Positions 1 to 64,000 of a stretch of DNA of 64,000 bases are shown one piece after another. Numbering within the stretch: position 1 is the first letter of the stretch; every line of letters begins with the position of its first letter. Location of the stretch: NCBI RefSeq assembly GCF_030542105.1, contig NZ_JAUOFB010000001.1:1116001-1180000 (forward strand). Reading direction: 5' to 3'. Origin of the DNA: Hymenobacter sp. BT730 (GTDB lineage: Bacteria > Bacteroidota > Bacteroidia > Cytophagales > Hymenobacteraceae). The position numbers were made by a program, and so were the translations under genes. The notes under the pieces were generated by a model. It was not told the origin of the DNA. It was given only the letters and a program-made list of their open reading frames with translations, and made no database searches.

Positions 1-71
1 ATCAGCAGGTGGAAGGTGTTGGTGCCCATATCAATCAGGGCCAGGCGGCGGTGTTTGGTAGGAGTGGTCAT
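1..71 (-). CDS. ppx: Ppx/GppA exopolyphosphatase family, N-terminal fragment
   Basis: Reading leftwards from the ATG at 71-69 gives 23 residues that run off the window edge. They include ALIDMGTNTFHLL, the first strand and phosphate-binding loop of the Ppx/GppA (actin/Hsp70-like ATPase) fold, where D-x-G-T/S-N-T/S is invariant. Family members degrade inorganic polyphosphate or the alarmone pppGpp. Only the N-terminus is present, so Ppx cannot be told from GppA. The gene shares orientation with the methyltransferase at 159-1046 and starts 88 bp after it ends. Confidence 0.8.
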   Translation of the reverse strand, partial: MTTPTKHRRLALIDMGTNTFHLL

Positions 72-158
72 CAGAAAGTCAAATACGGGCCGCTAACAAG
101 GAAACACCAAAAGGCAATTGGTTACCGCTACACAAAAATCACATGAACGGAGCCGCTG

Positions 159-1046
159 CTAGACAGGACTGGCAAAGCGGCAGAACGTGCCCAGCGGCAG
201 CTTGCGGGCCGCCTGGTCGTGCAGATAGATTTCGCCGATTTCGCGCGGGCCGGTAGTAGGAGGGAAGATGTCGGTTACGAGGTTATCCAGAATCAGGGCG
301 GAAAAACCCAGCGAGTAAAGGTTGATGAGGAAGAAATGGTCGGTGGGGTCGAGCAGCTCTTTGCAGAGCTTGAGCATCTCATTCAGCTCATCTTCCAGCT
401 GCCACTTTTCGCCGTTAGGTCCACGGCCGTAGGCGGGCGGGTCCAGAATCAGGCCCTGGTATTTGCTGCCGCGCTTTACTTCGCGCCGCACGTATTTCAT
501 AGCATCTTCTACCAGCCAGCGCACCCCATCCAGGTTGGAGGCTTCCATGTTGTCGCGGGCCCAGAAGTTTACCTGCTTCACGGAGTCAAGGTGGGTAACA
601 TCGGCACCGGCAGCGCGGGCAGCCAGCGTAGCGGCCCCGGTGTAGGCAAACAAATTCAGCACGCGCGGCACGGCCGCTTTCCGCAGCTTGGTTTGCTGGT
701 AGATAAACTGCCAGTTGGGGTCCTGCTCCGGAAACAAACCTACGTGCTTAAACGACGAGAGGCCCAACCGAAAACGCAGCTTCAGTCCTTCCTGATCGTA
801 GTTGATAACCCATTGCTCGGGCGTACCGGGCTTTATTTTCCACTGGCCGCGCTCCTGGCTGCCTTTTTCACGGGTGAAGGTGGCGTTGGCGCGGTTCCAC
901 TCGCCCGCCGACAGCTTCGGGTCCCAGATAGCCTGGGGCTCGGGCCGGGCCAGAATATGTTGCCCAAATCGTTCGAGCTTTTCAAAGTTGCCCGAGTCGA
1001 TCAGCTCGTAATCAGGCCAGTTGCCGGTGGTCAGGAAAGAATACAT
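159..1046 (-). CDS. Class I SAM-dependent methyltransferase, RlmI/RlmK-like
   Basis: A 295-residue protein is read from the ATG at 1046; a longer frame to 1133 adds 29 Pro/Gly-rich residues without family character. Motif I is VLNLFAYTGAATLAA, the SAM-binding glycine-rich loop. The acidic LDSVKQV follows, and ILDPPAYGRGP gives the DPPxxG catalytic motif of RlmI/RlmK-type rRNA methyltransferases and relatives. Unlike E. coli RlmI there is no PUA domain, but the N-terminal ~100 residues form a beta-rich region of their own. The substrate is probably rRNA, but this is inferred from the DPP motif only. It lies upstream of ppx on the same strand. Confidence 0.75.
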   Translation of the reverse strand: MYSFLTTGNWPDYELIDSGNFEKLERFGQHILARPEPQAIWDPKLSAGEWNRANATFTREKGSQERGQWKIKPGTPEQWVINYDQEGLKLRFRLGLSSFKHVGLFPEQDPNWQFIYQQTKLRKAAVPRVLNLFAYTGAATLAARAAGADVTHLDSVKQVNFWARDNMEASNLDGVRWLVEDAMKYVRREVKRGSKYQGLILDPPAYGRGPNGEKWQLEDELNEMLKLCKELLDPTDHFFLINLYSLGFSALILDNLVTDIFPPTTGPREIGEIYLHDQAARKLPLGTFCRFASPV

Positions 1047-1333
1047 AGGGTACAAGCGAAACCGCCCTTGGGCGGGGGGGCCAAAGGTAGGGCATTGCTG
1101 GTTAAATGGCGGCAGAAGCGCGGCCAATGACACCAGAGAAAAGGTGTCTCTCCCCGCATAATTATCAGTGGCTAACCTGTATCTTACTGTGTCTCCGGCG
1201 GCTGGTGCGGCCCGGTTTTTACCACAGCCGGAAACGGCTTATTCGCGGTAGCTTTGCAGCCGAAAAGCGGAGACGTTGCTATCAGGCCCACGCCTTGTTT
1301 ATCTACTCTGCTTATCCCTACCTCACACCTATT

Positions 1334-2128
1334 ATGAAGCTGCAATTCTATAAATACCAGGGCACCGGCAATGATTTTGTAATGATTGACGACCGGGCTC
1401 GAAAGTTTGACGCGGCCAACAATGCCTTGGTGCGCCGCCTCTGCGACCGGCGCCTCGGGATTGGTGCCGATGGCCTGATTCTGCTACGCAAGCATTTCGA
1501 TTACGATTTCGAGATGGTGTATTTCAATGCCGATGGCTACGTGGGCTCTATGTGCGGCAATGGCGGCCGATGCACGGTAGCTTTTGCGCAGTTCCTAGGC
1601 GTGATAGAAAGTGCCACCATCTTTCTAGCGGCCGATGGCCAGCACGAAGGCCGCATTGATGCAGATGGCACCGTGCACCTGCGCATGCAGGATGTGCTGG
1701 GCCAGCAGGAAATAGAAGAAGACGGTATTTTTCTGGATACCGGTTCGCCGCACCTCGTGCGCTTTCTGCCGCCCAGCACCTTGGCAGAGCTGAATGTGTT
1801 TGCAGAAGGCCGCGCCATTCGTTACAACGAGCGGTTCCGGGAGCGGGGCACCAACGTCAATTTTGTGGAAGCCCCTTCTGACCCCGCCCAGCCCTGGCAG
1901 GTGCGCACCTATGAGCGCGGGGTAGAAGATGAAACTTTCTCCTGCGGCACCGGGGTAACGGCCGTAGCCCTGGCCGCCTCCCGGCGCGGCGCGGCCAGCC
2001 CGGTACACCTGCGCACCATTGGCGGCGACCTGCGCGTAACCTTTGATGCGCATCCGGATGGCTCTTTCACCCACGTGTTCCTCAGTGGCCCCGCCACCCG
2101 CGTTTTTGAGGGCTCTATTGAGGTGTAG
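1334..2128 (+). CDS. dapF: Diaminopimelate epimerase
   Basis: Converts LL- to meso-diaminopimelate, the last step before lysine and the peptidoglycan cross-linking residue. The 264-residue product begins MKLQFYKYQGTGNDFVMIDD, the standard DapF start with the N-terminal substrate loop (GxxNDF). The two catalytic cysteines lie in MCGNGGRC (Cys74) and DETFSCGTG (Cys204), the acid/base pair of this cofactor-independent epimerase. The frame is open upstream to 1106, but that extension overlaps the neighbouring methyltransferase frame and lacks family sequence, so the ATG at 1334 is used. A large inverted-repeat element follows its stop. Confidence 0.97.
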   Translation: MKLQFYKYQGTGNDFVMIDDRARKFDAANNALVRRLCDRRLGIGADGLILLRKHFDYDFEMVYFNADGYVGSMCGNGGRCTVAFAQFLGVIESATIFLAADGQHEGRIDADGTVHLRMQDVLGQQEIEEDGIFLDTGSPHLVRFLPPSTLAELNVFAEGRAIRYNERFRERGTNVNFVEAPSDPAQPWQVRTYERGVEDETFSCGTGVTAVALAASRRGAASPVHLRTIGGDLRVTFDAHPDGSFTHVFLSGPATRVFEGSIEV

Positions 2129-2153
2129 AGTTTTCTGTTCAATCTAAAAAATA

Positions 2154-2259
2154 TCTGTCATCCTGAGCTTGGCGAAGGACCTTCTCACTTTGGAGCGAGT
2201 CGTTGTTACGCGAGTCTTGCAGTAGTGAGAAGGTCCTTCGCCAAGCTCAGGATGACAGA
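2154..2259. repeat. Long inverted-repeat element (36-bp perfect arms)
   Basis: Positions 2154-2189 and 2224-2259 are exact reverse complements (36 bp), separated by 34 bp. The ends read TCTGTCATCC...GGATGACAGA. The element sits between the dapF stop and the GNAT start and encodes nothing. From memory, the TGTCATCCTGAGC core resembles a dispersed intergenic repeat of Bacteroidota genomes. It could act as a transcription terminator or be a REP/MITE-like element; there is no T-run after the right arm. Confidence 0.85.
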
Positions 2260-2302
2260 GTAGTTTATTACCGGTTTCTAAATTTCAACACCGTCACCAC
2301 CC

Positions 2303-2824
2303 ATGCTCCGGAACGAACTGATTTTCCTGCGTGCGCTGGAAGCCGATGACCTCGACTTCCTTTACAACCTGGAAAATGATGCGGCATTATGGGGGGTATC
2401 GGATACGTTGGCGCCAGTATCGAGGCACATGCTGCGCCAGTACCTGGACCATGCCGGCGCCGATTTTCATGAGGTGAAGCAACTGCGGCTGGTAATATGT
2501 ACCCAGCCGGATGGCCGTGCGGTGGGCACCCTGGATTTATTTGATTTTAACCCGCTGCACCAGCGGGCAGGCCTGGGCATTACGGTGCTGGCTAAAGAGC
2601 GCCGCCGCGGCTATGCGGCCGCCGCGTTGCAACTGAGTCTGAATTACGCCGAGCAAACGCTGCGTCTGCACCAGCTATATTGTACCGTGGAAATGTCTAA
2701 TACGGCCAGTCAGGCGCTTTTTCAGGCTGCGGGTTTTCGGCAGGTAGGGGTGCGGCAGCAATGGCTGCGCACGGCAGCGGGGTGGCAGGATGCCGTAGAA
2801 TGGCAGTGTATTTTGGCCGGGTAA
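2303..2824 (+). CDS. GNAT family N-acetyltransferase (SpeG/RimJ-like)
   Basis: A 173-residue single-domain GNAT. The acetyl-CoA pyrophosphate loop appears as KERRRGYAAAALQL, a Q/RxxGxG/A-type motif at about residues 96-109. The C-terminal NTASQALFQAAGFRQVGV is the usual asparagine-helix and AGF signature. Overall layout (R-x-L-x-x-D-L-D-F near the N-terminus) resembles RimJ/RimL/SpeG enzymes that acetylate ribosomal protein N-termini, polyamines or small amines. Substrate is not predictable. It stands alone between the inverted-repeat element and the glycan genes. Confidence 0.85.
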   Translation: MLRNELIFLRALEADDLDFLYNLENDAALWGVSDTLAPVSRHMLRQYLDHAGADFHEVKQLRLVICTQPDGRAVGTLDLFDFNPLHQRAGLGITVLAKERRRGYAAAALQLSLNYAEQTLRLHQLYCTVEMSNTASQALFQAAGFRQVGVRQQWLRTAAGWQDAVEWQCILAG

Positions 2825-2943
2825 ATGGGCGAGCGAGAATAGGAGAATATCTTTTTGGTGGAGCTATGCGTAGTACGCACTAGATGCTGCCTGGTGTAGC
2901 TGGGGCATCTTATGTATAGCTATTCATCTCTAGTTCTTTTTCT

Positions 2944-4167
2944 ATGCCCTCTACCACAGCGGCAGGTGCATCCGCGCGTTCTTCTCAATCAAGCTCAACC
3001 AACACTCAAACTTCCCAGCAGTCTTCCTCCACCGCCACTACCAACCTTCCGGATTTAGTTTGCTTTGCGCACCTGCACTGGGATTTTGTGTGGCAGCGCC
3101 CACAACATTTGCTCTCCCGCTTTGCCCAGCAGGGCCGGGTGTTTTATGTGGAAGAACCCTTCTACCACGCCGACGACCTGATTGAACCGCACCTGGAAAT
3201 AAAAGACCGACAGCAGGGCGTAAAGGTAGTAGTAGCCCACTTGCCCCAGCGTTTGCGGGCCGATGAAGCCGCCGCCGACGCGGCACAAGCCGAGTTGCTC
3301 ACGCAGTTTTTTAAAGAGAACAATATTGCCGGCAACGTTGCCTGGTACTATACGCCCATGGCGCTGGCCAAATCCCGGCACCTGGAGGCTGCGCTTACCG
3401 TGTATGACTGCATGGATGAGCTGGCGGCCTTCAAGTTTGCGCCGCCCGTGTTGCGTGAGCGGGAGCAGGAGCTATTTAAAAAAGCAGACCTGGTGTTTAC
3501 GGGCGGCCACACGCTTTACGAAGCCAAGAGCCTGCAGCACCACGATGTGCACCCGTTCCCCAGCAGCATCGATAAAGACCACTTTGGGCAGGCGCGCCAG
3601 GAAATGGCTGACCCCGCCGACCAAGCTGGTATTCCCTCACCACGGGTTGGTTTTTTTGGGGTAGTAGATGAGCGCCTGGATATAGAGCTGCTGGGCCAGT
3701 TAGCAGAAGCGTATCCGCAGTGGCAATTTGTGATTATTGGGCCCGTGGTAAAGATTGATCCGGCCACGCTGCCCCGTCACCAGAACATTCATTACCTGGG
3801 GGGTAAAGACTATAAGGAACTGCCGGGCTATTTGCGGGGTTGGGATGTAGCTACGCTTTTATTCGCTGATAATGAAAGCACTAAATTCATATCGCCCACT
3901 AAAACTCCCGAGTACCTGGCGGCCGGTAAGCCAGTAGTAAGTACTCCTATCCGCGACGTGGTGCGCCCTTACGGCGACTTAGGCCTCGTGCACATTGCCT
4001 CCAATGCGGAGGATTTTGGAAAAGCTATTGAGCGGGCCCTGGAGCAAAACGCTGACGAAGATTGGCGCCAGCGCACCGATGAATACTTGGAGACCATCAG
4101 CTGGGATCTTACCTGGCAGCAGATGGTAGATGTGATGAAGCAGCGCCTGGCTACCCCAAAGGCATAA
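2944..4167 (+). CDS. GT-B fold glycosyltransferase (GT4-like)
   Basis: A 407-residue cytoplasmic protein. The first ~35 residues are a Ser/Thr/Gln-rich low-complexity leader; the fold begins at LPDLVCFAHLHWDFVWQRPQ, typical of glycosyltransferases found beside galactofuranose genes. The C-terminal Rossmann half contains VGFFGVVDERLD, FVIIGPV and the donor-binding TPEYLAAGKPVVST with the conserved glutamate of GT4 enzymes. The gene ends 55 bp before glf on the same strand, so it probably transfers a sugar, perhaps galactofuranose, in the same cell-surface glycan. Donor specificity is an inference from context. Confidence 0.85.
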   Translation: MPSTTAAGASARSSQSSSTNTQTSQQSSSTATTNLPDLVCFAHLHWDFVWQRPQHLLSRFAQQGRVFYVEEPFYHADDLIEPHLEIKDRQQGVKVVVAHLPQRLRADEAAADAAQAELLTQFFKENNIAGNVAWYYTPMALAKSRHLEAALTVYDCMDELAAFKFAPPVLREREQELFKKADLVFTGGHTLYEAKSLQHHDVHPFPSSIDKDHFGQARQEMADPADQAGIPSPRVGFFGVVDERLDIELLGQLAEAYPQWQFVIIGPVVKIDPATLPRHQNIHYLGGKDYKELPGYLRGWDVATLLFADNESTKFISPTKTPEYLAAGKPVVSTPIRDVVRPYGDLGLVHIASNAEDFGKAIERALEQNADEDWRQRTDEYLETISWDLTWQQMVDVMKQRLATPKA

Positions 4168-4222
4168 TTTTCGTACACCCCCTTATCCTATTTGTTCTAC
4201 GCTCTTACCAAGACCCTGAAAT

Positions 4223-5404
4223 ATGTTCGATTACCTCATCGTCGGAGCCGGGTTTGCCGGTAGCGTGCTGGCCGAGCGGCTGGCCACCAGATCTAACAAG
4301 AAAGTACTGATAGTAGATAAGCGTAACCACATTGGCGGCAACGCTTACGACCACTATAATGAAGAAGGTGTGCTGGTGCATAAATACGGCCCGCACATTT
4401 TCCACACCAACTCCCGCGAGGTATTCGATTACCTCACCAACTTCACCGAGTGGCGCCCTTACGAGCACCGCGTGCTGGCTTCCGTCGATGGTCAGTTCCT
4501 GCCGATTCCCATCAACCTGGATACCATTAACAAGCTTTACGGCCTCTCGCTGAACAGTTTTGAAGTAGAGCAATTCCTGGAATCTTTGGCCGAAAGCATT
4601 CCGGTTATCAAGACTTCCGAGGATGTAGTGGTAAGCAAAGTAGGGCGAGAGCTGTACGAGAAGTTCTTCCGCAACTACACCCGCAAGCAGTGGGGCATGG
4701 ACCCTTCCGAGCTGGACAAGTCCGTAACCAGCCGCGTGCCTACCCGCACCAACCGCGACGACCGGTATTTCACGGATACCTATCAGGCAATGCCGCTGCA
4801 CGGCTATACCCGCATGTTTGAGCGGATGCTGGACCACCCCAACATCAGCATTATGCTAAATACCGACTACCATGATGTGGTAAGCTTCATTCCCTTCAAG
4901 GAAATGATTTTCACCGGCCCGGTAGACGAATACTTCGACTTCAAGTTTGGTAAGCTGCCTTACCGCTCCCTGGAGTTCAAGCACGAAACCATGAACTGCG
5001 AAAACTTCCTGCCTGCCCCGGTAGTGAACTATCCCAACGAGCAGCCCTACACGCGCATTACGGAGTTCAAAGCCCTGACCGGCCAGAAACATCCCAAAAC
5101 CAGCATCGTGTATGAGTATCCGCAAGCCGAAGGGGACCCATACTACCCCGTGCCGCGCCCGGAAAATGCCGAGCTGTATAACAAGTATAAGAAGCTGGCC
5201 GACCAGACGCCCAACGTGCACTTTGTAGGGCGCCTGGCTACGTACAAGTACTACAACATGGACCAGGTAGTGGCCCAGGCACTTACCCTTTATAAGAAGC
5301 TCACTACCGATAAGCCTACCGAAAAAGCGGCTACCACGCCGCCAATCACGGGCTCGGCTTCTATCATGGAAAAAATTCTTTCCCGCGACCCCGCAAAAGA
5401 ATAA
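4223..5404 (+). CDS. glf: UDP-galactopyranose mutase
   Basis: Flavoenzyme that interconverts UDP-galactopyranose and UDP-galactofuranose, the donor for galactofuranose in bacterial surface polysaccharides. The 393-residue protein opens with the FAD-binding Rossmann loop IVGAGFAGSVLAERLA. It has the family signatures GGNAYD, HKYGPHIFHTN, RKQWGMDPSEL and, near the C-terminus, FVGRLATYKYYNMDQVVAQAL. About 30 extra residues rich in Thr, Ala and Lys follow the last motif. It forms a gene pair with the upstream glycosyltransferase. Confidence 0.97.
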   Translation: MFDYLIVGAGFAGSVLAERLATRSNKKVLIVDKRNHIGGNAYDHYNEEGVLVHKYGPHIFHTNSREVFDYLTNFTEWRPYEHRVLASVDGQFLPIPINLDTINKLYGLSLNSFEVEQFLESLAESIPVIKTSEDVVVSKVGRELYEKFFRNYTRKQWGMDPSELDKSVTSRVPTRTNRDDRYFTDTYQAMPLHGYTRMFERMLDHPNISIMLNTDYHDVVSFIPFKEMIFTGPVDEYFDFKFGKLPYRSLEFKHETMNCENFLPAPVVNYPNEQPYTRITEFKALTGQKHPKTSIVYEYPQAEGDPYYPVPRPENAELYNKYKKLADQTPNVHFVGRLATYKYYNMDQVVAQALTLYKKLTTDKPTEKAATTPPITGSASIMEKILSRDPAKE

Positions 5405-5459
5405 TCTAGATTAAGTGGCTTGTAGGTTGCACCTCGCAGCCGATAAGTAAATAGGCTTG

Positions 5460-5538
5460 CTGTCATCCAAAACTCTCTCCCTAACCTGCCTTGGCCTTTG
5501 GTCTGAAGCAGGAAAAGGCGGAGAGCTTTGGGTGACAG
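5460..5538. repeat. Imperfect inverted-repeat element
   Basis: Arms at 5460-5477 and 5521-5538 match at 16 of 18 positions as reverse complements; a nested CCTGC/GCAGG pair lies inside. The ends are CTGTCATCC and GGGTGACAG, the same outer bases as the longer element at 2154-2259, while the inner sequence differs. It lies downstream of glf in a 287-bp gap with no gene and may act as its terminator. Confidence 0.65.
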
Positions 5539-5691
5539 TTTTGTTTAATACCGGTCAAACCCAATAGTATGGCCCACTATTGTAGCAGGTGTATAGGTTT
5601 CATTTTCTCATAAGTTAGAGCAGCGGGTTATGCTCGTGCCGGGAGTGGGGCGGGAACTGTATTTTGCGGCTTGATAGCCTACTCCCAATTC

Positions 5692-6735
5692 ATGCAAAAT
5701 AACTTCGACGCCGTGCGACTGGGGCTGGCACTAATAGTCGTCTTCTGCCATGTAGCGGTCCTTACTCAGCTGCCAGCATTCCAACCGTTCCTCAATTATC
5801 TATCGGCTGATTTTGCGGTAAAGGGCTTTTTCGTGCTGAGTGGCTGCCTTGTTACCCGCAGTTTCCTAAGCAGCGCTACTGGGCTGGAGTATGCTCAAAA
5901 ACGGGTGCGGCGTATCTATCCGGCTTATCTCACCACCATAGGCGTAGCCTGGCTGATTGGGCTGGCGGTAACCAGCCTGCCGGCAGCCGATTTTCTGCAA
6001 TCCACGGCAGCATACAAATACTTGGGAGCCAACGCTTCCTTCCTCAACTTTCTTCAGCCCACTTTACCCGGTGTATTTGAGCAGCACCCAGTTCCGGTTA
6101 TGAACGGCTCTTTATGGACGATAAAGGTGGAACTGTGCTTGTATGCCTGCGTGCCCCTCCTTGTTTTCTTGTTTCGCCGAATTGGGCCTTATCCGGCGGC
6201 AATACTAGCTTTTTTGATAGCATTGGTTTGGGATTGGCTGCTACCGCACGTAGCAGGTCTTAGCCCCAAAATGGTAGCGGAGCTAGGCCGGCAGTTTCCC
6301 GGGGCGCTGCATTTATTTGCATTCGGAGCGCTGTATACGGTGGAGGAGCGGCGCCTGGGGCCCATCATCGGTTGGGTAGCGTTGGGAACGTTTAGTATTT
6401 TGATGCTCTTCCCTGATTCAGGTCTGCAACGGGTGGTAGAGCCCGTGTGCTACGCGGCCAGTGTGCTGTTTTTCGCTACCCGGTTGCCTGTTCACCTGAA
6501 TGCGGGGAAGTGGGGCGACTTATCCTACGGTACCTACTTGCTGCACTTTCCACTCATTCAATTGTTTATTCAACTCGGCCTGTTCAAGGCTAACCCCTGG
6601 CTGGGGCTGGCCGGGTTGCTCCTCACCGTTCTGGGTGCCGCATTTCTGCTCTGGCACTTCATAGAAAAGCCCTTTTTAAAGCGCAGTTCCCACTACCTTG
6701 CCACCGAAGTAGCCACCAAAACCGTTGCCTACTGA
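5692..6735 (+). CDS. Membrane acyltransferase, acyltransferase-3 family
   Basis: A 347-residue integral membrane protein with about ten hydrophobic segments. It has the family hallmarks: an N-terminal RLGLALIVVFCHVAV with the conserved histidine, FAVKGFFVLSGCL, an RRIYPAY motif, and NGSLWTIKVELCLY. The C-terminus reads YGTYLLHFPLIQ...LWHFIEKPF. Such proteins (OatA, OafA, ExoZ relatives) O-acetylate or otherwise acylate surface sugars. The ATG at 5692 is used; an in-frame TTG at 5671 would add 7 residues. Location after glf suggests it decorates the galactofuranose-containing glycan, which is an inference. Confidence 0.85.
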   Translation: MQNNFDAVRLGLALIVVFCHVAVLTQLPAFQPFLNYLSADFAVKGFFVLSGCLVTRSFLSSATGLEYAQKRVRRIYPAYLTTIGVAWLIGLAVTSLPAADFLQSTAAYKYLGANASFLNFLQPTLPGVFEQHPVPVMNGSLWTIKVELCLYACVPLLVFLFRRIGPYPAAILAFLIALVWDWLLPHVAGLSPKMVAELGRQFPGALHLFAFGALYTVEERRLGPIIGWVALGTFSILMLFPDSGLQRVVEPVCYAASVLFFATRLPVHLNAGKWGDLSYGTYLLHFPLIQLFIQLGLFKANPWLGLAGLLLTVLGAAFLLWHFIEKPFLKRSSHYLATEVATKTVAY

Positions 6736-6855
6736 CGCTGAGCTTCAGCCTGGACCGTGCAGCAGTTGCCACTGGCCTTGACCCGGCACTACCCCTCTAA
6801 ATCAGCCAGATTGGCGGTGCGTTACGGATTGGGGCGGTTTTGGATAGAAATCTTG

Positions 6856-6863
6856 TAAATTTG
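6856..6863 (+). promoter_or_regulatory. Candidate -7 box for secA
   Basis: TAAATTTG matches the Bacteroidota -7 consensus TAnnTTTG exactly and lies 37 bp before the secA ATG. No TTG/TTTG element sits at the usual ~19 bp spacing (a TTTG is 13 bp away), so only the -7 part is supported. Confidence 0.4.
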
Positions 6864-6900
6864 AGGTACGCCCCGGCGTTTTCAGTCAATATCTACCAGC

Positions 6901-9900
6901 ATGTTTGATTTTTTAGGGAAGGCAGTTGCCAAAGTGTTCGGGACCAAGTCCGAGCGGGATTTGAAAGAGATTCTGCCGTATGTGGCACTCATCAATGCCG
7001 AATATGCCAAACTGGCACCGCTCACCGACGACCAGCTGCGCCAGCACTCTGCTGATGTTCGCGCCCGGATTGACGAGCGTCTTAAAGGCATCGACGACCA
7101 GATTGGCGGCCTGCATCAGCGCATTGCTGACGAGGCGAACCTGGACATCATCGAGAAAGAAAAAATCTTCGACCAGATTGATGCGCTGGAAAAGCAGCGG
7201 AACAAAGATCTGGAAGTAGTCCTGCTGGAAGTATTGCCGGCGGCCTTTGCCACCGTAAAGGAAACCGCCCGCCGCTACAAGGAAAATGGCCAGCTGGTGG
7301 TTACTGCTACGGATTTCGACCGGGAAATTTCCCGTCGCAAAGCCAACGTAACCATTCAGGGCGACCAGGCTATCTGGAGCAACAAGTGGATTGCCGGCGG
7401 TGCCGAAATCACCTGGGACATGGTGCACTACGACGTGCAGCTGATTGGCGGCGTGGTACTGCACCAGGGTAAAATTGCCGAAATGGCCACCGGTGAAGGT
7501 AAAACGCTGGTATCTACCTTACCAGCTTTCCTCAACGCCCTGGCCCGCCGTGGCGTGCACCTGGTTACGGTGAACGACTACCTGGCCAAACGTGACTCCG
7601 AGTGGAATGCGCCGCTGTTCGAGTTCCACGGCATCACCGTGGACTGCATCGATAAGCACCAGCCCAACACCGATGCCCGCCGTGCGGCCTACGCCGCCGA
7701 CATCACCTACGGTACCAACAACGAATTCGGCTTCGACTACCTGCGTGACAACATGGCCCGCGAAACCGGCGAGCTGGTGCAGCGCAAGCACCACTATGCC
7801 ATGGTGGACGAAGTGGACTCCGTTTTGATTGACGATGCCCGGACCCCGCTTATCATCTCCGGCCCCGTGCCCCGTGGTGATGTGCACGAGTTTCTGATCC
7901 TGAAGCCCCGCATTGAGCAGCTGGTAAACGAGCAGAAAAAGCTGGTGCAGCAGTACCTGGTGGAAGCCCGCAAGCTGATTAAAGAAGGCAACGACGGCGT
8001 GAAGGAAGGCGAAGGCGGCCTGATGCTGTTCCGCGCTTACCGTGGTCTGCCCAAGAGCAAGCCCCTCATTAAATTCCTCTCGGAGTCTGGCATGCGCGTG
8101 GTGTTGCAAAAAGTGGAAAACCACTACATGCAGGACAACTCCCGCCAGATGCCCGAGGCCGACAAGCCCCTGTTCTTCACCATTGATGAGAAGAACAACC
8201 AGATTGAGCTGACCGAGCGTGGCATTGACCTGATTACGGCCCAGGGCGAAGATCCGCACCTGTTTATCATGCCCGACATCGGGATGGAAATTGCGGCCAT
8301 TGAAAATAGCAAAATCATCAGCGACGACGACAAGCTGCACCAGAAGGAGCAGCTGATCAACGACTATCAGGAGAAGAGCGAGCGGGTGCACACCGTCAGC
8401 CAGCTGCTGAAAGCTTACACCCTGTTTGAGCGCGACGACCAGTACATCCTGTCCGAAGACGGCAAGGTGAAGATTGTGGATGAGCAGACAGGCCGCGTAA
8501 TGGAAGGTCGCCGCTACTCTGATGGTCTGCACCAGGCCATTGAAGCCAAGGAAAATGTGCGCATCGAAGATGCCACGCAGACCTACGCCACCGTAACGCT
8601 GCAGAACTACTTCCGCATGTACCACAAGCTGGGCGGCATGACGGGTACGGCCGAAACCGAAGCCGGCGAGTTCTGGGAAATCTATAAGCTGGACGTGGTG
8701 GTAGTGCCCACCAACCGCGGCATTTCCCGCAAAGACGAGCACGACAAGGTATACAAGACCGTACGCGAGAAGTACAACGCCGTAGCCGAGGAAATTCAGA
8801 CGCTGGTGAAAGCCGGCCGCCCCGTGCTGGTGGGTACCACCAGCGTGGAAATTTCTGAGCTGGTGAGCCGTATGCTGAAGCTGCGCAACATCCCGCACCA
8901 GGTACTGAACGCCAAGCAGAACCAGCGCGAAGCCGAGATTGTAGCCGGCGCGGGTCATCCCGGCACCGTGACCATTGCCACCAACATGGCCGGTCGGGGT
9001 ACTGACATTAAGCTGCGCGGCACCGCCAAAGAGGCCGGTGGTCTGGCCATTATTGGTACCGAGCGCCACGAGTCACGCCGCGTAGACCGCCAGCTGCGGG
9101 GTCGGGCCGGCCGTCAGGGCGACCCGGGTTCTTCGCAGTTCTTCGTTTCCCTGGAAGACAACCTGATGCGTCTGTTTGGCTCGGAGCGCATTGCCAAGCT
9201 GATGGACCGCATGGGTCTGGAAGAAGGCGAAGTGATTCAGCACTCCATGATTACCAGCTCTATTGAGCGTGCGCAGAAGAAAGTGGAAGAAAACAACTTC
9301 GGCATCCGCAAGCGCCTGCTGGAGTACGATGACGTGATGAATGCCCAGCGCGAGGTGGTGTACAAGCGCCGCCGCAACGCCCTGTTCGGTGAGCGTCTGG
9401 AACTGGACGTGTGGAACATGATTTACGATGTGTGCGAAAACATCGTGGCCGCCCACAAAGTCACCAACGACTTCGAAGACTTCAAGCTGGCCGTTATCCG
9501 CCTGTTCAGCTACGACACGCACCTCACCGCCCAGGACCTGACGAGCCTGCCCGCGGCCCAACTCACCCAGAAGCTCTACGATGAGGCCCTGGGTTACTAC
9601 GATGACAAGAGCCGCGTGATTGGCGAGCATGCCCTGCCGCTCATCAACGACCTGATTTCGCAGAACGCCCCCTACGAGAACATTGCCGTTCCCTTCACCG
9701 ATGGGCGCAAGCAGATTCAGTCGGTGGTAAACCTGCGCCGCGCCCAGGCCAACAAAGGCCAGGAGCTGATTCGCGGCATGGAGAAAGTGGTAACGCTTTC
9801 CGTGATTGACACGGCCTGGACGCAGCACCTGCGCTCGATGGACGACCTGAAGCAGGTGGTGCAGAACGCCGTGTACGAACAGAAAGACCCGCTGCTGATC

Positions 9901-10302
9901 TACAAGTTCGAGTCGTTTGAGCTGTTTAAGCGCATGATTGGCAAAGTGAACGAGGACACCGTACAGTTCCTGTTCCGCGCCGATATTCCTTCGCAGCAGG
10001 GTGAAGCTGTGGAGCCCGAGTTCTACGTGGAAGACGAGCTACCCCAGCCCGCGCCCAAGCCCAAGCTGAAAGCGCAGAAAGAGGTATCCACCACGTCGCT
10101 GGGCGCTGGGCCTGAGGATTTAGAGCAGGATGGTGCTATGCCCCAGGTACTGGAAAAACAGCAGCCCGCCCGCAGCCAGAAAATTGCCAACCGCAACGAT
10201 AAAGTAAGCGTGCAGTATATGGACGGCCGCATTGTGCGGGACGTGAAATACAAGAGCGTGGAAGATGATGTGGTGAACAACCGCGCCGTCCTCATCGACT
10301 AA
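6901..10302 (+). CDS. secA: Preprotein translocase ATPase SecA
   Basis: Motor that pushes unfolded precursors through SecYEG using ATP. The 1133-residue protein has nucleotide-binding fold 1 with MATGEGKT (Walker A) and VDEVDSVLIDDA (DEAD-type Walker B). NBF2 includes TNMAGRGTDI and RQLRGRAGRQGDPG, and the helical scaffold follows. It is over 200 residues longer than E. coli SecA. Part of this is an insertion around residues 330-430, in the preprotein cross-linking region, as is usual in Bacteroidota. The C-terminus ends VVNNRAVLID and lacks the CxC-x8-CH zinc motif that binds SecB. Transcription appears to be monocistronic. Confidence 0.98.
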   Translation: MFDFLGKAVAKVFGTKSERDLKEILPYVALINAEYAKLAPLTDDQLRQHSADVRARIDERLKGIDDQIGGLHQRIADEANLDIIEKEKIFDQIDALEKQRNKDLEVVLLEVLPAAFATVKETARRYKENGQLVVTATDFDREISRRKANVTIQGDQAIWSNKWIAGGAEITWDMVHYDVQLIGGVVLHQGKIAEMATGEGKTLVSTLPAFLNALARRGVHLVTVNDYLAKRDSEWNAPLFEFHGITVDCIDKHQPNTDARRAAYAADITYGTNNEFGFDYLRDNMARETGELVQRKHHYAMVDEVDSVLIDDARTPLIISGPVPRGDVHEFLILKPRIEQLVNEQKKLVQQYLVEARKLIKEGNDGVKEGEGGLMLFRAYRGLPKSKPLIKFLSESGMRVVLQKVENHYMQDNSRQMPEADKPLFFTIDEKNNQIELTERGIDLITAQGEDPHLFIMPDIGMEIAAIENSKIISDDDKLHQKEQLINDYQEKSERVHTVSQLLKAYTLFERDDQYILSEDGKVKIVDEQTGRVMEGRRYSDGLHQAIEAKENVRIEDATQTYATVTLQNYFRMYHKLGGMTGTAETEAGEFWEIYKLDVVVVPTNRGISRKDEHDKVYKTVREKYNAVAEEIQTLVKAGRPVLVGTTSVEISELVSRMLKLRNIPHQVLNAKQNQREAEIVAGAGHPGTVTIATNMAGRGTDIKLRGTAKEAGGLAIIGTERHESRRVDRQLRGRAGRQGDPGSSQFFVSLEDNLMRLFGSERIAKLMDRMGLEEGEVIQHSMITSSIERAQKKVEENNFGIRKRLLEYDDVMNAQREVVYKRRRNALFGERLELDVWNMIYDVCENIVAAHKVTNDFEDFKLAVIRLFSYDTHLTAQDLTSLPAAQLTQKLYDEALGYYDDKSRVIGEHALPLINDLISQNAPYENIAVPFTDGRKQIQSVVNLRRAQANKGQELIRGMEKVVTLSVIDTAWTQHLRSMDDLKQVVQNAVYEQKDPLLIYKFESFELFKRMIGKVNEDTVQFLFRADIPSQQGEAVEPEFYVEDELPQPAPKPKLKAQKEVSTTSLGAGPEDLEQDGAMPQVLEKQQPARSQKIANRNDKVSVQYMDGRIVRDVKYKSVEDDVVNNRAVLID

Positions 10303-10330
10303 GCTCTGGCGCCCTAACTGCGTAATAAAA

Positions 10331-10360
10331 CAGTGGCAGGTAAATTTTTACCTGCCACTG
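10331..10360 (+). terminator. Hairpin after secA
   Basis: CAGTGGCAGGTA (10331-10342) pairs perfectly with TACCTGCCACTG (10349-10360) across a 6-nt AT loop, 28 bp past the secA stop. There is no strong U-run, so termination efficiency is uncertain. Confidence 0.6.
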
Positions 10361-10391
10361 CTGTTTGCCCGCCATTTCGTTTTCTTGCATT

Positions 10392-11084
10392 ATGCCTATG
10401 CGTACGCCTTCCCCCGCTGAGTTAGCTGCCCGCATCGACCATACGCTCTTGCGCCCCGATGCTACCCAAGCCCAGATTGCGCAATTGTGCGCCGAAGCCG
10501 CGCAACACCGTTTTGCCTCCGTATGCGTGCCACCCGCCTTTGTGCGGTTTGCCGTGGAGGAGTTGTACGGCACTGGGGTTCCCGTCTGTACGGTAGTCGG
10601 TTTCCCGCTCGGTTACCAGATTGCGAAGGTGAAGTTCTTTGAAGCTCATCAGGCCCTGACCGATGGGGCCCGCGAAATTGACGTGGTGATGAATATTGCC
10701 GCTTTCAAATCGGGGCAGCTGGAAGAAGTAGAGGAGGAGTTAGGCCAGCTGACCGAGCTGTGCCGATTCAAAAAAGCCCTGCTGAAAGTGATTATCGAAA
10801 CCGCGCTGTTGAGTGAGGAGGAAATCATAACGGCCTGCGAACTGTGCGCTGAAGCTGGGGTTGATTTCGTGAAAACCTCTACCGGATTTGCCAGCCGGGG
10901 TGCTTCCGTTAATGATATTGTCCTGATGCGCCGCCATTTGCCGGCTGAGATACGTATTAAGGCCGCCGGTGGAATTCGTACCCGCACGGCCGCTTTGGCC
11001 CTGGTGGCCGCCGGCGCCGACCGGCTTGGTTCTTCCAATAGTGTGGCTTTGCTGCAACCCGATGAAACACCTGCTACTTCGTAA
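10392..11084 (+). CDS. deoC: Deoxyribose-phosphate aldolase
   Basis: Class I aldolase that splits 2-deoxyribose-5-phosphate into glyceraldehyde-3-phosphate and acetaldehyde during deoxynucleoside catabolism. The 230-residue product has the TIM-barrel family motifs IDHTLLRPDA, TVVGFPLGY, EIDVVMNIAAFKSG, LLKVIIET and DFVKTSTGFASRGA, with Schiff-base Lys161. KAAGGIRT supplies the proton-relay lysine. The ATG at 10392 is chosen because the longer frame begins inside sequence following the secA hairpin and adds no family residues. Its 3' end overlaps the next gene by 23 bp, suggesting co-translation. Confidence 0.95.
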   Translation: MPMRTPSPAELAARIDHTLLRPDATQAQIAQLCAEAAQHRFASVCVPPAFVRFAVEELYGTGVPVCTVVGFPLGYQIAKVKFFEAHQALTDGAREIDVVMNIAAFKSGQLEEVEEELGQLTELCRFKKALLKVIIETALLSEEEIITACELCAEAGVDFVKTSTGFASRGASVNDIVLMRRHLPAEIRIKAAGGIRTRTAALALVAAGADRLGSSNSVALLQPDETPATS

Positions 11085-11607
11085 CGTGCTGCTGCTCGCC
11101 GCTCTCCTCCAGTTGGGTGCCTGTGCCGCCACAGCCCCCGGTACCACCTCTTCCGACTCTACCGCCCGTCGCAACGCCCCTGTAGAAGCGGCCGAAGATC
11201 TAAGCCGCTTCCGGCCGGTATTCACGCCGCCCAAAGCCCCGGCAGCTCTCGCTCCCAACGCCGTGCGTGCCAACGTAACGCCCGTAAACCAGGTAAATGC
11301 CCAGGTTGAGCAACGCCTGCGCGACCAGGCATACACCAACCAGAACGTGAAGTACGCGCAGGGCTTCCGCATTCTGGCCTACGTGGGGCTGGAGCGCGAC
11401 CAGGCTATGGCCATTCGCCGCTCGGTTATCAGCCGCTACCCCGAAGAAACCGACTACCTCACCTTCAAGCAGCCCGTCTACCGTCTCTGGGTAGGCGACT
11501 ATCTAAACCGGCTGGAAGCGGAGCAGGCCCTTTTGCGCATAAAGCCCATTGCCCCTAAAGCTGAGCTGCAGGCCACGCAGGTAGTACTGAATAAAACCAC
11601 GTTTTAA
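11062..11607 (+). CDS. SPOR-domain lipoprotein
   Basis: A 181-residue exported protein. MKHLLLRNVLLLAALLQLGAC is a lipoprotein signal with the lipobox ending at Cys21. An Ala/Pro-rich linker follows. The C-terminal ~75 residues (GFRILAYVGLERDQAMAIRR...YRLWVGDYLNRLEAEQAL) have the beta-alpha-beta repeat of SPOR domains, which bind denuded septal peptidoglycan. The start lies 23 bp inside deoC in another frame, and the stop overlaps the ribosome-binding site of the next gene. This points to an operon deoC, SPOR protein, 131-residue protein. A role at the cell wall or division site is inferred from the domain. Confidence 0.8.
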   Translation: MKHLLLRNVLLLAALLQLGACAATAPGTTSSDSTARRNAPVEAAEDLSRFRPVFTPPKAPAALAPNAVRANVTPVNQVNAQVEQRLRDQAYTNQNVKYAQGFRILAYVGLERDQAMAIRRSVISRYPEETDYLTFKQPVYRLWVGDYLNRLEAEQALLRIKPIAPKAELQATQVVLNKTTF

Positions 11608-11612
11608 GGAGG
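11606..11612 (+). promoter_or_regulatory. Shine-Dalgarno sequence AAGGAGG
   Basis: A full AAGGAGG lies 6 nt before the ATG at 11619 and overlaps the stop codon of the SPOR gene. Perfect Shine-Dalgarno sites are uncommon in Bacteroidota; here it supports the assigned start and coupled translation. Confidence 0.6.
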
Positions 11613-11618
11613 TTCCCT

Positions 11619-12014
11619 ATGGCCTTTCTGCGGGAGTTGCAGTGGGATGAGCTGGAGGTATTGCAGGCCCTGGAAGACGTGCCCACCGAAGGGGCAGGCG
11701 GCAGCCTACACTACCGCGTGCAGCAGCATGAACTGCAGTTGCGCGTGTCCCTATGGCCGCAACATGGCTTCGTTGATATCCTGCTGCTGCACACGGGCAT
11801 ACAATCTGTTTTATTGGATATGACGGTGGCCGTGCGGGGACGGATTCGTTATAACAACGATAAACGCGGAGAGTACCTGGAACTGGCCGATTGCCTCTTA
11901 GTAAACCGTATGCTTTCCACCGATGAGCAGCTGGAAGCTGCTTTCAGCCCCAATATGCCCGGCCGCCCCTTACTGCTGACTGTACGGCCACATCTGAGTG
12001 TATTGTTTGAATAA
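11619..12014 (+). CDS. Conserved hypothetical protein, 131 aa
   Basis: Family not recognised. The product is soluble, acidic and mostly beta-strand by pattern (HYRVQQHELQLRVSLW, GFVDILLLHTG, LLLTVRPHLSVLF), with no signal peptide, cysteine motif or membrane segment. It starts 11 bp after the SPOR lipoprotein gene behind a strong Shine-Dalgarno sequence, so it is very likely translated and belongs to that operon. The strand pattern suggests a small beta-sandwich or ligand-binding fold. No function is proposed. Confidence 0.7.
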   Translation: MAFLRELQWDELEVLQALEDVPTEGAGGSLHYRVQQHELQLRVSLWPQHGFVDILLLHTGIQSVLLDMTVAVRGRIRYNNDKRGEYLELADCLLVNRMLSTDEQLEAAFSPNMPGRPLLLTVRPHLSVLFE

Positions 12015-12070
12015 CCCTCGCTTCGTTGAGGTTCGTTATTCCTAGGCCTCGCTACTGTATCTTGCCACCT

Positions 12071-13303
12071 ATGCAGCATCTGATTTCCCGTCTTAAAGCC
12101 CTGGCCGCAGAGTCGGCCGCCGTTACCGTTGGCTGGCGCCAACACCTGCACGCCAACCCGGAGCTTTCGTTTGAGGAGTTTTCTACCGCCGCTTTCGTTA
12201 CCGAGCAGCTGCGCCAGATGGGCCTCAGCCCGCAGCCTTTGGCCAAGACCGGCGTGGTAGCCCTCATTGAAGGCCGCAACCCCGGCAGCCGGATAGTAGC
12301 CCTGCGCGGCGACATGGACGCGCTGCCTATTCTGGAGCAAAACGAAGTGCCGTACAAATCCACCAACCCCGGCGTGATGCACGCCTGCGGCCACGATGTG
12401 CACACTTCCTCTTTACTGGGAGTAGCCCATATTCTCACGCAACTGCGCGACGAGTTTGAAGGTACCGTAAAGCTGATTTTTCAGCCCGGTGAGGAAAAGC
12501 TCCCCGGCGGGGCCTCCCTCATGATCAAGGAAGGTGTACTGGAAAACCCCAAGCCCGCCAGTGTGCTGGGGCAACATGTATTTCCCATGTTGCCGGCCGG
12601 GCAAATCGGTATTCGGGCGGGGCGCTACATGGCCAGCACGGATGAGCTGTACATGACGGTGCGCGGCAAAGGCGGCCATGGCGCCATGCCCGAGCAAAAC
12701 CTGGACCCGGTGCTGGTAGCGGCCCACATCATTGTAGCGGCCCAACAAATTGTCAGCCGCCGCGCCAACCCCAAAATTCCCTCCGTGCTTTCCTTTGGGA
12801 AGGTTATTGCCAACGGTGCCACCAATGTCATTCCAAACGAGGTGTACATGGAAGGTACTTTCCGTACCCTAAACGAGGAGTGGCGGCAGGAAGCACACCA
12901 GCACCTGCGTAAACTCTGCGAAGGTTTAGCGGAATCGATGGGTGCTACCTGCGAACTGGAAATCCGGCATGGATATCCTTACCTGGAAAATGAGCCTGAA
13001 TTGACAGCCCGTGTGCGCGCCGCCGCGGAAGAGTATTTGGGCGCGGAAAACGTCATCGAACTCGACCAGTGGATGGCTGCGGAAGACTTTGCCTATTTCT
13101 CGCAGGCCGCAGACGCCTGCTTCTACCGCCTGGGTACCCGCGCCGCCGATGGCCGCTTCGCCTCCTCCGTACATACGCCTACTTTCGATATCGACCCTAA
13201 AGCCCTGGAGGTAGGGCCCGGCCTAATGACCTGGCTGACCCTGCGTGAGCTGGCGGCCTTCTCCACTACTGATGCGGCCACGGCCGAAACGGCCCATGCG
13301 TAA
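12071..13303 (+). CDS. M20 family amidohydrolase (hippurate/N-acyl-amino acid hydrolase type)
   Basis: A 410-residue metallopeptidase of the M20D group, which cleaves N-acyl or N-acetyl amino acids. Visible motifs: WRQHLHANPELSFEEF, LRGDMDALP, MHACGHDVHTSSLLG (metal-binding Cys/His), FQPGEEKLPGGA (catalytic glutamate), LGQHVFP, and SSVHTPTFDI near the C-terminus with the last metal-ligand histidine. There is no signal peptide, so it is cytoplasmic. The ATG at 12071 matches the family start; the frame runs 45 bp further upstream without conservation. Its stop overlaps the start of the following DUF2490 gene by 8 bp. The exact substrate is unknown. Confidence 0.9.
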   Translation: MQHLISRLKALAAESAAVTVGWRQHLHANPELSFEEFSTAAFVTEQLRQMGLSPQPLAKTGVVALIEGRNPGSRIVALRGDMDALPILEQNEVPYKSTNPGVMHACGHDVHTSSLLGVAHILTQLRDEFEGTVKLIFQPGEEKLPGGASLMIKEGVLENPKPASVLGQHVFPMLPAGQIGIRAGRYMASTDELYMTVRGKGGHGAMPEQNLDPVLVAAHIIVAAQQIVSRRANPKIPSVLSFGKVIANGATNVIPNEVYMEGTFRTLNEEWRQEAHQHLRKLCEGLAESMGATCELEIRHGYPYLENEPELTARVRAAAEEYLGAENVIELDQWMAAEDFAYFSQAADACFYRLGTRAADGRFASSVHTPTFDIDPKALEVGPGLMTWLTLRELAAFSTTDAATAETAHA

Positions 13304-14087
13304 GCTTTTCTTGGTATTGCTGGCTGGCCTGTGGTGTGCCGGTACCGCGCAGGCGCAGAATAAGCGGGTAGGCTATGAGCTGGAAGTATGGCCCGAGCTG
13401 CAGGCAGAATATGCCTTGCTAAACGGGGGCTACTTGTTTCTGAGTGCCGGGGGACAGCGCAGTACTAATTCCGATATGGAGAATAGGGGCGGCTTTTATC
13501 GCAAACACCTAAGGGCAGGCTACGAAACCTTTCTCACGGAGCAATGGAGTGTAGGCGGCACCGCACGCTACACGCATACGGCCGGCATGGGCGACTTTAC
13601 CCCGGAAATCCTGCTTCGGCATAGAAGCAATATTGGCGCCCTAACGTTTGGGCAGCGTTTGAGTGCGGAATATCGTTTCGCTGATACCCCAGACCAAACC
13701 CGCGGCGTTACTCGTCTGCGCTTAGACTTAGAACGGCAATTTCCAGTAGGAAGCACCGTAGTGCTACGTCCGCGCCTGGCTTATGAGCTGGGTGCTTACC
13801 TACGCCTGCAGCGCGACGAGGAAGCGCAGCCCAAAGAGCGGGTAATTGATTTTACCACGCTTCGCGCCGAAGTAGGCATCCGCTTCTCCGACCGGCTGGA
13901 CATTACGCCTTGGTTTGGCTACCTGGCATCCTACCAGTTCGTGCTACCCCAGACCGATTCTGATGGCAACCCCATTCCCGGTGGCCGCCGCAATTTCGTG
14001 ACGCCTACCGTGGGGCTGGAAACCCGGATTACGTTGTTTAGTGGCAGCCTGCCAGCTAACAGAAACCAGCTGCCGACGCAACACTAA
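13296..14087 (+). CDS. DUF2490 outer-membrane-type protein
   Basis: A 263-residue secreted protein with signal peptide MRKLFLVLLAGLWCAGTAQAQ cut after AQAQ. The mature part alternates short amphipathic strands ending in aromatic residues (ELEVWPELQAEYAL, GTARYTHTAGMG, FGQRLSAEYRF, PRLAYELGAYLRL, ITPWFGYLASYQFVL), as expected for a small outer-membrane beta-barrel. It fits the DUF2490 family common in Bacteroidota. Function is unknown. It starts inside the amidohydrolase stop region, so the two are probably co-transcribed. Confidence 0.75.
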   Translation: MRKLFLVLLAGLWCAGTAQAQNKRVGYELEVWPELQAEYALLNGGYLFLSAGGQRSTNSDMENRGGFYRKHLRAGYETFLTEQWSVGGTARYTHTAGMGDFTPEILLRHRSNIGALTFGQRLSAEYRFADTPDQTRGVTRLRLDLERQFPVGSTVVLRPRLAYELGAYLRLQRDEEAQPKERVIDFTTLRAEVGIRFSDRLDITPWFGYLASYQFVLPQTDSDGNPIPGGRRNFVTPTVGLETRITLFSGSLPANRNQLPTQH

Positions 14088-14123
14088 TTCAGGAACTTAG
14101 AATCACATGACATTTAGGCATTA

Positions 14124-14175
14124 AGTCAGAACAGGCATAAACCGCATTAGAATACGGTTTATGCCTGTTCTGACT
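14124..14175. repeat. Perfect 21-bp inverted repeat
   Basis: 14124-14144 and 14155-14175 are exact reverse complements around a 10-nt loop, 36 bp past the DUF2490 stop. There is no T-run after it. It could be a terminator, an mRNA 3'-end stabiliser or a small repeat element. Confidence 0.75.
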
Positions 14176-14328
14176 ATTGGGGTGCTATTTATGAAAAGCT
14201 GTAGTTGCCTGTTTTAAGACATTATGTCTGTATAATGGACTGATGTTTAGATTGGTATGGAATTTATTGAATACACATCAGAATCAATTGCTGATTACTG
14301 TTCAACCTTAACATTCTCGTACCAAACC

Positions 14329-14772
14329 ATGGCCACGCTTTTGTATAACACGCTCCCTGCCCGCCGTTCGCCCCGCGCTTTCAACACCGTACTGAATGAA
14401 CTGCTGCGCGAAGGCCTGCAACCGCAGGATAAACCCACTGCCAGCTTCGTGCCCCAGGCTGATATCCTGGAATCGGAGCAGGGCTTTGAACTGCACCTGG
14501 CTTTGCCCGGCGTAGCGAAAGAAGATGTAAAAATCGATTTTCAGGAAGGCCGCCTCGTCATCAGCGGGGAGCGAAAAGCTCCGGAGGCGACAGAAAATGC
14601 ACCAAAATTCCGTCGGGTAGAAACCAGCTTCGGTACTTTCTCCCGCACGTTCCGTCTGCCCGATACTGTGGACGTTACCGGTATTGATGCCCAACTCACG
14701 GATGGAGTGCTGCGCGTTGCGCTGCCTTTTGATAGCAAGAAGGTAACCAAACACCAGATTGAAGTACGGTAA
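14329..14772 (+). CDS. Small heat-shock protein, Hsp20/alpha-crystallin family
   Basis: ATP-independent holdase of 147 residues that binds unfolding proteins in the cytoplasm. The alpha-crystallin domain spans about residues 45-147: FVPQADILESEQGFELHLALPGVAKEDV, then LVISGERK, FGTFSRTFRLPD and the closing GVLRVALPF with the G-x-L signature. The C-terminal extension is short and lacks a clear I-x-I motif. The ATG at 14329 gives the standard MATLLYNTLP start; the open frame continues 72 bp upstream into AT-rich sequence that more likely holds the promoter. A strong terminator follows. Confidence 0.92.
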   Translation: MATLLYNTLPARRSPRAFNTVLNELLREGLQPQDKPTASFVPQADILESEQGFELHLALPGVAKEDVKIDFQEGRLVISGERKAPEATENAPKFRRVETSFGTFSRTFRLPDTVDVTGIDAQLTDGVLRVALPFDSKKVTKHQIEVR

Positions 14773-14784
14773 ACACCGGTTATA

Positions 14785-14815
14785 GAAAAAGGCACCGGGG
14801 TTGGTGCCTTTTTTC
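14785..14815 (+). terminator. Rho-independent terminator after hsp20
   Basis: GAAAAAGGCACC / GGTGCCTTTTTTC forms a stem with a GGGGTT loop followed by a T-run, 13 bp past the stop. Confidence 0.9.
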
Positions 14816-14955
14816 TTCCGGTTGTGGTTATATACTTGCAACTGTATACCACACAGTTCGCCTCTTGCGTTAGAGCGTTGCTGTTATATAGGTTTCCGCC
14901 GAAACGCTTAACTTAGTCAGACTTCTTTTTTTCAACCACAACTTTATAATTACCC

Positions 14956-16458
14956 ATGCAAGCCAAACAAATGATGCTCGGCCTCATGGCTTCCGCCGTT
15001 CTGGGCGGATCGGTGGCCGTGGGTGGGTATAAGCTATTGGAGCCGGAGCGCGAAGTATTGCCCCAGACCCTAGCTGCCGACCCCAACGTACGCTACACCA
15101 GTGAGCTGCGCAGCAGCACCTATGAAGTGCCCGAGGGCCTCAACTTCGTAGCGGCTGCCTCCGCTGTAACGCCGGCTGTGGTGCACGTTATGACCGAATA
15201 TGCCCCTAAAATGACGCAGAACGATGCTGTACGGATGGATCCATTCCTGCGTCAGTTCTTCGGCGACGATTTCAACCAGATGCAGCGGCCCCAGTCGGGC
15301 CCGCAGATTGGCTCTGGCTCCGGTGTTATCATTGCTGCTAACGGCTACATTGTAACCAACAACCACGTCATTGATAAGGCCGATAAAATTGAGGTAGTAC
15401 TGGACGACAAACGTAAGTACAAGGCCGAGCTGGTAGGGGCCGACCCCACCACCGACCTGGCAGTGCTGAAAGTACAGGCCGATAATCTGCCCTTCGTGCG
15501 TTACGGCTCCTCCGACGACGTGAAAGTAGGGGAGTGGGTGCTGGCTGTCGGCAACCCCTTCAACCTGAACTCTACGGTAACTGCCGGTATTATCTCGGCT
15601 AAAGGCCGCAACATCAATATTCTGCAGCGCGAAGACCGCATGGGCGTAGAAGCCTTCCTGCAGACCGATGCCGTAGTAAACCCCGGAAACTCGGGCGGTG
15701 CCCTGGTAAACCTGAAGGGCGACCTGATTGGAATTAACTCGGCCATTGCCTCGCGTACGGGTTCCTTTGAAGGCTACTCATTTGCCGTGCCCAGCTCCAT
15801 TGTGAGTAAGGTGGTCGATGATCTACTGAAATATAAGGTAGTACAGCGTGCCCTGCTGGGCGTTAATATCCGTGAAGTAGATGCAACGCTGGCCTCGGAG
15901 AAAAAGCTGAGCACCCTGAACGGGGTGTATGTAGTAGGCCTGAACAAGAACAGCGCTGCTGCCGACGCAGGCCTGAAAGAGGGTGACATCATCACTGAAA
16001 TCAACGGGGTGAAGGTGAATACCTCCTCGCAGCTGCAGGAACAGGTGGCCCGTTTCCGCCCCGGCGACAAAATCAAAATTGCCTACCTGCGGGAAGGCAA
16101 GGAGCGTGCCGCTGGCGCAACGCTGCGCAATTCTACCGGCACTACTGATGTAGTCCGGGAGGAAGTAGCCTCTTCTATTGAGTACGAAGGTGCCAAATTC
16201 GCTCCCCTTACTCGACAGGAAATGAATAAGCTGGACCTGGAGGGCGGCGCCAAAATATCCGGTGTGCGCAGCAGCAACTTCAAAGAAACCGGTATTGGTG
16301 ACGGCTTTATCATCACCCGCATTGATAAAAACAAAGTGGGCAAGCCCCAGGACGTGAAGCGCTTTTTGGAAGAAGCTAAAAACAACCAGGGTGCGCTGGT
16401 AGAAGGTATCTACCCCGATGGCCGCAAAGCCTATTACCCCATTGGGCAGGCGGAATAA
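14956..16458 (+). CDS. HtrA/DegP-type periplasmic serine protease
   Basis: Envelope protein quality-control protease of 500 residues. A hydrophobic N-terminal segment (MMLGLMASAVLGGSVAVGGY) acts as signal or anchor. The trypsin-like domain has the full catalytic triad: His137 in TNNHVID, Asp167 in DPTTDLAVLK and Ser246 in NPGNSGGAL. PDZ1 lies at about residues 280-380 (ALLGVNIREV...DAGLKEGDIITEINGVKV). A second, more diverged PDZ-like region follows, with GDGFIITRIDKNKVGKPQDV. A terminator sits 24 bp after the stop. Heat-shock gene hsp20 lies just upstream but has its own terminator. Confidence 0.95.
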   Translation: MQAKQMMLGLMASAVLGGSVAVGGYKLLEPEREVLPQTLAADPNVRYTSELRSSTYEVPEGLNFVAAASAVTPAVVHVMTEYAPKMTQNDAVRMDPFLRQFFGDDFNQMQRPQSGPQIGSGSGVIIAANGYIVTNNHVIDKADKIEVVLDDKRKYKAELVGADPTTDLAVLKVQADNLPFVRYGSSDDVKVGEWVLAVGNPFNLNSTVTAGIISAKGRNINILQREDRMGVEAFLQTDAVVNPGNSGGALVNLKGDLIGINSAIASRTGSFEGYSFAVPSSIVSKVVDDLLKYKVVQRALLGVNIREVDATLASEKKLSTLNGVYVVGLNKNSAAADAGLKEGDIITEINGVKVNTSSQLQEQVARFRPGDKIKIAYLREGKERAAGATLRNSTGTTDVVREEVASSIEYEGAKFAPLTRQEMNKLDLEGGAKISGVRSSNFKETGIGDGFIITRIDKNKVGKPQDVKRFLEEAKNNQGALVEGIYPDGRKAYYPIGQAE

Positions 16459-16481
16459 CCCGCTTCTAACCTGCCAAATTC

Positions 16482-16514
16482 AAAAGCCTCCGCCACTCAG
16501 GCGGAGGCTTTTTT
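16482..16514 (+). terminator. Rho-independent terminator after the HtrA gene
   Basis: AAAAGCCTCCGCC pairs with GGCGGAGGCTTTT around ACTCA, followed by a T-run. The candidate -7 box of the next gene begins only 3 bp later. Confidence 0.92.
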
Positions 16515-16516
16515 GT

Positions 16517-16524
16517 TAGCTTTG
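16517..16524 (+). promoter_or_regulatory. Candidate -7 box for the aldehyde dehydrogenase gene
   Basis: TAGCTTTG matches TAnnTTTG exactly. Transcription would begin near 16530, giving a leader of about 95 nt before the ATG at 16626. No -33 element at standard spacing was found. Confidence 0.35.
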
Positions 16525-16625
16525 TGACAGAAGAACTGATAAAAATACCGCTGCTCCCTCTTTCGCTGAAACAGGACGTGAGTAGCTCCCCAAATCCAAA
16601 ATACCAAGCCCCAAATAACCCACCC

Positions 16626-18224
16626 ATGAAATTAGCCCTCGAAGAAGCCCTGGCAACCGGCGACGCGCCCGCCCACGCCGACCCGCACGGAATCCGCACT
16701 GTTCTACGTGAGCTGGGCGTAAAAGCCAATAACCCAGCCTATAGCACTGGCCTGAACTGGGGTGGCGCCGAGAACAGTAACACCCGCACCATCACCTCGC
16801 CCGCCGACGGTAAAGTTATTGCCACAGTAGCCATGGCCACCGCCGAGGACTATGAACAGGTAGTACGCACAGCCCAGGCAGCTTTCCTTACCTGGCGCAC
16901 CATGCCGGCTCCCAAGCGCGGCGAGATTGTGCGTCAGATTGGCAACAAGTTGCGCGAGTTTAAGGAGCCCCTGGGTAAGCTGGTGAGCTACGAAATGGGC
17001 AAAATCATGCAGGAAGGCCTGGGCGAAGTGCAGGAGATGATTGACATCTGCGACTTTGCCGTGGGCCTCTCGCGTCAGCTCTACGGCTTTACCATGCACT
17101 CGGAGCGCCCGGCGCACCGCATGTACGAGCAGTACCACCCACTGGGCTTGGTGGCCACTATTTCGGCCTTCAACTTCCCGGTGGCCGTGTGGAGCTGGAA
17201 TGCCATGCTGGCCGCCGTGTGCGGCGACGTGAACATCTGGAAGCCTTCCGAGAAAACGCCGCTTGTAGCGGTGGCCGTGCAAAACATCATTCAGGATGTG
17301 CTGCGCGAAAACGAACTGCCCGAAGGCATCTTCAACCTCATCATTGGTGATGCCGAAATAGGCGCTAAGATGGCCGCCGACACGCGCATTCCGCTGGTTT
17401 CGGCTACGGGCTCTACCCGTATGGGCAAGAAGGTAGGCGAGGTAGTAGGCGGCCGCCTGGGTCGCGCACTGCTGGAACTGGGCGGCAACAACGCTATTAT
17501 CCTCACCCAGCACGCCGACCTGGATATGGCCATGCGCGCCGTGGTATTCGGGGCGGTGGGTACTGCCGGGCAACGTTGCACCACCACGCGCCGCCTCATC
17601 ATTCACGAGTCCATTTTTGAGGATGTGAAGGCCCGCTTGCTGAAAATCTACCCCAACCTGCCCATCGGCAACCCGCTGCAGGAAGGCACGCTGGTTGGTC
17701 CGCTGATTGATGAGCAGGCGGTGCATATGTTTACCAAAGCCTTGCAGGAAGTGCAGGCCGAAGGTGGTAAGCTGCTGATTGGCGGTGAAGTATTGAAAGG
17801 AGAAGCCTATGCCAGTGGTACCTATGTAACACCCGCCATTGTAGAAGCCGAAAATCACTACCACACAGTACAGGAAGAAACCTTTGCCCCCATTCTGTAC
17901 CTGATAAAGTACAGCGGCAGTGTGGAAGCCGCTATTGAGCTGCAAAATGGCGTGAAGCAAGGCCTGTCGTCGAGCATTTTCTCTCTGAACATGCGCGAAA
18001 CGGAGACTTTCCTTTCCTACGCTGGTTCCGACTGCGGTATTGCCAACGTAAACATCGGCACCTCCGGGGCTGAAATTGGTGGGGCTTTTGGTGGCGAAAA
18101 GGAAACCGGCGGCGGCCGTGAGTCCGGCTCCGATGCCTGGCGCGTGTACATGCGCCGCCAGACCAATACCATCAACTATTCTACCCAGATGCCGCTGGCA
18201 CAGGGTATTACGTTTGATGTGTAA
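16626..18224 (+). CDS. Aldehyde dehydrogenase, ALDH7/antiquitin type
   Basis: NAD(P)-dependent dehydrogenase of 532 residues. The ALDH7 group oxidises alpha-aminoadipic semialdehyde in lysine breakdown and also acts on betaine and lipid aldehydes. Characteristic sequences: ISAFNFPVAVWSWNAMLAA, WKPSEKTPL, FNLIIGDAEIGAKM, LLELGGNNAIIL with general base Glu284, and GQRCTTTRRL with nucleophile Cys318. The C-terminal GGAFGGEKETGGGRESGSD is typical of this subgroup. The ATG at 16626 fits the family; the upstream frame overlaps the promoter box. The gene is flanked by terminators on both sides, so it is probably a single transcript. Confidence 0.93.
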   Translation: MKLALEEALATGDAPAHADPHGIRTVLRELGVKANNPAYSTGLNWGGAENSNTRTITSPADGKVIATVAMATAEDYEQVVRTAQAAFLTWRTMPAPKRGEIVRQIGNKLREFKEPLGKLVSYEMGKIMQEGLGEVQEMIDICDFAVGLSRQLYGFTMHSERPAHRMYEQYHPLGLVATISAFNFPVAVWSWNAMLAAVCGDVNIWKPSEKTPLVAVAVQNIIQDVLRENELPEGIFNLIIGDAEIGAKMAADTRIPLVSATGSTRMGKKVGEVVGGRLGRALLELGGNNAIILTQHADLDMAMRAVVFGAVGTAGQRCTTTRRLIIHESIFEDVKARLLKIYPNLPIGNPLQEGTLVGPLIDEQAVHMFTKALQEVQAEGGKLLIGGEVLKGEAYASGTYVTPAIVEAENHYHTVQEETFAPILYLIKYSGSVEAAIELQNGVKQGLSSSIFSLNMRETETFLSYAGSDCGIANVNIGTSGAEIGGAFGGEKETGGGRESGSDAWRVYMRRQTNTINYSTQMPLAQGITFDV

Positions 18225-18253
18225 GCGGTAAGCGCTACTTAAAAATGGTTTCA

Positions 18254-18285
18254 AACAGCCCGCCTCCTTTGAGAGGCGGGCTGTT
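18254..18285 (+). terminator. Terminator after the aldehyde dehydrogenase gene
   Basis: AACAGCCCGCCTC (18254-18266) pairs over 13 bp with GAGGCGGGCTGTT (18273-18285) around CTTTGA, 29 bp past the stop. No long T-run. Confidence 0.8.
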
Positions 18286-18483
18286 GGTGTATACCGCGGG
18301 ACCAAAATTTACTGGGAGCTGGGGAGCAAAGCTGGCCCTTCACACTACTTTAGGAAGTTGGTGCAACCTCTTCTTTTTCAGATTGTCTTTCTCATGCTTA
18401 CCCGTCAGAGCTAGTAGCTTAGCTTAGAAAGTCGGATATTTACCGGTTACCGATTTTTTACCTTTTGCCAACCCGCATACCGC

Positions 18484-19047
18484 ATGGAAGCAGTAGCGTA
18501 TACCGACATCAATGCCCCGCTCGTGGAGCGGTGCCGGCTGGGTGACCGTCGCGCCCAGGCCGAAATCTATAAACGGTACTCCCGCGCCATGTTTAATGCG
18601 TCGTTGCGCATTACGGGCGACTATGCGGAGGCGGAAGATGTGCTGCAGGAGGCCTTTCTGAGTGCTTTCCGCGAGCTGCACAGCTACAAGGGGGATTCTT
18701 CCTTCGGAAGCTGGCTGAAGCGCATTGTTATCAACAAATCCATCAACTGCCTGCGCAACCGCCGCCTGCAGCTGGTGCCGCTGGGTGAGCAGCATGACGG
18801 AATAAGCACTGATTACGCGGAAACCAGCGCGGAGCTGGAAGAAACCACTTGGCGGGCTGATGTCGTACGACGGTGCGTGCAGGAGCTGCCCGATGGTTAC
18901 CGCGTGGTGTTGTCGTTGTACCTGCTGGAGGGATACGACCACGCCGAAATTGCCTCCATTCTCAATATCACTGAATCTACATCCAAGTCGCAATACAGCC
19001 GGGCCCGCAAAAAATTGCTGGAGCTGGCCCGCAACCACGGAATGTAA
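18484..19047 (+). CDS. ECF-type RNA polymerase sigma factor
   Basis: A 187-residue group IV sigma factor. Region 2 contains YKRYSRAMFNASLRITGD and AEDVLQEAFLSAFREL, which bind core polymerase and the -10-like region. Region 4 is the helix-turn-helix ELPDGYRVVLSLYLLEGYDHAEIAS...TSKSQYSRARKKLLEL, for the -35-like element. It begins a probable operon with a single-span membrane protein and a DUF4097 protein. This is the usual layout of an envelope-responsive sigma factor with its membrane anti-sigma partner. The inducing signal is unknown. Confidence 0.93.
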   Translation: MEAVAYTDINAPLVERCRLGDRRAQAEIYKRYSRAMFNASLRITGDYAEAEDVLQEAFLSAFRELHSYKGDSSFGSWLKRIVINKSINCLRNRRLQLVPLGEQHDGISTDYAETSAELEETTWRADVVRRCVQELPDGYRVVLSLYLLEGYDHAEIASILNITESTSKSQYSRARKKLLELARNHGM

Positions 19048-19142
19048 AAGAGTCGGCTGCCGTTTTGCCGAGGCACCCGCTCTCCGGATGATTGATCCGG
19101 ATCAACTCGGCGAAGGGACGAACTGTGCGTATAACCACCTGT

Positions 19143-19898
19143 ATGAATAAGAAACCCACCGGACTTGAGGAATTCGTCGACCGCCACCGCGCGGATTTCG
19201 ACGCCTTTGAGCCCCGCCCGGACCTGTGGGACAGCATCGAAGAAGAACTTGATGCGCCTGCTGGTACGGTAGAGCAACCTACATTACGTTTGATACCGGC
19301 TCCGGAAGAGCCTGCTTCCATAGTGCCTATGGCTTGGCATCGGGGCTCGGGCCGCTACGGCCTGGCCGCTGTGCTGGTGCTTTTAGTACTGGCTGGCGTG
19401 GGCTACAGCTCCCGCTTTGGCACTTCTGCCGCTTCCATTCCCTGGAAGAAGGCTACTCTGGGACAGTGGGCTATGAAAGACCAACTTAGCCAACCGGCCT
19501 CCGAGCAGCAAGCCTTGCATCTGTACACGGGCCGCAGCCCGGTGGCCATGACCACGGCAGCCGTCGACTCGCCCCGCCAGGACATTGCCCGGGTAGTGCA
19601 GCGGATGGAGTCTTACTATGCCTCTCAGATTATTGAGCGGCAAAGTGAGCTGGTGCAGCTGGAAAAGCAGACGAATACCGCCGCGCCCGCCGAGTGGCAC
19701 CGCGAGCTGGCCAGCCTGGACTCCACCTATCATGAGCTGAAAGTGGAGCTTACCCGTAATCCTGACCCTAACATGGTGCTGGACGCCATGAATCGGAATC
19801 TGCAGATCCGCCTGGATATTCTCAACCAGCAACTGCGTATGCGCGAGCAAATGAACGATTACCACGACGCGCCGACACTTTACGCTGATAACCGATGA
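19143..19898 (+). CDS. Single-span membrane protein, probable anti-sigma factor
   Basis: A 251-residue protein. The first ~75 residues are cytoplasmic (MNKKPTGLEEFVDRHRADFD, PDLWDSIEEELD). One transmembrane helix follows, at about residues 78-98 (YGLAAVLVLLVLAGVGYSS). The C-terminal ~150 residues are charged and helical, with long heptad-like stretches (QIIERQSELVQLEKQT, MNRNLQIRLDILNQQLRMREQM). Position directly after the sigma factor, topology and the helical N-terminus fit an anti-sigma factor, but no ZAS Cys/His motif is present, so this is inferred. Its stop overlaps the next start by 4 bp (ATGA). Confidence 0.7.
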   Translation: MNKKPTGLEEFVDRHRADFDAFEPRPDLWDSIEEELDAPAGTVEQPTLRLIPAPEEPASIVPMAWHRGSGRYGLAAVLVLLVLAGVGYSSRFGTSAASIPWKKATLGQWAMKDQLSQPASEQQALHLYTGRSPVAMTTAAVDSPRQDIARVVQRMESYYASQIIERQSELVQLEKQTNTAAPAEWHRELASLDSTYHELKVELTRNPDPNMVLDAMNRNLQIRLDILNQQLRMREQMNDYHDAPTLYADNR

Positions 19899-21187
19899 AC
19901 TCCGCTTCTATCTGGACTCGCCACTGGCATCGGGCCCTATTGCTGGCCTGCCTGCTTCCGCTGGCTGCCCCCGGGCAGGCGCAGGGAGGGGCATACAAGC
20001 TGCTGACGAAGTCTTCCACCGTTTATTACAAGCAACCATCGGAGCCTGGCTCTATGGGCAATCAGCCCCAAACCGGGCAGGCCGATCCTACGCAGCCGGG
20101 CGTGCAAATCGGCTGCCCCGATCAGGCAGAGCAAACCTCTGGCCAGGGGCCGCAGCAAACAGAAAGCATAGGTCCGGTAGTAGAAAAAAACCGCAAGCTG
20201 AGCCGCACCTTTGTGGCTCCTATTACCCGGCCTTACGTGCTGAATACCCGCTACGGCCGGGTACAGATTAATGTGTGGTCGCGCAAGGAAGTACGTACCG
20301 ATGTGGACATTACTACGCGGGCAGAATCGGATGAGAAAGCCCAGCAGCTGCTGGAAATGATTCAGGTGTCGTTGAAAAACAACGACCCGGAGGCCAATGG
20401 CGGCATCAGCGCTACTACTACGTTTGGCACCATGCCCCGCGAGTGCTGGAGCAAGCACCGCCTTTACGAAGTGAACTACACGGTCTGGCTGCCCAAAAAT
20501 CAGGCGCTGAAGGTGATGAACACTTTTGGTGACATCAGCATTACCGGCGACCTGACGGGGCCGAGCCTGCTGGCCGTAGAATATGGCACCCTGCGCACCG
20601 GCCGGCTAGAAGGTGAAGACAATGCAGTGCGTGTGAAGAACGGCTCCGCCTCTGTGGAGTACGCCCGTAAAGCATTGTTTGATGCCAGCTACGCCAAGCT
20701 GCGCCTGGATGGTGGCAATATCGTGGAGTTGCGCAACAACTACTCCGACATTGATATCGGAACGGTGCAGAACCTGACGATTCACAGCAAATACGGCGAC
20801 GTAGCGCTGGGTACCGTGAAAAATCTGGAAGGCACCTCCGGCTTCAGCAAGTTCAGCATTGATAAAGTAAGTGAGCGGCTGGATATGACGGTGCAGCATT
20901 GCCCCACCTTTGAGGTGCGCAATACCAGCCCCAACTTCCGCCAGATTAACCTGGACGGTGGCTACAGCACTATCCTGCTCAACTTCCCCGATGGCACCGG
21001 TTTCAACTTTGATGTGAATACCCAGAATGGCAAGCTGCTGGTGGATAAGCGTATGGTAACGGTGCGCTCAGAAGAGTCCAGCCCGGCTTCCAGTGATATG
21101 CAGGGGCAGTTTGGCCGGTCGTCGTTGCGGCCTACCGGCAACGTAAACATCAAGACCAAGTACACCAACGTGAGCTTCAATAAATAA
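19895..21187 (+). CDS. Exported DUF4097/head-GIN-like beta-helix protein
   Basis: A 430-residue secreted protein with an N-terminal signal ending near APGQAQG. A variable Gln/Pro/Gly linker follows. From about residue 110 there are repeated short strands with the pattern of DUF4097/head-GIN adhesin domains: YVLNTRYGRVQINVWSRKEV, LKVMNTFGDISITGDLTG, LRTGRLEGEDNAVRVKNGSA, NLTIHSKYGDVALGTV, NVNIKTKYTNVSFNK. The gene overlaps the upstream membrane protein by 4 bp and is the last gene of the sigma-factor operon. It may be a surface or periplasmic component monitored or controlled by that sigma factor. Confidence 0.75.
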   Translation: MNSASIWTRHWHRALLLACLLPLAAPGQAQGGAYKLLTKSSTVYYKQPSEPGSMGNQPQTGQADPTQPGVQIGCPDQAEQTSGQGPQQTESIGPVVEKNRKLSRTFVAPITRPYVLNTRYGRVQINVWSRKEVRTDVDITTRAESDEKAQQLLEMIQVSLKNNDPEANGGISATTTFGTMPRECWSKHRLYEVNYTVWLPKNQALKVMNTFGDISITGDLTGPSLLAVEYGTLRTGRLEGEDNAVRVKNGSASVEYARKALFDASYAKLRLDGGNIVELRNNYSDIDIGTVQNLTIHSKYGDVALGTVKNLEGTSGFSKFSIDKVSERLDMTVQHCPTFEVRNTSPNFRQINLDGGYSTILLNFPDGTGFNFDVNTQNGKLLVDKRMVTVRSEESSPASSDMQGQFGRSSLRPTGNVNIKTKYTNVSFNK

Positions 21188-21203
21188 GCTGCTTATTTTG
21201 GGA

Positions 21204-21240
21204 GCAATAAAAAAGCCGGTTTAGCCGGCTTTTTTATTGC
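21204..21240 (+). terminator. Rho-independent terminator of the sigma-factor operon
   Basis: GCAATAAAAAAGCCGG (21204-21219) and CCGGCTTTTTTATTGC (21225-21240) are exact reverse complements with a 5-nt loop and a T-run inside the right arm. Confidence 0.92.
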
Positions 21241-21269
21241 TCTTTCGCCCGGTGCCCAAGCCGCCTGCT

Positions 21270-21277
21270 TACCTTTG
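21270..21277 (+). promoter_or_regulatory. Candidate -7 box for the PPC-domain gene
   Basis: TACCTTTG matches TAnnTTTG and ends 6 bp before the ATG at 21284. A transcript from this box would have almost no 5' leader. Confidence 0.45.
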
Positions 21278-21283
21278 AACGGT

Positions 21284-21844
21284 ATGCATTTCTGGATTTC
21301 TATGCGGGCTCTTTTTATATTGATGCTACTGCTGGTGGGTGGGCAGGCTGCCTGGGCTCAAACGGCTACTTCTGCTTCTCCCATGTCTGTTTCCACAGCC
21401 CAGCCTTCTTCTATACGTACCTACGCCCTGCGCCTGCGCCCGGGCGACGACCTACGCCAGCAGCTATTGGCGTTTGTAGCGCAGCACCAGCTGAAAGCGG
21501 CTACGGTGCTTACCTGCGTGGGCAGCCTCACTACAGCTACGCTGCGGCTGGCCAATCAATCGGGGCCAACGGTATACCAGGGACATTTTGAGATTGTGTC
21601 ATTGGTGGGCACGCTGTCGGTAAACGGCAGCCACCTGCATCTGGCGTTTGCCGATTCTACCGGCCGCACCCTGGGCGGGCACCTGCTGGATGGCAACCGC
21701 ATTTACACCACCGCAGAGCTGGTGCTGGGCGTGCTGGATGAGGTAGATTTCCGGCGCGAAACGGACCCGGTATCTACTTATCAGGAATTGGTGGTGTATC
21801 CGGCAAAGCCTGCCGGAAAAAAGGTCACATCGCCAAAAAAATAA
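21284..21844 (+). CDS. PPC/DUF296-domain protein with N-terminal signal
   Basis: A 186-residue protein. The N-terminus (MHFWISMRALFILMLLLVGGQAAWAQ) looks like a cleavable signal peptide. The body is a PPC (DUF296) domain of ~110 residues: TYALRLRPGDDLRQQLLAF, KAATVLTCVGSLTTATLRLA, FEIVSLVGTLSVNGSHLHLAFAD, TLGGHLLDG and TTAELVLGVL. These are the fold and trimer-interface motifs seen in archaeal/bacterial PPC proteins and plant AT-hook proteins. Export is unusual because characterised PPC proteins are cytoplasmic or nuclear. A start at the ATG at 21302 would keep most of the signal. Confidence 0.8.
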   Translation: MHFWISMRALFILMLLLVGGQAAWAQTATSASPMSVSTAQPSSIRTYALRLRPGDDLRQQLLAFVAQHQLKAATVLTCVGSLTTATLRLANQSGPTVYQGHFEIVSLVGTLSVNGSHLHLAFADSTGRTLGGHLLDGNRIYTTAELVLGVLDEVDFRRETDPVSTYQELVVYPAKPAGKKVTSPKK

Positions 21845-21954
21845 AAGCCGCCCGGCGGATAAACTTCACGTGGGCCGGCGTTATTATCGTGTGAATAGGG
21901 CAGGGGCAGCTTGGCACCCGGGTTCCTAGGTACTACTCTATGGTTGGAAGGATC

Positions 21955-23901
21955 ATGAATACATTTCGTTATCGATATCTGCTGGCGTTACTGCTAAGCG
22001 TTTTCCATCTGAGCGCGCAGGCCCAGCAACCTACGCAGCTCCTGGCACAGGCCCTGCAGCAGTACCCCGGCGAAAAAGCCGTGTACCTGGACTACCGCCA
22101 GGACCTGACCGTGGAAATTTTGGGCGACTCGGTGCAGGTGCTGGCCCGCCACCACTACGATATGCTGCACCTGGAAGCCCAGACTGCCATGTATGCGGAT
22201 GACCGGGTGTATAGCTCCTTGTTTAACCGCCTGCAGAAAGTGGAGGCCCGCACCCTGGTGCCCAACGGCCGCGACTACCGCACCGTGAAAGTGACAGACT
22301 TTAAATCGAAGTTTGAAACCCAGCCCGGTATTTTCTACGACGACACCCGTGTGACTACCTTCAGCTTCCCGGTGGTGACGCCCGGCGCACGCACCGTGAC
22401 GGACTACACCGTGCGCCACCCCGATTCGCGCTTTCTGCAGCCTTTCTTCTTTAGCTCCTACGTGCCTGTGCGCCATGCCGAGCTGACCATTACGGCCCCC
22501 GCCGGCGTGAAAGTGGAAGGCAAGCTCTTCAATACCGACCAGGTAAAGGTGCAGTTTAGCAAGCAGCAAAAAGGCAATACGGTGGTCTACCGATGGGCAG
22601 CCGACAACCTGCCCACGCCCCCACGCGACGATGACGGGCCGGAAGGCAGCTACTACCGCCCACACCTGATGTACTACATTGAGGAAGCCCCGGTGGCCGG
22701 ACAGCAGCGCAAGCTGCTCTCCGGCGTGCCGGAGCTATTCTCGCTCTACACCAGCTTCATCACTCGCATCGACCGGAAGAATAACCCCGCCCTCAAGCAC
22801 ACCGTGGACTCCTTGGTAGTGGGCGCCAAAACGGAGGAGGAGCGGGTGCGCCGCATTTTCTACTGGGTGCAGGATAACGTGCGCTACATAGCCTTCGAAA
22901 ACGGCCTGCGCGGGTTTATTCCCCACGATGCCGGCCTGGTATACGGCCGCCGCTATGGCGACTGCAAGGACATGGCCAACCTGACCCACGACATGCTGCA
23001 GCTGGCGGGCATCAAATCCTACCTCACCTGGATTGGCACCCGCGACCTGCCCTACCGCTACTCCGAGGTGGCCACGCCCGGCGTGGATAACCACATGATT
23101 ACGACCTACGAGGCCAAGCCCGGGCAGTACGTTTTCCTGGATGCCACCAGCCAGCACACGCCGTTTGGGATGCCTTCTTCCATGATTCAGGGCAAAGAGG
23201 CGTTGATGTCAATTGATGGGAAAACCTCCAAAGTGGTCAGTGTGCCGGTTATTCCAAAGGAGCAAAACAGCATAGCCGATGTATCGACGCTGACGCTGGA
23301 CGGGACGGGGCTGCGCGGCAAAGGGCAGCTGACGATGAGCGGCTACCCCAAAATTATGCAGTCCTACGCTTTGGATGGGCTGGATGAAACCAACGAGCCC
23401 AAGTACCTGAAAAAGCTGCTGGAGCGCGGTAACAACAAGTTTTTCGTGGACCGCTACACCATTCGCAACCGAGAGGAGCGCGACAAGCCCCTGGCCATCG
23501 ACTACGAATACCACGTGCAGGACTACGTGCAGAAGCTGGACGGTGAAATCTACGTAAACCTGAACCTGGAGCAGCCCTACGCCAACGACCGGATAGACCC
23601 GGCCAAGCGCCGGCTGCCCCGCTACAACGAGTTCAACCACACCACCCATTCCCGCACCGAGTTGGAAATTCCGGCCGGCTACGAGGTGGAATATCTGCCG
23701 GCCAATGCCTCCGTGCAGGATCCTGTGCTGGGCTTCACCATCCGCTACGAGCGCAGCGGGAATAAGATTGTGCAGGACAAGGAAGTATACATAAACTACC
23801 TGCTGCTACAGCCCACGCAGTTTGCCCAGTGGAATGCCGTGGTGGATAAGCTGACAACTGCCTACCGGGACGTGGTCATCTTAAAGCGAAAAAAAGCCTG
23901 A
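21955..23901 (+). CDS. DUF3857 and transglutaminase-like domain protein
   Basis: A 648-residue exported protein with signal peptide MNTFRYRYLLALLLSVFHLSAQAQ. The N-terminal half is the DUF3857 beta-sandwich. A transglutaminase-like papain-fold domain follows, with a complete Cys-His-Asp triad: Cys337 in YGDCKDMAN, His380 in DNHMI and Asp396 in FLDATS. A C-terminal beta domain resembles DUF3858. Such proteins are periplasmic in Bacteroidota; their reaction is unknown but a thiol hydrolase or transferase is expected. The ATG at 21955 follows AAGG; another ATG lies 15 bp upstream. The next gene is a paralogue. Confidence 0.88.
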   Translation: MNTFRYRYLLALLLSVFHLSAQAQQPTQLLAQALQQYPGEKAVYLDYRQDLTVEILGDSVQVLARHHYDMLHLEAQTAMYADDRVYSSLFNRLQKVEARTLVPNGRDYRTVKVTDFKSKFETQPGIFYDDTRVTTFSFPVVTPGARTVTDYTVRHPDSRFLQPFFFSSYVPVRHAELTITAPAGVKVEGKLFNTDQVKVQFSKQQKGNTVVYRWAADNLPTPPRDDDGPEGSYYRPHLMYYIEEAPVAGQQRKLLSGVPELFSLYTSFITRIDRKNNPALKHTVDSLVVGAKTEEERVRRIFYWVQDNVRYIAFENGLRGFIPHDAGLVYGRRYGDCKDMANLTHDMLQLAGIKSYLTWIGTRDLPYRYSEVATPGVDNHMITTYEAKPGQYVFLDATSQHTPFGMPSSMIQGKEALMSIDGKTSKVVSVPVIPKEQNSIADVSTLTLDGTGLRGKGQLTMSGYPKIMQSYALDGLDETNEPKYLKKLLERGNNKFFVDRYTIRNREERDKPLAIDYEYHVQDYVQKLDGEIYVNLNLEQPYANDRIDPAKRRLPRYNEFNHTTHSRTELEIPAGYEVEYLPANASVQDPVLGFTIRYERSGNKIVQDKEVYINYLLLQPTQFAQWNAVVDKLTTAYRDVVILKRKKA

Positions 23902-23958
23902 TATTCCGCCCTTATACTGCGGGCGTGCTGCCTGTAGCGCCCTTCTTACCTCCGTTAT

Positions 23959-25953
23959 ATGCCTTCTGTTTTCCGGATGCGGCTGCTTACCGTGCTGCTG
24001 TTATTGCTGACCTGCACCACGGCAGTATTCGCGCAGTCAGCGGCCACGGCCGTGCCCTCTTCCCTGCGCTATGCTACCTATAACTGGGAGGCGCGCCGCG
24101 GCCGGCTGCCCATTTCTGCGGCCGACGCGCAATTGCCCGCCATCATCCTGCGCCAGCTTATTGCCCACGAGTATGCCTACGATGCGAGTCACGAGAAGCT
24201 GGAGCTGTATACCACCGACCACCGCATTATCCGGGTAAACTCGGCCGATGCCATTGAGCAGTTCAACAAAATCTACATTCCCATTCAGGATGGGGGCCAG
24301 CTGCTTTCCCTGAAGGCGCGCACCATCAGCCCCCGTGGCGAGATAGTGGAGGTAGACCAAAGCAGCATCAAAGAACTGCAGGACGATGAGCGGCGCTTCA
24401 AGATTTTTGCCCTGGAAGGCGTGCAGAAAGGCAGCGAAATTGAATACCTCTACACCCGCGCCCGTCCCTTCAACTTCTACGGGCGGGATTATCTGCAATC
24501 CGATATCCCGGCCCGCAACGTTACGTTTGAGCTCATTTCGCCGGAAACGCTGGTGTTTGATACCCGCGTGTACCACGGCCCCAAGCCCGCCCCCGATACC
24601 CTGGTGGATGGCAAGCACCTGATCCGGCTGCAGCTGGATAAAGTAGCGCCGGTGCGCGAAGAGGCATTTGCCAACGTGCAGGCCGAGCAGATGCGCATTG
24701 AGTACAAGCTGGCTTATAACAAGACCCGCGGCGAGGAGCGCCTGTTTACCTGGGACGATGCCAGTCAGTATCTGCACAGCAATATTTACGCTCTTACCAA
24801 AGAGGAAGGTAAAGCCGTGGATAAGCTCATGAAACAGCTCAAAGTTTCGGCCAGCGCCAAGCCCGAGGCTAAAATCCAGTCCGTAGAGCAGTATATCAAA
24901 AGCAACTTCAACCTGGACCCGGCCGCTGAGGGCGACCTGGTGAAGGTAATTGCCACGCGCAATGCCCCGGAAAGTGCCTTCACCAAGCTCTTTGCTGTGG
25001 TGTTCCGGCGCCTGGGCCTGGAGCACGAGCTGGTGCTGACCACCGGTCGCGAGGAGGCGCCTTTCGACGAAACCTTCGATACCTGGAATTACCTCGACCA
25101 CAGCCTGATTTACTTTCCCGGCACCAAGCAGTTTATGGCGCCCACCCGGCCCGATTACCGCTATGGTATGGTACCCGCCGAATGGACGGCTAACAAAGGT
25201 CTTTTCATTCGCACGGTGAAGGAAGGCAAAGCCGAAAGAGGGACAGGCAAAGTGCGCGACATCCCCACGCTCACGGCCGCCCAAAGCCCCAATGACCTCG
25301 ACATTACCGTGCGCTTCTCCCCGGAAATGGACAAAGCCACTGTGGACATGCGTCAGAGCTTTGGCGGGTATAATGCCCAGGCCATTCAACCCTTCTACTC
25401 TTTCATTCCGGAAGATAAGCGCACAGAAGCCATGCAGGAGCTGGTGAAGTCTAATGTGAAAGACGCTACCATCAAGAGCCTGAAGATTATCAATGGAGAG
25501 CAGGGGCTAAGCCCCTTAACGAAACCCTTTATTGTGGATGCCACGGTAGAATCGGTAGCGTTGCTGGACCGGGCGGGGCCGCGCTACCTGTTCCACATCG
25601 GGGAGCTTATTGGGCCGCAGTCGGAGCTGTATCAGACCACGGAGCGGCAGTTTGACGTGGAAAACGACTTCAACCGCAGCTATCACCGCGTCATTAGGTT
25701 TGAACTGCCCGCCGGCTACCAGGTGCGCAACGCCCAGGATCTGAACCTGAACGTGCAGGCCGGCCCCGATGCCAAGGCACCCGTGTACTACTTCCGCTCC
25801 AGCTCGGAGCAAAAAGGCCAGCTGGTCACCGTCACCATAGACGAAGTTTACAACCAGATTCGCTGGCCCAAGAAGGATTTTGAGGCTTACCGCAGCGTCA
25901 TTAACGCTGCCGCCAACTTCAATAAAGTAGTATTAGTGCTCGAGAAAAAGTAA
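23959..25953 (+). CDS. DUF3857 protein with degenerate transglutaminase domain
   Basis: A 664-residue exported paralogue of the preceding gene, with signal MPSVFRMRLLTVLLLLLTCTTAVFA. The order of domains is the same: DUF3857 sandwich, papain-like core, C-terminal beta domain. The active-site cysteine is absent: the region equivalent to YGDCKDMAN reads RNAPESAFT. The catalytic aspartate in FLDAT becomes FMAPT. The histidine is kept (His381 in YLDHSLIYF). It is therefore probably a non-catalytic partner of the upstream protein, 57 bp away. Loss of activity is deduced from the alignment by eye. Confidence 0.85.
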   Translation: MPSVFRMRLLTVLLLLLTCTTAVFAQSAATAVPSSLRYATYNWEARRGRLPISAADAQLPAIILRQLIAHEYAYDASHEKLELYTTDHRIIRVNSADAIEQFNKIYIPIQDGGQLLSLKARTISPRGEIVEVDQSSIKELQDDERRFKIFALEGVQKGSEIEYLYTRARPFNFYGRDYLQSDIPARNVTFELISPETLVFDTRVYHGPKPAPDTLVDGKHLIRLQLDKVAPVREEAFANVQAEQMRIEYKLAYNKTRGEERLFTWDDASQYLHSNIYALTKEEGKAVDKLMKQLKVSASAKPEAKIQSVEQYIKSNFNLDPAAEGDLVKVIATRNAPESAFTKLFAVVFRRLGLEHELVLTTGREEAPFDETFDTWNYLDHSLIYFPGTKQFMAPTRPDYRYGMVPAEWTANKGLFIRTVKEGKAERGTGKVRDIPTLTAAQSPNDLDITVRFSPEMDKATVDMRQSFGGYNAQAIQPFYSFIPEDKRTEAMQELVKSNVKDATIKSLKIINGEQGLSPLTKPFIVDATVESVALLDRAGPRYLFHIGELIGPQSELYQTTERQFDVENDFNRSYHRVIRFELPAGYQVRNAQDLNLNVQAGPDAKAPVYYFRSSSEQKGQLVTVTIDEVYNQIRWPKKDFEAYRSVINAAANFNKVVLVLEKK

Positions 25954-26162
25954 ACCGCTGGCACTTAATAAGCAGTTGACTATGTCCTGCCCGCCTTTCT
26001 TTCCTGGAAGCGAAAAGCCGGGGTGCCATGTTCAGCCTGATGTTGTTATCTTGCCGAAGCGTAGGCTTGGCCACCCCCTCCATGCGGAGCCTGCGGCATC
26101 TTTTGACCCCTTTTCTCGCTCCCACCCGCGACCCACAGCCTCCACTCTCCAACCTGTCTTCG

Positions 26163-26666
26163 ATGGATAAGGCCGCGGCATTTTGCCAAACAATTTCCAA
26201 CCCCGTGAAGCTGCGCCTGTTTATGCTGCGCAGCCTGCCTATGGCCTATCTGGCCGGGCTGCGCGTGGCCAGCATCACGCCGGAGCATGCTACCGTCACG
26301 GTACCGTTCAAGTACCTTACTAAAAATCCATTTCGCAGCATCTACTTCGCCTGCCTGAGCATGGCGGCTGAAATGGCTAGCGGTGTACTGGCTATGATGC
26401 ACATTCAGGGAGCGGGCGTTCCGGTTTCGATGCTGGTGGTGAGCATGCAGGCCGACTTCACCAAAAAAGCGGTGGGACTAATTGCCTTCACCAGCACCGA
26501 TGGGCATGAAATAGAGGAGGCCATTGCCGAAAGCCGGGCCACCGGCGAAGGCCGCGCCGTGCTCTGCACCAGCACCGGTGTAGATGCCCAGGGCGACGTG
26601 GTAGCCACGTTTCGCATCACATGGTCGTTCCGGGCGAAAAAAAATCGGCCCGAAGCTCAGCAGTAG
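26163..26666 (+). CDS. DUF4442 hotdog-fold protein
   Basis: A 167-residue protein of the hotdog thioesterase superfamily. Pattern: a first helix (NPVKLRLFMLRSLPMAYLAG), strands ITPEHATVTVPF and the segment NPFRSIYFACLSMAAEMASGVLAM, which corresponds to the hotdog helix and dimer interface of DUF4442. VSMLVVSMQADFTKKA and later strands complete the sheet. It could hydrolyse an acyl-CoA/ACP or just bind acyl groups; no catalytic residue can be assigned. The ATG at 26163 fits; the open frame reaches 26028 without conserved sequence. The FabH-like gene downstream may act on the same lipid pool. Confidence 0.75.
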   Translation: MDKAAAFCQTISNPVKLRLFMLRSLPMAYLAGLRVASITPEHATVTVPFKYLTKNPFRSIYFACLSMAAEMASGVLAMMHIQGAGVPVSMLVVSMQADFTKKAVGLIAFTSTDGHEIEEAIAESRATGEGRAVLCTSTGVDAQGDVVATFRITWSFRAKKNRPEAQQ

Positions 26667-26817
26667 TACCCCGGCTTTTCCCGACCTTGCGGTTCCGTCA
26701 GAAGAGCAGCCATAGGCCACAGCCGGCAAACTCACTGAAGAACAACATGCCGGAACCCGCACACATACAGGGGTAGCAGACTGCTCCTTCCCAGAATCAT
26801 CCCGCACAGCACGCGCC

Positions 26818-27909
26818 ATGAGTAATAGATTGTATTCGGTCATTACGGCCACGGGCAGTTACCTGCCCACCCGCGTTATTACCAACGAGCATTTTGTGTC
26901 TACGGCGTTTTTTGATGCCGGCGGCAACCGGCTGGATAAACCCGGCCAGGAAATAGCCGAGAAGTTTGAGCAGATTACCGAAATTCGGGAGCGGCGCTAC
27001 GTTACCGACGACCTGTGCACTTCCGATATTGGCTTCTTTGCCGCGCAGGCCGCGCTGGCTTCGTCTGCTATCGATCAGGAAGAGCTAGACTACATCATTG
27101 TAGCGCACAACTTCGGCAACGTATCGGCCACCAATAAGCGCACGGATATGGTGCCCAGCCTGGCCGCCCGCATCAAGGCTAAGCTAGGCATCAAAAACCC
27201 ATATACCGTAGCTTACGACCTACCGTTTGGCTGCCCAGGCTGGCTGCAGGGCATGATTCAGGCCGATTATTTCCTGCGCTCCGGCGATGCTAAAAAGGTA
27301 CTGGTAATAGGGGCGGAGGTTCTCTCACGGGTATCGGACCCCCACGACCGGGACAGCATGCTCTACGCCGATGGCGCCGGCGCTGTGCTGCTGGAAGCCC
27401 GGGAAAGCGAGACGCCAGTGGGCATCATTAAACACGGCACCCGCTCCGATACCGACCAGTTTGCGCACCTGCTGCGCATGGGCACATCCTACAACCCGGA
27501 GTACACCGCCCAGGATTTGTTCCTGAAGATGGACGGGCGTAAGCTCTATGAATACGCCCTGAAAACCGTGCCCCAGGCCATTAAAGCCTGTCTGGAAAAA
27601 GCCGGCGTACCAATAGAAGCGGTCAGCAAAGTCCTGATTCATCAGGCCAACGGCAAAATGGACGATGCTATTCTGAAGCGGCTCTATGCACTCTATAACA
27701 TTCAGGAGCCACCCGTGGGGGTAATGCCTATGACGGTTTCCTGGCTGGGCAACTCGTCGGTAGCTACCCTACCTACCTTGCTGGACCTGATGCTGAAAGG
27801 CGAACTGGAAGATCAGACCATTGAACCCGGAAGCGTTATTGTATTCGCCTCCGTAGGGGCGGGTATGAACATTAATGCCGTAGTATATCAGGTTCCGGAA
27901 GAAGCTTAA
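26818..27909 (+). CDS. 3-oxoacyl-ACP synthase III (FabH) family
   Basis: A 363-residue thiolase-fold condensing enzyme. The family starts chains by joining an acyl-CoA to malonyl-ACP. Catalytic residues are visible: Cys139 in YDLPFGCPGW, His275 in IHQANGKMDDAI and Asn312 in WLGNSSVATLP. VGAGMNI-type glycine motif GAGMNINAVVY closes the fold. It is somewhat longer than E. coli FabH (317 aa), and its active-site context (GCPG rather than ACSG/A) marks it as a divergent KASIII, so a specialised lipid or secondary product cannot be excluded. Its stop codon lies at the edge of a 37-bp hairpin. Confidence 0.88.
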   Translation: MSNRLYSVITATGSYLPTRVITNEHFVSTAFFDAGGNRLDKPGQEIAEKFEQITEIRERRYVTDDLCTSDIGFFAAQAALASSAIDQEELDYIIVAHNFGNVSATNKRTDMVPSLAARIKAKLGIKNPYTVAYDLPFGCPGWLQGMIQADYFLRSGDAKKVLVIGAEVLSRVSDPHDRDSMLYADGAGAVLLEARESETPVGIIKHGTRSDTDQFAHLLRMGTSYNPEYTAQDLFLKMDGRKLYEYALKTVPQAIKACLEKAGVPIEAVSKVLIHQANGKMDDAILKRLYALYNIQEPPVGVMPMTVSWLGNSSVATLPTLLDLMLKGELEDQTIEPGSVIVFASVGAGMNINAVVYQVPEEA

Positions 27910-27986
27910 ACAAGAACAGACCCTAAAACCCGAGGCCCTACCTGAAGAATCAGGTAGGGCCTCGGGTTTTAGGGTCTGTTCTTGTT
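27909..27986. terminator. Long perfect hairpin between convergent genes
   Basis: 27909-27945 and 27950-27986 are exact reverse complements of 37 bp with a 4-nt AGAA loop. The left arm starts at the last base of the FabH-like stop codon; the rhodanese gene ends at 28023 on the other strand. It probably serves as a bidirectional terminator. The lack of a clear U-run and the unusual length are notable. Confidence 0.85.
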
Positions 27987-28022
27987 AGTGAACAAATTTC
28001 TAAAGAGGAGGATCGATGGCTA

Positions 28023-28376
28023 TTAGCGCAAAGTAGAACGGCCCAGCTTACTTGGCCAGTCAAGCATACCGCCCGCCAGGTTAAAAACCTGCGAAAAGCC
28101 GGCAATGCCCAGTTCCTTGGCTGCTTTAGCCGAGCGCGCACCACTACGGCAGTACACATAAGCCGGGCGCTTGCTATCCAGAGTGGCTACACGCTGAGCA
28201 AAACCAGGGTCAGAAATGTCCATGTTCACTGCACCGGGCAGGTGGCCCTGGGCAAACTCCTCGGGACGGCGCACATCAAGTAATAATGCACCGGTGAGGC
28301 GCATGCCCGCGCCAAACTGCGCAGAAGATAGGTTTTGGTACACAGAAGGAGCAGCGGATTTCAAGATGCCGAACAT
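28023..28376 (-). CDS. Single-domain rhodanese-like sulfurtransferase
   Basis: A 117-residue cytoplasmic protein. It holds one rhodanese domain: LLLDVRRPEEFAQGHLPGAVNM, then the active-site loop VYCRSGARSAKAA with the persulfide-forming Cys76, and GFSQVFNLAGGMLDW. The six-residue loop CRSGAR is the usual size for sulfurtransferases. It could carry sulfane sulfur for thio-modification or detoxification; the partner is not identifiable. It converges on the FabH-like gene with a shared terminator hairpin between them. Confidence 0.9.
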   Translation of the reverse strand: MFGILKSAAPSVYQNLSSAQFGAGMRLTGALLLDVRRPEEFAQGHLPGAVNMDISDPGFAQRVATLDSKRPAYVYCRSGARSAKAAKELGIAGFSQVFNLAGGMLDWPSKLGRSTLR

Positions 28377-28783
28377 GGATAAAAGAAAAAGAATGAAAAA
28401 GAATTATTCTAAGACTGTCGAAAAACAGCCGGATAGAGGCCTGATGATGTACAAACTGTTACGGTTTGCTTATAACTAGTAATCGAAGTAGGTTCTATTA
28501 TTTTCTAAAAAGTATATACGGCTAATCTGTTAAGAGAGGGCAACCATACTTTGTAAGCAGAGGATTGTACCGATGCTGGGTTGCCTCAGGGTAACTTCGC
28601 AATCTTAACTAAGCGCAGAGGATAAATTTATAAGTAGTTTTTTACCAGGTGCCTACAAAGGTAACTGCTTTCCAACGGGTATGGGTTCTGTTTAATTCCC
28701 TGACACTCAATTGCTGTCAGAACTAACCCCTTAAGAGCTAAATTATTCCAGCTATTGGAGGTACCTGTAGGAGAGGAGCCATA
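28377..28783. other. Gene-free intergenic stretch
   Basis: About 400 bp of lower-GC sequence between the rhodanese start and the 3' end of the DACNV-like gene. It holds the rhodanese promoter region. A 34-codon frame on the + strand from 28376 (MDKRKRMKKNYSKTV...) lacks supporting features. A short AGGAGAG/CTCTCCT hairpin (28769-28793) overlaps the stop of the next gene. No tRNA, repeat or terminator with a T-run was seen. Confidence 0.6.
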
Positions 28784-30340
28784 TTACTCTCCTAGATTTT
28801 CCTTGGTAATAACATCTACCAAGCCATCCTCGCTGACCACCACGGCCAGGCACGGGTAAGGGCTGCTTTCCACGTAGCGAATGGCCGAGTTGTAGCGGGC
28901 GCCCCGGGTACTGGTGCCGCGCCCGGTAGCTTTGCCATCCAGAATAACGCCAATAGAGTAGCAGTATCCGTCGGGGTCAAGGAGAACCGCGCCGTCGATG
29001 GCGGTGATAAGGCGGGTAATAAGCGGGGTAAGCGGCACGGGCTCAATGAGGGTGCATTGCAGCTTAAGCCGGTCGGCCTCGGCCAGTGCCTCCGTGGTGA
29101 TGACTAATAGAGTGCCGTGTTTCTGCCGGCTGGCTTCCATCATAACATCCCAGAGACGCTCTATTTTGGCAGAATCGGTAAGGCCGAAGGTATGCCGCAG
29201 CTCGCGGCGGAAATGGGTGCGGTTAAGGCGCGTACGAGGCAGGGTGGGCGTGCCATAGTTGGCGCGCATCAGCACCTGGCCATCGTGCTGAAACTCCCAG
29301 ATATAGTGCTTCACGAAGTTGATGACAAACAAGTCTTCGCGGGCAGGGTCGTAGTTGCCCACCAGGCGGCCCAGTGCGTACACATTTTCGCCATCGGCCA
29401 GCAGGCTTACATCGGCCGTAGCCATTTCCAGCAGCTTGCGCACGGCGCGATAGTCGGTGAGCGGGGTAGGGCAGGTGAGGGCAAATACCTCCTCCAGATT
29501 GGGGTGGCGCCGGCGGGCCAGCAGCAGCTTCCCTACCCCTTCGGCCCCCTCGTAGCGCAGGGAGGAAATGGTAGTGCAGGTGGCAAACAGCTTGGCCAAA
29601 GTAGGGTCCAGATCCAGGTCCTGGGCCGGCGTATCCATAAAAAGGCGGCCAGCAGCGCGAATCAGCTCGTCGGTGTCGCGGGGGCGCATGAACAGGCTCA
29701 GGCCGGCTTCGGGCTCGTTCAGCGCTTTCCAGCACTCTTCATGAAAGCGGATAACAACAGCCTGAATTAGCGAAGTAGCCAGGGGCCGTCCATCGGTGTA
29801 GTACCGCTCGGGCTTCAGCGCGGCATAGCGGCGCGTTACTTTGGCATTTAGCTGCAGTACCGTAAGCACAAAATGATTGTGGACCAGCACGGGCATGCCC
29901 ACAAAGCTGACCCGCTTGTGGCTGGCGGGGTCGGCATCAAATACCTCCTGCACGGCCCGGCGCAGGGATACGCCTTCCTGCCGCCACTGCTCATACCATT
30001 CTGATACCACCTCATAGCCCCGGAAAGGCCAGGGCTCTTCCTGCTGCAAAGCCAGTCCGCGCTGCCGCACTCCTAAAAACCGCTCCCGGTCGGGCAGGGC
30101 ATTTGCGGGCTCCAGGCACACGTTAGGGTCCGAGCCCAGGGTTTGGGTAGCAGGAATACCCAGCAGGAGTACTGTAGGGTTTAGCTCCTCATCCAGAGCA
30201 TCAAATACGCTCTGGGCACTTTGCTGCGCCCCCTGCCGAAACCGGGCCTGATGTGGCCACATAGCCAGCGGGCCGACAACCGGCTCGGGGGCAATAGGCT
30301 GTACGGGCGGGGCACTCAGTAAGGGAAGCGGAGCAAGCAT
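28784..30340 (-). CDS. DACNV-like protein: divergent diadenylate-cyclase-type domain
   Basis: A 518-residue soluble protein. The last ~100 residues resemble the DisA_N/DAC fold: helix ERLWDVMMEASRQKHG, strand TLLVITTEA, then IDGAVLLDPDG (Asp449-Gly-Ala, the DGA motif), GVILDG, RGARYNSAIRYV and CLAVVVSEDG. In active cyclases the second motif is GTRHR; here it is GARYN (480-484), so histidine and the second arginine are lost. This matches what I recall as the DACNV predicted nucleotide-sensor family rather than a working cyclase. The N-terminal ~400 residues are unassigned; a DGA-like hairpin recurs near residues 306-326. It starts 27 bp after the TonB-C-domain gene on the same strand. Confidence 0.65.
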   Translation of the reverse strand: MLAPLPLLSAPPVQPIAPEPVVGPLAMWPHQARFRQGAQQSAQSVFDALDEELNPTVLLLGIPATQTLGSDPNVCLEPANALPDRERFLGVRQRGLALQQEEPWPFRGYEVVSEWYEQWRQEGVSLRRAVQEVFDADPASHKRVSFVGMPVLVHNHFVLTVLQLNAKVTRRYAALKPERYYTDGRPLATSLIQAVVIRFHEECWKALNEPEAGLSLFMRPRDTDELIRAAGRLFMDTPAQDLDLDPTLAKLFATCTTISSLRYEGAEGVGKLLLARRRHPNLEEVFALTCPTPLTDYRAVRKLLEMATADVSLLADGENVYALGRLVGNYDPAREDLFVINFVKHYIWEFQHDGQVLMRANYGTPTLPRTRLNRTHFRRELRHTFGLTDSAKIERLWDVMMEASRQKHGTLLVITTEALAEADRLKLQCTLIEPVPLTPLITRLITAIDGAVLLDPDGYCYSIGVILDGKATGRGTSTRGARYNSAIRYVESSPYPCLAVVVSEDGLVDVITKENLGE

Positions 30341-30367
30341 GGAAACAAAAATAGAAAACAGAAATGT

Positions 30368-31201
30368 CTATAGCTGGAATACAACCGGCAACACCATCTT
30401 TTGCTTTATGGGCTGGCCTTTATAGCTGGCCGGTGCCCATTTGGGCGCCGCTTTCAGCAGGCGGATGGCTTCTTCATCACAGCCGGAACCAATGCGCTTC
30501 ACGGGCTTGATATCCGTAAGGGTGCCATCTTTCTGCACAATAAACTCCATAATCACGCGGCCTTCCACTTTGCGCTGCCTGGCCAGGGACGGGTACTTCT
30601 GATTCTGCTGAATCCAGGCAAAAAAAGCTTCTGTGCCGCCTACCGGGCGGGCAGGCTGGTCGGGGGCAATAACGGTGGGCGTGCTGGTTTCGGCTGGCAC
30701 GGACGCTGGGGCGGCCGCTGCTGAGGTAGTTGGCACCGCCGGGGTAGTAGCTGCCGGTGCGGCGGCACTACCGGCATCGGCCGGAATCTGGAACGTAATA
30801 GGAATGCTCATGCGCTGCCGCACTTTGGCCCCTTTATGCATGGCCGGGGTCCATTTGGGGCCGCTTTGGATGGTGCGCACTGCCTCACGGTCCAGGTCGG
30901 CGTCGCCGGGCTGTATGGGGGCCACCTCGGTCAGGTCACCGGATTTCTCTACTACAAAGGAAACCGTAACGGTGCCTTGCACCCCGCGTTGCAGGGCCGC
31001 CGTGGGATAGTTCTGGTGGTCGGCCAGGTACTGGCCATAGGCCTCCAGGCCGCCTACCGGAATGGCAGGCTTCTCTACCGCATCATATACTTTATCTTTC
31101 TCCGGCTTCGGGTATTTCAGCTTTTTCTGAGCGTAAGCAGGAGCCAGGCTAACGGTGATTAGGCTGAAGAGCAGGACCAAACGGGAAACGAAACGCATCA
31201 T
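30368..31201 (-). CDS. Secreted protein with two tandem TonB C-terminal domains
   Basis: A 277-residue protein with signal peptide (MMRFVSRLVLLFSLITVSLAPAYAQ). Domain 1 (about residues 42-135) and domain 2 (about 185-277) are repeats: both begin PVGGxEA, continue with YPTAALQRGVQGTVTVSFVV or YPSLARQRKVEGRVIMEFIV, include EAVRTIQSGPKWTPA or EAIRLLKAAPKWAPA, and end in P-I/V-x-F-Q. The linker is Ala/Pro/Thr-rich. There is no retained membrane anchor or ExbB/D-coupling helix, so it is not a classical TonB energiser. It probably forms an operon with the DACNV-like gene 27 bp downstream. Confidence 0.85.
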   Translation of the reverse strand: MMRFVSRLVLLFSLITVSLAPAYAQKKLKYPKPEKDKVYDAVEKPAIPVGGLEAYGQYLADHQNYPTAALQRGVQGTVTVSFVVEKSGDLTEVAPIQPGDADLDREAVRTIQSGPKWTPAMHKGAKVRQRMSIPITFQIPADAGSAAAPAATTPAVPTTSAAAAPASVPAETSTPTVIAPDQPARPVGGTEAFFAWIQQNQKYPSLARQRKVEGRVIMEFIVQKDGTLTDIKPVKRIGSGCDEEAIRLLKAAPKWAPASYKGQPIKQKMVLPVVFQL

Positions 31202-31305
31202 AGCAACATGTGAGATAAAGGAAAACCCGGGCGTGCCGGCCATGCATCCTCAACGGTACAAGCCGCCCTGTGGGTTCAGGATATATGCAAAGAGTCGAAT
31301 TTCAA

Positions 31306-31313
31306 TAGATTTG
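31306..31313 (+). promoter_or_regulatory. Candidate -7 box for the RidA gene
   Basis: TAGATTTG matches TAnnTTTG exactly and ends 5 bp before the ATG at 31319, implying a leaderless transcript. Confidence 0.45.
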
Positions 31314-31318
31314 ACCTT

Positions 31319-31750
31319 ATGAAAGCCGATGAAACTTCCAGCGTACATAATTCCAGCCGCGCCCCCGAGCCCGTGGGCCTGTATCCACATGCCCGCCGGG
31401 CCGGCAATCTGCTGTTTCTTTCCGGCGTAGGGCCGCGGCAGCGCGGCCAGAAAAACGTGCCCGGCGTAGAGCTGGCCTCAGATGGCTCCATCCTCCGCTA
31501 TGATTTTGAAAGCCAGTGCCACGCCGTGTTCCAGAATGTTCGCTATATTCTGGAGGAGGCCGGCGCCCGCTGGGAAGACTTGGTGGATGTAACCGTGTTC
31601 CTGACCAATATGAAGGATGACTTTGCGACCTATAACCGGCTCTATGCCGAGTATTTTGCCTCCAGCCAGCCCTGCCGCACCACCGTCGAAATCAACTGCC
31701 TGCCCACGCCCATTGCCATTGAGCTGAAGTGTATTGCGATAGTGCCATAA
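31319..31750 (+). CDS. RidA/YjgF-family enamine/imine deaminase
   Basis: A 143-residue cytoplasmic protein of the chorismate-mutase-like trimeric family. Signature segments: GLYPHARRAGNLLFLSGVGPR, FESQCHAVFQNVRYILEEAGA, LVDVTVFLTNMKDDFATYNRLYAEYF, and CRTTVEINCLPTPIAIELKCIAI, including the arginine that binds the substrate carboxylate. RidA proteins hydrolyse reactive 2-aminoacrylate; this longer form resembles 2-aminomuconate deaminase relatives. The next gene, an Fe-S protein, starts 26 bp downstream and is probably co-transcribed. Confidence 0.9.
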   Translation: MKADETSSVHNSSRAPEPVGLYPHARRAGNLLFLSGVGPRQRGQKNVPGVELASDGSILRYDFESQCHAVFQNVRYILEEAGARWEDLVDVTVFLTNMKDDFATYNRLYAEYFASSQPCRTTVEINCLPTPIAIELKCIAIVP

Positions 31751-31776
31751 AGCTTAATTTTTAAGTTGATTCCGCC

Positions 31777-32274
31777 ATGGCTACGCCTGATTCTGATAAA
31801 GCGTCCATCGTCAAGCACTATTCCAACGGCACCGTAACGGTGGTATGGCAGCCGGCGCTGTGCATTCACTCGCGGCATTGCGTGCGAGGCCTGCCCGGCG
31901 TGTTTGACTTTGAGCGCCGCCCCTGGATTGACCCCACCGCCGCGGCCAGCCCGGAAATTATGCGGCAGATAGAGCAGTGCCCATCAGGGGCGCTGAGCTA
32001 TTTCTTGGACCATGAAGCCCCCGCCGTGCCCGACGACCAGAAAACTACCGCCGCCGAAGCCGTACCCATTGCCACTATTCGGGTAGAGGTAAGTCCGGGC
32101 GGCCCTTTGCTCATCAGTGGCCCGGTTGTGGTGCGCACCCCCGATGGTTTGGAGCATAGCCACCCGCGCACATCCCTTTGCCGCTGCGGCCAATCAAAAA
32201 ATAAGCCTTACTGCGACGGCACGCACCGCGACCTGCCGCCCGGCTGGGACCAGGCGGGCGCAAATCCGGCGTAG
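31777..32274 (+). CDS. Fe-S protein: Fer4-like domain fused to CDGSH domain
   Basis: A 165-residue protein with two iron-sulfur modules. Residues ~25-75 match the divergent ferredoxin (YjdI/Fer4_19) type: ALCIHSRHCVRGLPGVFD, later IEQCPSGAL, giving three cysteines near CxxxxxC...CP. Residues ~130-150 hold CRCGQSKNKPYCDGTH, the C-x-C-x2-S-x3-P-x-C-D-G-T-H signature of CDGSH (mitoNEET-like) proteins that bind a 2Fe-2S cluster through 3 Cys and 1 His. Fusions of these two domains are known. It probably acts in electron transfer or redox sensing. It follows the RidA gene by 26 bp. Confidence 0.9.
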   Translation: MATPDSDKASIVKHYSNGTVTVVWQPALCIHSRHCVRGLPGVFDFERRPWIDPTAAASPEIMRQIEQCPSGALSYFLDHEAPAVPDDQKTTAAEAVPIATIRVEVSPGGPLLISGPVVVRTPDGLEHSHPRTSLCRCGQSKNKPYCDGTHRDLPPGWDQAGANPA

Positions 32275-32333
32275 TCCGGCTCGGTCGCCGCGTTGGAGCC
32301 CGTACCTTCACGGTTCCTGAAAATTCTACTGCC

Positions 32334-34187
32334 GTGGCTGTTGCTTCTCATTTTCGTCCGCTTGCCGTTTCGCCTACTGATGTCTTTACTGAAAACCTGA
32401 GGGCTCATGCCGTGCAGGAGCAGCACTATGCTGGCCGGCACCAGGCTGTGGCATGGCTGCGGGTTGCGGTGTTTGCGGGCGGCGCACTGGCTGTTTATCT
32501 GCTGATGAGCCGACAGCAGTACGCGCTAGGGCTTGGAGTGCTGCTGGCGGCATACCTGGGCTTTGTACTGGTGATGCGCTGGCACAGCCGCCTGGGCTAT
32601 CAGCGCGACCATTTCCGCCTGCTCCGTCAGATCAACCAGGAAGAGCTGGACCGCCTAGCCGGACGCCTCAGCGGCTTTGATGCGGGCTTGCCTTACGTAG
32701 ACGCCCAACACCCCTACACCGCCGACCTGGATGTGTTCGGGCCGCATTCCGCATTTCAGCTGCTTAGCCGGGCTACCTCCCGCTTGGGGCAGGACCAACT
32801 GGCCGCCTGGCTGCAAGCTGCCGGCTCCCCGGCCGCGCTACTGGCCCGTCAGGAAGCCGTAGCCGAGCTGGCACCCGATGCCGCCTGGCAGCACGAGTGG
32901 CAGGCCCGTGCCCGGCATTTTCCTAAACAAGCCGATGACCCGCGCCGCTTTACCGAATGGCTGCGCGCCCCCGACTTTTTCGCCGATAAAACCTGGCTGA
33001 AAGCGCTGGTGTTTATTCTGCCGCCGCTGGCCTTGGCCAGCGTAGGGCTTTGGCTCAGCGGCTACTCCTTGTGGGTGGTGGCGCCATTCCTGGTGCTGAT
33101 GGGCGCCATAAACCACCGCTACCAAACCGCCCGCGACGCCTACTTTGACCACAGTGAAAGCATGCACGATGTGCTGCGCGCTTACCGCGACCAGCTGCTG
33201 CTGCTGGAGGACCGGCAAATGCAGGCCCCGCGTTTGCTAGAGCTGCACCGCACCCTGTATGCCGCCACCGATGGGTCCCCGGCTACCCGGCTGCTTGGCC
33301 GTCTGGCCATCATCGTGGAGTACTTTTCTATGCGCCAAAGCACGCTGGCCGCGTTTTTTGCCAATAACCTGCTCTTCTGGGACTTCTTCTGGATGTGGCG
33401 GCTGGAAGGCTGGAAAAAGCACCTCGGCGGCCACCGCCTGGATGCCATACTGGAAGTAGTAGCCGAAACGGAAGCGTTGGTAAGTTTGGCGGCTTTCCAG
33501 TTTGCCAACCCCACCTACGCCGTGCCGGAGCTAAGCAATTCACCCCTGGAGTTTACTGCTGAAGAACTGGGGCACCCGCTCATCTTTACGACGGAGCGCG
33601 TCACCAACAACTTCAGTACCCTGGGTCCGGGCAGCACGGGTGTGGTAACAGGGTCCAATATGTCAGGCAAAACCACGTTTCTGCGCACGGTGGGGCTCAA
33701 CATGGTGCTGGCCTTGGCCGGAGCTGCCGTTTGCGCGCGCCGTTTGCGTGTGAGCCTGGCCCAGGTGTACACGGCCATGCGCACGCAGGATAACTTGGCC
33801 GAAAGCACTTCCTCCTTCTACGCCGAGCTAAAACGCCTGCGCTTGCTGCTGGAACTCACCGCCACCGGGCAGCCGGTTTTCTATCTGTTGGATGAAATTC
33901 TAAAAGGCACCAATTCCCGCGACCGACACCGCGGCGCCCGCGCCCTCATCCATCAGCTACACCGGCGCCCCGCCAGTGGCCTGGTCAGCACCCACGACCT
34001 GGAACTGGGCGAACTGGCCGAGGAGTTGCCGGGGTTCGTCACTAACTACAGCTTCAACAGCACTTTCAGCGGCCAGCAGATTCACTTTGACTACCGCCTG
34101 ACCCCCGGCGTGTGCCGCTCCTTCAACGCCAGTCAGCTGATGCGGCTGATGGGCATTGCGGTGGAGGACGACAACGAAGCTTCCTAG
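32334..34187 (+). CDS. Membrane-associated MutS-family ATPase
   Basis: A 617-residue protein read from a GTG start. The N-terminus has two hydrophobic segments at about residues 42-58 and 67-80. A second hydrophobic pair lies near 221-260 (ALVFILPPLALASVGLWLSGY). The helical MutS core follows, then the C-terminal ATPase: Walker A GSNMSGKTT (440-448), FLRTVGLNMVLALAGAAVCA, TQDNLAESTSSFYAELKRL and Walker B FYLLDEILKGTNSRDR. The mismatch-recognition and connector domains are absent. This fits the uncharacterised membrane MutS-like proteins of Bacteroidota, not the repair enzyme. No ATG lies near the start. Confidence 0.85.
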   Translation: MAVASHFRPLAVSPTDVFTENLRAHAVQEQHYAGRHQAVAWLRVAVFAGGALAVYLLMSRQQYALGLGVLLAAYLGFVLVMRWHSRLGYQRDHFRLLRQINQEELDRLAGRLSGFDAGLPYVDAQHPYTADLDVFGPHSAFQLLSRATSRLGQDQLAAWLQAAGSPAALLARQEAVAELAPDAAWQHEWQARARHFPKQADDPRRFTEWLRAPDFFADKTWLKALVFILPPLALASVGLWLSGYSLWVVAPFLVLMGAINHRYQTARDAYFDHSESMHDVLRAYRDQLLLLEDRQMQAPRLLELHRTLYAATDGSPATRLLGRLAIIVEYFSMRQSTLAAFFANNLLFWDFFWMWRLEGWKKHLGGHRLDAILEVVAETEALVSLAAFQFANPTYAVPELSNSPLEFTAEELGHPLIFTTERVTNNFSTLGPGSTGVVTGSNMSGKTTFLRTVGLNMVLALAGAAVCARRLRVSLAQVYTAMRTQDNLAESTSSFYAELKRLRLLLELTATGQPVFYLLDEILKGTNSRDRHRGARALIHQLHRRPASGLVSTHDLELGELAEELPGFVTNYSFNSTFSGQQIHFDYRLTPGVCRSFNASQLMRLMGIAVEDDNEAS

Positions 34188-34338
34188 CACCGGGTTGAAG
34201 CGTACTATTTCGAACTGGCTACTAAAAGGCACACCGCGGGCTATTCGGGCCTGCAGTATGCCTTTGCTTGGCATCTATGTGGGGCTGCAGTCGTATGGTT
34301 AGGTTGTATGGTGGCCTTAGTCCGTCTTCGCCCTTGCT

Positions 34339-35307
34339 ATGTATGTTCGTAATAATATCCGTTGGTCACTTATCTGGCGTGTGGCGCGGAAAAATGTGCT
34401 CATTTTTACCTTGTATGCCTTACTGATATGCTTGGTGTATGGGCCTATTGGGTTTCATTCGCTGTCTATTCCCTGGCAGCCGGTCGCTACGCTGGGTATT
34501 GCTGTTTCCTTTTATCTCGGCTTCAAGAATAACGGCTCGTATGAGCGTTTCTGGGAAGGGCGCAAGCTATGGGGTGGGGTGGTGAACTCCAGCCGTACCT
34601 GGGCCATGCAGTCACTGGAGTTTATTACCTCCCGCGTAGATGCCCCCGATGTGGATGCCCCCGCTGCCACGGCGCAGGAGCTGACGGAGCGACACCGCCG
34701 CCTGGTGTACCGGCAAATAGCCTGGTGCAATGCGTTGCGCATTCAGCTGCGCCGGCAGCCGGACCAATGGGATATAGCCGTAGCTCCTTTCCTGGAAGCA
34801 GCAGAAGGGGAACGGATGCGCCACTATCTGAACCCTGCTGCCCACCTGGTACGCCAGCAGGCCGCCGACCTGCGACTGCTGCGCGAAGAACGCGGCCTGC
34901 TCAACGACTTCCAGCATGTAGGCATGATGCGCACTCTGGAAGAGCTGTACAATCTGCAGGGTGGGTGCGAGCGAATCAAAAACACACCGTTCCCGCGTCA
35001 GTATGCCTTCTTTAGCTATGTATTTGTTTGGCTGTTTGCCGCCCTGCTGCCCCTGGGCCTTATCGGTGAGTTTGCCCAGATGGGCCCGGACCACATCTGG
35101 CTGACAGTGCCTTTCTCCGTTCTGGTGTCTTGGGTGTTTAATACCATTGAGATAGTAGGGCACACCAGCGAAAACCCTTTCGATAATCAGGTAAACGATG
35201 TGCCCATGACAGCCCTCTGCCGGAGCATTGAAATTGACCTGCGGGAAATGCTGGGCGAAACTCATTTGCCACCCCGCATAGAACCGCAAAAAGACGTTTT
35301 ATACTAG
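34339..35307 (+). CDS. Bestrophin-family ion channel protein
   Basis: A 322-residue membrane protein. The N-terminal RNNIRWSLIWRVARKNVL, the first transmembrane helix (IFTLYALLICLVYG) and SFYLGFKNNGSYERFWEGRKLWGGVVNSSRTWA are the hallmark of bestrophins, including the conserved N-x-x-x-x-R-x-W-E-x-R. The C-terminal helices (LFAALLPLGLIGEF, WLTVPFSVLVSWVFNTIEIVG) and NPFDNQVNDVPM complete the pattern. Bacterial homologues such as KpBest form pentameric cation-selective pores. It stands alone, followed by a 469-bp gap. Confidence 0.88.
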   Translation: MYVRNNIRWSLIWRVARKNVLIFTLYALLICLVYGPIGFHSLSIPWQPVATLGIAVSFYLGFKNNGSYERFWEGRKLWGGVVNSSRTWAMQSLEFITSRVDAPDVDAPAATAQELTERHRRLVYRQIAWCNALRIQLRRQPDQWDIAVAPFLEAAEGERMRHYLNPAAHLVRQQAADLRLLREERGLLNDFQHVGMMRTLEELYNLQGGCERIKNTPFPRQYAFFSYVFVWLFAALLPLGLIGEFAQMGPDHIWLTVPFSVLVSWVFNTIEIVGHTSENPFDNQVNDVPMTALCRSIEIDLREMLGETHLPPRIEPQKDVLY

Positions 35308-35776
35308 AATAAAATGGTAGGGAATCAGGCCCGTACAGCGGGGCGTTGGCCCTTCCAGATAAAATAAAGGCCCTTGTTAGGGAAGATCAAAAATTGCGGT
35401 ATCTTACAGACCCTCTGATAAGTAGGAGGCCGTTTATTGAAATCTTGAGGAGATTTAAAGAAAACTAAAATAGGATTGTTTCTACCATTTATTGGGTATA
35501 GGAAGCATTAGAAGCAATGAATATTCTAATTTTCTATTAATAGCGAATCTGACGAAACTAAGGGAGCAATGTATCCGGTTAGCGTACCTGATACTAACTT
35601 TTTCTGAGCACGTACAAAGTATTAGCTGTATGTGTTGAGGGACCCTGAGGAAGCAAAAGATTAGCTTATTATTTCGAACACGGACAGTATGGCTACCACC
35701 CTTTGAGGATGCGCCTGCTGCTTGTTTTCATGCCGCCCTGCACCACCCACCGAAACGCTTAGCTAACCTATTCAAT
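35308..35776. other. Gene-free intergenic stretch
   Basis: 469 bp of AT-richer sequence between the bestrophin and STAS genes. I see no open frame with family character, no tRNA and no strong hairpin. It presumably holds the bestrophin 3' end and the promoter of the STAS gene. Confidence 0.6.
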
Positions 35777-36145
35777 ATGGAAGTTTACCGAGAGATATTG
35801 CCCGAAAGCTATTTGCTGATCTTGGCAAATGATGTGCCGGAGGCGCACCAGGATGCTAATGCGTTGGACTGGGCTTTGCGCCGGGCTGCCCGTAGCGGTA
35901 AGTCCAGTGTGTGGGTGGATTGTAGTCACTTAGATACCCTGCCTCCTAATGCAGCTGAGCTGCTTACTTTCTACTATCACAAGCTGCACAAGCATGGTAT
36001 GAACCTAGTACTCTGTCATGTAAGCCCAGCCGTGCGGCAGGAGCTGGATAGCTTGGTGCCGGCTTTGCGGCCACCCATTGTTAATAATCTGCTGGATGCT
36101 GAGCTGTTCTGTCAACAGGAGCACTCAACGCGGCGCAGCGCCTAA
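35777..36145 (+). CDS. STAS-domain protein (anti-sigma antagonist-like)
   Basis: A 122-residue protein with the STAS fold: an initial strand YLLILAND, a helix ALDWALRRAARSG, strand SSVWVDCSHLDTLP, helix NAAELLTFYYHKLHKHG and strand MNLVLCHVS. The position that carries the phosphorylatable Ser/Thr in RsbV/SpoIIAA corresponds to the stretch around DTLPPNAAELL, where no serine is present, only Thr in DTLPP. Whether it can be phosphorylated is unclear. It is a stand-alone gene and could interact with the anti-sigma factor encoded at the right end of the window. Confidence 0.65.
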   Translation: MEVYREILPESYLLILANDVPEAHQDANALDWALRRAARSGKSSVWVDCSHLDTLPPNAAELLTFYYHKLHKHGMNLVLCHVSPAVRQELDSLVPALRPPIVNNLLDAELFCQQEHSTRRSA

Positions 36146-36211
36146 GCATACCTGAGCCAGGAAGTAAAGCTGCCTGCAAGCAGCAACGTTACAGGCTACT
36201 TTCTGAACAGT

Positions 36212-36246
36212 AAAACGCCCGGCCACCATAAGGTAGTCGGGCGTTT
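36212..36246. terminator. Bidirectional terminator between STAS and S9 peptidase genes
   Basis: AAAACGCCCG (36212-36221) pairs with CGGGCGTTT (36238-36246) between convergent genes, with A/T runs on both outer flanks. Confidence 0.75.
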
Positions 36247-36267
36247 GTATGGGCGCTTAATGGAGAG

Positions 36268-38340
36268 TTACTTGCCGGTAGTGCCCGTAGCGGGTGCAGC
36301 GCCCGGCTGCAGCGTGCGGCCCAGCCAGTCAAAAAACACCCGGTTCCAAAGTACTGCGTTCTGGGGTTTCTGAATCCAGTGGCCTTCGTTGGGGAAATAC
36401 AGGAAGCGGCTGGGAATGCCGCGCAGCTGCGCCGTACCAAAAGCTTCCATGCCCTGGCCCTCCGGCACCCGGAAGTCTTTGCCACCGTGAATCACCAGGA
36501 TAGGCGTATCCCAGTTGCGGGCAAACATTTGAGGATTGAATTCCTGATAGGTGCGCGGCTGCGGCTCCTGCCACGGCGCGCCACCCAGGTCGTGGTTGGC
36601 GAAGAACATTTCCTCGGTGGTAGGATACCAGCTTTCCAGGTTGTAGAGGCCGGCATGGGCAATAAATGTCTTGAAGCGCCCCTGATGGTGGCCCGCCAGA
36701 TAGTATACTGAGTAGCCGCCATAAGAAGCGCCCACACACCCGCGCCGGTCCTTATCCACAAAAGGCTCCTGGCTTATGGCGTCAATAGCCGAGAGATAAT
36801 CTTTAATGGGTTGCCCACCCCAGTCGGTCGAAATGCTGTTGTTCCACTCGGTACCAAAGCCCGGCAGGCCGCGGCGGTTGGGCGCCACCACAATGTAGCC
36901 GTTAGCGGCCATCAGCTGGAAGTTCCAGCGGTAGCTCCAGCTTTGCGTAATGGGGCTTTGCGGGCCACCCTGGCAGTACAGCAGGGTGGGGTATTTTTTG
37001 CTGGCGTCGAAATCGGGTGGGTAGATGACGTACACCTGCATCTGCTTGCCATCGGTGGTGGTTACGCGGCGGTCTTCCACCTTGCCCATTTTCACGCCCG
37101 CCAGCTCCTGTTGGTTCAAGTGGGTAAGGGCGGTTTCGCGGCCGGTTTTCAGGTTCACGCGCACCAGCTCGGCGGGGCTGCTGATGGTGGTTTTGTTGAC
37201 GATAGCCGCATCCTTACCTGCTAGCTCAAAGCTGTTATAGTTTTGTGGGCCTTTAGTCAGCTGCTTGATTTTGCCGCCTTTGCTGGGAAGGGAAAAGATT
37301 TGTTCCGTACCGCCCAGCACGCTCACGAAGTAGATGGTTTTGCCATCCTGGCTCCATCGCACGTTGCTGGCCGTTAGCTCCGAGCCCTTGGTGATATCCT
37401 CCCGCTGACCGGATTGGAAGTCAAAAACCACAATACCGTTGCGGTCCGACTCAAAACCAGGTGTGGCCATGCTCAGCCAAGCTACTTTGCTGCCATCGGG
37501 CGAGAAGCTGGGTTCAATATCGTAGCCGCCCAACCCGACGGATAGGTTGGCCGTCTGGCCCGAGCGCACGTTGTAGAGGTAAATATCGGAGTTGGTGCTT
37601 TCAGCCTCGGCCTTACCCGTAAGCTTGCGCGAAGTGTAAGCCAACAGGTAGCCGTCGGGGGAAAAGGTAATCTGCTCCGCCCCGCCAAAGGGCTGCAAGG
37701 GCGCATCAAACTTCTCGCCGGGCATAATATCCTTGCCGTAGCCGGACGGCTTACCATCGTCGTCGAGGGGCTGGAAGAACACGTGGTTTACTTTGTAGTC
37801 GTCCCAGACGTTCCAGTGGCGGTAATTCAGGTCGTCAATGATGCGGGCATCAGCCTTGGGCAAATCAGGATACCAATCCTTTACCTCTTTGCCGGTTTTC
37901 ACCTCCTGGGTATAGAAGATGAACTTACCGGTGGGGGCATACTTCAGGTTGGCAATGCCTTCTTCCGGAAACGCACTCAGCTTTTGGGCTCCCGAGCCAT
38001 CAGCATTCATTTCATAGAGCTGGTCGGAGCCGCCTTCTGCGCTGATGTAGGTGAGCTTTTTGCCATCAGGCCGCCAGTTGAGGTTTCCTTCGCTGCCGGG
38101 CGTGTTGGTCAGCTGCTTTACCGCGCCGCCGGCTGCGGGCACCACGAAAATGTCGGCATTGCCTTTATTGTCGGCCAGATTGTAGCGCGTCACGGTGAAA
38201 GCTACCTGCCTGCCATCCGGCGACACCTGCATTTCGCCCAGGCGACCCATTTTCCACAGAAGCTCCGGCGTGAGTACGCCTTGTTGGGCTACGGCCGCCA
38301 GCGGCAGACAGAGCAGCGCCGTGAGAAAGGATTTTTTCAT
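36268..38340 (-). CDS. S9 family prolyl-oligopeptidase-type peptidase
   Basis: A 690-residue exported serine peptidase with signal peptide MKKSFLTALLCLPLAAVAQQ. The N-terminal half is a beta-propeller of WD40/TolB-like repeats (VSPDGRQVAF, WRPDGKKLTY, FSPDGYLLAY, FSPDGSKVAW, WSQDGKTIYF). The C-terminal alpha/beta hydrolase has Ser539 in GASYGGYS, Asp622 in HGGKDFRVP and His654 in PNEGHWI. This is the architecture of dipeptidyl-peptidase and acylaminoacyl-peptidase relatives of S9C. It is probably periplasmic, acting in peptide uptake. The frame is open to 38709, but the signal peptide at 38340 fixes the start. Confidence 0.93.
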   Translation of the reverse strand: MKKSFLTALLCLPLAAVAQQGVLTPELLWKMGRLGEMQVSPDGRQVAFTVTRYNLADNKGNADIFVVPAAGGAVKQLTNTPGSEGNLNWRPDGKKLTYISAEGGSDQLYEMNADGSGAQKLSAFPEEGIANLKYAPTGKFIFYTQEVKTGKEVKDWYPDLPKADARIIDDLNYRHWNVWDDYKVNHVFFQPLDDDGKPSGYGKDIMPGEKFDAPLQPFGGAEQITFSPDGYLLAYTSRKLTGKAEAESTNSDIYLYNVRSGQTANLSVGLGGYDIEPSFSPDGSKVAWLSMATPGFESDRNGIVVFDFQSGQREDITKGSELTASNVRWSQDGKTIYFVSVLGGTEQIFSLPSKGGKIKQLTKGPQNYNSFELAGKDAAIVNKTTISSPAELVRVNLKTGRETALTHLNQQELAGVKMGKVEDRRVTTTDGKQMQVYVIYPPDFDASKKYPTLLYCQGGPQSPITQSWSYRWNFQLMAANGYIVVAPNRRGLPGFGTEWNNSISTDWGGQPIKDYLSAIDAISQEPFVDKDRRGCVGASYGGYSVYYLAGHHQGRFKTFIAHAGLYNLESWYPTTEEMFFANHDLGGAPWQEPQPRTYQEFNPQMFARNWDTPILVIHGGKDFRVPEGQGMEAFGTAQLRGIPSRFLYFPNEGHWIQKPQNAVLWNRVFFDWLGRTLQPGAAPATGTTGK

Positions 38341-38448
38341 GAGAAACAAGAGTGGGAGTTGACGCGCAAGGTAGCCAGGATGCCGCAAACTGTGCCCAAT
38401 ACCGTAGCTTTCCGGCCCGCTGCAGCGGCGGGATTCAATCTGTAGCTG

Positions 38449-39351
38449 ATGCCTGATTTTCGTCTTCGTGTTTTTCAGTCCGTGGCCCGCCATTTGAGCT
38501 TTACCAAAGCCGCGCAGGAGCTGTTTATCAGCCAGCCGGCCGTAACCAAGCACGTGCGGGAGCTGGAGCGCAGCTATGGGCAGCGCCTGTTTGAGCGCCG
38601 TGGCAACCGGGTGGCGCTCACACCCGCCGGCCAGCTGCTGCTCGCCCACGCCGACTCCGTGGAAGCTCTCCACCACCAACTCACCGACCAGCTCTATGCC
38701 CTGCACCACGAAGCCGCCGGCCGCCTGCGCCTGGGGGCTAGTACCACGCTGGCGCAGTACGTGTTGCCCCCTATTCTACCTGCTTTCCAAGCCCGTTACC
38801 CGCACATTGAGCTAACGCTGCTCAACGCCAACTCTGAGCAGATTGCTGAAGCCCTCCTGCACGGGCACCTTGACCTGGCCTTTGTGGAAGGCCGCAGCAA
38901 AAACCGCGACCTGCACTACGAGTTGCTGCTGCAGGATGAACTGGTAGCCGTGCGCCGCGCCACAGGTGCCCCGCCTGTGCCCATGCCGCTGGGAGAAGCC
39001 CTGCAGCACCCCTTGGTGTTGCGGGAGCGAGGCTCAGGAACCTTGGAGGTGTTGGAGTTTGCATTACGCACTCACCAGATTCGCTTGGATCAACTCCACG
39101 TTGCACTTTACCTCGATAATACCGAAGGCATTAAATCTTACCTGGAAGCGGCCCCGGCCTGTCTGGGGTTTGTTTCCCAACGCGCCGTAACGCAGGATGT
39201 GCAGGTAGGCCGCCTCGAAATTGTACCGATACCGGAACTGCGCCTTGCCCGGCAGTTTGAAGCAGCGTGGGTGCAGGGGCAGCCCTTAGCGGCCCAGGCT
39301 TTGCGGTTCCTGGCTTATGCCCGTCAGCAGCTGGTTCAAGAAGCAATATAA
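38449..39351 (+). CDS. LysR-type transcriptional regulator (YeiE-like)
   Basis: A 300-residue regulator. The N-terminal winged helix-turn-helix reads FRLRVFQSVARHLSFTKAAQELFISQPAVTKHVRELE, the classic LysR start. A periplasmic-binding-protein-like effector domain follows from about residue 90 (LRLGASTTLAQYVLPPIL, LDLAFVEG). The neighbour is a yeiH homologue in the same orientation, the arrangement yeiE-yeiH of E. coli, where YeiE senses sulfite. A two-box palindromic operator candidate lies between the two genes. It is divergent from the S9 peptidase gene, 108 bp apart. Confidence 0.9.
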   Translation: MPDFRLRVFQSVARHLSFTKAAQELFISQPAVTKHVRELERSYGQRLFERRGNRVALTPAGQLLLAHADSVEALHHQLTDQLYALHHEAAGRLRLGASTTLAQYVLPPILPAFQARYPHIELTLLNANSEQIAEALLHGHLDLAFVEGRSKNRDLHYELLLQDELVAVRRATGAPPVPMPLGEALQHPLVLRERGSGTLEVLEFALRTHQIRLDQLHVALYLDNTEGIKSYLEAAPACLGFVSQRAVTQDVQVGRLEIVPIPELRLARQFEAAWVQGQPLAAQALRFLAYARQQLVQEAI

Positions 39352-39360
39352 TCTGAAGTT

Positions 39361-39390
39361 ATTATCGATAATCATTTTTGATTATCGATA
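39361..39390 (+). promoter_or_regulatory. Candidate LysR-type operator
   Basis: ATTATCGATA occurs twice, at 39361-39370 and 39381-39390, 20 bp (two helical turns) apart. In addition TATCGATAATCA (39363-39374) and TGATTATCGATA (39379-39390) form a 12-bp inverted repeat with a 4-nt spacer. The site lies between the LysR-type gene and yeiH, just upstream of a -7 box, as expected for activation of yeiH. Confidence 0.7.
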
Positions 39391-39405
39391 GGAGGGGGTG
39401 CCACG

Positions 39406-39413
39406 TAATTTTG
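39406..39413 (+). promoter_or_regulatory. Candidate -7 box for yeiH
   Basis: TAATTTTG matches TAnnTTTG and lies 25 bp before the yeiH ATG. The nearest TTTG (39377-39380) is 25 bp upstream, longer than standard, and is covered by the operator, which fits a promoter that needs an activator. Confidence 0.5.
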
Positions 39414-39438
39414 GGGTGCTATTTGCTGTGCCCCTTGT

Positions 39439-40467
39439 ATGAAAAGTGCCCACCCCCTGTCTGCCACCAATAACCGCTCCGTTGCCACCGCTGACCACTT
39501 TGAAGCTTTTCTGGCCCACCGCTGGGAAGTAGCGGGGTTTATACTCACACCGCGTATTCTGCTTTTTTTAGGAGCGCTGCTCGTTTGCCTGTCGCCCTGG
39601 GGCTCGCCTCCCCTGGCGCTAGCGCTGGGGTTGGTTATAGCGCTAATAGTGGGAAATCCGTTTGTGACATATAGCCGCCGCTATACCAGCAAACTGCTGC
39701 AATGGTCGGTAGTGGGGCTGGGCTTTGGCATGAATGCGCATACAGCTCTACAGGCCGGCCGCGAGGGGCTGTTATTTACGGTCGTTTCTATTCTGGGCAC
39801 ACTCACCTTGGGTTTTCTGGTAGGCCGCTGGTTGGGTATCGACCGAAAAATCTCGCACCTTATTTCCAGTGGCACCGCCATTTGCGGGGGCAGCGCTATT
39901 GCGGCCGTGGGGCCCGTGATTCAGGCTGAGGAAGGGCAGATGTCGGTTGCGCTGGGTACAGTGTTTATCCTGAACTCGGTGGCCTTGTTTCTATTTCCGG
40001 CTGTGGGGCATGCCTTACAGATGAGCCAGAACCAGTTTGGGCTATGGGCTGCTATTGCCATTCATGATACCAGCTCTGTGGTAGGCGCTGCCAGCCATTA
40101 CGGCGACCAGGCCCTGCAGATTGCCACCACCGTAAAGCTAGCCCGCGCCCTCTGGATTATTCCGGTAGCCCTGGGTACGGCTTTCCTCTTCAAAACCAAG
40201 GGTGCTAAAGTGAAGCTACCCTGGTTTATTCTTGGGTTTGTGGGCGCCATGCTGCTGAATACGCTGGTGCCGGCCTTAGAGCCCTTGGCGCCTATGATGG
40301 TGATGCTGGCGAAGCTAGGGCTTACGGTTACCCTGTTTTTGATTGGAGCGGGACTTTCCAGGGTGGTGTTGCGCTCCGTAGGTGTTCGTCCGTTTGTGCA
40401 GGGAATTTTGCTGTGGGGCGTTATTTCAGCGGCTTCGCTATGGGTTATACTGCACACGGTAGCGTAG
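39439..40467 (+). CDS. yeiH: YeiH/UPF0324 family membrane protein, putative sulfate exporter
   Basis: A 342-residue polytopic protein with about ten transmembrane segments. Family signatures: WSVVGLGFGMNAHTALQAGREGL, GRWLGIDRKISHLISSGTAICGGSAIAAVGPVI and AIHDTSSVVGAASHYGDQAL, followed by VKLARALWIIPVALG. The UPF0324 family is described as putative sulfate/sulfite exporters, and E. coli yeiH lies beside the sulfite-responsive regulator yeiE. The same pairing here supports a role in removing excess sulfite or related anions. A 42-nt perfect palindrome terminates it. Confidence 0.9.
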   Translation: MKSAHPLSATNNRSVATADHFEAFLAHRWEVAGFILTPRILLFLGALLVCLSPWGSPPLALALGLVIALIVGNPFVTYSRRYTSKLLQWSVVGLGFGMNAHTALQAGREGLLFTVVSILGTLTLGFLVGRWLGIDRKISHLISSGTAICGGSAIAAVGPVIQAEEGQMSVALGTVFILNSVALFLFPAVGHALQMSQNQFGLWAAIAIHDTSSVVGAASHYGDQALQIATTVKLARALWIIPVALGTAFLFKTKGAKVKLPWFILGFVGAMLLNTLVPALEPLAPMMVMLAKLGLTVTLFLIGAGLSRVVLRSVGVRPFVQGILLWGVISAASLWVILHTVA

Positions 40468-40482
40468 TAGCGTACTCTGCTC

Positions 40483-40524
40483 CACAAAAAAGGCCTATCG
40501 GATATCCGATAGGCCTTTTTTGTG
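40483..40524. terminator. Perfect 42-nt palindrome, bidirectional terminator
   Basis: The 42 bases equal their own reverse complement, with A-run and T-run at the ends (CACAAAAAAGGCC...GGCCTTTTTTGTG). It sits between convergent yeiH (+) and the 59-residue protein gene (-) and can serve both. Confidence 0.92.
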
Positions 40525-40544
40525 TGTAATACGTAAGCTTAGAA

Positions 40545-40724
40545 TTAGGAGGATTTACGGCCCGAGCCGCTTTTCTTCCCGCCACCATCGTGTTTGTTTA
40601 CCGTGGCCCAGGCCCGTTTTTCGGCTTCTTCTTCTGAGACGCCGCGCTTTTCGTAGCCTTCTTCTATGTGTTCAGCCTGCCGCTTTTGCTTGTCGGTGTA
40701 GGCTGATTTATCTCCTCTGGACAT
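40545..40724 (-). CDS. Small hydrophilic protein, 'plasmid stabilization protein'-like
   Basis: A 59-codon gene on the minus strand, ATG at 40724-40722, TAA at 40547-40545. The product reads MSRGDKSAYTDKQKRQAEHI, then EEGYEKRGVSEEEAEKRAWA, TVNKHDGGGKKSGSGRKSS. It is highly charged, helical in the middle and ends in a Gly/Lys/Ser tail. This closely resembles a small conserved family often labelled plasmid stabilization protein in Proteobacteria and Bacteroidota; its true role is unknown. Conservation of SRGDKS-YTDKQKR and RAWATVNK is what supports it as a gene. It shares a terminator palindrome with yeiH. Confidence 0.8.
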   Translation of the reverse strand: MSRGDKSAYTDKQKRQAEHIEEGYEKRGVSEEEAEKRAWATVNKHDGGGKKSGSGRKSS

Positions 40725-40858
40725 AGCTTTTAACTAAAAGGTGAAACCATAGGGTATAGTCCGTATACGTGCCTGTCCGCTGGCTGTTTTCGGATTCCCC
40801 GGCTTTGTTGCAGCAGCCTGTCTATCTTCGCCTGTTCAATCTTTTATGTTCAGCACGC

Positions 40859-41104
40859 ATGCGTCACGTTGCCGATATCCCGCATCCGGGAGCCAAAATC
40901 ACTCTGTTCTCCTGGAATGGTAAATACCTGATTAAGCTGGAAAAGGGTGACCTGGAACAAACCTACAAGGTGAGCGAGCTGGACATCACGGGGGAGCAGG
41001 ACGTTTTTGCTCTGCTGGATGAGGAGTTTTTGCAAGCTGCCGTGCAGCGCTTTGCCCACATGCGTACCGACCTGCAGGCCGCCTTCGACCGGCACGGTCT
41101 GTGA
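40859..41104 (+). CDS. Conserved hypothetical protein, 81 aa
   Basis: Family not recognised. The product, MRHVADIPHPGAKITLFSWN onward, has an N-terminal beta pattern (KITLFSWNGKYLIKLEKGDLEQTYKVSE) and a C-terminal helix (EEFLQAAVQRFAHMRTDLQAAFDRHG). There is no signal or metal motif. The compact alternation of strands and clear codon bias support a real gene. The frame is open to 40769, but the shorter start removes 30 residues without structure. It lies alone before a secreted coiled-coil protein gene. Confidence 0.6.
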   Translation: MRHVADIPHPGAKITLFSWNGKYLIKLEKGDLEQTYKVSELDITGEQDVFALLDEEFLQAAVQRFAHMRTDLQAAFDRHGL

Positions 41105-41152
41105 TATACTGCTTTGCTTAAACGCCGGCTCCAACATTAATTGACTTTCCCT

Positions 41153-41887
41153 ATGAATCCATTTTTTCGTTTTCTGTCGGCCGCACTGCTGGTGCTGGCT
41201 AGCCTGAGTGCCCTCCCCGCCGCCGCTCAATTGTATGAGGTACGGCCCGGCACCGTCACCTTTGAAAAGCGCGAGCGGGATGCTGTGAAAGTGCAGGTAG
41301 ATGGCACCGCCCAATGGACACGTGACTTCTGGCAATCCTGGCTGAAAGACAACTATAACATTAAGCTGAAGGGCGGCGGCACCCTGGGCGTTGGTAAGAA
41401 AGATGTGCTGGAAGCCCGGCAAACCCCTATTTCCAGTGTTTCGGGCAAACTAATGGATTTGTTTGCTACCGTTACTTCGCCCACCGACAGCACTTCTGAG
41501 CTCTCAGTATTTGCGTCTATCGGCCCCGATGCTTTTCTGAATCCGGACAAAACTCCCTCGGAGTATGCCGCCCTGCGCAATATGGTGCAGTCATTTGGGG
41601 TAGCTGCGCGCCTCAAGGCCTATAAAGACAAGGTGGACCTGGCAGAAAAGCAGTTGAAGGATGCTGAAAAAGAGAAGGACCAACTCCAGAAGGACATCAA
41701 GAATGCGCAGTCCAATACCGTCAGCAACCTGGAGCGCATCGAGTCCCTTAAAAAACAGAATATGGAGAATGTGCTGAAGGTGCGGCAAGACTCGGTAAAG
41801 CTGCTCGATAATGCCCGGCAACTGGAGTTGCGCAAGCTGCAGTTGCAGCGCCGCAAGGACCGCCTCTCCGCTATCGACCATAAATAA
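41153..41887 (+). CDS. Secreted protein with C-terminal coiled coil
   Basis: A 244-residue protein with signal peptide MNPFFRFLSAALLVLASLSALPAAAQ. The middle region (residues ~27-155) is unassigned and contains strands such as TVTFEKRERDAVKVQVDGTAQWT and VFASIGPDAFLNP. From about residue 160 a long charged helix (KAYKDKVDLAEKQLKDAEKE..., KLLDNARQLELRKLQLQRRK) forms a predicted coiled coil, broken near SNTVSNLERIES. It is probably periplasmic and oligomeric. Function unknown. The ATG at 41153 is used because it begins the signal peptide. Confidence 0.7.
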   Translation: MNPFFRFLSAALLVLASLSALPAAAQLYEVRPGTVTFEKRERDAVKVQVDGTAQWTRDFWQSWLKDNYNIKLKGGGTLGVGKKDVLEARQTPISSVSGKLMDLFATVTSPTDSTSELSVFASIGPDAFLNPDKTPSEYAALRNMVQSFGVAARLKAYKDKVDLAEKQLKDAEKEKDQLQKDIKNAQSNTVSNLERIESLKKQNMENVLKVRQDSVKLLDNARQLELRKLQLQRRKDRLSAIDHK

Positions 41888-41928
41888 ACCTTCCGCTTAT
41901 CCGGCTCGCCTGTAATGGTGCGGTCCGG

Positions 41929-41936
41929 TACCTTTG
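41929..41936 (+). promoter_or_regulatory. Candidate -7 box for the SHOCT protein gene
   Basis: TACCTTTG matches TAnnTTTG and ends 4 bp before the ATG at 41941, implying a leaderless transcript. Confidence 0.45.
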
Positions 41937-41940
41937 TGCT

Positions 41941-43041
41941 ATGCCCCAAGACCCTTCTCCGCTCGACACGCTACGCCAACTCAAAGAATGGCTGGATGCC
42001 GGCACTATTACGCAACAGGAATTCGACACCCTCAAGCGCAAGCTGTTATTTAGTGAGGGTGGTAGTGCCCCATCTGTTGCACCAGCCAGTGAGCCTACCG
42101 AAACCAGCGTGCCTGCTCCGGTAGAAGACCCGTTGCTGCCACCTTACACCGTAGGGGAGAACCAGGCACCGATACCTGCACCGCAGCCCCAGGCACCGGC
42201 TACACCAGCCGAGAACTTTAGCCACCCCATCATTACGGGCCGTCCCGGGGCTTCGCCTACGGCCGAGAACCCCTACGAATCGGCTGGACCGGCAGAAGAA
42301 ATAGGGGATGATATCACGCCGCCCCGCAATCCACTGGCGTTGGTGATGATTATTGGGGGCGTAGTTGCCTTACTGGGCCTGGTGTTTTACTTAATGATGG
42401 GCTCCCGCGAGTCAGAACATTTAACCAGCACCTCCCAAAGCGCAGCCGATTCCGTAGCCGTTCGTCCGGAAGAAGGACCACAGGCGGAGCAAATTGAATT
42501 GCCGCCGGCGGCGGCCCCGGAAACCGTTCGGGTGGTCCCAGCTACGCCCCCTGCGGCCACCCCGACCGGTGCTGATTCAACGGCACCTGCCGCCAGCCAG
42601 CCTACTCCCGCAGCCACTCCGGCGCCCGCTGCCGCGTCGGATGGCGAGTTGCGCACACAGATAGAATCTGCCTTAGCCTCTTATTACGAGGACCTGAAAG
42701 CTGCTCCCTTTGATGCTTCGCAGCACTTTGCGGCGCAGGTAGAACGGTTCTACACCCAGCAGAATACTACCCCGGCAGCCATTGAGGCCGAGCTGGCTAA
42801 ATCACACTTTCCGGAATTCCAGGACGCTGAAACCATCATCGAGCCTGGCAGCCTGCAAATTGGCCCCGAAACCAACGACGGCTCCCGCGTGGTCACATAC
42901 CGTGAGAAAAGCCGGGCTTATCGGGTATCGCGGCAGCAGCACCAGCAAACTACCGCCCAGGTGCGGGTGCGCTTCAACCGGAACCTGAAAATGGTTTACC
43001 TGCGCCAGGAACGCCTGCTGGAAAACTCTTTCACTGATTAG
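41941..43041 (+). CDS. SHOCT-domain single-span membrane protein
   Basis: A 366-residue protein. The N-terminal ~35 residues (LDTLRQLKEWLDAGTITQQEFDTLKRKLL) are a SHOCT motif, a short helical hairpin found at the ends of many bacterial proteins. A Pro/Ala/Glu-rich linker leads to one transmembrane helix at about residues 126-150 (LALVMIIGGVVALLGLVFYLMM). Another low-complexity Ala/Pro/Thr stretch follows, then a C-terminal domain of ~130 residues (ESALASYYEDLKAAPFDASQHF..., ARVRFNRNLKMVYLRQERL-type strands). No signal peptide is present. Function unknown; it precedes a DUF3089 gene by 27 bp. Confidence 0.7.
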   Translation: MPQDPSPLDTLRQLKEWLDAGTITQQEFDTLKRKLLFSEGGSAPSVAPASEPTETSVPAPVEDPLLPPYTVGENQAPIPAPQPQAPATPAENFSHPIITGRPGASPTAENPYESAGPAEEIGDDITPPRNPLALVMIIGGVVALLGLVFYLMMGSRESEHLTSTSQSAADSVAVRPEEGPQAEQIELPPAAAPETVRVVPATPPAATPTGADSTAPAASQPTPAATPAPAAASDGELRTQIESALASYYEDLKAAPFDASQHFAAQVERFYTQQNTTPAAIEAELAKSHFPEFQDAETIIEPGSLQIGPETNDGSRVVTYREKSRAYRVSRQQHQQTTAQVRVRFNRNLKMVYLRQERLLENSFTD

Positions 43042-43068
43042 TGGCCGGCGTTGATTTAACGCTTTTCT

Positions 43069-44121
43069 ATGCGCTTCCCTTTTTTTATAAAGCCTCTCCA
43101 GCTTGCCATTGCCTTCTTGCTGCTTGCCGGTGCTGGTTGTATTAAAGTAATTCAGCCAGGCAAAAGCTTTGCTGCCTATACGCCGCCTACCGCCCCTGAC
43201 TATGCGCTACCCACCAACTGGGCCGCCCTGCCGGAGCGCCGTGACTCTGCCGATGCCGTGCCCCCGCAACTTGGCCTGCGCAATGAGCAGGCACAAGCCG
43301 CAGCAGATGTCTTTTTCGTACACCCCACCACGTATTTTCGCCGCGGCTCCTGGAATGCAGATATAAATGATGTTCTGCTAAACCGCTTTACTGATAACAG
43401 CACCATCCGAAAGCAAGCCAGCGCCTTCAATGCCGCAGGCCGCATCTATGCGCCACGCTACCGGCAAGCCACTTTATTTTCGTTTTTCGATACGCAGGAT
43501 ACGAACGGGGAACAGGCTCTGAACCTGGCGTATACTGATGTAAAGGCCGCTTTTCAATATTATCTGGCACATTATAACCAGGGCCGCCCCATCATCATTG
43601 CCAGCCACAGCCAAGGTACCTTTCACGCTACACGCCTGCTGCACGAGTTTTTCGATACCAACCCCCAACTCCGCAAGCAACTGGTAGCCGCCTATCTGGT
43701 AGGGTATAAGGTGAAGGAAGATGAATATCAGGCCCTGAAGCCTTGCGAAGATTCCACTCAAACCGGCTGCTACATCAGTTGGAACACCGCCGAGTGGGGC
43801 TACGAGTATGAGCCCTTCCGTGGTGCCACGGCCGTAAATCCCCTTACCTGGACGCGCGACACGCTCACTGCTCCCGCCACTCTAAACAAAGGCGGCGTGC
43901 GTTTTGACTTTGATAAAGTAGATCCTCAGGTAGTAGATGCCAAAGTGCATAATGGCATTGTCTGGGTGCACGCCCCCAAGCCCCTCGGCTACCCTCGTTT
44001 TCTGCTGCCCGGCCGACCGGAGCTGCGCCATTCCTTCCACATTGCCGACTACGGCTTGTTCTACCTGAACGTGCGGCAGAATGCGGCGGCGCGAGTACAG
44101 GCTTTCCGGAAGAACCAGTAG
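43069..44121 (+). CDS. DUF3089 alpha/beta-hydrolase lipoprotein
   Basis: A 350-residue exported protein. The N-terminus IAFLLLAGAGC is a lipoprotein signal with lipobox cysteine at residue 24. The DUF3089 fold follows: ADVFFVHPTTYF, ADINDVLLNRFTD, RIYAPRYRQATLFSF, and the nucleophile elbow IIASHSQGTFHATRLLHEFF with a Ser in G/S-H-S-Q-G. VVDAKVHNGIVWVHAPKP and NLRQ-type C-terminal segments fit the family. The family is an uncharacterised lipase/esterase-like group. It is 27 bp downstream of the SHOCT gene and probably co-transcribed. Confidence 0.85.
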   Translation: MRFPFFIKPLQLAIAFLLLAGAGCIKVIQPGKSFAAYTPPTAPDYALPTNWAALPERRDSADAVPPQLGLRNEQAQAAADVFFVHPTTYFRRGSWNADINDVLLNRFTDNSTIRKQASAFNAAGRIYAPRYRQATLFSFFDTQDTNGEQALNLAYTDVKAAFQYYLAHYNQGRPIIIASHSQGTFHATRLLHEFFDTNPQLRKQLVAAYLVGYKVKEDEYQALKPCEDSTQTGCYISWNTAEWGYEYEPFRGATAVNPLTWTRDTLTAPATLNKGGVRFDFDKVDPQVVDAKVHNGIVWVHAPKPLGYPRFLLPGRPELRHSFHIADYGLFYLNVRQNAAARVQAFRKNQ

Positions 44122-44145
44122 CACGTAGCTGTGGCTTTGCGCAAC

Positions 44146-44183
44146 AAAAAAGCCCCGCCGGCATATGCCAGCGGGGCTTTTTC
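44146..44183. terminator. Bidirectional terminator between DUF3089 and tsf genes
   Basis: AAAAAGCCCCGC (44147-44158) pairs with GCGGGGCTTTTT (44171-44182) between convergent genes; A and T runs lie on the outer sides. Confidence 0.92.
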
Positions 44184-44200
44184 TAATCTAAACTTAAAGC

Positions 44201-45037
44201 TTAAGCACCAATGGCTACACGCTTGAAGTCCGATACCGTCATGCCTTTCGACGTTTTGTCGAGCAGCTGAGCAATGGTCATCGAATTGTCTTTCACGAAC
44301 TCCTGGTTCAGCAAGGTATTCTCCTTGTAGAATTTGTTCAGCTTGCCCTGAGCAATTTTCTCCAGCATAGCCTCGGGCTTGCCTTCAGCACGCGCCTGCT
44401 CTTTGCCGATTTCAATTTCGCGCTCAGCAATAGCAGAATCCACACCGTCTTTATCAACGGCAACAGGCTTCATGGCTACAATCTGCATAGCTACGTCGCG
44501 GCCAACAGCAGCAGTGTCAGCACCACCAACGTTCTTCAGGCCTACGAGTACGCCTTTCTTGCTGTCGGAGTGAATGTAAGAAGCTACTTTCTCAGCCGTG
44601 AGGGTAGCGTAGGTCAGGTCCAGCTTCTCGCCGATTTTGCCCATCAGGTCGGTGATGTGCTCCTGAATAGTCAGTCCATCTTCTTCCTTGGTAGCCAGCA
44701 GCTCTTCTTTCGAAGTAGCGTTGGTACGTACGGCGGCGTCCAGAATGCGCTGAACCAGCTCGCGGAAGTTAGCCACTTTCGCTACCGATTCGGTTTCGCA
44801 GGCCAGAGCAACCAGCTTGCCGTTGGTGCCATCTTCGCTTACGCTTACGGCTACAAAGCCTTCCGACGTTTCGTTTTCAGCACGCTTGTCAGCAATTTTC
44901 TGACCCTGCTTGCGCAGAATGTCACGAGCTGCTTCGAAGTCGCCATCGGCTTCGGTCAGTGCTTTTTTGCAATCCATCATGCCCGCGCCAGTCATGGTGC
45001 GGAGCTTGTTCACGTCTGCGGCAGTAATTGCGGCCAT
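44201..45037 (-). CDS. tsf: Translation elongation factor Ts
   Basis: Guanine-nucleotide exchange factor that reloads EF-Tu with GTP. The 278-residue product starts MAAITAADVNKLRTMTGAGMMDCKKALTEA, the UBA-like EF-Ts signature, and continues with GFVAVSVSEDG, LACETESVAKV and VGLKNVGGADTAAVGRDVAMQI. It ends with MTVSDFKRVAIG. It is the last gene of rplM-rpsI-rpsB-tsf and lies 150 bp after rpsB, with a weak terminator in that gap that may lower tsf relative to the ribosomal proteins. Confidence 0.98.
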   Translation of the reverse strand: MAAITAADVNKLRTMTGAGMMDCKKALTEADGDFEAARDILRKQGQKIADKRAENETSEGFVAVSVSEDGTNGKLVALACETESVAKVANFRELVQRILDAAVRTNATSKEELLATKEEDGLTIQEHITDLMGKIGEKLDLTYATLTAEKVASYIHSDSKKGVLVGLKNVGGADTAAVGRDVAMQIVAMKPVAVDKDGVDSAIAEREIEIGKEQARAEGKPEAMLEKIAQGKLNKFYKENTLLNQEFVKDNSMTIAQLLDKTSKGMTVSDFKRVAIGA

Positions 45038-45120
45038 TGTTGTGAGTTGTATGAGGGTGAGATTAGTAAATCCGGGGTTGGAGGGCTGCTATTTATAAAG
45101 CGGACAGCGCCTCAGGAGTT

Positions 45121-45163
45121 AAAGAAAAAGGGAACACCGGAGCCAAGTGCTTCGCATGTTCCC
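45121..45163 (-). terminator. Candidate terminator/attenuator between rpsB and tsf
   Basis: On the minus strand GGGAACA pairs with TGTTCCC around a 20-nt loop, followed by CTTTTTCTTT. Stem is only 7 bp, so read-through into tsf is expected. Confidence 0.55.
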
Positions 45164-45187
45164 CTCTTCTCAATTATCTACAGAAGC

Positions 45188-45955
45188 CTATTCTTCGGCC
45201 GACTGTTTTTCTTTGATGCCTTCGTCTTCCGACTGCTTCTTGTCGGCTTCCTCTTTGTCCACCTTGCGCTCCGACAGGCCTTCTTCCATAGCCTTACCCA
45301 TTACGCTCACGATGAGCTGGATAGACTTGGAAGCGTCGTCGTTAGCTGGGATTGGGAAGTCTACGAGCTCGGGGTTCGAGTTGGTGTCGCAGATAGCGAA
45401 TACCGGAATGCCCAATTTCTGAGCTTCTTTCACGGCAATGTGCTCACGCTTCACGTCAATTACGAACAGGGCAGCGGGCAGGCGGCTCAGGTCGGCAATG
45501 CCGCCCAGTACACGCTCCAGCTTCTCCCGCTCACGCGAGAGCATCAGACGCTCACGCTTAGCGAGAGCGGCATACGCCGTGTTTTCCTTCACCATCTTGT
45601 CGATGGTGCTCATTTTCTTCAGGGACTTGCGAACCGTAGCGAAGTTGGTGAGCATACCACCCAACCACCGATCGGTAACGAATGGCATTTTCAGGCGCTT
45701 AGCCTCTTCGGTTACAATTTCCTGCGCCTGCTTCTTGGTGGCTACGAACAATACTTTCCGGCCGCTCTTGGCGATGTTGCGGATAGCATTGGACGCCTGC
45801 TCCAGGGAAACCAGCGTTTTGTTCAGGTCAATGATATGGATGCCGTTCTTCTCCATGAAGATGTACGGCGCCATTTTCGGGTCCCACTTGCGCGTAAGGT
45901 GACCAAAGTGGGCACCGGCGTCCAGCAGTTCTTTATATGTGGTGGTCTGAGCCAT
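45188..45955 (-). CDS. rpsB: Small ribosomal subunit protein S2 (uS2)
   Basis: A 255-residue protein of the 30S head/body junction. Family motifs: ELLDAGAHFGHLTRKWDPKM, YIFMEKNGIHIIDLNKT, FVATKKQAQEIV, RWLGGMLTNF and the C-terminal PALFVIDVKREHIAVKEAQKLGIPVFAICDTNSNP. A Glu/Lys-rich tail of ~25 residues extends beyond the domain. It lies 21 bp after rpsI on the same strand. Confidence 0.98.
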   Translation of the reverse strand: MAQTTTYKELLDAGAHFGHLTRKWDPKMAPYIFMEKNGIHIIDLNKTLVSLEQASNAIRNIAKSGRKVLFVATKKQAQEIVTEEAKRLKMPFVTDRWLGGMLTNFATVRKSLKKMSTIDKMVKENTAYAALAKRERLMLSREREKLERVLGGIADLSRLPAALFVIDVKREHIAVKEAQKLGIPVFAICDTNSNPELVDFPIPANDDASKSIQLIVSVMGKAMEEGLSERKVDKEEADKKQSEDEGIKEKQSAEE

Positions 45956-45976
45956 GATAGGGGTTCCTCTGGAAGA

Positions 45977-46363
45977 TTAGCGTTTCGAGAACTGGAACGA
46001 ACGACGCGCTTTGCGCTTGCCGAATTTCTTACGTTCCACCATGCGCGGGTCACGGGTCAGGAAGCCTTCTTTCTTCAGCGCGGGACGAGCCTCAGCGTTG
46101 TCGCCCACAAGGGCTTTCGAGATGGCCAGACGGATGGCTTCAGCCTGAGCCGAGATGCCACCACCGCGCACGTTCACCTTCACGTCGTACTGCCCGAGTT
46201 GCTCGAGGGTAGCGAAAGGCTGGTTCACGATGTTTTCCAGGAGTTCATTGCCAAAATAGGCTTTCATTTCCCGGCCGTTGATAGTGATATTCCCTTGCCC
46301 GGCTTGCATGTAAATGCGAGCCACCGAGGTTTTTCTTCTACCAGAGGTGTTGGAGATTTCCAT
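45977..46363 (-). CDS. rpsI: Small ribosomal subunit protein S9 (uS9)
   Basis: A 128-residue protein of the 30S head whose C-terminal tail reaches the P-site tRNA. GRRKTSVARIYMQAGQGNITINGR, VRGGGISAQAEAIRLAISKAL and the basic tail ending RKARRSFQFSKR are diagnostic. It follows rplM by 40 bp, the usual rplM-rpsI pair. Confidence 0.98.
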   Translation of the reverse strand: MEISNTSGRRKTSVARIYMQAGQGNITINGREMKAYFGNELLENIVNQPFATLEQLGQYDVKVNVRGGGISAQAEAIRLAISKALVGDNAEARPALKKEGFLTRDPRMVERKKFGKRKARRSFQFSKR

Positions 46364-46403
46364 TAATAGAAAGGTTAGAGAAAACAGTGAAGCCTGTTAC
46401 GGC

Positions 46404-46856
46404 TTAGAGGTTCGTCAGTTCAACAGCCTGGGGCTGCTGGGCTTCGTGTGGGTGTTCAGCACCGGCATACACGAACAGGTTGCGGAATTGCTCGCGGCCA
46501 AGGCGGTTGCCTTGTAGCATGCCCTTCACGGCGTGCTCAATCACGCTGGCCGAGTTCTTGGCTTTCTTGTCACGCAGGTTGATGCGCTTCTGACCGCCGG
46601 GGTAGCCCGAGTGCGTGATGTAGATTTTGTCGGTCATCTTTTTACCAGTCACGCGCAGCTTGTCGGCGTTGATAACGATGACGTTGTCGCCGCAATCCGA
46701 GTTGGGCGTGAAGGAGGGCTTGTGCTTGCCACGCAGCATGTTGGCAATCTGGCTGGCCAGACGGCCCAGCGGCGCAACACTGGCATCAACCACAACCCAG
46801 GCCTTATCGGCGTTGGCTTTGTTGACGGATACCGTCTTGAAGCTCAGATGATCCAT
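46404..46856 (-). CDS. rplM: Large ribosomal subunit protein L13 (uL13)
   Basis: A 150-residue early-assembly 50S protein. WVVVDASVAPLGRLASQIA, LRGKHKPSFTPNSDCGDNVIVINADKL and YPGGQKRINLRDKKAK carry the L13 signatures, and HEAQQPQ lies near the C-terminus. The start MDHLSFKTVS at 46856 is preferred; the longer frame to 46901 overlaps the leader behind the promoter. It is the first gene of the ribosomal operon. Confidence 0.98.
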   Translation of the reverse strand: MDHLSFKTVSVNKANADKAWVVVDASVAPLGRLASQIANMLRGKHKPSFTPNSDCGDNVIVINADKLRVTGKKMTDKIYITHSGYPGGQKRINLRDKKAKNSASVIEHAVKGMLQGNRLGREQFRNLFVYAGAEHPHEAQQPQAVELTNL

Positions 46857-46920
46857 TGGGGAAGGGGGTAAGCGTTTGGAAATGAGAAGGAAACCGAACA
46901 CGGTTCGGCAAAAACGGACA

Positions 46921-46950
46921 CAAAGTTACCGCCTTTCAGGCAAAATGCAA
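46921..46950 (-). promoter_or_regulatory. Promoter of the rplM-rpsI-rpsB-tsf operon
   Basis: On the minus strand TTG (46950-46948), 19 bp, then TAACTTTG (46928-46921). This matches the Bacteroidota TTG/TTTG-N19-TAnnTTTG consensus at both boxes and spacing. Transcription would start near 46915, giving a leader of about 60 nt before rplM. Confidence 0.75.
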
Positions 46951-46962
46951 GCTGCTGGCTAA

Positions 46963-48426
46963 TTATTGTCCCTGAAACACTTGGCCGCTCGGAGTAACTT
47001 GGTCATACAACACCTGCTGCCCCGTCACGCGCCAGTGCTGGAGCAACTGCGCGTTCAGCCCAGACGCATTTGCATCCGTAATCGGCTGCCAGGCCATAAT
47101 AGTGCAGTTACTCTGTAAATGCTCTACCGGTGCCTGGCTGCCGGCCAGTTGCTGCAGGGCCGCCCGTTCGCAGGTATTATTCTCGCTCAATCGGATTTTA
47201 TCGGCATTCATAAAAATACCTCCGAACACAACTACCGCCCCGGTATACCAAGCTTTGGCCCGAGCCGGCAGATAAGTGAGCAGGTAATAAGAGGAGACAC
47301 CATAGAAGGCAACCAGGGCCAGAATGATGGGGAGTACCGTATCCCGGCGTAGCAAATAGGGGCGGTACACCCGGTAGCCACCCTGCGGCAGCAGCAGCAC
47401 ATAGCCCAGCGCAAACCAGCCCGCCCAGCGGAGCACTATCCGCAGGCGCCGGGCTGCCGGATGACCAGGCAATAGGCGCTTGAGTAGTTGGTCGTTGAGC
47501 AGGCAAAACAGCAACAGCAGAGGCAGCCCCAGCTTCCCGGTTACCTGGTAGAAAACCCCTTGCGGCAGTAGTTTATATCTTTCCCATAGGCCGGGTCCGT
47601 CCAGCGGGTTTTCAGAATTGTTGCGCCCAATGTACAGGGAATACAAGCACAGCAGCCCGAAAAAAAGCAACAAGCCCACGCCCCGGCGTCCTCCCAATCG
47701 ACTGACTATTGCAGCTACTGTGCCCCCGCTGGAAAGATGATAGCTAGCATAGGTAAGGATCAGAACTCCTAGTACCACCATAGCCCCAGGAATAACGGGC
47801 CCATTAAAAGCCAATACAATGGCCAGTAGCCCAAGGCCTGCTACCTGCAGCTTGGTAAACCGGCTCGCCGCACCGCCCACTGCGGCCCTAAAATAAGGTA
47901 GCAGCCAGCAAAGAAGGAGCAGCAGGGGAAAGGCATAAAAACAGGTGTAAGTGATGGAATGATCGATAATTCCCATCTGGCCATTAAAGCCGGCACCCTG
48001 AAACAGCGGCACGTATAGCGCGGCGGCCAGCCAGTAGCGCGCGTAGCCCTGGCTGGCTGTTAGCGGCTTACTATACTGCACCAGCACGTACAGCAAAAGA
48101 GCTTGGGTGAGGGTCTTGAATAGAGCAGCGGCAGCATAAACACTATCAATAGGCGGCAGAAATGCCTGGAGCCAGAGGGGGACGTGCCGGAAATAGCCCG
48201 ATAATAATGCGTGGGCAAAATACCGGTTGGGCGCCCCATAATGGGCGTTTTGCGTGAAGGCTGCCCAGCCAAAAGGATCCTGCAGCACACGGGAATACCC
48301 TGGGCCGGGCATCACAATAGCTGCTAAATCCCCATCCAACGGCAACTGGTAATTCTGGATAAACGAGTAAACTAAGTCGGCCAGCACAAACAAGGCCAGT
48401 ACCCAATATCCAGCACGTGGACGCAT
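46963..48426 (-). CDS. Multi-span membrane protein of unknown function
   Basis: A 487-residue protein with about ten to twelve hydrophobic helices, ending in a ~75-residue soluble C-terminal part (MNADKIRLSENNTCERAALQQ...). The first helix is followed by a large non-cytoplasmic loop with LPLDGDLAAIVMPG, resembling the first-loop acidic motif of GT-C glycosyltransferases, but no D/E-D/E pair can be confirmed. It could be a glycosyltransferase-like or polymerase-like membrane protein. The family is not recognised. It lies 66 bp after the pseudouridine synthase gene on the same strand. Confidence 0.65.
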   Translation of the reverse strand: MRPRAGYWVLALFVLADLVYSFIQNYQLPLDGDLAAIVMPGPGYSRVLQDPFGWAAFTQNAHYGAPNRYFAHALLSGYFRHVPLWLQAFLPPIDSVYAAAALFKTLTQALLLYVLVQYSKPLTASQGYARYWLAAALYVPLFQGAGFNGQMGIIDHSITYTCFYAFPLLLLLCWLLPYFRAAVGGAASRFTKLQVAGLGLLAIVLAFNGPVIPGAMVVLGVLILTYASYHLSSGGTVAAIVSRLGGRRGVGLLLFFGLLCLYSLYIGRNNSENPLDGPGLWERYKLLPQGVFYQVTGKLGLPLLLLFCLLNDQLLKRLLPGHPAARRLRIVLRWAGWFALGYVLLLPQGGYRVYRPYLLRRDTVLPIILALVAFYGVSSYYLLTYLPARAKAWYTGAVVVFGGIFMNADKIRLSENNTCERAALQQLAGSQAPVEHLQSNCTIMAWQPITDANASGLNAQLLQHWRVTGQQVLYDQVTPSGQVFQGQ

Positions 48427-48492
48427 AACACGAAAAATAAGCTCCTGCTAAAGAATTAGCGGGTAAGAATAGATAAGGAAGTCGGTAACTGC

Positions 48493-49206
48493 TTAAGCGT
48501 ATTGCCGCAGCGTATCTACCAGCACGCGGAAGTCCTTGGGGTAGGGCGCCTCTACCGTAATGCTTTCCCCGTTCAGGCGGGCAAAGGTGAGGTTAGCAGC
48601 ATGCAAGGCAAAACGCTTGATAAACGGCTGCTCTTCCTCGCCTTCCTTCATGTTGAACTTCTTCTTGAGGGAAGAAAGAAAGAAGTCATCGCCACCGTAC
48701 ATAGTGTCGCCCACAATAGGCGCCTGCAGATACATCAGGTGCAGGCGGATCTGGTGCATGCGGCCCGTTACGGGCTGACACTCCAGCAGCGTGTGGCGGG
48801 CAAACGTTTCCAGGGTGCGCACCAGCGTTACGGCGGGCTTACCTTTAAACGCTAGCCGCGCTTTCCCTTTGGTAGTGGTTTCAATGCTGCGGTCTACGCG
48901 CAAACCATCGTACTGGTGCACGCCCCAGGCCACGGCGTGATACACCTTTTTTACCTCGCGGTTTTCAAACTGCATGGCCAAGTGACGGTAGGCTTCCGGG
49001 TTTTTGGCCAGGGCCAGCGCACCGCTGGTTTCTTTGTCAAGACGGTGGCAGGCCTGCACGTCATCGTACACTTCACGGGCCAGGCGCAGAATGTTGGGCG
49101 CGCCGCCAAACCGCTCATCCAGCGTGGCTAAAAATGGGGGCTTATTGATGACGACGTAGTCTTCGTCTTCAAATAAAATCAGATCCTTGAAATTCGGTAG
49201 CTTCAT
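48493..49206 (-). CDS. RluA-family pseudouridine synthase
   Basis: Isomerises uridine in rRNA or tRNA. The 237-residue product has the catalytic motif ACHRLDKETSGALALA, with the active-site aspartate in HRLDKxTSG, and a typical start ILFEDEDYVVINKPPFLATL. TGRMHQIRLHLMYLQAPIVGDTMYGG is the second signature. There is no S4 RNA-binding domain. The ATG at 49206 gives MKLPNFKDLILFED; an in-frame upstream start would overlap the promoter box at 49216-49223. Target position unknown. Confidence 0.92.
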   Translation of the reverse strand: MKLPNFKDLILFEDEDYVVINKPPFLATLDERFGGAPNILRLAREVYDDVQACHRLDKETSGALALAKNPEAYRHLAMQFENREVKKVYHAVAWGVHQYDGLRVDRSIETTTKGKARLAFKGKPAVTLVRTLETFARHTLLECQPVTGRMHQIRLHLMYLQAPIVGDTMYGGDDFFLSSLKKKFNMKEGEEEQPFIKRFALHAANLTFARLNGESITVEAPYPKDFRVLVDTLRQYA

Positions 49207-49215
49207 AACAGGCCA

Positions 49216-49223
49216 CAAAGGTA
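49216..49223 (-). promoter_or_regulatory. Candidate -7 box for the pseudouridine synthase gene
   Basis: On the minus strand TACCTTTG matches TAnnTTTG and ends 9 nt before the ATG at 49206, giving a very short leader. Confidence 0.45.
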
Positions 49224-49263
49224 CGGCAATGTTCCCGAAGCCCTACCGTGCCATTCGGATTCT

Positions 49264-50334
49264 CTATTCGGCCTTGGCTACGCTGGCGGCTCGGCGCGGC
49301 TTGGGCAGCTTGAACTCCAGGGCCGTGCCTTGGCCCACCTCGCTGTGCACCCGAATGCTGGACTTATGGGCTTCTACAATGTGCTTGCTGATGGCCAGCC
49401 CCAGCCCAGAGCCGCCGGAGTCGCGGGAGCGGCTTTTGTCAATGCGGTAGAAACGCTCAAAAATGCGGTGCTGATGCTCCTTGGGAATACCGGAACCATC
49501 GTCCCGCACTTCTATTCGCACATTTTTGCCGCTTTCGTGCAGGCTTACAACCACGTGGCCGCCTTCTCGCCCGTACTTAATAGCATTGTCAATCAGGTTG
49601 ATGAGCACCTGCCGGATGCGGTTGCGGTCGGCCAGCACACAGAGGCCACCGGCGGGGGGATTAGGTGGAAAAAGCTCCAGGCGCACGTGGCGCTCGGCGG
49701 CCTTCTGTTCCAGCAGCTCAAACAGCTCCCACACCAGTGCCACCACATCAAAAACCTGCCGACGCATTCGGATGACGCCCTTTTCCAACTGCGAAATGGT
49801 CACCAGATCCTGCACCAAGGCATCCAAGGCGTCCAGACTGTTGGCCGCTTTGCGCAGGAATTTGTCGCGGATGAACTCATCCATCTCGCTGCCTTCTTCC
49901 AGAACGGTGTGCACAAAGCCCTGGGCCGCGAAAATGGGGGTCTTTAACTCGTGCGAGACATCGGCCAGAAATTCCCGCCGCAACTTCTGCAGGCGGCGCA
50001 ACTCGTCTATCTCGCGCTGCTTCCGCTCGGCCATCTGCAAAATCTCGTCGCGCATGCGCTTAAGAGGATCCGGGCGGAAAAGAAACTTGTTGGACAGGCG
50101 CCGAAACTCCTTGCGCTTTACCTGCTCCAGCCCGGCATATATATTATTGATTTCACGGAAAATCAGCGCCTCAAACGATAAATACACCAGCAGAAAGCAG
50201 GCGGCTACGGTTAAGCCAGCACCCAAAAAGGCTTGCCGAAACTCCAGAGTGGGGGCTATCCAGGCAAATGCCGTGAGCACGCCAGCTACCAGCAGCGCAA
50301 TAATGATGGCAATGGAGCGTGACGAGAGGTTCAT
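49264..50334 (-). CDS. Sensor histidine kinase, PhoR-like
   Basis: A 356-residue membrane kinase. Two adjacent transmembrane helices at about residues 8-28 and 33-56 leave almost no periplasmic loop. A cytoplasmic linker helix follows, then HisKA with FLADVSHELKTPIFAAQGF (phosphorylated His). The HATPase domain has the N box LINLIDNAIKYGREGG, G1 DDGSGIPKEHQHRIFERFYR and G2 SGGSGLGLAISKHIV. It lies 123 bp after the response-regulator gene on the same strand, so the two form a two-component system. The stimulus is unknown; the lack of a sensor loop suggests it reads the membrane or a partner protein. Confidence 0.93.
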   Translation of the reverse strand: MNLSSRSIAIIIALLVAGVLTAFAWIAPTLEFRQAFLGAGLTVAACFLLVYLSFEALIFREINNIYAGLEQVKRKEFRRLSNKFLFRPDPLKRMRDEILQMAERKQREIDELRRLQKLRREFLADVSHELKTPIFAAQGFVHTVLEEGSEMDEFIRDKFLRKAANSLDALDALVQDLVTISQLEKGVIRMRRQVFDVVALVWELFELLEQKAAERHVRLELFPPNPPAGGLCVLADRNRIRQVLINLIDNAIKYGREGGHVVVSLHESGKNVRIEVRDDGSGIPKEHQHRIFERFYRIDKSRSRDSGGSGLGLAISKHIVEAHKSSIRVHSEVGQGTALEFKLPKPRRAASVAKAE

Positions 50335-50457
50335 GAAGCGGCTGCTTGTGGCAGCAGGATGAAACCTGCCTCAACAAAATAATAAAATGCCGGGCATCGG
50401 TAAAAGACATGTGCCATCACCGACTGGCTATTGTGCATCACAGCGCAGCCAGGGCTG

Positions 50458-51159
50458 CTACTGGTCCAGGTTGAACTTATAGCCCACCCCTTTGATGGTC
50501 TGGATGTGATGGTCGCCAATTTTCTCCCGCACTTTGCGCACGTGCACATCCACCGTACGCGCGAGCACAAAAACATCGTTTCCCCAAATATTCTGCAACA
50601 GCTCGTCGCGGTTGAAGACCTTATGGGGTGCAGCCGCCAGAAAGGCCAACAGCTCAAACTCCTTTTTCGGCAGGCTGATTTTCTTTCCCTCCTGATACAC
50701 GGCAAAGCCCGTACGGTCTATGGTGAGGCCGTTTATTTCAATGGTTTCAGACTGGTGCTGGGGGTCTTTATCGCGGCGTACAAAGGCGGCCAACCGACTG
50801 AGCAGGGCGCGAGGTTTAATGGGCTTGGCAATAAAGTCATCGGCCCCCGCCTCAAAAGCGGCTACTTCCGAAAATTCCTCGGCGCGTGCGGTGAGGAAGA
50901 TGATATAGGTATCCTTGAACTTAGGCATAGCGCGCAGCTGACGGCAAGCCGCTATACCGTCGAGATGGGGCATCATGACGTCCAGCAGAATAATATCGGG
51001 GCTGAACTGGGGCGCAATTGCCAGGGCTTTGCGGCCATCGGGGGCGCTGGCTACTTCGTAACCTTCCTTACGCAGGTTGTACTCCAGCAGCTCCACAATA
51101 TCCGGGTCATCATCTACCACCAGAATTTTGTAGGCATTGGAATGGACAGGGCTATGCAC
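50458..51159 (-). CDS. OmpR/PhoB-family response regulator
   Basis: A 233-residue DNA-binding regulator. Receiver: YKILVVDDDPDIVELLEYNL, DIILLDVMMPHLDG with the phosphorylated Asp, IFLTARAE and FIAKPIKPRALLSR. The C-terminal winged helix includes ISLPKKEFELLAFLAAAPHKVFNRDELLQNIWG, VDVHVRKVREKIG and IKGVGYKFN. A GTG start at 51159 is preferred; the longer TTG start at 51210 would lie upstream of the probable transcription start from the -7 box at 51197-51204. Confidence 0.93.
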   Translation of the reverse strand: MHSPVHSNAYKILVVDDDPDIVELLEYNLRKEGYEVASAPDGRKALAIAPQFSPDIILLDVMMPHLDGIAACRQLRAMPKFKDTYIIFLTARAEEFSEVAAFEAGADDFIAKPIKPRALLSRLAAFVRRDKDPQHQSETIEINGLTIDRTGFAVYQEGKKISLPKKEFELLAFLAAAPHKVFNRDELLQNIWGNDVFVLARTVDVHVRKVREKIGDHHIQTIKGVGYKFNLDQ

Positions 51160-51196
51160 TGGCGGGAGGGTTTTGGTAGAACAAAAAGCGCTGGGA

Positions 51197-51204
51197 CAAA
51201 AGTA
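51197..51204 (-). promoter_or_regulatory. Candidate -7 box for the two-component operon
   Basis: On the minus strand TACTTTTG matches TAnnTTTG; a transcript starting near 51191 would include the GTG start at 51159 but not the TTG at 51210. Confidence 0.4.
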
Positions 51205-51262
51205 GACCAAGACAAGGCTTTCCGGGTGTTACCTTTTTGTGAACAAAATTGGACCCCGACAT

Positions 51263-51292
51263 AAAAAAAGCGGCCTACATGGGCCGCTTTTT
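51263..51292 (-). terminator. Terminator after the DUF3108 gene
   Basis: AAAAAGCGGCC (51265-51275) pairs with GGCCGCTTTTT (51282-51292); the U-run on the minus-strand transcript is encoded by the A-run at 51263-51269. Confidence 0.88.
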
Positions 51293-51300
51293 AAAAAGAA

Positions 51301-52128
51301 TTAATTCTTGGCTACCAGATTTAGCCGGTTTTTGAGGCCTTGGTACTTATACATGTCCACTTTCACGGACCCGACAAACATTTCGGCCTGTATTAGAACC
51401 GGAATCTTGTTTCGGTCGTCGGAGAGATACACCGTTATGGCATTTTCACCGCTGAAGAGCTTGTTCTTCGGCATTTTAGGGACCAATTTGATGGCCCGGA
51501 TGCTGCCGGCCTTGGTTTCCACTGTTTCGCGGCCTTTATACACCACGTCCATATCAAACACCTGGTCGTCGAAGAAGCCTTTCACCGGAATTACCTCGCC
51601 TACGCGACGCTGGTCAAAGTTGACAGTACGCAGGAAGTAAAAACCACTGACGATATCCTGAATATTGTCCGGCACCTTGTAAGTGCCGCGCTTGGGGGCG
51701 TCTTTGTCCTTTTTCCGGCTTTCTACCTTGGCCATATCCCGCTCATGGTCGAAGTCAATGGTTTCCTTTTTGCGGTAGTTGCCCTCCTCAATGTTGCGGA
51801 AGAACTTCTGGGGCAGAATGCTGGTAGTATCAATGTAGGAACGCCACGTGTCCCGAATGCGCAGGAAGAAATCGAAGGAACCGGTAGTGCGGCCGGTTAC
51901 AGTGGCCTTGTAGCAGGGCCGCTCGTTTACGCGGTGCAGGTCGTCGGAGAGGACGATGGTTGCTTCGGCGGCGTTAATAAGGCCGTAATGTACTTTGTAG
52001 TTGAGCGTTTCCCCTTTTGTAAAGCTTGTGTTGGCCACCGTGCGCAAAGTGGCCGCCGGGCGGGCCGCCAGCAAGCCTACAGCTACAAGGGCAGAAAGAG
52101 TAGAAAGTATAAACCAGCGGCGAAACAT
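51301..52128 (-). CDS. DUF3108 exported protein
   Basis: A 275-residue protein with an N-terminal signal (MFRRWFILSTLSALVAVGLLAARPA). The body matches DUF3108: FTKGETLNYKVHYGLINAAEATIVL, KATVTGRTTGSFDFFLRIRDTWRSYID, LPQKFFRNIEEGNY, KETIDFDHERDMA, VPDNIQDIVSGFYFLR and a C-terminal IRAIKLVPKMPKN. DUF3108 proteins are periplasmic beta-rich proteins of unknown role in Bacteroidota and Proteobacteria. A candidate promoter box lies upstream; recA and its terminator precede it on the same strand. Confidence 0.85.
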   Translation of the reverse strand: MFRRWFILSTLSALVAVGLLAARPAATLRTVANTSFTKGETLNYKVHYGLINAAEATIVLSDDLHRVNERPCYKATVTGRTTGSFDFFLRIRDTWRSYIDTTSILPQKFFRNIEEGNYRKKETIDFDHERDMAKVESRKKDKDAPKRGTYKVPDNIQDIVSGFYFLRTVNFDQRRVGEVIPVKGFFDDQVFDMDVVYKGRETVETKAGSIRAIKLVPKMPKNKLFSGENAITVYLSDDRNKIPVLIQAEMFVGSVKVDMYKYQGLKNRLNLVAKN

Positions 52129-52180
52129 ATGAAGCGTCAGTTGAAGCGAAATAGCTGGTCCTATTCAAATGCGGTGCCAG

Positions 52181-52188
52181 CAAATATA
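52181..52188 (-). promoter_or_regulatory. Candidate -7 box for the DUF3108 gene
   Basis: On the minus strand TATATTTG matches TAnnTTTG, 52 bp upstream of the ATG at 52128. No -33 element at standard spacing was found. Confidence 0.35.
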
Positions 52189-52357
52189 AGCAACCCGGAA
52201 ACGACCTGCCCGAGCGTATTTGTAAGATACGAACGAAAAAGGCCGAATGGAGTTGGCAGGGACAGAACGGGGTGAGGTAAATACTGCTGAAATCCAACTC
52301 AGGCAGACCTAACTCTAGCAATTTAAGGAAAGTGCATCGGGAAAACCATAGTATAAC

Positions 52358-52389
52358 AAAAAAGCCCCTCCAATAATTGGAGGGGCTTT
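52358..52389 (-). terminator. Terminator after recA
   Basis: AAAGCCCCTCCAAT (52361-52374) and ATTGGAGGGGCTTT (52376-52389) are exact reverse complements; the A-run at 52358-52363 gives the U-run on the minus-strand transcript. Confidence 0.92.
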
Positions 52390-52409
52390 GCCTGTGGGAA
52401 GGAACGAGC

Positions 52410-53507
52410 TTATTCCTCGTCTGCGTCTTCGCCATGCGCATCTACGGTGCGGTCTTCCGGAATGGCTGCCAGAGCAGCTTCCGGCTCACCTTTCACCATC
52501 GCGCGGATTTGCGCTTCAATCTTATCCGCCAGCTCAGGGTTGTCCTGCAGAATGGTTTTTACACCCTCGCGGCCCTGACCCAACCGGTCGCCATTGTAAG
52601 AGAACCAGGAGCCTGACTTGGCAATGATACCCATATCAACGCCCAGGTCCAGAATCTCACCCACTTTAGAGATGCCTTCGCCGTAGATGATGTCAAACTC
52701 CACCACTTTGAAAGGTGGCGCTACTTTGTTTTTCACAACCTTCACCTTGGTGCGGTTACCGGTTACGTTGTCCTTGTCTTCCTTGATCTGGCCAATACGG
52801 CGGATATCAAGACGTACCGAGGCGTAGAACTTCAGGGCGTTACCACCCGTGGTAGTTTCGGGCGAGCCGAACATTACCCCGATTTTCTCCCGCAGCTGGT
52901 TAATGAAGATGCAGCAGCAGCCGGTTTTGTTGATAGTACCGGTGAGCTTCCGCAGGGCCTGCGACATCAGGCGGGCATGCAGACCCACTTTCGAGTCACC
53001 CATGTCGCCTTCCAGTTCACCTTTCGGCACCAGCGCCGCTACGGAGTCAATTACGATGATATCAATGGCACCCGAGGAAATCAGCTGATCGGCAATTTCC
53101 AGGGCTTGCTCACCATTGTCGGGCTGGGCAATGAGCAGGTTGGTTGTATCGATGCCTAGCTTCTCGGCATACGATTTATCGAAAGCGTGCTCGGCGTCGA
53201 TGAAAGCCGCCAGGCCGCCTTTTTTCTGGGCTTCGGCAATGCAGTGCAGCGTCAGCGTGGTTTTGCCCGACGATTCCGGGCCGTAAATCTCAACGACACG
53301 GCCGCGAGGCAATCCACCGATACCCAAGGCAATGTCCAGACCAAGCGAGCCAGTGCTGATAGCCGGAATATCGACCACCTTATTGTCGCTCAGCTTCATG
53401 ACGGTGCCCTTACCGTATGCCTTGTCCAGCTTGTCCATAGTAAGCTGGAGCGCTTTCATTTTTTCGGCAACGGGGTTCGCAGCAGATTTATCAGTAGTTG
53501 CAGCCAT
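52410..53507 (-). CDS. recA: Recombinase RecA
   Basis: ATP-dependent strand-exchange protein and LexA co-protease, 365 residues. Walker [10 protein letters not shown], Walker [14 protein letters not shown], the L1/L2 loop segments ([44 protein letters not shown]) and the C-terminal domain are all intact. The tail is acidic ([14 protein letters not shown]). It is preceded by a 190-bp divergent intergenic region; I did not find a clear SOS operator there. Confidence 0.98.
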
Positions 53508-53697
53508 TAGAAAGGGGTTAAAGAGAAATGCTTAGGTTTGGTGAATGTAGGCGTTTTGGGCGGGCTGACCAACCTGGCCGCCGGCTTTTCAGTACCGGGC
53601 AGCAAGGCCGTTTCGGGCCGGCTCATGATAACGCAGCCGAGCTATATTTTGTCCCCGCAATGCTAAAAAAATTCGTTGGTTTTAGGATGTTTTTTCT

Positions 53698-54861
53698 GTG
53701 CTAAATTTTTTAGGAAAGGGCTTGGTTCGTTACCCTCTGATCCTGATAGCGCTAGGCTGGCTGGGCAGTGCCAACCCCGCCTGGGCGCAACTGGATAACC
53801 GGGCTTTTTTGCATCCAGTACCACTTGGGCCACAGTACGAGCGGCAGCTGCGGTTGGATGTGCAGGGATTTCTGTTTAACAAGGACAACGAGTATTTCAA
53901 TAAGATAGACCCCGGTCGCACGTATTTTGGCGCCCACCTGGCCCCGCGGCTAGTGTATTTCCCAACGGGAAACCTGCGCCTGGAGGCTGGCGTGTTTTTG
54001 TGGAAGGATTATGGCACCCCGCGGTTCAGGCAGATCCGGCCGCTGTTCACGCTCAAGTACCGTCACGGGCCGCACCATCTGATTTTTGGGAACCTGGAAG
54101 GCAACCTGCGCCACGGCTACATCGAGCCCTTATTCGACTTTGAACGGGTAATGACCGACCGACTGGAGGAAGGCATTCAGTACCAATTGCAAACGCCCCG
54201 GACCAACTTAGATGCCTGGGTAAACTGGCAGCGCCAGCAGTACCGATTCAGTGATTTTCAGGAGGAAGTAGCCGGTGGTCTCACGGCCGAGCGCCAGCTA
54301 CTGGGCGATTCTACGGGCTGGCTGGTCAAATTGCCTTTCCAGTTTACGGGTACGCACCATGGCGGCCAGCTGGATACTATTGAAAAGCCACTACAAACCC
54401 TTTTCAACGTAGCTACTGGCCTTCGGCTAAGGCGTGCTCTGCCCTCTAACTTGGTTAGTGCCGTCCACTTCGATGGATACGTGACGTATTTCAACGACTA
54501 TTCCTTTACCCGTGCGCTGGCTTTTCAGGAGGGCACTGGTCTGTACCTGAATGTAGGCACCGATACACGCCTTTCCAACCTACAGCTGGCTTACTGGCAG
54601 GGCAACGGCTATATCGCACCGCTGGGTGGGCGCCTGTACCAGTCGGTTTCTTCCTCACCCGTTGATCAGGAGTATGTAGAGCGCCGGCGTCAGTTGCTGA
54701 TTCTGCGGGTTTTGCGCGACTATCAGCTGCCCGGCAACCTGACGCTCTCCACGCGCTTCGAGCCGCTGTATGATATGAACAACGGGCTCTTCGACTTCTC
54801 TTTTGCCTTGTATCTGAATTTCAACCAAAGCTTTTTGCTGACCACGCTACGGCCAAACTAA
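53698..54861 (+). CDS. Probable outer-membrane beta-barrel protein
   Basis: A 387-residue exported protein read from a GTG start, giving the signal MLNFLGKGLVRYPLILIALGWLGSANPAWAQ. The mature protein shows regular 8-12-residue strands with alternating aromatic and polar residues (LRLDVQGFLFN, LAPRLVYFPTGNLRLEAGVFLWKDYG, PLFTLKYRHGPHHLIFGNLEGN, LQLAYWQGNGYIAPLG, LTLSTRFEPLYDMN) and ends in a strand with aromatic residues, typical of outer-membrane barrels. The family is not recognised. Its stop overlaps the convergent GNAT gene by 4 bp. Confidence 0.7.
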   Translation: MLNFLGKGLVRYPLILIALGWLGSANPAWAQLDNRAFLHPVPLGPQYERQLRLDVQGFLFNKDNEYFNKIDPGRTYFGAHLAPRLVYFPTGNLRLEAGVFLWKDYGTPRFRQIRPLFTLKYRHGPHHLIFGNLEGNLRHGYIEPLFDFERVMTDRLEEGIQYQLQTPRTNLDAWVNWQRQQYRFSDFQEEVAGGLTAERQLLGDSTGWLVKLPFQFTGTHHGGQLDTIEKPLQTLFNVATGLRLRRALPSNLVSAVHFDGYVTYFNDYSFTRALAFQEGTGLYLNVGTDTRLSNLQLAYWQGNGYIAPLGGRLYQSVSSSPVDQEYVERRRQLLILRVLRDYQLPGNLTLSTRFEPLYDMNNGLFDFSFALYLNFNQSFLLTTLRPN

Positions 54862-55454
54862 GAAATAACGGCCGGCAGGTCTTCGCGCTTAAACAGGAAG
54901 TACTGAATGGCATCGTTGCGCAGGGGCCGCATAGTCCAGGCCCGGTGACGCGGGGGCAGCAGTTGAAAGCCTACTGACTCAGCTACGGCGCAACTGCGCG
55001 CATTATTGGCCCGGCACCGAATCAGGAGCCGGTCGGCCTGCAGGACGCTAAAGCCAAACTCCAGAGCACCGCGCACTGCTTCCCGGGCATAGCCATTGCC
55101 CTCGGCGGCGGCATCCAGATAGTAGCTGATTTCGGCGGTTATCTTGTTTGCCCAATTGGGTTTTAGGCTGATGTCACCCAGGTACCGGCCCGTTGCAGGT
55201 GCCCAAATCCCGAATACATATAACTGCCCGCTGCGCCAGTCGTCATTAAAGGTTTCCAGTACCTGCCGGGCATCGGCCAGGGTCTGAACGGTAGAAACCC
55301 GGGCCGGGAACGCAGGCTGCAGGCGCAGGCGGTTCTCATCCAGTAGTGTAAAAAAGTCTTCCGCGTCGCTGGGTCGGTAAGGGCGTAACTCCAGCCGGGC
55401 CGTGCAAAGCGGCGACATAGCAGGGGCCGGAAGAGGAGGATGGGAGGTAGCCAT
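54858..55454 (-). CDS. GNAT acetyltransferase, RimJ/RimL-like
   Basis: A 198-residue acetyltransferase. ARLELRPYRPSDAEDFFTLL at the N-terminus, YLGDISLKPN, the acetyl-CoA loop EGNGYAREAVRGALEFGF (G-x-G-Y/A) and RCRANNARSCAVAESVGFQLL fit the RimL group that modifies ribosomal-protein N-termini or small molecules. The start is uncertain: the first ~12 residues are Pro/Ser-rich and a second Met is at residue 13. It converges on the outer-membrane protein gene with a 4-bp overlap. Confidence 0.85.
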   Translation of the reverse strand: MATSHPPLPAPAMSPLCTARLELRPYRPSDAEDFFTLLDENRLRLQPAFPARVSTVQTLADARQVLETFNDDWRSGQLYVFGIWAPATGRYLGDISLKPNWANKITAEISYYLDAAAEGNGYAREAVRGALEFGFSVLQADRLLIRCRANNARSCAVAESVGFQLLPPRHRAWTMRPLRNDAIQYFLFKREDLPAVIS

Positions 55455-55648
55455 AAGGACATAAACAGCTGCGTATACGGCTTTCTATGCCTATAAAGCT
55501 GCCAAAAGCAGTAAAGTTTAGGCATCAGGTAACTTGCCTCCACTACCCTCGTTTAGAGAACTATGCCCGGTTGCGCGCTTTCGAGGCGGGTGGCCGGGCA
55601 CCCTGTTATCTGCCTTACCCAAATTACCTACAACCAACCCATATTGTG

Positions 55649-56539
55649 ATGACCAGACGATTGGAAAACAAAGTAGCTATTGTCACCGGCGGAGGCTCCG
55701 GTATTGGTGAGGCCGTGGCGAAGCGCTTTGCCAAGGAAGGCGCCGCCGTAGTAGTGGCCGGCTTTGCCGAAGACCCCGTGCGCGAGGTAGTAGAGGAAAT
55801 ACTGCAGACCGGTGGCCGGGCGGTAGCTTTTACTGGCGACATTTCACAACTGTCTACCGCCGAAGCCTGCGTGCAGCTGGCAGTGCAGGAGTTTGGCCAG
55901 CTGGATATTCTCATCAATAATGCCGGCGTATTTCCTACCACGGCTACACTGGATGAATACCCCGTAGATGCCTTTGAGTATATGATCAAAAACAACATAT
56001 ACTCGGCCTTTATGATGAGCCGCGCGGCCTTGCCGGAGCTACAGAAAACCCGGGGCAACATTGTCTCGGCAGGGTCAGAATCGGGCCAGATGGGGCTGGC
56101 CAATAACACGCCGTATGGCGGCACTAAAGGCTTTATTCATTCTTTTATGAAAGGAGTAGCCGTGGAGCAGGCGCCTCAGGGCGTGCGCGCCAACTGCGTG
56201 TGCCCCGGCCCTATCGACACCGCGTGGACGCACAAAGAAACCGGCCCTATGACGTCTAAAATGGAGAAAGGCCTGATTTCGGGTACCCCCATGGGACGCC
56301 GCGGTACTACCGAGGAGGTAGCTAACGTATACCTGTTCCTGGCCTCCGATGAAGCCAGCTACGTTACGGGCGCCCTTTATTTTGTAGATGGTGGCACCAC
56401 CATTTCCAAAGGCCCCCACGGCGACGATGTGCCCAGTGACCTGAAAAAGGAACCAGAAGGTACCTTGGACGTGCAGCATGCCAAAGACGGGCACACCAAA
56501 ATTCGCCCGCAGGATGCCGGTACGATGCTGGCTAGATAA
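55649..56539 (+). CDS. Short-chain dehydrogenase/reductase
   Basis: A 296-residue NAD(P)-dependent SDR of the classical type. The cofactor motif is VTGGGSGIGEAV (TGxxxGxG), followed by NNAGVFP. Catalytic Ser lies in VSAGSESGQMG and the Tyr-Lys pair in TPYGGTKGF (YxxxK); VRANCVCPGPIDTAW and the C-terminal GALYFVDGGTTISKG complete the fold. About 40 extra hydrophilic residues follow (HGDDVPSDLKKEPEG...). The ATG at 55649 gives the usual start; the longer frame to 55487 has no conserved residues. Substrate unknown. Confidence 0.92.
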   Translation: MTRRLENKVAIVTGGGSGIGEAVAKRFAKEGAAVVVAGFAEDPVREVVEEILQTGGRAVAFTGDISQLSTAEACVQLAVQEFGQLDILINNAGVFPTTATLDEYPVDAFEYMIKNNIYSAFMMSRAALPELQKTRGNIVSAGSESGQMGLANNTPYGGTKGFIHSFMKGVAVEQAPQGVRANCVCPGPIDTAWTHKETGPMTSKMEKGLISGTPMGRRGTTEEVANVYLFLASDEASYVTGALYFVDGGTTISKGPHGDDVPSDLKKEPEGTLDVQHAKDGHTKIRPQDAGTMLAR

Positions 56540-56643
56540 GTTGCCCGGCGACTATGCTGTGGGCGTCGAGGCGTTTCTCCGCTTCATCAACTCCCTTGGA
56601 TAAGCCCGAGATACAGCCGCATCTTCCAGTTTAAAGGACAAAA

Positions 56644-56677
56644 CAAAAGGCCGCCCTTTCCAGGACGGCCTTTTTTC
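56644..56677. terminator. Terminator between the SDR and the 144-residue protein genes
   Basis: AAAAGGCCG-CCC / GGAC-GGCCTTTTTT pairs with one bulge between convergent genes, with A and T runs outside. Confidence 0.75.
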
Positions 56678-56691
56678 AGGGCTGTTCAGGG

Positions 56692-57126
56692 CTACCGAGC
56701 TACCGCTGTGCCGGGTACGTTATACTGTGTGGGGCTGCCCAAGGCGCTTTGCGTGCGCATGACATTCACCTGGCGGGCGGCCTCATTAAAGAACTCCAGG
56801 CGGCGAATCAGCATTTCCTTGGTTAGTACGCGGCCTTCCGGCGTGCGCATAAAGGACTTTTTGTCCTCCAGAATGCGCTTCATCTCGGCTTCCGTTTGCG
56901 ACTCGTGCTGCATGTACTGCTGCTGAAACTCCTCCACGCGGGCCATGCCATCGGTGGTCAGGCGGAACTGCGCGCCGCCTTGATTCAGCACTTCACAGAG
57001 TACATAAATTTCCAGCGGCAATGAAGTAGCCAGTGCCGTAGTACGCAGGTCTAAACCCGCACGCACTGCATCTAGGATAATATCAATGTTGCGCTCAAAC
57101 TGCTGGTAGTAAGCGGGGACTTCCAT
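56692..57126 (-). CDS. Conserved hypothetical protein, 144 aa
   Basis: Family not recognised. The first ~60 residues look like a globular helical domain (YQQFERNIDIILDAVRAGLDL, LPLEIYVLCEVLNQGGAQFRLT). The remainder is a long charged helix (VEEFQQQYMQHESQTEAEMKRILEDKKSF, LTKEMLIRRLEFFNEAARQVN) with a disordered tail. No signal, membrane segment or metal site. It is divergent in position from nothing nearby; the MoxR gene starts downstream on the same strand end, 95 bp away. Confidence 0.6.
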   Translation of the reverse strand: MEVPAYYQQFERNIDIILDAVRAGLDLRTTALATSLPLEIYVLCEVLNQGGAQFRLTTDGMARVEEFQQQYMQHESQTEAEMKRILEDKKSFMRTPEGRVLTKEMLIRRLEFFNEAARQVNVMRTQSALGSPTQYNVPGTAVAR

Positions 57127-57221
57127 GAGAGAAAGGTATTAGGGCTAAGGTTTTAGACAGAGAAACGATAAGGGCAGTCAGAAAGAATTCAGAATGATGC
57201 CTCTAGCCCTGTTTCTGATGC

Positions 57222-58184
57222 CTATAACAGTTCTTTTACGATTTGCTCCACCGAAATGCCTTCGGCTTCGGCTTTAAAATTACGCACCAGGCGGTGACGC
57301 AGGATGGGTAGTGCCACTGCTTTTACGTCTTCGATATCGGGCGAGTATTTGCCACTGAGCAGAGCGTTGCACTTGGCACCTACAATGAGATGTTGCGAGG
57401 CGCGAGGGCCGGCACCCCATTCCAGCAGCTGCGTGGCACGGGTAGTACCCCGGTCCGTATTCGGTCGGGTCTTATGTACCAGGCTTACCGCATATTCCAC
57501 CACGTTGTCGGCTACGGGCACACGGCGCACCAAATGCTGAAACGCCTGAATTTCCTCCGCGTGCAGGACTTTGCGTACGCTGGGCTTGTGGTCGGAGGTA
57601 GTGTTTTTTACGATCTGTAGCTCCGCTTCGTAGCTGGGGTAATCCAGTTGAATGTTGAACATAAAACGGTCCAGCTGCGCTTCAGGCAGGGGATAGGTGC
57701 CTTCCTGCTCAATCGGGTTCTGCGTGGCCAGCACAAAGAACGGCCGGCTGAGCGGGTAGCGTTGCCCGGCCACGGTTACGGCATACTCCTGCATGCTTTC
57801 CAGCAACGCCGCCTGCGTCTTAGGTGGGGTGCGGTTGATTTCGTCGGCCAGCACGATGTTGGCGAAAATCGGCCCTTTCACAAACTGAAAGTCCCGTTGC
57901 TGCGTGAGCGTTTCCGAACCCACAATATCGGACGGCATCAAATCCGGCGTGAACTGGATGCGGTTGAAGGACAAATCCAGCGAGTCGGCAATGGTCTGAA
58001 TCAGCAGGGTTTTGGCCAGGCCCGGCACGCCTACCAGCAGGCAATGCCCTTGGGAAAAAACGGCTGTCAATACCAGTCGTACCACTTCGTCCTGCCCGAT
58101 AATGACTTTGCCGATTTCCTGACGCAGCGTTTGATAGGACTGGGCCAGCGCATCGGCGGCTTCTTTATCGGAGACAAATGGCAT
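57222..58184 (-). CDS. MoxR-family AAA+ ATPase
   Basis: A 320-residue chaperone-like ATPase. Walker A is GVPGLAKT, Walker B VLADEINRTPPKTQAALLESMQEY, with sensor 1 ATQNPIEQEGTYPLPEAQLDRF and sensor 2/arginine-finger residues GAGPRASQHLIVGAK. MoxR proteins usually mature protein complexes with a VWA-domain partner, which is not seen in this window. It lies 95 bp after the SurA-like gene on the same strand and may be co-expressed with it. Confidence 0.92.
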   Translation of the reverse strand: MPFVSDKEAADALAQSYQTLRQEIGKVIIGQDEVVRLVLTAVFSQGHCLLVGVPGLAKTLLIQTIADSLDLSFNRIQFTPDLMPSDIVGSETLTQQRDFQFVKGPIFANIVLADEINRTPPKTQAALLESMQEYAVTVAGQRYPLSRPFFVLATQNPIEQEGTYPLPEAQLDRFMFNIQLDYPSYEAELQIVKNTTSDHKPSVRKVLHAEEIQAFQHLVRRVPVADNVVEYAVSLVHKTRPNTDRGTTRATQLLEWGAGPRASQHLIVGAKCNALLSGKYSPDIEDVKAVALPILRHRLVRNFKAEAEGISVEQIVKELL

Positions 58185-58279
58185 AGAATGGATAGGTTGT
58201 TAGTGGATGATGGTTGGGCAGTGTTTGGCGCTTTCCCTAAACGGCGAAACCTCCGCAAGCAGCCCTAAACTATCAACAA

Positions 58280-59671
58280 TTAATTCACAGGTTCCAGCAG
58301 CTTGCAGCCGGCATACTCTGGGTCAACCTCAATGAACACGTTACCCCGGTTTTTCAGGAACCAGTCGTCCAGGGCTTTGTTCTTCTTCTCCGTGAGAGCG
58401 GCCTGGGCTATTTTCTGGTAATCGTCGTTGAGGTTGGCCTGGTGCGGTGGCGTATTCGATTTCAGCCAGATAATACGCATGGCATCCTTACCGTCATCGG
58501 TACGGTAGGGCAGGGGCTTGGTGATGCTGCCCACCTTCATGGTATCAATGGTGAAGAAAATGGCCGGGTCCAACTTATCCAGCGGGAGATAAGTGGTGCC
58601 GGTTTGCTGGTTCTCCAACAGGCCGCCGTTGCTGCCGGAAACCTTGTCGTCGGAAACATCTTTGGCAGCTTTAGCAAAGCTGATACTGTCACCCAAAATG
58701 CGGTTCCGGACTTTATTCAGAGCATCGGCGGCTTCATTTACGTCAGCCGCGCCGGTGCTGGGCTTCAGCAGAATATGGCGGGTAGAGTAGCTGTCACCCT
58801 TCCGCTCAATCAGCTGAATAATATGGAAACCGAATTGCGACTCTACAACCGGAGAAATCTGGCCGGGCTCCAGGCGTAGCGCAGCCGCCTCGTACTCGGG
58901 TACTAACTCTTTACGCTTGAAAAAGCCTAGATAGCCGCCTTCCTTGCCGGAGCCGGGGTCCTCGGAATATTGCTTGGCCAGCGTCGCGAAGTCTTCGCCA
59001 CCCACAATCCGCGCCCGGATGTCGTTGAGCTTGGTGATGGTTTCCTGCTTGGCTTTGGTGTTGGTTTTTGCCAGCTTCACTATCTGACCTATTTCTACTT
59101 CAGTAGAGTAATAGGGCAGGCTGTCTTTGGGCGTGCGCTCAAAATAATTGCGCACCTCGCGGGGCGTTACAGTTACTTTGCCCGCAATAATCTTCTGCAT
59201 TTCCTGGGTGACCAGCTGCTCTTTCACCTGCGCGCGCAACTCCTCTTTCAGCTGACGGATAGGCTTGTTGTAGTACTCCTCCAGCTTCTTCTCCGAGCCA
59301 ATCTGCTGCACGAAGTAGTTCATGCGGCGGTCCAGCTCGTCGCGCACGCGGCTGTCTTCTACTACCACGGAGTCCGTTTCGGCCTTGGCCAGCATCAGCT
59401 TATTTAAAACGATGCTCTGCAGAATCTCACATTTGATGTTGGGTGACAGCGGCTTGCCGTTGGCCTGGGCCTGTTCCTGCAGGTAAATATTCTCCAGATC
59501 AGAGCGCAGCACAATCTGGTTGTCCACCTTCACAATAATGCCATCAATCACCTGGCGGGGGGCGGCATTGCGGGAAACACCCAACTGCGCGTAGCTAGTG
59601 GCGGTAGTGCCAGCCAGTAACCCTGCCACCAAAAGGACCACACGGGCCGACGAACCAAAAAAATCAATCAT
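58280..59671 (-). CDS. SurA-like periplasmic peptidyl-prolyl isomerase
   Basis: A 463-residue exported chaperone with signal peptide ending near TATSYAQ. A SurA N-terminal helical domain is followed by parvulin domain 1 (VEIGQIVKLAKTNTK...SQFGFHIIQLIERK) and a second parvulin-like domain (STRHILLKPSTGAADVNEA...). In the second domain the fold is less regular, as in SurA P1/P2. C-terminal ALDDWFLKNRGNVFIEVD returns to the helical core. Homologues deliver outer-membrane proteins. It lies 218 bp after the parvulin lipoprotein gene, both on the minus strand. Confidence 0.9.
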   Translation of the reverse strand: MIDFFGSSARVVLLVAGLLAGTTATSYAQLGVSRNAAPRQVIDGIIVKVDNQIVLRSDLENIYLQEQAQANGKPLSPNIKCEILQSIVLNKLMLAKAETDSVVVEDSRVRDELDRRMNYFVQQIGSEKKLEEYYNKPIRQLKEELRAQVKEQLVTQEMQKIIAGKVTVTPREVRNYFERTPKDSLPYYSTEVEIGQIVKLAKTNTKAKQETITKLNDIRARIVGGEDFATLAKQYSEDPGSGKEGGYLGFFKRKELVPEYEAAALRLEPGQISPVVESQFGFHIIQLIERKGDSYSTRHILLKPSTGAADVNEAADALNKVRNRILGDSISFAKAAKDVSDDKVSGSNGGLLENQQTGTTYLPLDKLDPAIFFTIDTMKVGSITKPLPYRTDDGKDAMRIIWLKSNTPPHQANLNDDYQKIAQAALTEKKNKALDDWFLKNRGNVFIEVDPEYAGCKLLEPVN

Positions 59672-59841
59672 GAGCTGCTAATAAAAGCCTGCCGGGTCAG
59701 GTTTGCGCCGGAGGCTGTTTGGCAAGGAGAACGTCCCAAGCCGCCCGTAAATTTCAGGATAATTCCTTTCTCCGGCAAAACCGGCACCGGAGCCTCAGCA
59801 AGGAGTCGGGAGAAGACCGGAGCGTTGCACGGGCACCCAAG

Positions 59842-59876
59842 AAAAAGCCCCGGCTGTATTAGGGCCGGGGCTTCAC
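59842..59876 (-). terminator. Terminator after the parvulin lipoprotein gene
   Basis: AAGCCCCGGC (59845-59854) pairs with GCCGGGGCTT (59864-59873); the A-run at 59842-59846 gives the U-run on the minus-strand transcript. Confidence 0.88.
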
Positions 59877-59889
59877 GAAAGGTACGGCT

Positions 59890-62184
59890 TTACTTTGTAA
59901 CCAGCTTATCTACCTCAGCCTGGTTTACGGTAACCGGGTACTTGGCCCGCAGCTCCGCAATCCACTCCTTTTCGAGGAAGTTCTGATAGTCGGCGGTAGC
60001 CTGGCCACGGGCTTCAGCCAACGTTTTGGGACCAGCTGGCAGCACCTGCTCAATACGCACAAAGTAATAGCGGCCATCTACCTGGGCGTTGTAGGTGCCG
60101 GGTTTTTGCGGTAGGCTATCCACCACTTTGCTGTCGCCTTTGGGATAGGCACGCTGCTCTGCTTTCACGGCCAAGGGGTTCTGCTCGTTGAGGGCTTCTT
60201 CCAGACCGCTCAGTACCGTCGTATTAATATCGAACTGCACACTGCTGGCTACCGGACGTGGGGCCACTGCGGTGCTTAGCTGCTGCGCGCCTCCCTGCTT
60301 GCTCTTCAGGTAATCTACCACGCGGGTAGCGCGGCGCTGGGCCAGGGCGGCAGTTTCGCCACGCTTAATCTGGCCTATTACCCGGACGGTAATAGCGGTA
60401 TCGTTGTTGAGGCTGATGGCCAGACGGTCCAGAGCATCCTGTCCGGCCTTGGTGAGCGTGGTAGTGCCGGTTTTAAAGGCAGCACTGGTGGGCAGGCCCC
60501 GCTTTACGGGGTATTTACCGGCCGCCAGCAACTGCTGGGCACGGCTAAGCAACTGTGGCGAGGCCGCACTGATAACGGTGGCCTGTACGCGGGGCTCCCA
60601 CTGGTAGTTGGCCTGGTGGTCGTTGAAGAACTTCTGCAGCCCAGCCGTGTCTTCTACGGCTTTAGACCATACTTTCTCATCCATCAGCTGGAACAGAAGA
60701 ATACCATCACGGTATTCGCGCACCAGCATACGGTAGTCTTCGTATTTCTGCTCCAGATTGGCCTTTTCAAAGTCCATCAGGCTCTGGTTTACATACTGGT
60801 CGTAAAGCAGCTGCATAGTGTGGTGGGCGTCGGCGCCGGGGCGCGACTGCTGATTCTGCTGCACATAGTCAAAGAAGCTCTTCACCGAGTAAGGCGTGCC
60901 TTTGATGGTAAACAGCGGCTGGTTTACGCCCTTGCCAGCTACTTTGTCCTGGGAGCCCATGGTTCCCATCACGTATTTGAAGCGGCCGTTCACCAAGGCC
61001 GTATCGGCCAGCGCAAAGGCGGCTTCCTTGCCAGCTTTATTTTCCGTGAACTGATTTTCGGTGCGGATGCGCTTCAGGAAGGCTTCGCGGTTCAGCTCCG
61101 AGCGGGAGTCTTTCGATACCTTGCTTTTTAGCATCGGCTCCATATCGGCAAAGCTGGGCAGGGTTTGCTTGCCGATAAGCTTGATGATGTGCCAGCCATA
61201 GGGTGTTTGCACCGGGGCCGACAAATCTCCGGGCTTTTGCAGCTTAAAGGCGGCTTCTTCAAAGCTCGGAATCATGCGGCCAGTGCCGAAGGGAGGCAGC
61301 TCACCGCCGTTGGCTGCCGAGCCGCCATCCTCGGAGAACTGACCTACCAGCTTCTCCCAGTTTTCGCCGCGCTTCAAACGGCCATATAAGGCATCAATCT
61401 TCTTTTTAGCAGTAACCGAATCGGCCGCGGGCATGCCGGGCGTGGCCCGGATCATGAGGTGCGCTACTTTTACTTCGCCCTGCGCCTGCCGCGCATCGGT
61501 TACTTTAATAATGTGGTAGCCGTAGCGCGTGCGCACCGGCTGCGATACTTCGCCTACCGGCGTTTTATAGGCCGCGGTTTCAAACGGATACACCATTTGC
61601 AGCGCCGTGAAATAGCCCAGACGGCCGCCATTTTCGCGGGCCGAAGGGTCTTCGGACGTTTCGGCGGCTACTTTAGAAAAGTCCTCACCACCCGTCACGC
61701 GCTGGCGCAGGGCCAGGGCTTTCTGATAAGCAGCCAGGGTATCTTTAGGGTCCGCATCGGGGGCAATGCGCACCAGAATGTGGGCCGCGCTAATTTCCTT
61801 GCTCAGTCGGTCATAAGCTTCGCGCACCAGCTGGTCGGTTACGCTTTTTTCCGTGAGGTAGGGCTGTGCCAACTGCTGCTTATAGCCGTCCAACTCGCGC
61901 TGAAAAGCCTGGGTGGTATCCAGGCCACGGCTTTCGGCTTCCAGCACTTTCAGCTTGAAGTTGGTATATAAATCCAGGTATTCAGCTACACTGGCCTTGG
62001 TGCCGGCCTCAGGCGTACCGCTGTTGTTTTTGCGGTACACGTAAGCAAATTCCGAGGCCGGTACTTCGTGCGTACCCAGCGTTTCCAGAACGGGCTGTTT
62101 AGCGGAAGAAGGCGTCTTGGAGGTCTGGCACCCGGCCAGCAATACCGCGGCTACTGCCCCGGTCAAAAGAATGCGTCTGCGCAT
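59890..62184 (-). CDS. PpiD/SurA-like parvulin lipoprotein with OmpA-like segment
   Basis: A 764-residue envelope protein. MRRRILLTGAVAAVLLAGC is a lipoprotein signal with the lipobox Cys19. A SurA N-domain-like helical stretch follows, then two parvulin domains (SAAHILVRIAPDADPK..., AHLMIRATPGMPAADS...; each ending YGYHIIK/YGWHIIK). About residues 585-628 (LTKAGQDALDRLAI, then AALAQRRATRVVDYLKSK) resemble the OmpA/Pal C-terminal peptidoglycan-binding domain, including L-x3-RA-x2-V-x2-L, but without the HTD motif. The C-terminus returns to the helical lobe (FLEKEWIAELRAKYPVTVNQ). It may anchor folding activity near the wall. Confidence 0.88.
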   Translation of the reverse strand: MRRRILLTGAVAAVLLAGCQTSKTPSSAKQPVLETLGTHEVPASEFAYVYRKNNSGTPEAGTKASVAEYLDLYTNFKLKVLEAESRGLDTTQAFQRELDGYKQQLAQPYLTEKSVTDQLVREAYDRLSKEISAAHILVRIAPDADPKDTLAAYQKALALRQRVTGGEDFSKVAAETSEDPSARENGGRLGYFTALQMVYPFETAAYKTPVGEVSQPVRTRYGYHIIKVTDARQAQGEVKVAHLMIRATPGMPAADSVTAKKKIDALYGRLKRGENWEKLVGQFSEDGGSAANGGELPPFGTGRMIPSFEEAAFKLQKPGDLSAPVQTPYGWHIIKLIGKQTLPSFADMEPMLKSKVSKDSRSELNREAFLKRIRTENQFTENKAGKEAAFALADTALVNGRFKYVMGTMGSQDKVAGKGVNQPLFTIKGTPYSVKSFFDYVQQNQQSRPGADAHHTMQLLYDQYVNQSLMDFEKANLEQKYEDYRMLVREYRDGILLFQLMDEKVWSKAVEDTAGLQKFFNDHQANYQWEPRVQATVISAASPQLLSRAQQLLAAGKYPVKRGLPTSAAFKTGTTTLTKAGQDALDRLAISLNNDTAITVRVIGQIKRGETAALAQRRATRVVDYLKSKQGGAQQLSTAVAPRPVASSVQFDINTTVLSGLEEALNEQNPLAVKAEQRAYPKGDSKVVDSLPQKPGTYNAQVDGRYYFVRIEQVLPAGPKTLAEARGQATADYQNFLEKEWIAELRAKYPVTVNQAEVDKLVTK

Positions 62185-62284
62185 ACAGTAGGATAGAAGG
62201 CAAGGAAAGTCGACTGGCGGGACATGGCCCACGGCTGGCTGACTGTCGCAATTTTACGGATTTTTTTCTGCCCGTACAGGCCAT

Positions 62285-62313
62285 AAAAAAGCACCCTGCA
62301 GTGAACAGGGTGC
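62285..62313 (-). terminator. Terminator after the anti-sigma factor gene
   Basis: GCACCCTG (62291-62298) pairs with CAGGGTGC (62306-62313); the A-run at 62285-62290 gives the U-run on the minus-strand transcript. Confidence 0.85.
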
Positions 62314-62338
62314 TAAACACGGCCTCAGAGGCATAGGT

Positions 62339-62749
62339 TCAGGTAAGCGTCTTGTAGAGGCGGCAGATATTGTAGGTGCCGCTGTGTGAAAACTCCACCC
62401 GATCCATAATGCGGTTAACCAGCGTCATGCCCACCCCGCCTTTTTTGCCGGTGCGGATATGCTCCAGCAAATCCGGCTCCAGGTACGTGCTAGGAGAGTA
62501 GGAAATGCCCTGGTCACGCAGCTCAATAGTGAAGGTTTTGTTGTGAACATCCAGCTTGATATCCAGGAACTGATTGGCATCTTCGCCATTGGCATGAATA
62601 ATCAGGTTGGCTACTACCTCATCTATGGCCAGAATAATCTGGTTTACCTGCACGGCATTCTGCCCATAGCCCACCAAATACCCGGACACGAAGTCGCGCA
62701 CCACTTTCAGGTTGCTTCGGTTGCAACTGATACGGATGGCATTCTTCAT
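62339..62749 (-). CDS. Anti-sigma regulatory factor (serine/threonine kinase), RsbW/SpoIIAB-like
   Basis: A 136-residue HATPase-type kinase. QIILAIDEVVANLIIHANG is the N box (E-x-x-x-N), IELRDQGISYSP carries the D-x-G motif and KKGGVGMTLVNRIMDRVEF is the glycine-rich lid. In the Rsb/SpoIIA systems this protein binds a sigma factor and phosphorylates its STAS antagonist. Here the STAS gene lies 25 bp upstream and a PP2C phosphatase before that, all on the minus strand. The start at 62749 gives MKNAIRISCNRSNL; the frame runs on to 62809. The sigma target is not in the window. Confidence 0.9.
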   Translation of the reverse strand: MKNAIRISCNRSNLKVVRDFVSGYLVGYGQNAVQVNQIILAIDEVVANLIIHANGEDANQFLDIKLDVHNKTFTIELRDQGISYSPSTYLEPDLLEHIRTGKKGGVGMTLVNRIMDRVEFSHSGTYNICRLYKTLT

Positions 62750-62774
62750 TGACAGGTGTGTTTGCAGGTAGGAA

Positions 62775-63104
62775 TTACAGGGCCACGGCCTCCGCTTGCG
62801 AGGGCACAATGGTCATCAGACTATCAAGCCCCAGAATTTCGAAGACGTTGTGCACCTTTTCCTGCATGTTATAGAAAGCCAGCTTTACGCCAGCATCCTG
62901 AAAACGCTGCAGATGCGAGATAAATACGCCCAGGCCGGCCGAAGAAATGTAGTTCAGGCGCTGACAGTCAATTAATACTTTTTTGTTGTTGAGAATGTCA
63001 GGCTGCGACAGTTCCGTGTCGAGCAAAACCGAGGAGCTAGCGTCCAATTCGCCGTCCAGCGTAAGCGTAAGAGTATTTTCCGAAGTCTGTTGAGTTATTT
63101 TCAT
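62775..63104 (-). CDS. STAS anti-sigma factor antagonist, RsbV-like
   Basis: A 109-residue STAS protein. TLTLDGELDASSSVLLDTEL, KKVLIDCQRLNYISSAGLGVFISHLQRFQ contains the phosphorylated serine in the Y-I-S-S-A-G-L-G signature, and LDSLMTIVPSQ ends the fold. When unphosphorylated, such proteins free the sigma factor by binding the kinase. It sits between the phosphatase gene (15 bp upstream) and the kinase gene (25 bp downstream). Confidence 0.93.
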   Translation of the reverse strand: MKITQQTSENTLTLTLDGELDASSSVLLDTELSQPDILNNKKVLIDCQRLNYISSAGLGVFISHLQRFQDAGVKLAFYNMQEKVHNVFEILGLDSLMTIVPSQAEAVAL

Positions 63105-63118
63105 AATACTGCTGTACG

Positions 63119-64000
63119 TTAGGGGTGAGTGGCTGGTTGGGCGGTTTTAAATTTGATTACCAGCAGGGTTTGGTCGTCGTGAATGGGCTGCCCGTAGCTG
63201 AATTCGGCTAAATCCTCCAGGATGGCTTCCTTGATTTCATCGGCCTGCAGGTAATAGGTTTTTTCCAGCATCTGGCGCAGGCGCTCTTCCCCATATTCTT
63301 CCTGCTCTGCATTACGTGCCTCTACGATGCCGTCGGTGTAAATCACCATTACGTCGCCGGGGTTGTAATCGTAGAACTGGTTCTTAATGTACTTATCGTA
63401 GGTTTCGTTACGAATAATACCCAACCCCAGGCCCGCCGAGCGGAAAAAGGCCACTTCCTCCTTCAGGGAATGATAATACAGGGTGTGGCAGTGGCCGGCA
63501 CGGGCAAAAACAAAGCCCCCGCTTTCATACTCCACAATGTAAAGCGTGGCGGTAATGAAGGAAGAGCGTTCCAGGCAGTGCACCAAAGCCCGGTTGGCCA
63601 TGGCCATAAACTTGCTGGGCAGCGGAAACCGCTCTTTGTCATCTTTGGCCAGCGGATTTTCCTGCATCAGGGCATGAAAGATGCCTTTCATCTGCGCCAT
63701 GTGGAAGGCCGCCGTAATGCCCTTGCCCGATACGTCCCCAATCAGAATAGCCAGGCCTTTGCCAGGAAGGTGCAGGAAGTCGTAGAAGTCGCCGCCTACT
63801 TCCTTAGCCGCCAAGGCATGGGAGCTGATTTCAAACCAGTTATCGGTAGGAAGTGTTTTCGGAATGAGGCTTTCCTGTACGGAGCTGGCAATTTTGAGCT
63901 CCTCTTTATACCGTTCATTTTGAATGGAATCCTGCAGCAGGCGCAGGTTCTCAATGCTGAGAATAGTCTGGCTGGCAAACGTCTGCAGCATACTCAGGCT
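63119..64000 (-). CDS. GAF-linked PP2C-type serine phosphatase (SpoIIE/RsbU), C-terminal part
   Basis: The frame is open to the right edge, so the N-terminus is missing; 290+ residues are visible. The start of the visible part (LQTFASQTILSIENLRLLQDS) is the last helix of a GAF-type domain. The SpoIIE/RsbU PP2C domain follows: AAKEVGGDFYDFL and LIGDVSGKG carry the metal-binding aspartates, then AARAGHCHTLYY-like FARAGHCHTL and DVMVIYTDGIVEARN. The C-terminal HDDQTLLVIKFK supplies the last metal ligand. It probably dephosphorylates the STAS protein encoded 15 bp downstream. Confidence 0.92.
   Translation of the reverse strand, partial: SLSMLQTFASQTILSIENLRLLQDSIQNERYKEELKIASSVQESLIPKTLPTDNWFEISSHALAAKEVGGDFYDFLHLPGKGLAILIGDVSGKGITAAFHMAQMKGIFHALMQENPLAKDDKERFPLPSKFMAMANRALVHCLERSSFITATLYIVEYESGGFVFARAGHCHTLYYHSLKEEVAFFRSAGLGLGIIRNETYDKYIKNQFYDYNPGDVMVIYTDGIVEARNAEQEEYGEERLRQMLEKTYYLQADEIKEAILEDLAEFSYGQPIHDDQTLLVIKFKTAQPATHP

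Follow-up and report, generated by a model that had tools for sequence, protein, structure and literature searches.

What does a protein with a diadenylate cyclase fold do when part of the catalytic signature of such enzymes has been exchanged for other residues? The question is raised by a 518-residue protein of Hymenobacter sp. BT730, encoded on the minus strand at 28784..30340 of the 64,000-nucleotide stretch of DNA analysed here (the window), where the reading frame is open at exactly these coordinates. An earlier note on this DNA had read DGA at residues 449-451, GARYN at 480-484 and VVSEDG at 501-506, and all three motifs lie where it placed them (VVSEDG running from V501 to G506).

Domain architecture and predicted structure

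The N-terminal part of about 400 residues, which the earlier note had left unassigned, contains two Pfam domains, DACNG at residues 27-235 (29636..30262, minus strand; PF21752, 222 bits, cut-off 27) and DACNH at residues 250-353 (29282..29593, minus strand; PF21750, 102.8 bits, cut-off 27), both described by Pfam as probable sensor domains. The C-terminal DAC (DisA_N) domain that the note had proposed occupies residues 401-514 (28799..29140, minus strand), and its PF02457 score of 40.4 bits (curated cut-off 27) means that the resemblance is not due to chance. All three domains exceed the Pfam gathering score, the protein is thus a member of the DACNG-DACNH-DAC architecture, and Pfam finds in it no output domain other than DAC. 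Galperin reportedly described N-terminal domains of the DACNG/DACNH type in 2023 and is said to have noted their link to CBASS.

The AlphaFold2 model of the whole protein (60-row alignment; mean pLDDT 89.3, pTM 0.84) agrees with this assignment. Residues ~375-518 match DisA and CdaA chains with a best Z of 13.9. Of 816 chains aligned, 72 reach Z 8 or more; among the fold matches listed, the 40 DAC entries have Z 11.5-13.9, and the best 50 of 139 Foldseek matches, which fall on the C-terminus of the model, are all DisA, CdaA or CdaM-type structures. The best single match is a DisA (4yxm, Z 13.9), with CdaA entries tied within 1. DisA carries other domains where the window protein has DACNG and DACNH, and the DAC domain of the window protein, by contrast, is C-terminal and devoid of RHR. 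Sequence searches of the PDB with the single sequence or a 60-row profile gave no match, nor did PADLOC or the phage records searched. DACNG modelled alone (residues 24-246) has a pLDDT of 90.8; its best fold match, Z 5.4 to 5l09, is below the level at which matches are trusted, the weak likenesses (Z 5.4 or less) being to GAF-type, LuxR-type and IclR ligand domains, and Foldseek gives no match at E 0.001. As DACNG is without a confident fold match, the description of the enzyme as ligand-controlled draws on the Pfam name and on domain order.

The comparison of the protein with DACNV-type domains, made in the earlier note, was abandoned: PF21751 matches neither the window protein (E up to 1) nor any part of the Hymenobacter sp. 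BT730 genome, and seven of nine DACNV loci read GG[TS]RH[LFM] and lack ILDG, a motif of the protein considered below. DACNV-DAC proteins do resemble the window protein in joining a putative sensor to a DAC-like domain whose second motif is altered, but their N-terminal domain is a different one. In those seven loci (L253-L259) FGAK replaces ILDG, which makes them a second non-canonical class of DAC proteins; the same search found no DGA in the other two.

Active-site residues across the family

Of the features of a canonical diadenylate cyclase, the window protein has the DAC fold and DGA (28988..28996, minus strand; D449 and G450 are common to canonical CdaA) and lacks RHR, in whose register it reads RYN. 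Canonical enzymes have xGxRHR where this protein reads RGARYN, at residues 479-484 (28889..28906, minus strand). When 60 diverse members of the family were aligned by MAFFT with 31 canonical domains of CdaA from their phylum (Hymenobacter sp. BT730's own and 30 found in other genomes, in a search that gave no DAC match in an E. coli control genome), GARYN fell in register with GxRHR, as the earlier note had assumed, and the idea that a proper alignment might recover an RHR was rejected on this ground. The family shares G409 with CdaA, and D449, G450, L467, G480, R482 and S503 with all 31 of these domains, whereas other positions separate the two groups: residue 468 is Asp in 60/60 family members and Pro in 31/31 CdaA, Y/F483, N484 and D505 of the family stand for His, Arg and Glu, and Arg488 and Ile448 (each in 58/60) for Gly and His. 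The window protein differs from CdaA also at further positions and in having no CdaA_N transmembrane domain. D468 belongs to the motif ILDG (residues 466-469; 28934..28945, minus strand), where CdaA has a conserved Leu-Pro at its base-recognition residue Leu188.

The motif change is not peculiar to the window protein, as had first been thought, but family-wide. RG[AS]R[YF]N was found by regular expression in 151 of 154 distinct family sequences, so that the second motif is indeed conserved among homologues, as had been supposed; L109 and L152 fit the pattern, L074 reads RGARLN, and L091 is a fragment outside the range of the search which actually reads GSRYN. The last Arg of RHR is absent from all 154 sequences and the His from all but one. 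As far as these sequences tell, RG[AS]R[YF]N and ILDG together mark the whole DACNG-DACNH-DAC family, and GARYN is not private to one protein. The 80 genomic loci used below (the best 80 of 357 relatives) came from a scan of genome contigs whose pattern contained ILDG, so that the conservation of ILDG is circular for those loci; it is not for the B-type paralogue introduced below (53/53) or for plasmid homologues (7 found, 6 of them aligned), and RGARYN, being absent from the pattern, is free of circularity throughout.

The one sequence that keeps the His is a cyclase-like reading frame on a viral contig (L168), a remote relative that reads NGARHN and ILDG; with the family Asn already present, it may be an intermediate between RHR and the family motif.

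Within the family Hymenobacteraceae, twelve residues (D449, G450, D468, G469, R479, G480, R482, N484, R488, Y489, S503 and D505) are identical in 65/65 distinct sequences of the window's type (A) and 53/53 of the paralogue (B), and the same residues are invariant in the 60 diverse members, save for R488 (58/60). In A-type proteins, identity of at least 98% is reached at 62% of positions in the DAC domain, the most constrained part, and at 16% in DACNG, the least constrained. A sensor that diversifies while the output stays constant would be expected to give this pattern; the contrast is weaker in the B-type (46% and 34%).

CdaA offers a guide to the possible effects of the changed residues. 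Work on the Listeria enzyme reports that the backbone N and O of Leu188 hold adenine while Tyr187 stacks (PMC10167629; PMC11066881). Counting along the CdaA chain from D171 and R203, the numbering anchors given for B. subtilis CdaA (PMC8573169), Y187-L188-P189 reads YLP and corresponds to the family columns I466-L467-D468. By this alignment of sequences, rather than of superposed structures, D468 would be the counterpart of Pro189: L467 preserves the Leu that contacts the base, and the residue next to it is an invariant acid. On the phosphate side, an experiment on M. tuberculosis DacA reports that RHR to AAA abolishes both ATP binding and product, and that G73A in DGA abolishes neither (PMC3328451). 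Loss of the His and the last Arg could therefore mean that the family has no ATP cyclase activity.

This is the starting point for regarding the protein as a dead nucleotide sensor, whose DAC domain would bind a cyclic dinucleotide or a nucleoside triphosphate (for example the c-di-AMP made by CdaA) and signal to a partner through DACNG and DACNH. The near-universal loss of His and the universal loss of Arg speak for it, as do the DacA result in one canonical enzyme and Pfam's view of both N-terminal domains. D449, R482 and S503 are nevertheless kept in 60/60, 65/65 and 53/53 sequences, which is probably more than binding alone would need, and the protein has no second output domain through which a sensor might act; we hold this reading to be rather unlikely. 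An ordinary c-di-AMP synthase, converting ATP despite its motif and adding regulated inputs to the pool made by CdaA, would account for the retained fold and for the same three residues. Adenine recognition would still be possible, since the Leu that makes the backbone contacts in the Listeria enzyme is preserved (PMC10167629), and several members are labelled diadenylate cyclase in public records. Such an enzyme would, however, give no evident reason for a change of Pro to Asp and of His-Arg to Tyr-Asn that is uniform among the 60 aligned members and absent from 31/31 CdaA, if chemistry and substrate had stayed the same, and we consider it unlikely. A residue set that is both fixed and different would argue for a site that works, but differently, and a cyclase with a rewired pocket is preferred here to both the dead sensor and the ordinary synthase.

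The literature searched contained no discussion of the changed active site, but the main paper on the family lay outside it and we make no claim that the change is unreported. No paper in that literature names DACNG, a single irrelevant one came up for DACNV, and none joins Hymenobacter with "cyclic di-AMP".

Phage-defence relatives and core status in Hymenobacter

The only NCBIfam match of the window protein is NF053872 (DS2_3_antiphage; 452.5 bits, profile positions 4-487 of 576), a model that, to judge from its name and its matches, is called after the third gene of DS-2. DS-2 is presented in the DefensePredictor paper as a CBASS-type anti-phage system in which mutation of the predicted catalytic DAC residues abolishes defence (PMC13092281). 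The loss of defence in this relative counts against the dead sensor, although a site that only binds a ligand would predict the same outcome. The third gene of DS-2, the closest relative to have been characterised, shares with the window protein the DACNG-DACNH-DAC order, ILDG and RG[AS]RYN, and the Citrobacter and Gluconobacter members are 31-32% identical to it. These two plasmid homologues exceed the equivalog cut-off of NF053872, which is 630 (803.8 and 712.2 bits), and adjoin patatin and nucleotidyltransferase genes; the same three genes stand together in E. coli AR_0128, whose DAC domain, like that of the Citrobacter homologue, has RGSRYN and ILDG. The window protein scores below this cut-off, stops at about profile position 487 without the C-terminal extension, and is not a DS-2 equivalog.

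Might the gene nonetheless serve anti-phage defence of the DS-2 or CBASS kind in Hymenobacter too? This is a separate question, as such a role can overlap with the other readings. It would fit the sole NCBIfam match and the company kept by some relatives in other Bacteroidota, where CBASS-type, Septu-type (PtuA) or nuclease genes lie alongside: one (L125) adjoins PtuA- and Mrr-like genes and another (L128) a gene with a PD_DExK match and a weak NucC one. The genomic setting in Hymenobacter is a different one. Neither the 64-kb window nor any of 53 regions (A, B and related) contains a match to profiles of the DS-2-type nucleotidyltransferase and patatin, and among the best 80 of 357 relatives a DS-2-like nucleotidyltransferase lies near at least 23 of 53 loci outside Hymenobacter as against 0 of 27 within it. 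These counts are lower bounds, since the profile, seeded from two DS-2-like proteins, misses others (among them the SMODS protein of L076, found by Pfam) and short contigs truncate some loci. SMODS matches occur in 21 of 101 Hymenobacter genomes and not in that of Hymenobacter sp. BT730, although DS-2 nucleotidyltransferases obtain no more than 24.5-28.9 bits with this model, which could miss one there. DS-2 is moreover patchy, DNA like the Citrobacter gene being found by blastn in 18 of 5,426 E. coli genomes, while a family protein is present in 101 of 101 sampled Hymenobacter genomes. A defence role in this genus thus appears distinctly improbable to us.

The core status of the gene extends to its copy number. 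Two matches per genome were found in 95 of the 101 genomes and three or four in the other 6, and an overlapping draw gave exactly two DACNG matches in 66/66. Elsewhere in Hymenobacteraceae, a second genus has two DACNG matches in 8 genomes and a third has one in 2 genomes, figures that refer to matching genomes only, 54 unmatched genomes being unlisted; three other listed genera gave no DACNG match. Beyond these the protein is rare: a draw across the phylum matched 3 of 296 genomes, all Hymenobacter, and one across the order 55 of 390, no more than 3 of them outside Hymenobacteraceae and these belonging to the same genus as Dyadobacter chenhuakuii. Region L172, from a genome of the genus treated here as Hymenobacter, has sequence in common with H. 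daecheongensis, and L215, from the second genus, with H. busanensis. The two copies in Hymenobacter sp. BT730 are 41% identical, and in the tree A and B form separate clades with support of 100 each, the one-copy genus joining B (99). Of the CBASS-linked rows, 24 of 26 group together, away from A and B, with L135 and L152 elsewhere. The tree was made by a quick method, with long branches flagged, and as its root is a midpoint it gives no ground for placing defence before housekeeping; any direction of change between the two would be conjecture. The gene is core in Hymenobacter, mostly as two old paralogues, and probably inherited vertically.

The B-type cyclase, represented for instance at 5983-7479 of locus L190 (G000:C7:546448-559908), has a setting of its own, with an HI0933-like flavoprotein gene upstream in 19/20 regions and a short membrane-like protein on the opposite strand in 19/20. 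Hymenobacter sp. BT730 also encodes a canonical CdaA (C5:665874-666227; GLRHR, VVSEET) and has three DHHA1 stretches, and PF07698 (PgpH-type) finds no match in its genome. One further DAC-like match, at 15.1 bits and below the cut-off, was set aside as chance, the reading frame there looking by eye like a UDP-sugar dehydrogenase.

By record label, the family is also found in Pseudomonadota, Myxococcota, other Bacteroidota, Planctomycetota, Verrucomicrobiota, Chloroflexota, Cyanobacteriota, Actinomycetota, Thermodesulfobacteriota, Omnitrophota and Methanobacteriota, several of these phyla being represented by metagenome bins only. Members occur in Methanoperedens and Methanosarcinaceae assemblies (L113, L114, L119), themselves metagenome bins, and the family reaches archaea if that binning is correct. 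Bacillota plasmids carry DACNH-DAC members without a DACNG match, as on two Priestia plasmids (L075, 5695-7143; L076, 3302-4822) with RG[AS]R[FY]N and ILDG; on the second, a SMODS nucleotidyltransferase gene lies nearby on the opposite strand. In Chryseobacterium limigenitum (L130, 696-7740), patatin, E1-E2, JAB and DACNG-DACNH-DAC genes share a strand and make up a CBASS-like set that includes a DAC gene.

The TonB_C neighbour and a proposed mechanism

Next to the A-type gene lies the TonB_C gene to which the earlier note had drawn attention: at 30368..31243 on the minus strand, upstream of the cyclase gene and 27 nt from it, it encodes two TonB_C domains (124.3 bits) behind what looks by eye like a signal peptide. 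Other neighbours in the window include Rhodanese and Ribonuc_L-PSP genes. A TonB_C gene lies directly upstream on the same strand in 20/20 Hymenobacter A regions and 4/4 A regions of the second genus, and in 0/24 B regions and 0/5 other regions. The flanks of the A regions vary (the commonest next gene family is found in 7/20 downstream and 8/20 upstream, as counted with a crude gene caller that sometimes takes the wrong frame). Since Hymenobacter sp. BT730 has 19 TonB_C stretches in about 15 reading frames, the pairing is unlikely to be chance; a DUF4442 thioesterase-like gene, which also persists within the region in 18/20, on the other strand and at varying distance, counts against overstating it. 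Conserved synteny suggests a functional tie between the two genes.

In H. busanensis (L215) the gap after the TonB_C stop contains a GC-rich hairpin with a perfect stem of 23 bp (-63.7 kcal/mol over 79 nt; z -10.7), which argues against obligate co-transcription of the two genes there. TAnnTTTG, the consensus of the Bacteroidota -7 element, was also sought in the gaps and dismissed as chance, with 1 occurrence in 24 gaps against 0.69 expected by shuffling.

The interpretation in the earlier note is thus partly supported; it missed DACNG-DACNH, the DS-2 link, the second paralogue and the genus-wide core status. Returning to the rewired-pocket cyclase, we regard it as on balance probable that the window protein is a ligand-controlled and probably active enzyme with altered handling of substrate or phosphates, working in housekeeping signalling. 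The protein would be cytosolic, with the N-terminal sensors DACNG, fast-evolving in the A copy, and DACNH, conserved, holding or releasing the DAC domain. Two DAC subunits facing each other head to head would then join two nucleoside triphosphates between them, as in DisA and CdaA, c-di-AMP synthesis being reported to require such pairs (PMC8573169). The catalytic core (D449-G450, R482, S503) would do its usual work within a pocket rewired by D468 in place of Pro beside the base-recognition Leu and, on the phosphate side, by Y483 and N484 in place of His and Arg, all fixed. The product could be another cyclic dinucleotide, or c-di-AMP made with altered phosphate coordination; with the pocket so rewired, it would in either case be made under a rule different from that of the genome's own CdaA. 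The enzyme would be related to mobile, CBASS-linked defence genes and serve in Hymenobacter as a housekeeping pair of paralogues, of which the A copy is perhaps linked to envelope or uptake status through its tie to a TonB_C protein that looks exported.

A bolder version, which we offer as doubtful, makes the DACNG-DACNH-DAC family, hitherto named diadenylate cyclases, a separate enzyme class. At one or more of its sites the invariant Asp468 would favour some base that is not adenine (an Asp there would suit guanine), giving a different cyclic dinucleotide, and Hymenobacter would run two such enzymes, of common descent with phage-defence genes, as a core, envelope-linked pathway beside c-di-AMP.

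The significance of these enzymes reaches beyond the genus. Descriptions of DS-2 assign it a diadenylate cyclase, yet the last Arg of RHR is missing from all 154 family sequences and the His from all but one. In the canonical enzyme tested, ATP binding is reported to depend on this motif (PMC3328451). Positions 468, 483, 484 and 505, invariant yet different between the two classes, are candidates for mutation, and Hymenobacter, in which the gene is core and stands apart from CBASS genes of the DS-2 type, provides a clean setting for the question of the product. The identity of that product would show how defence of the DS-2 type signals.
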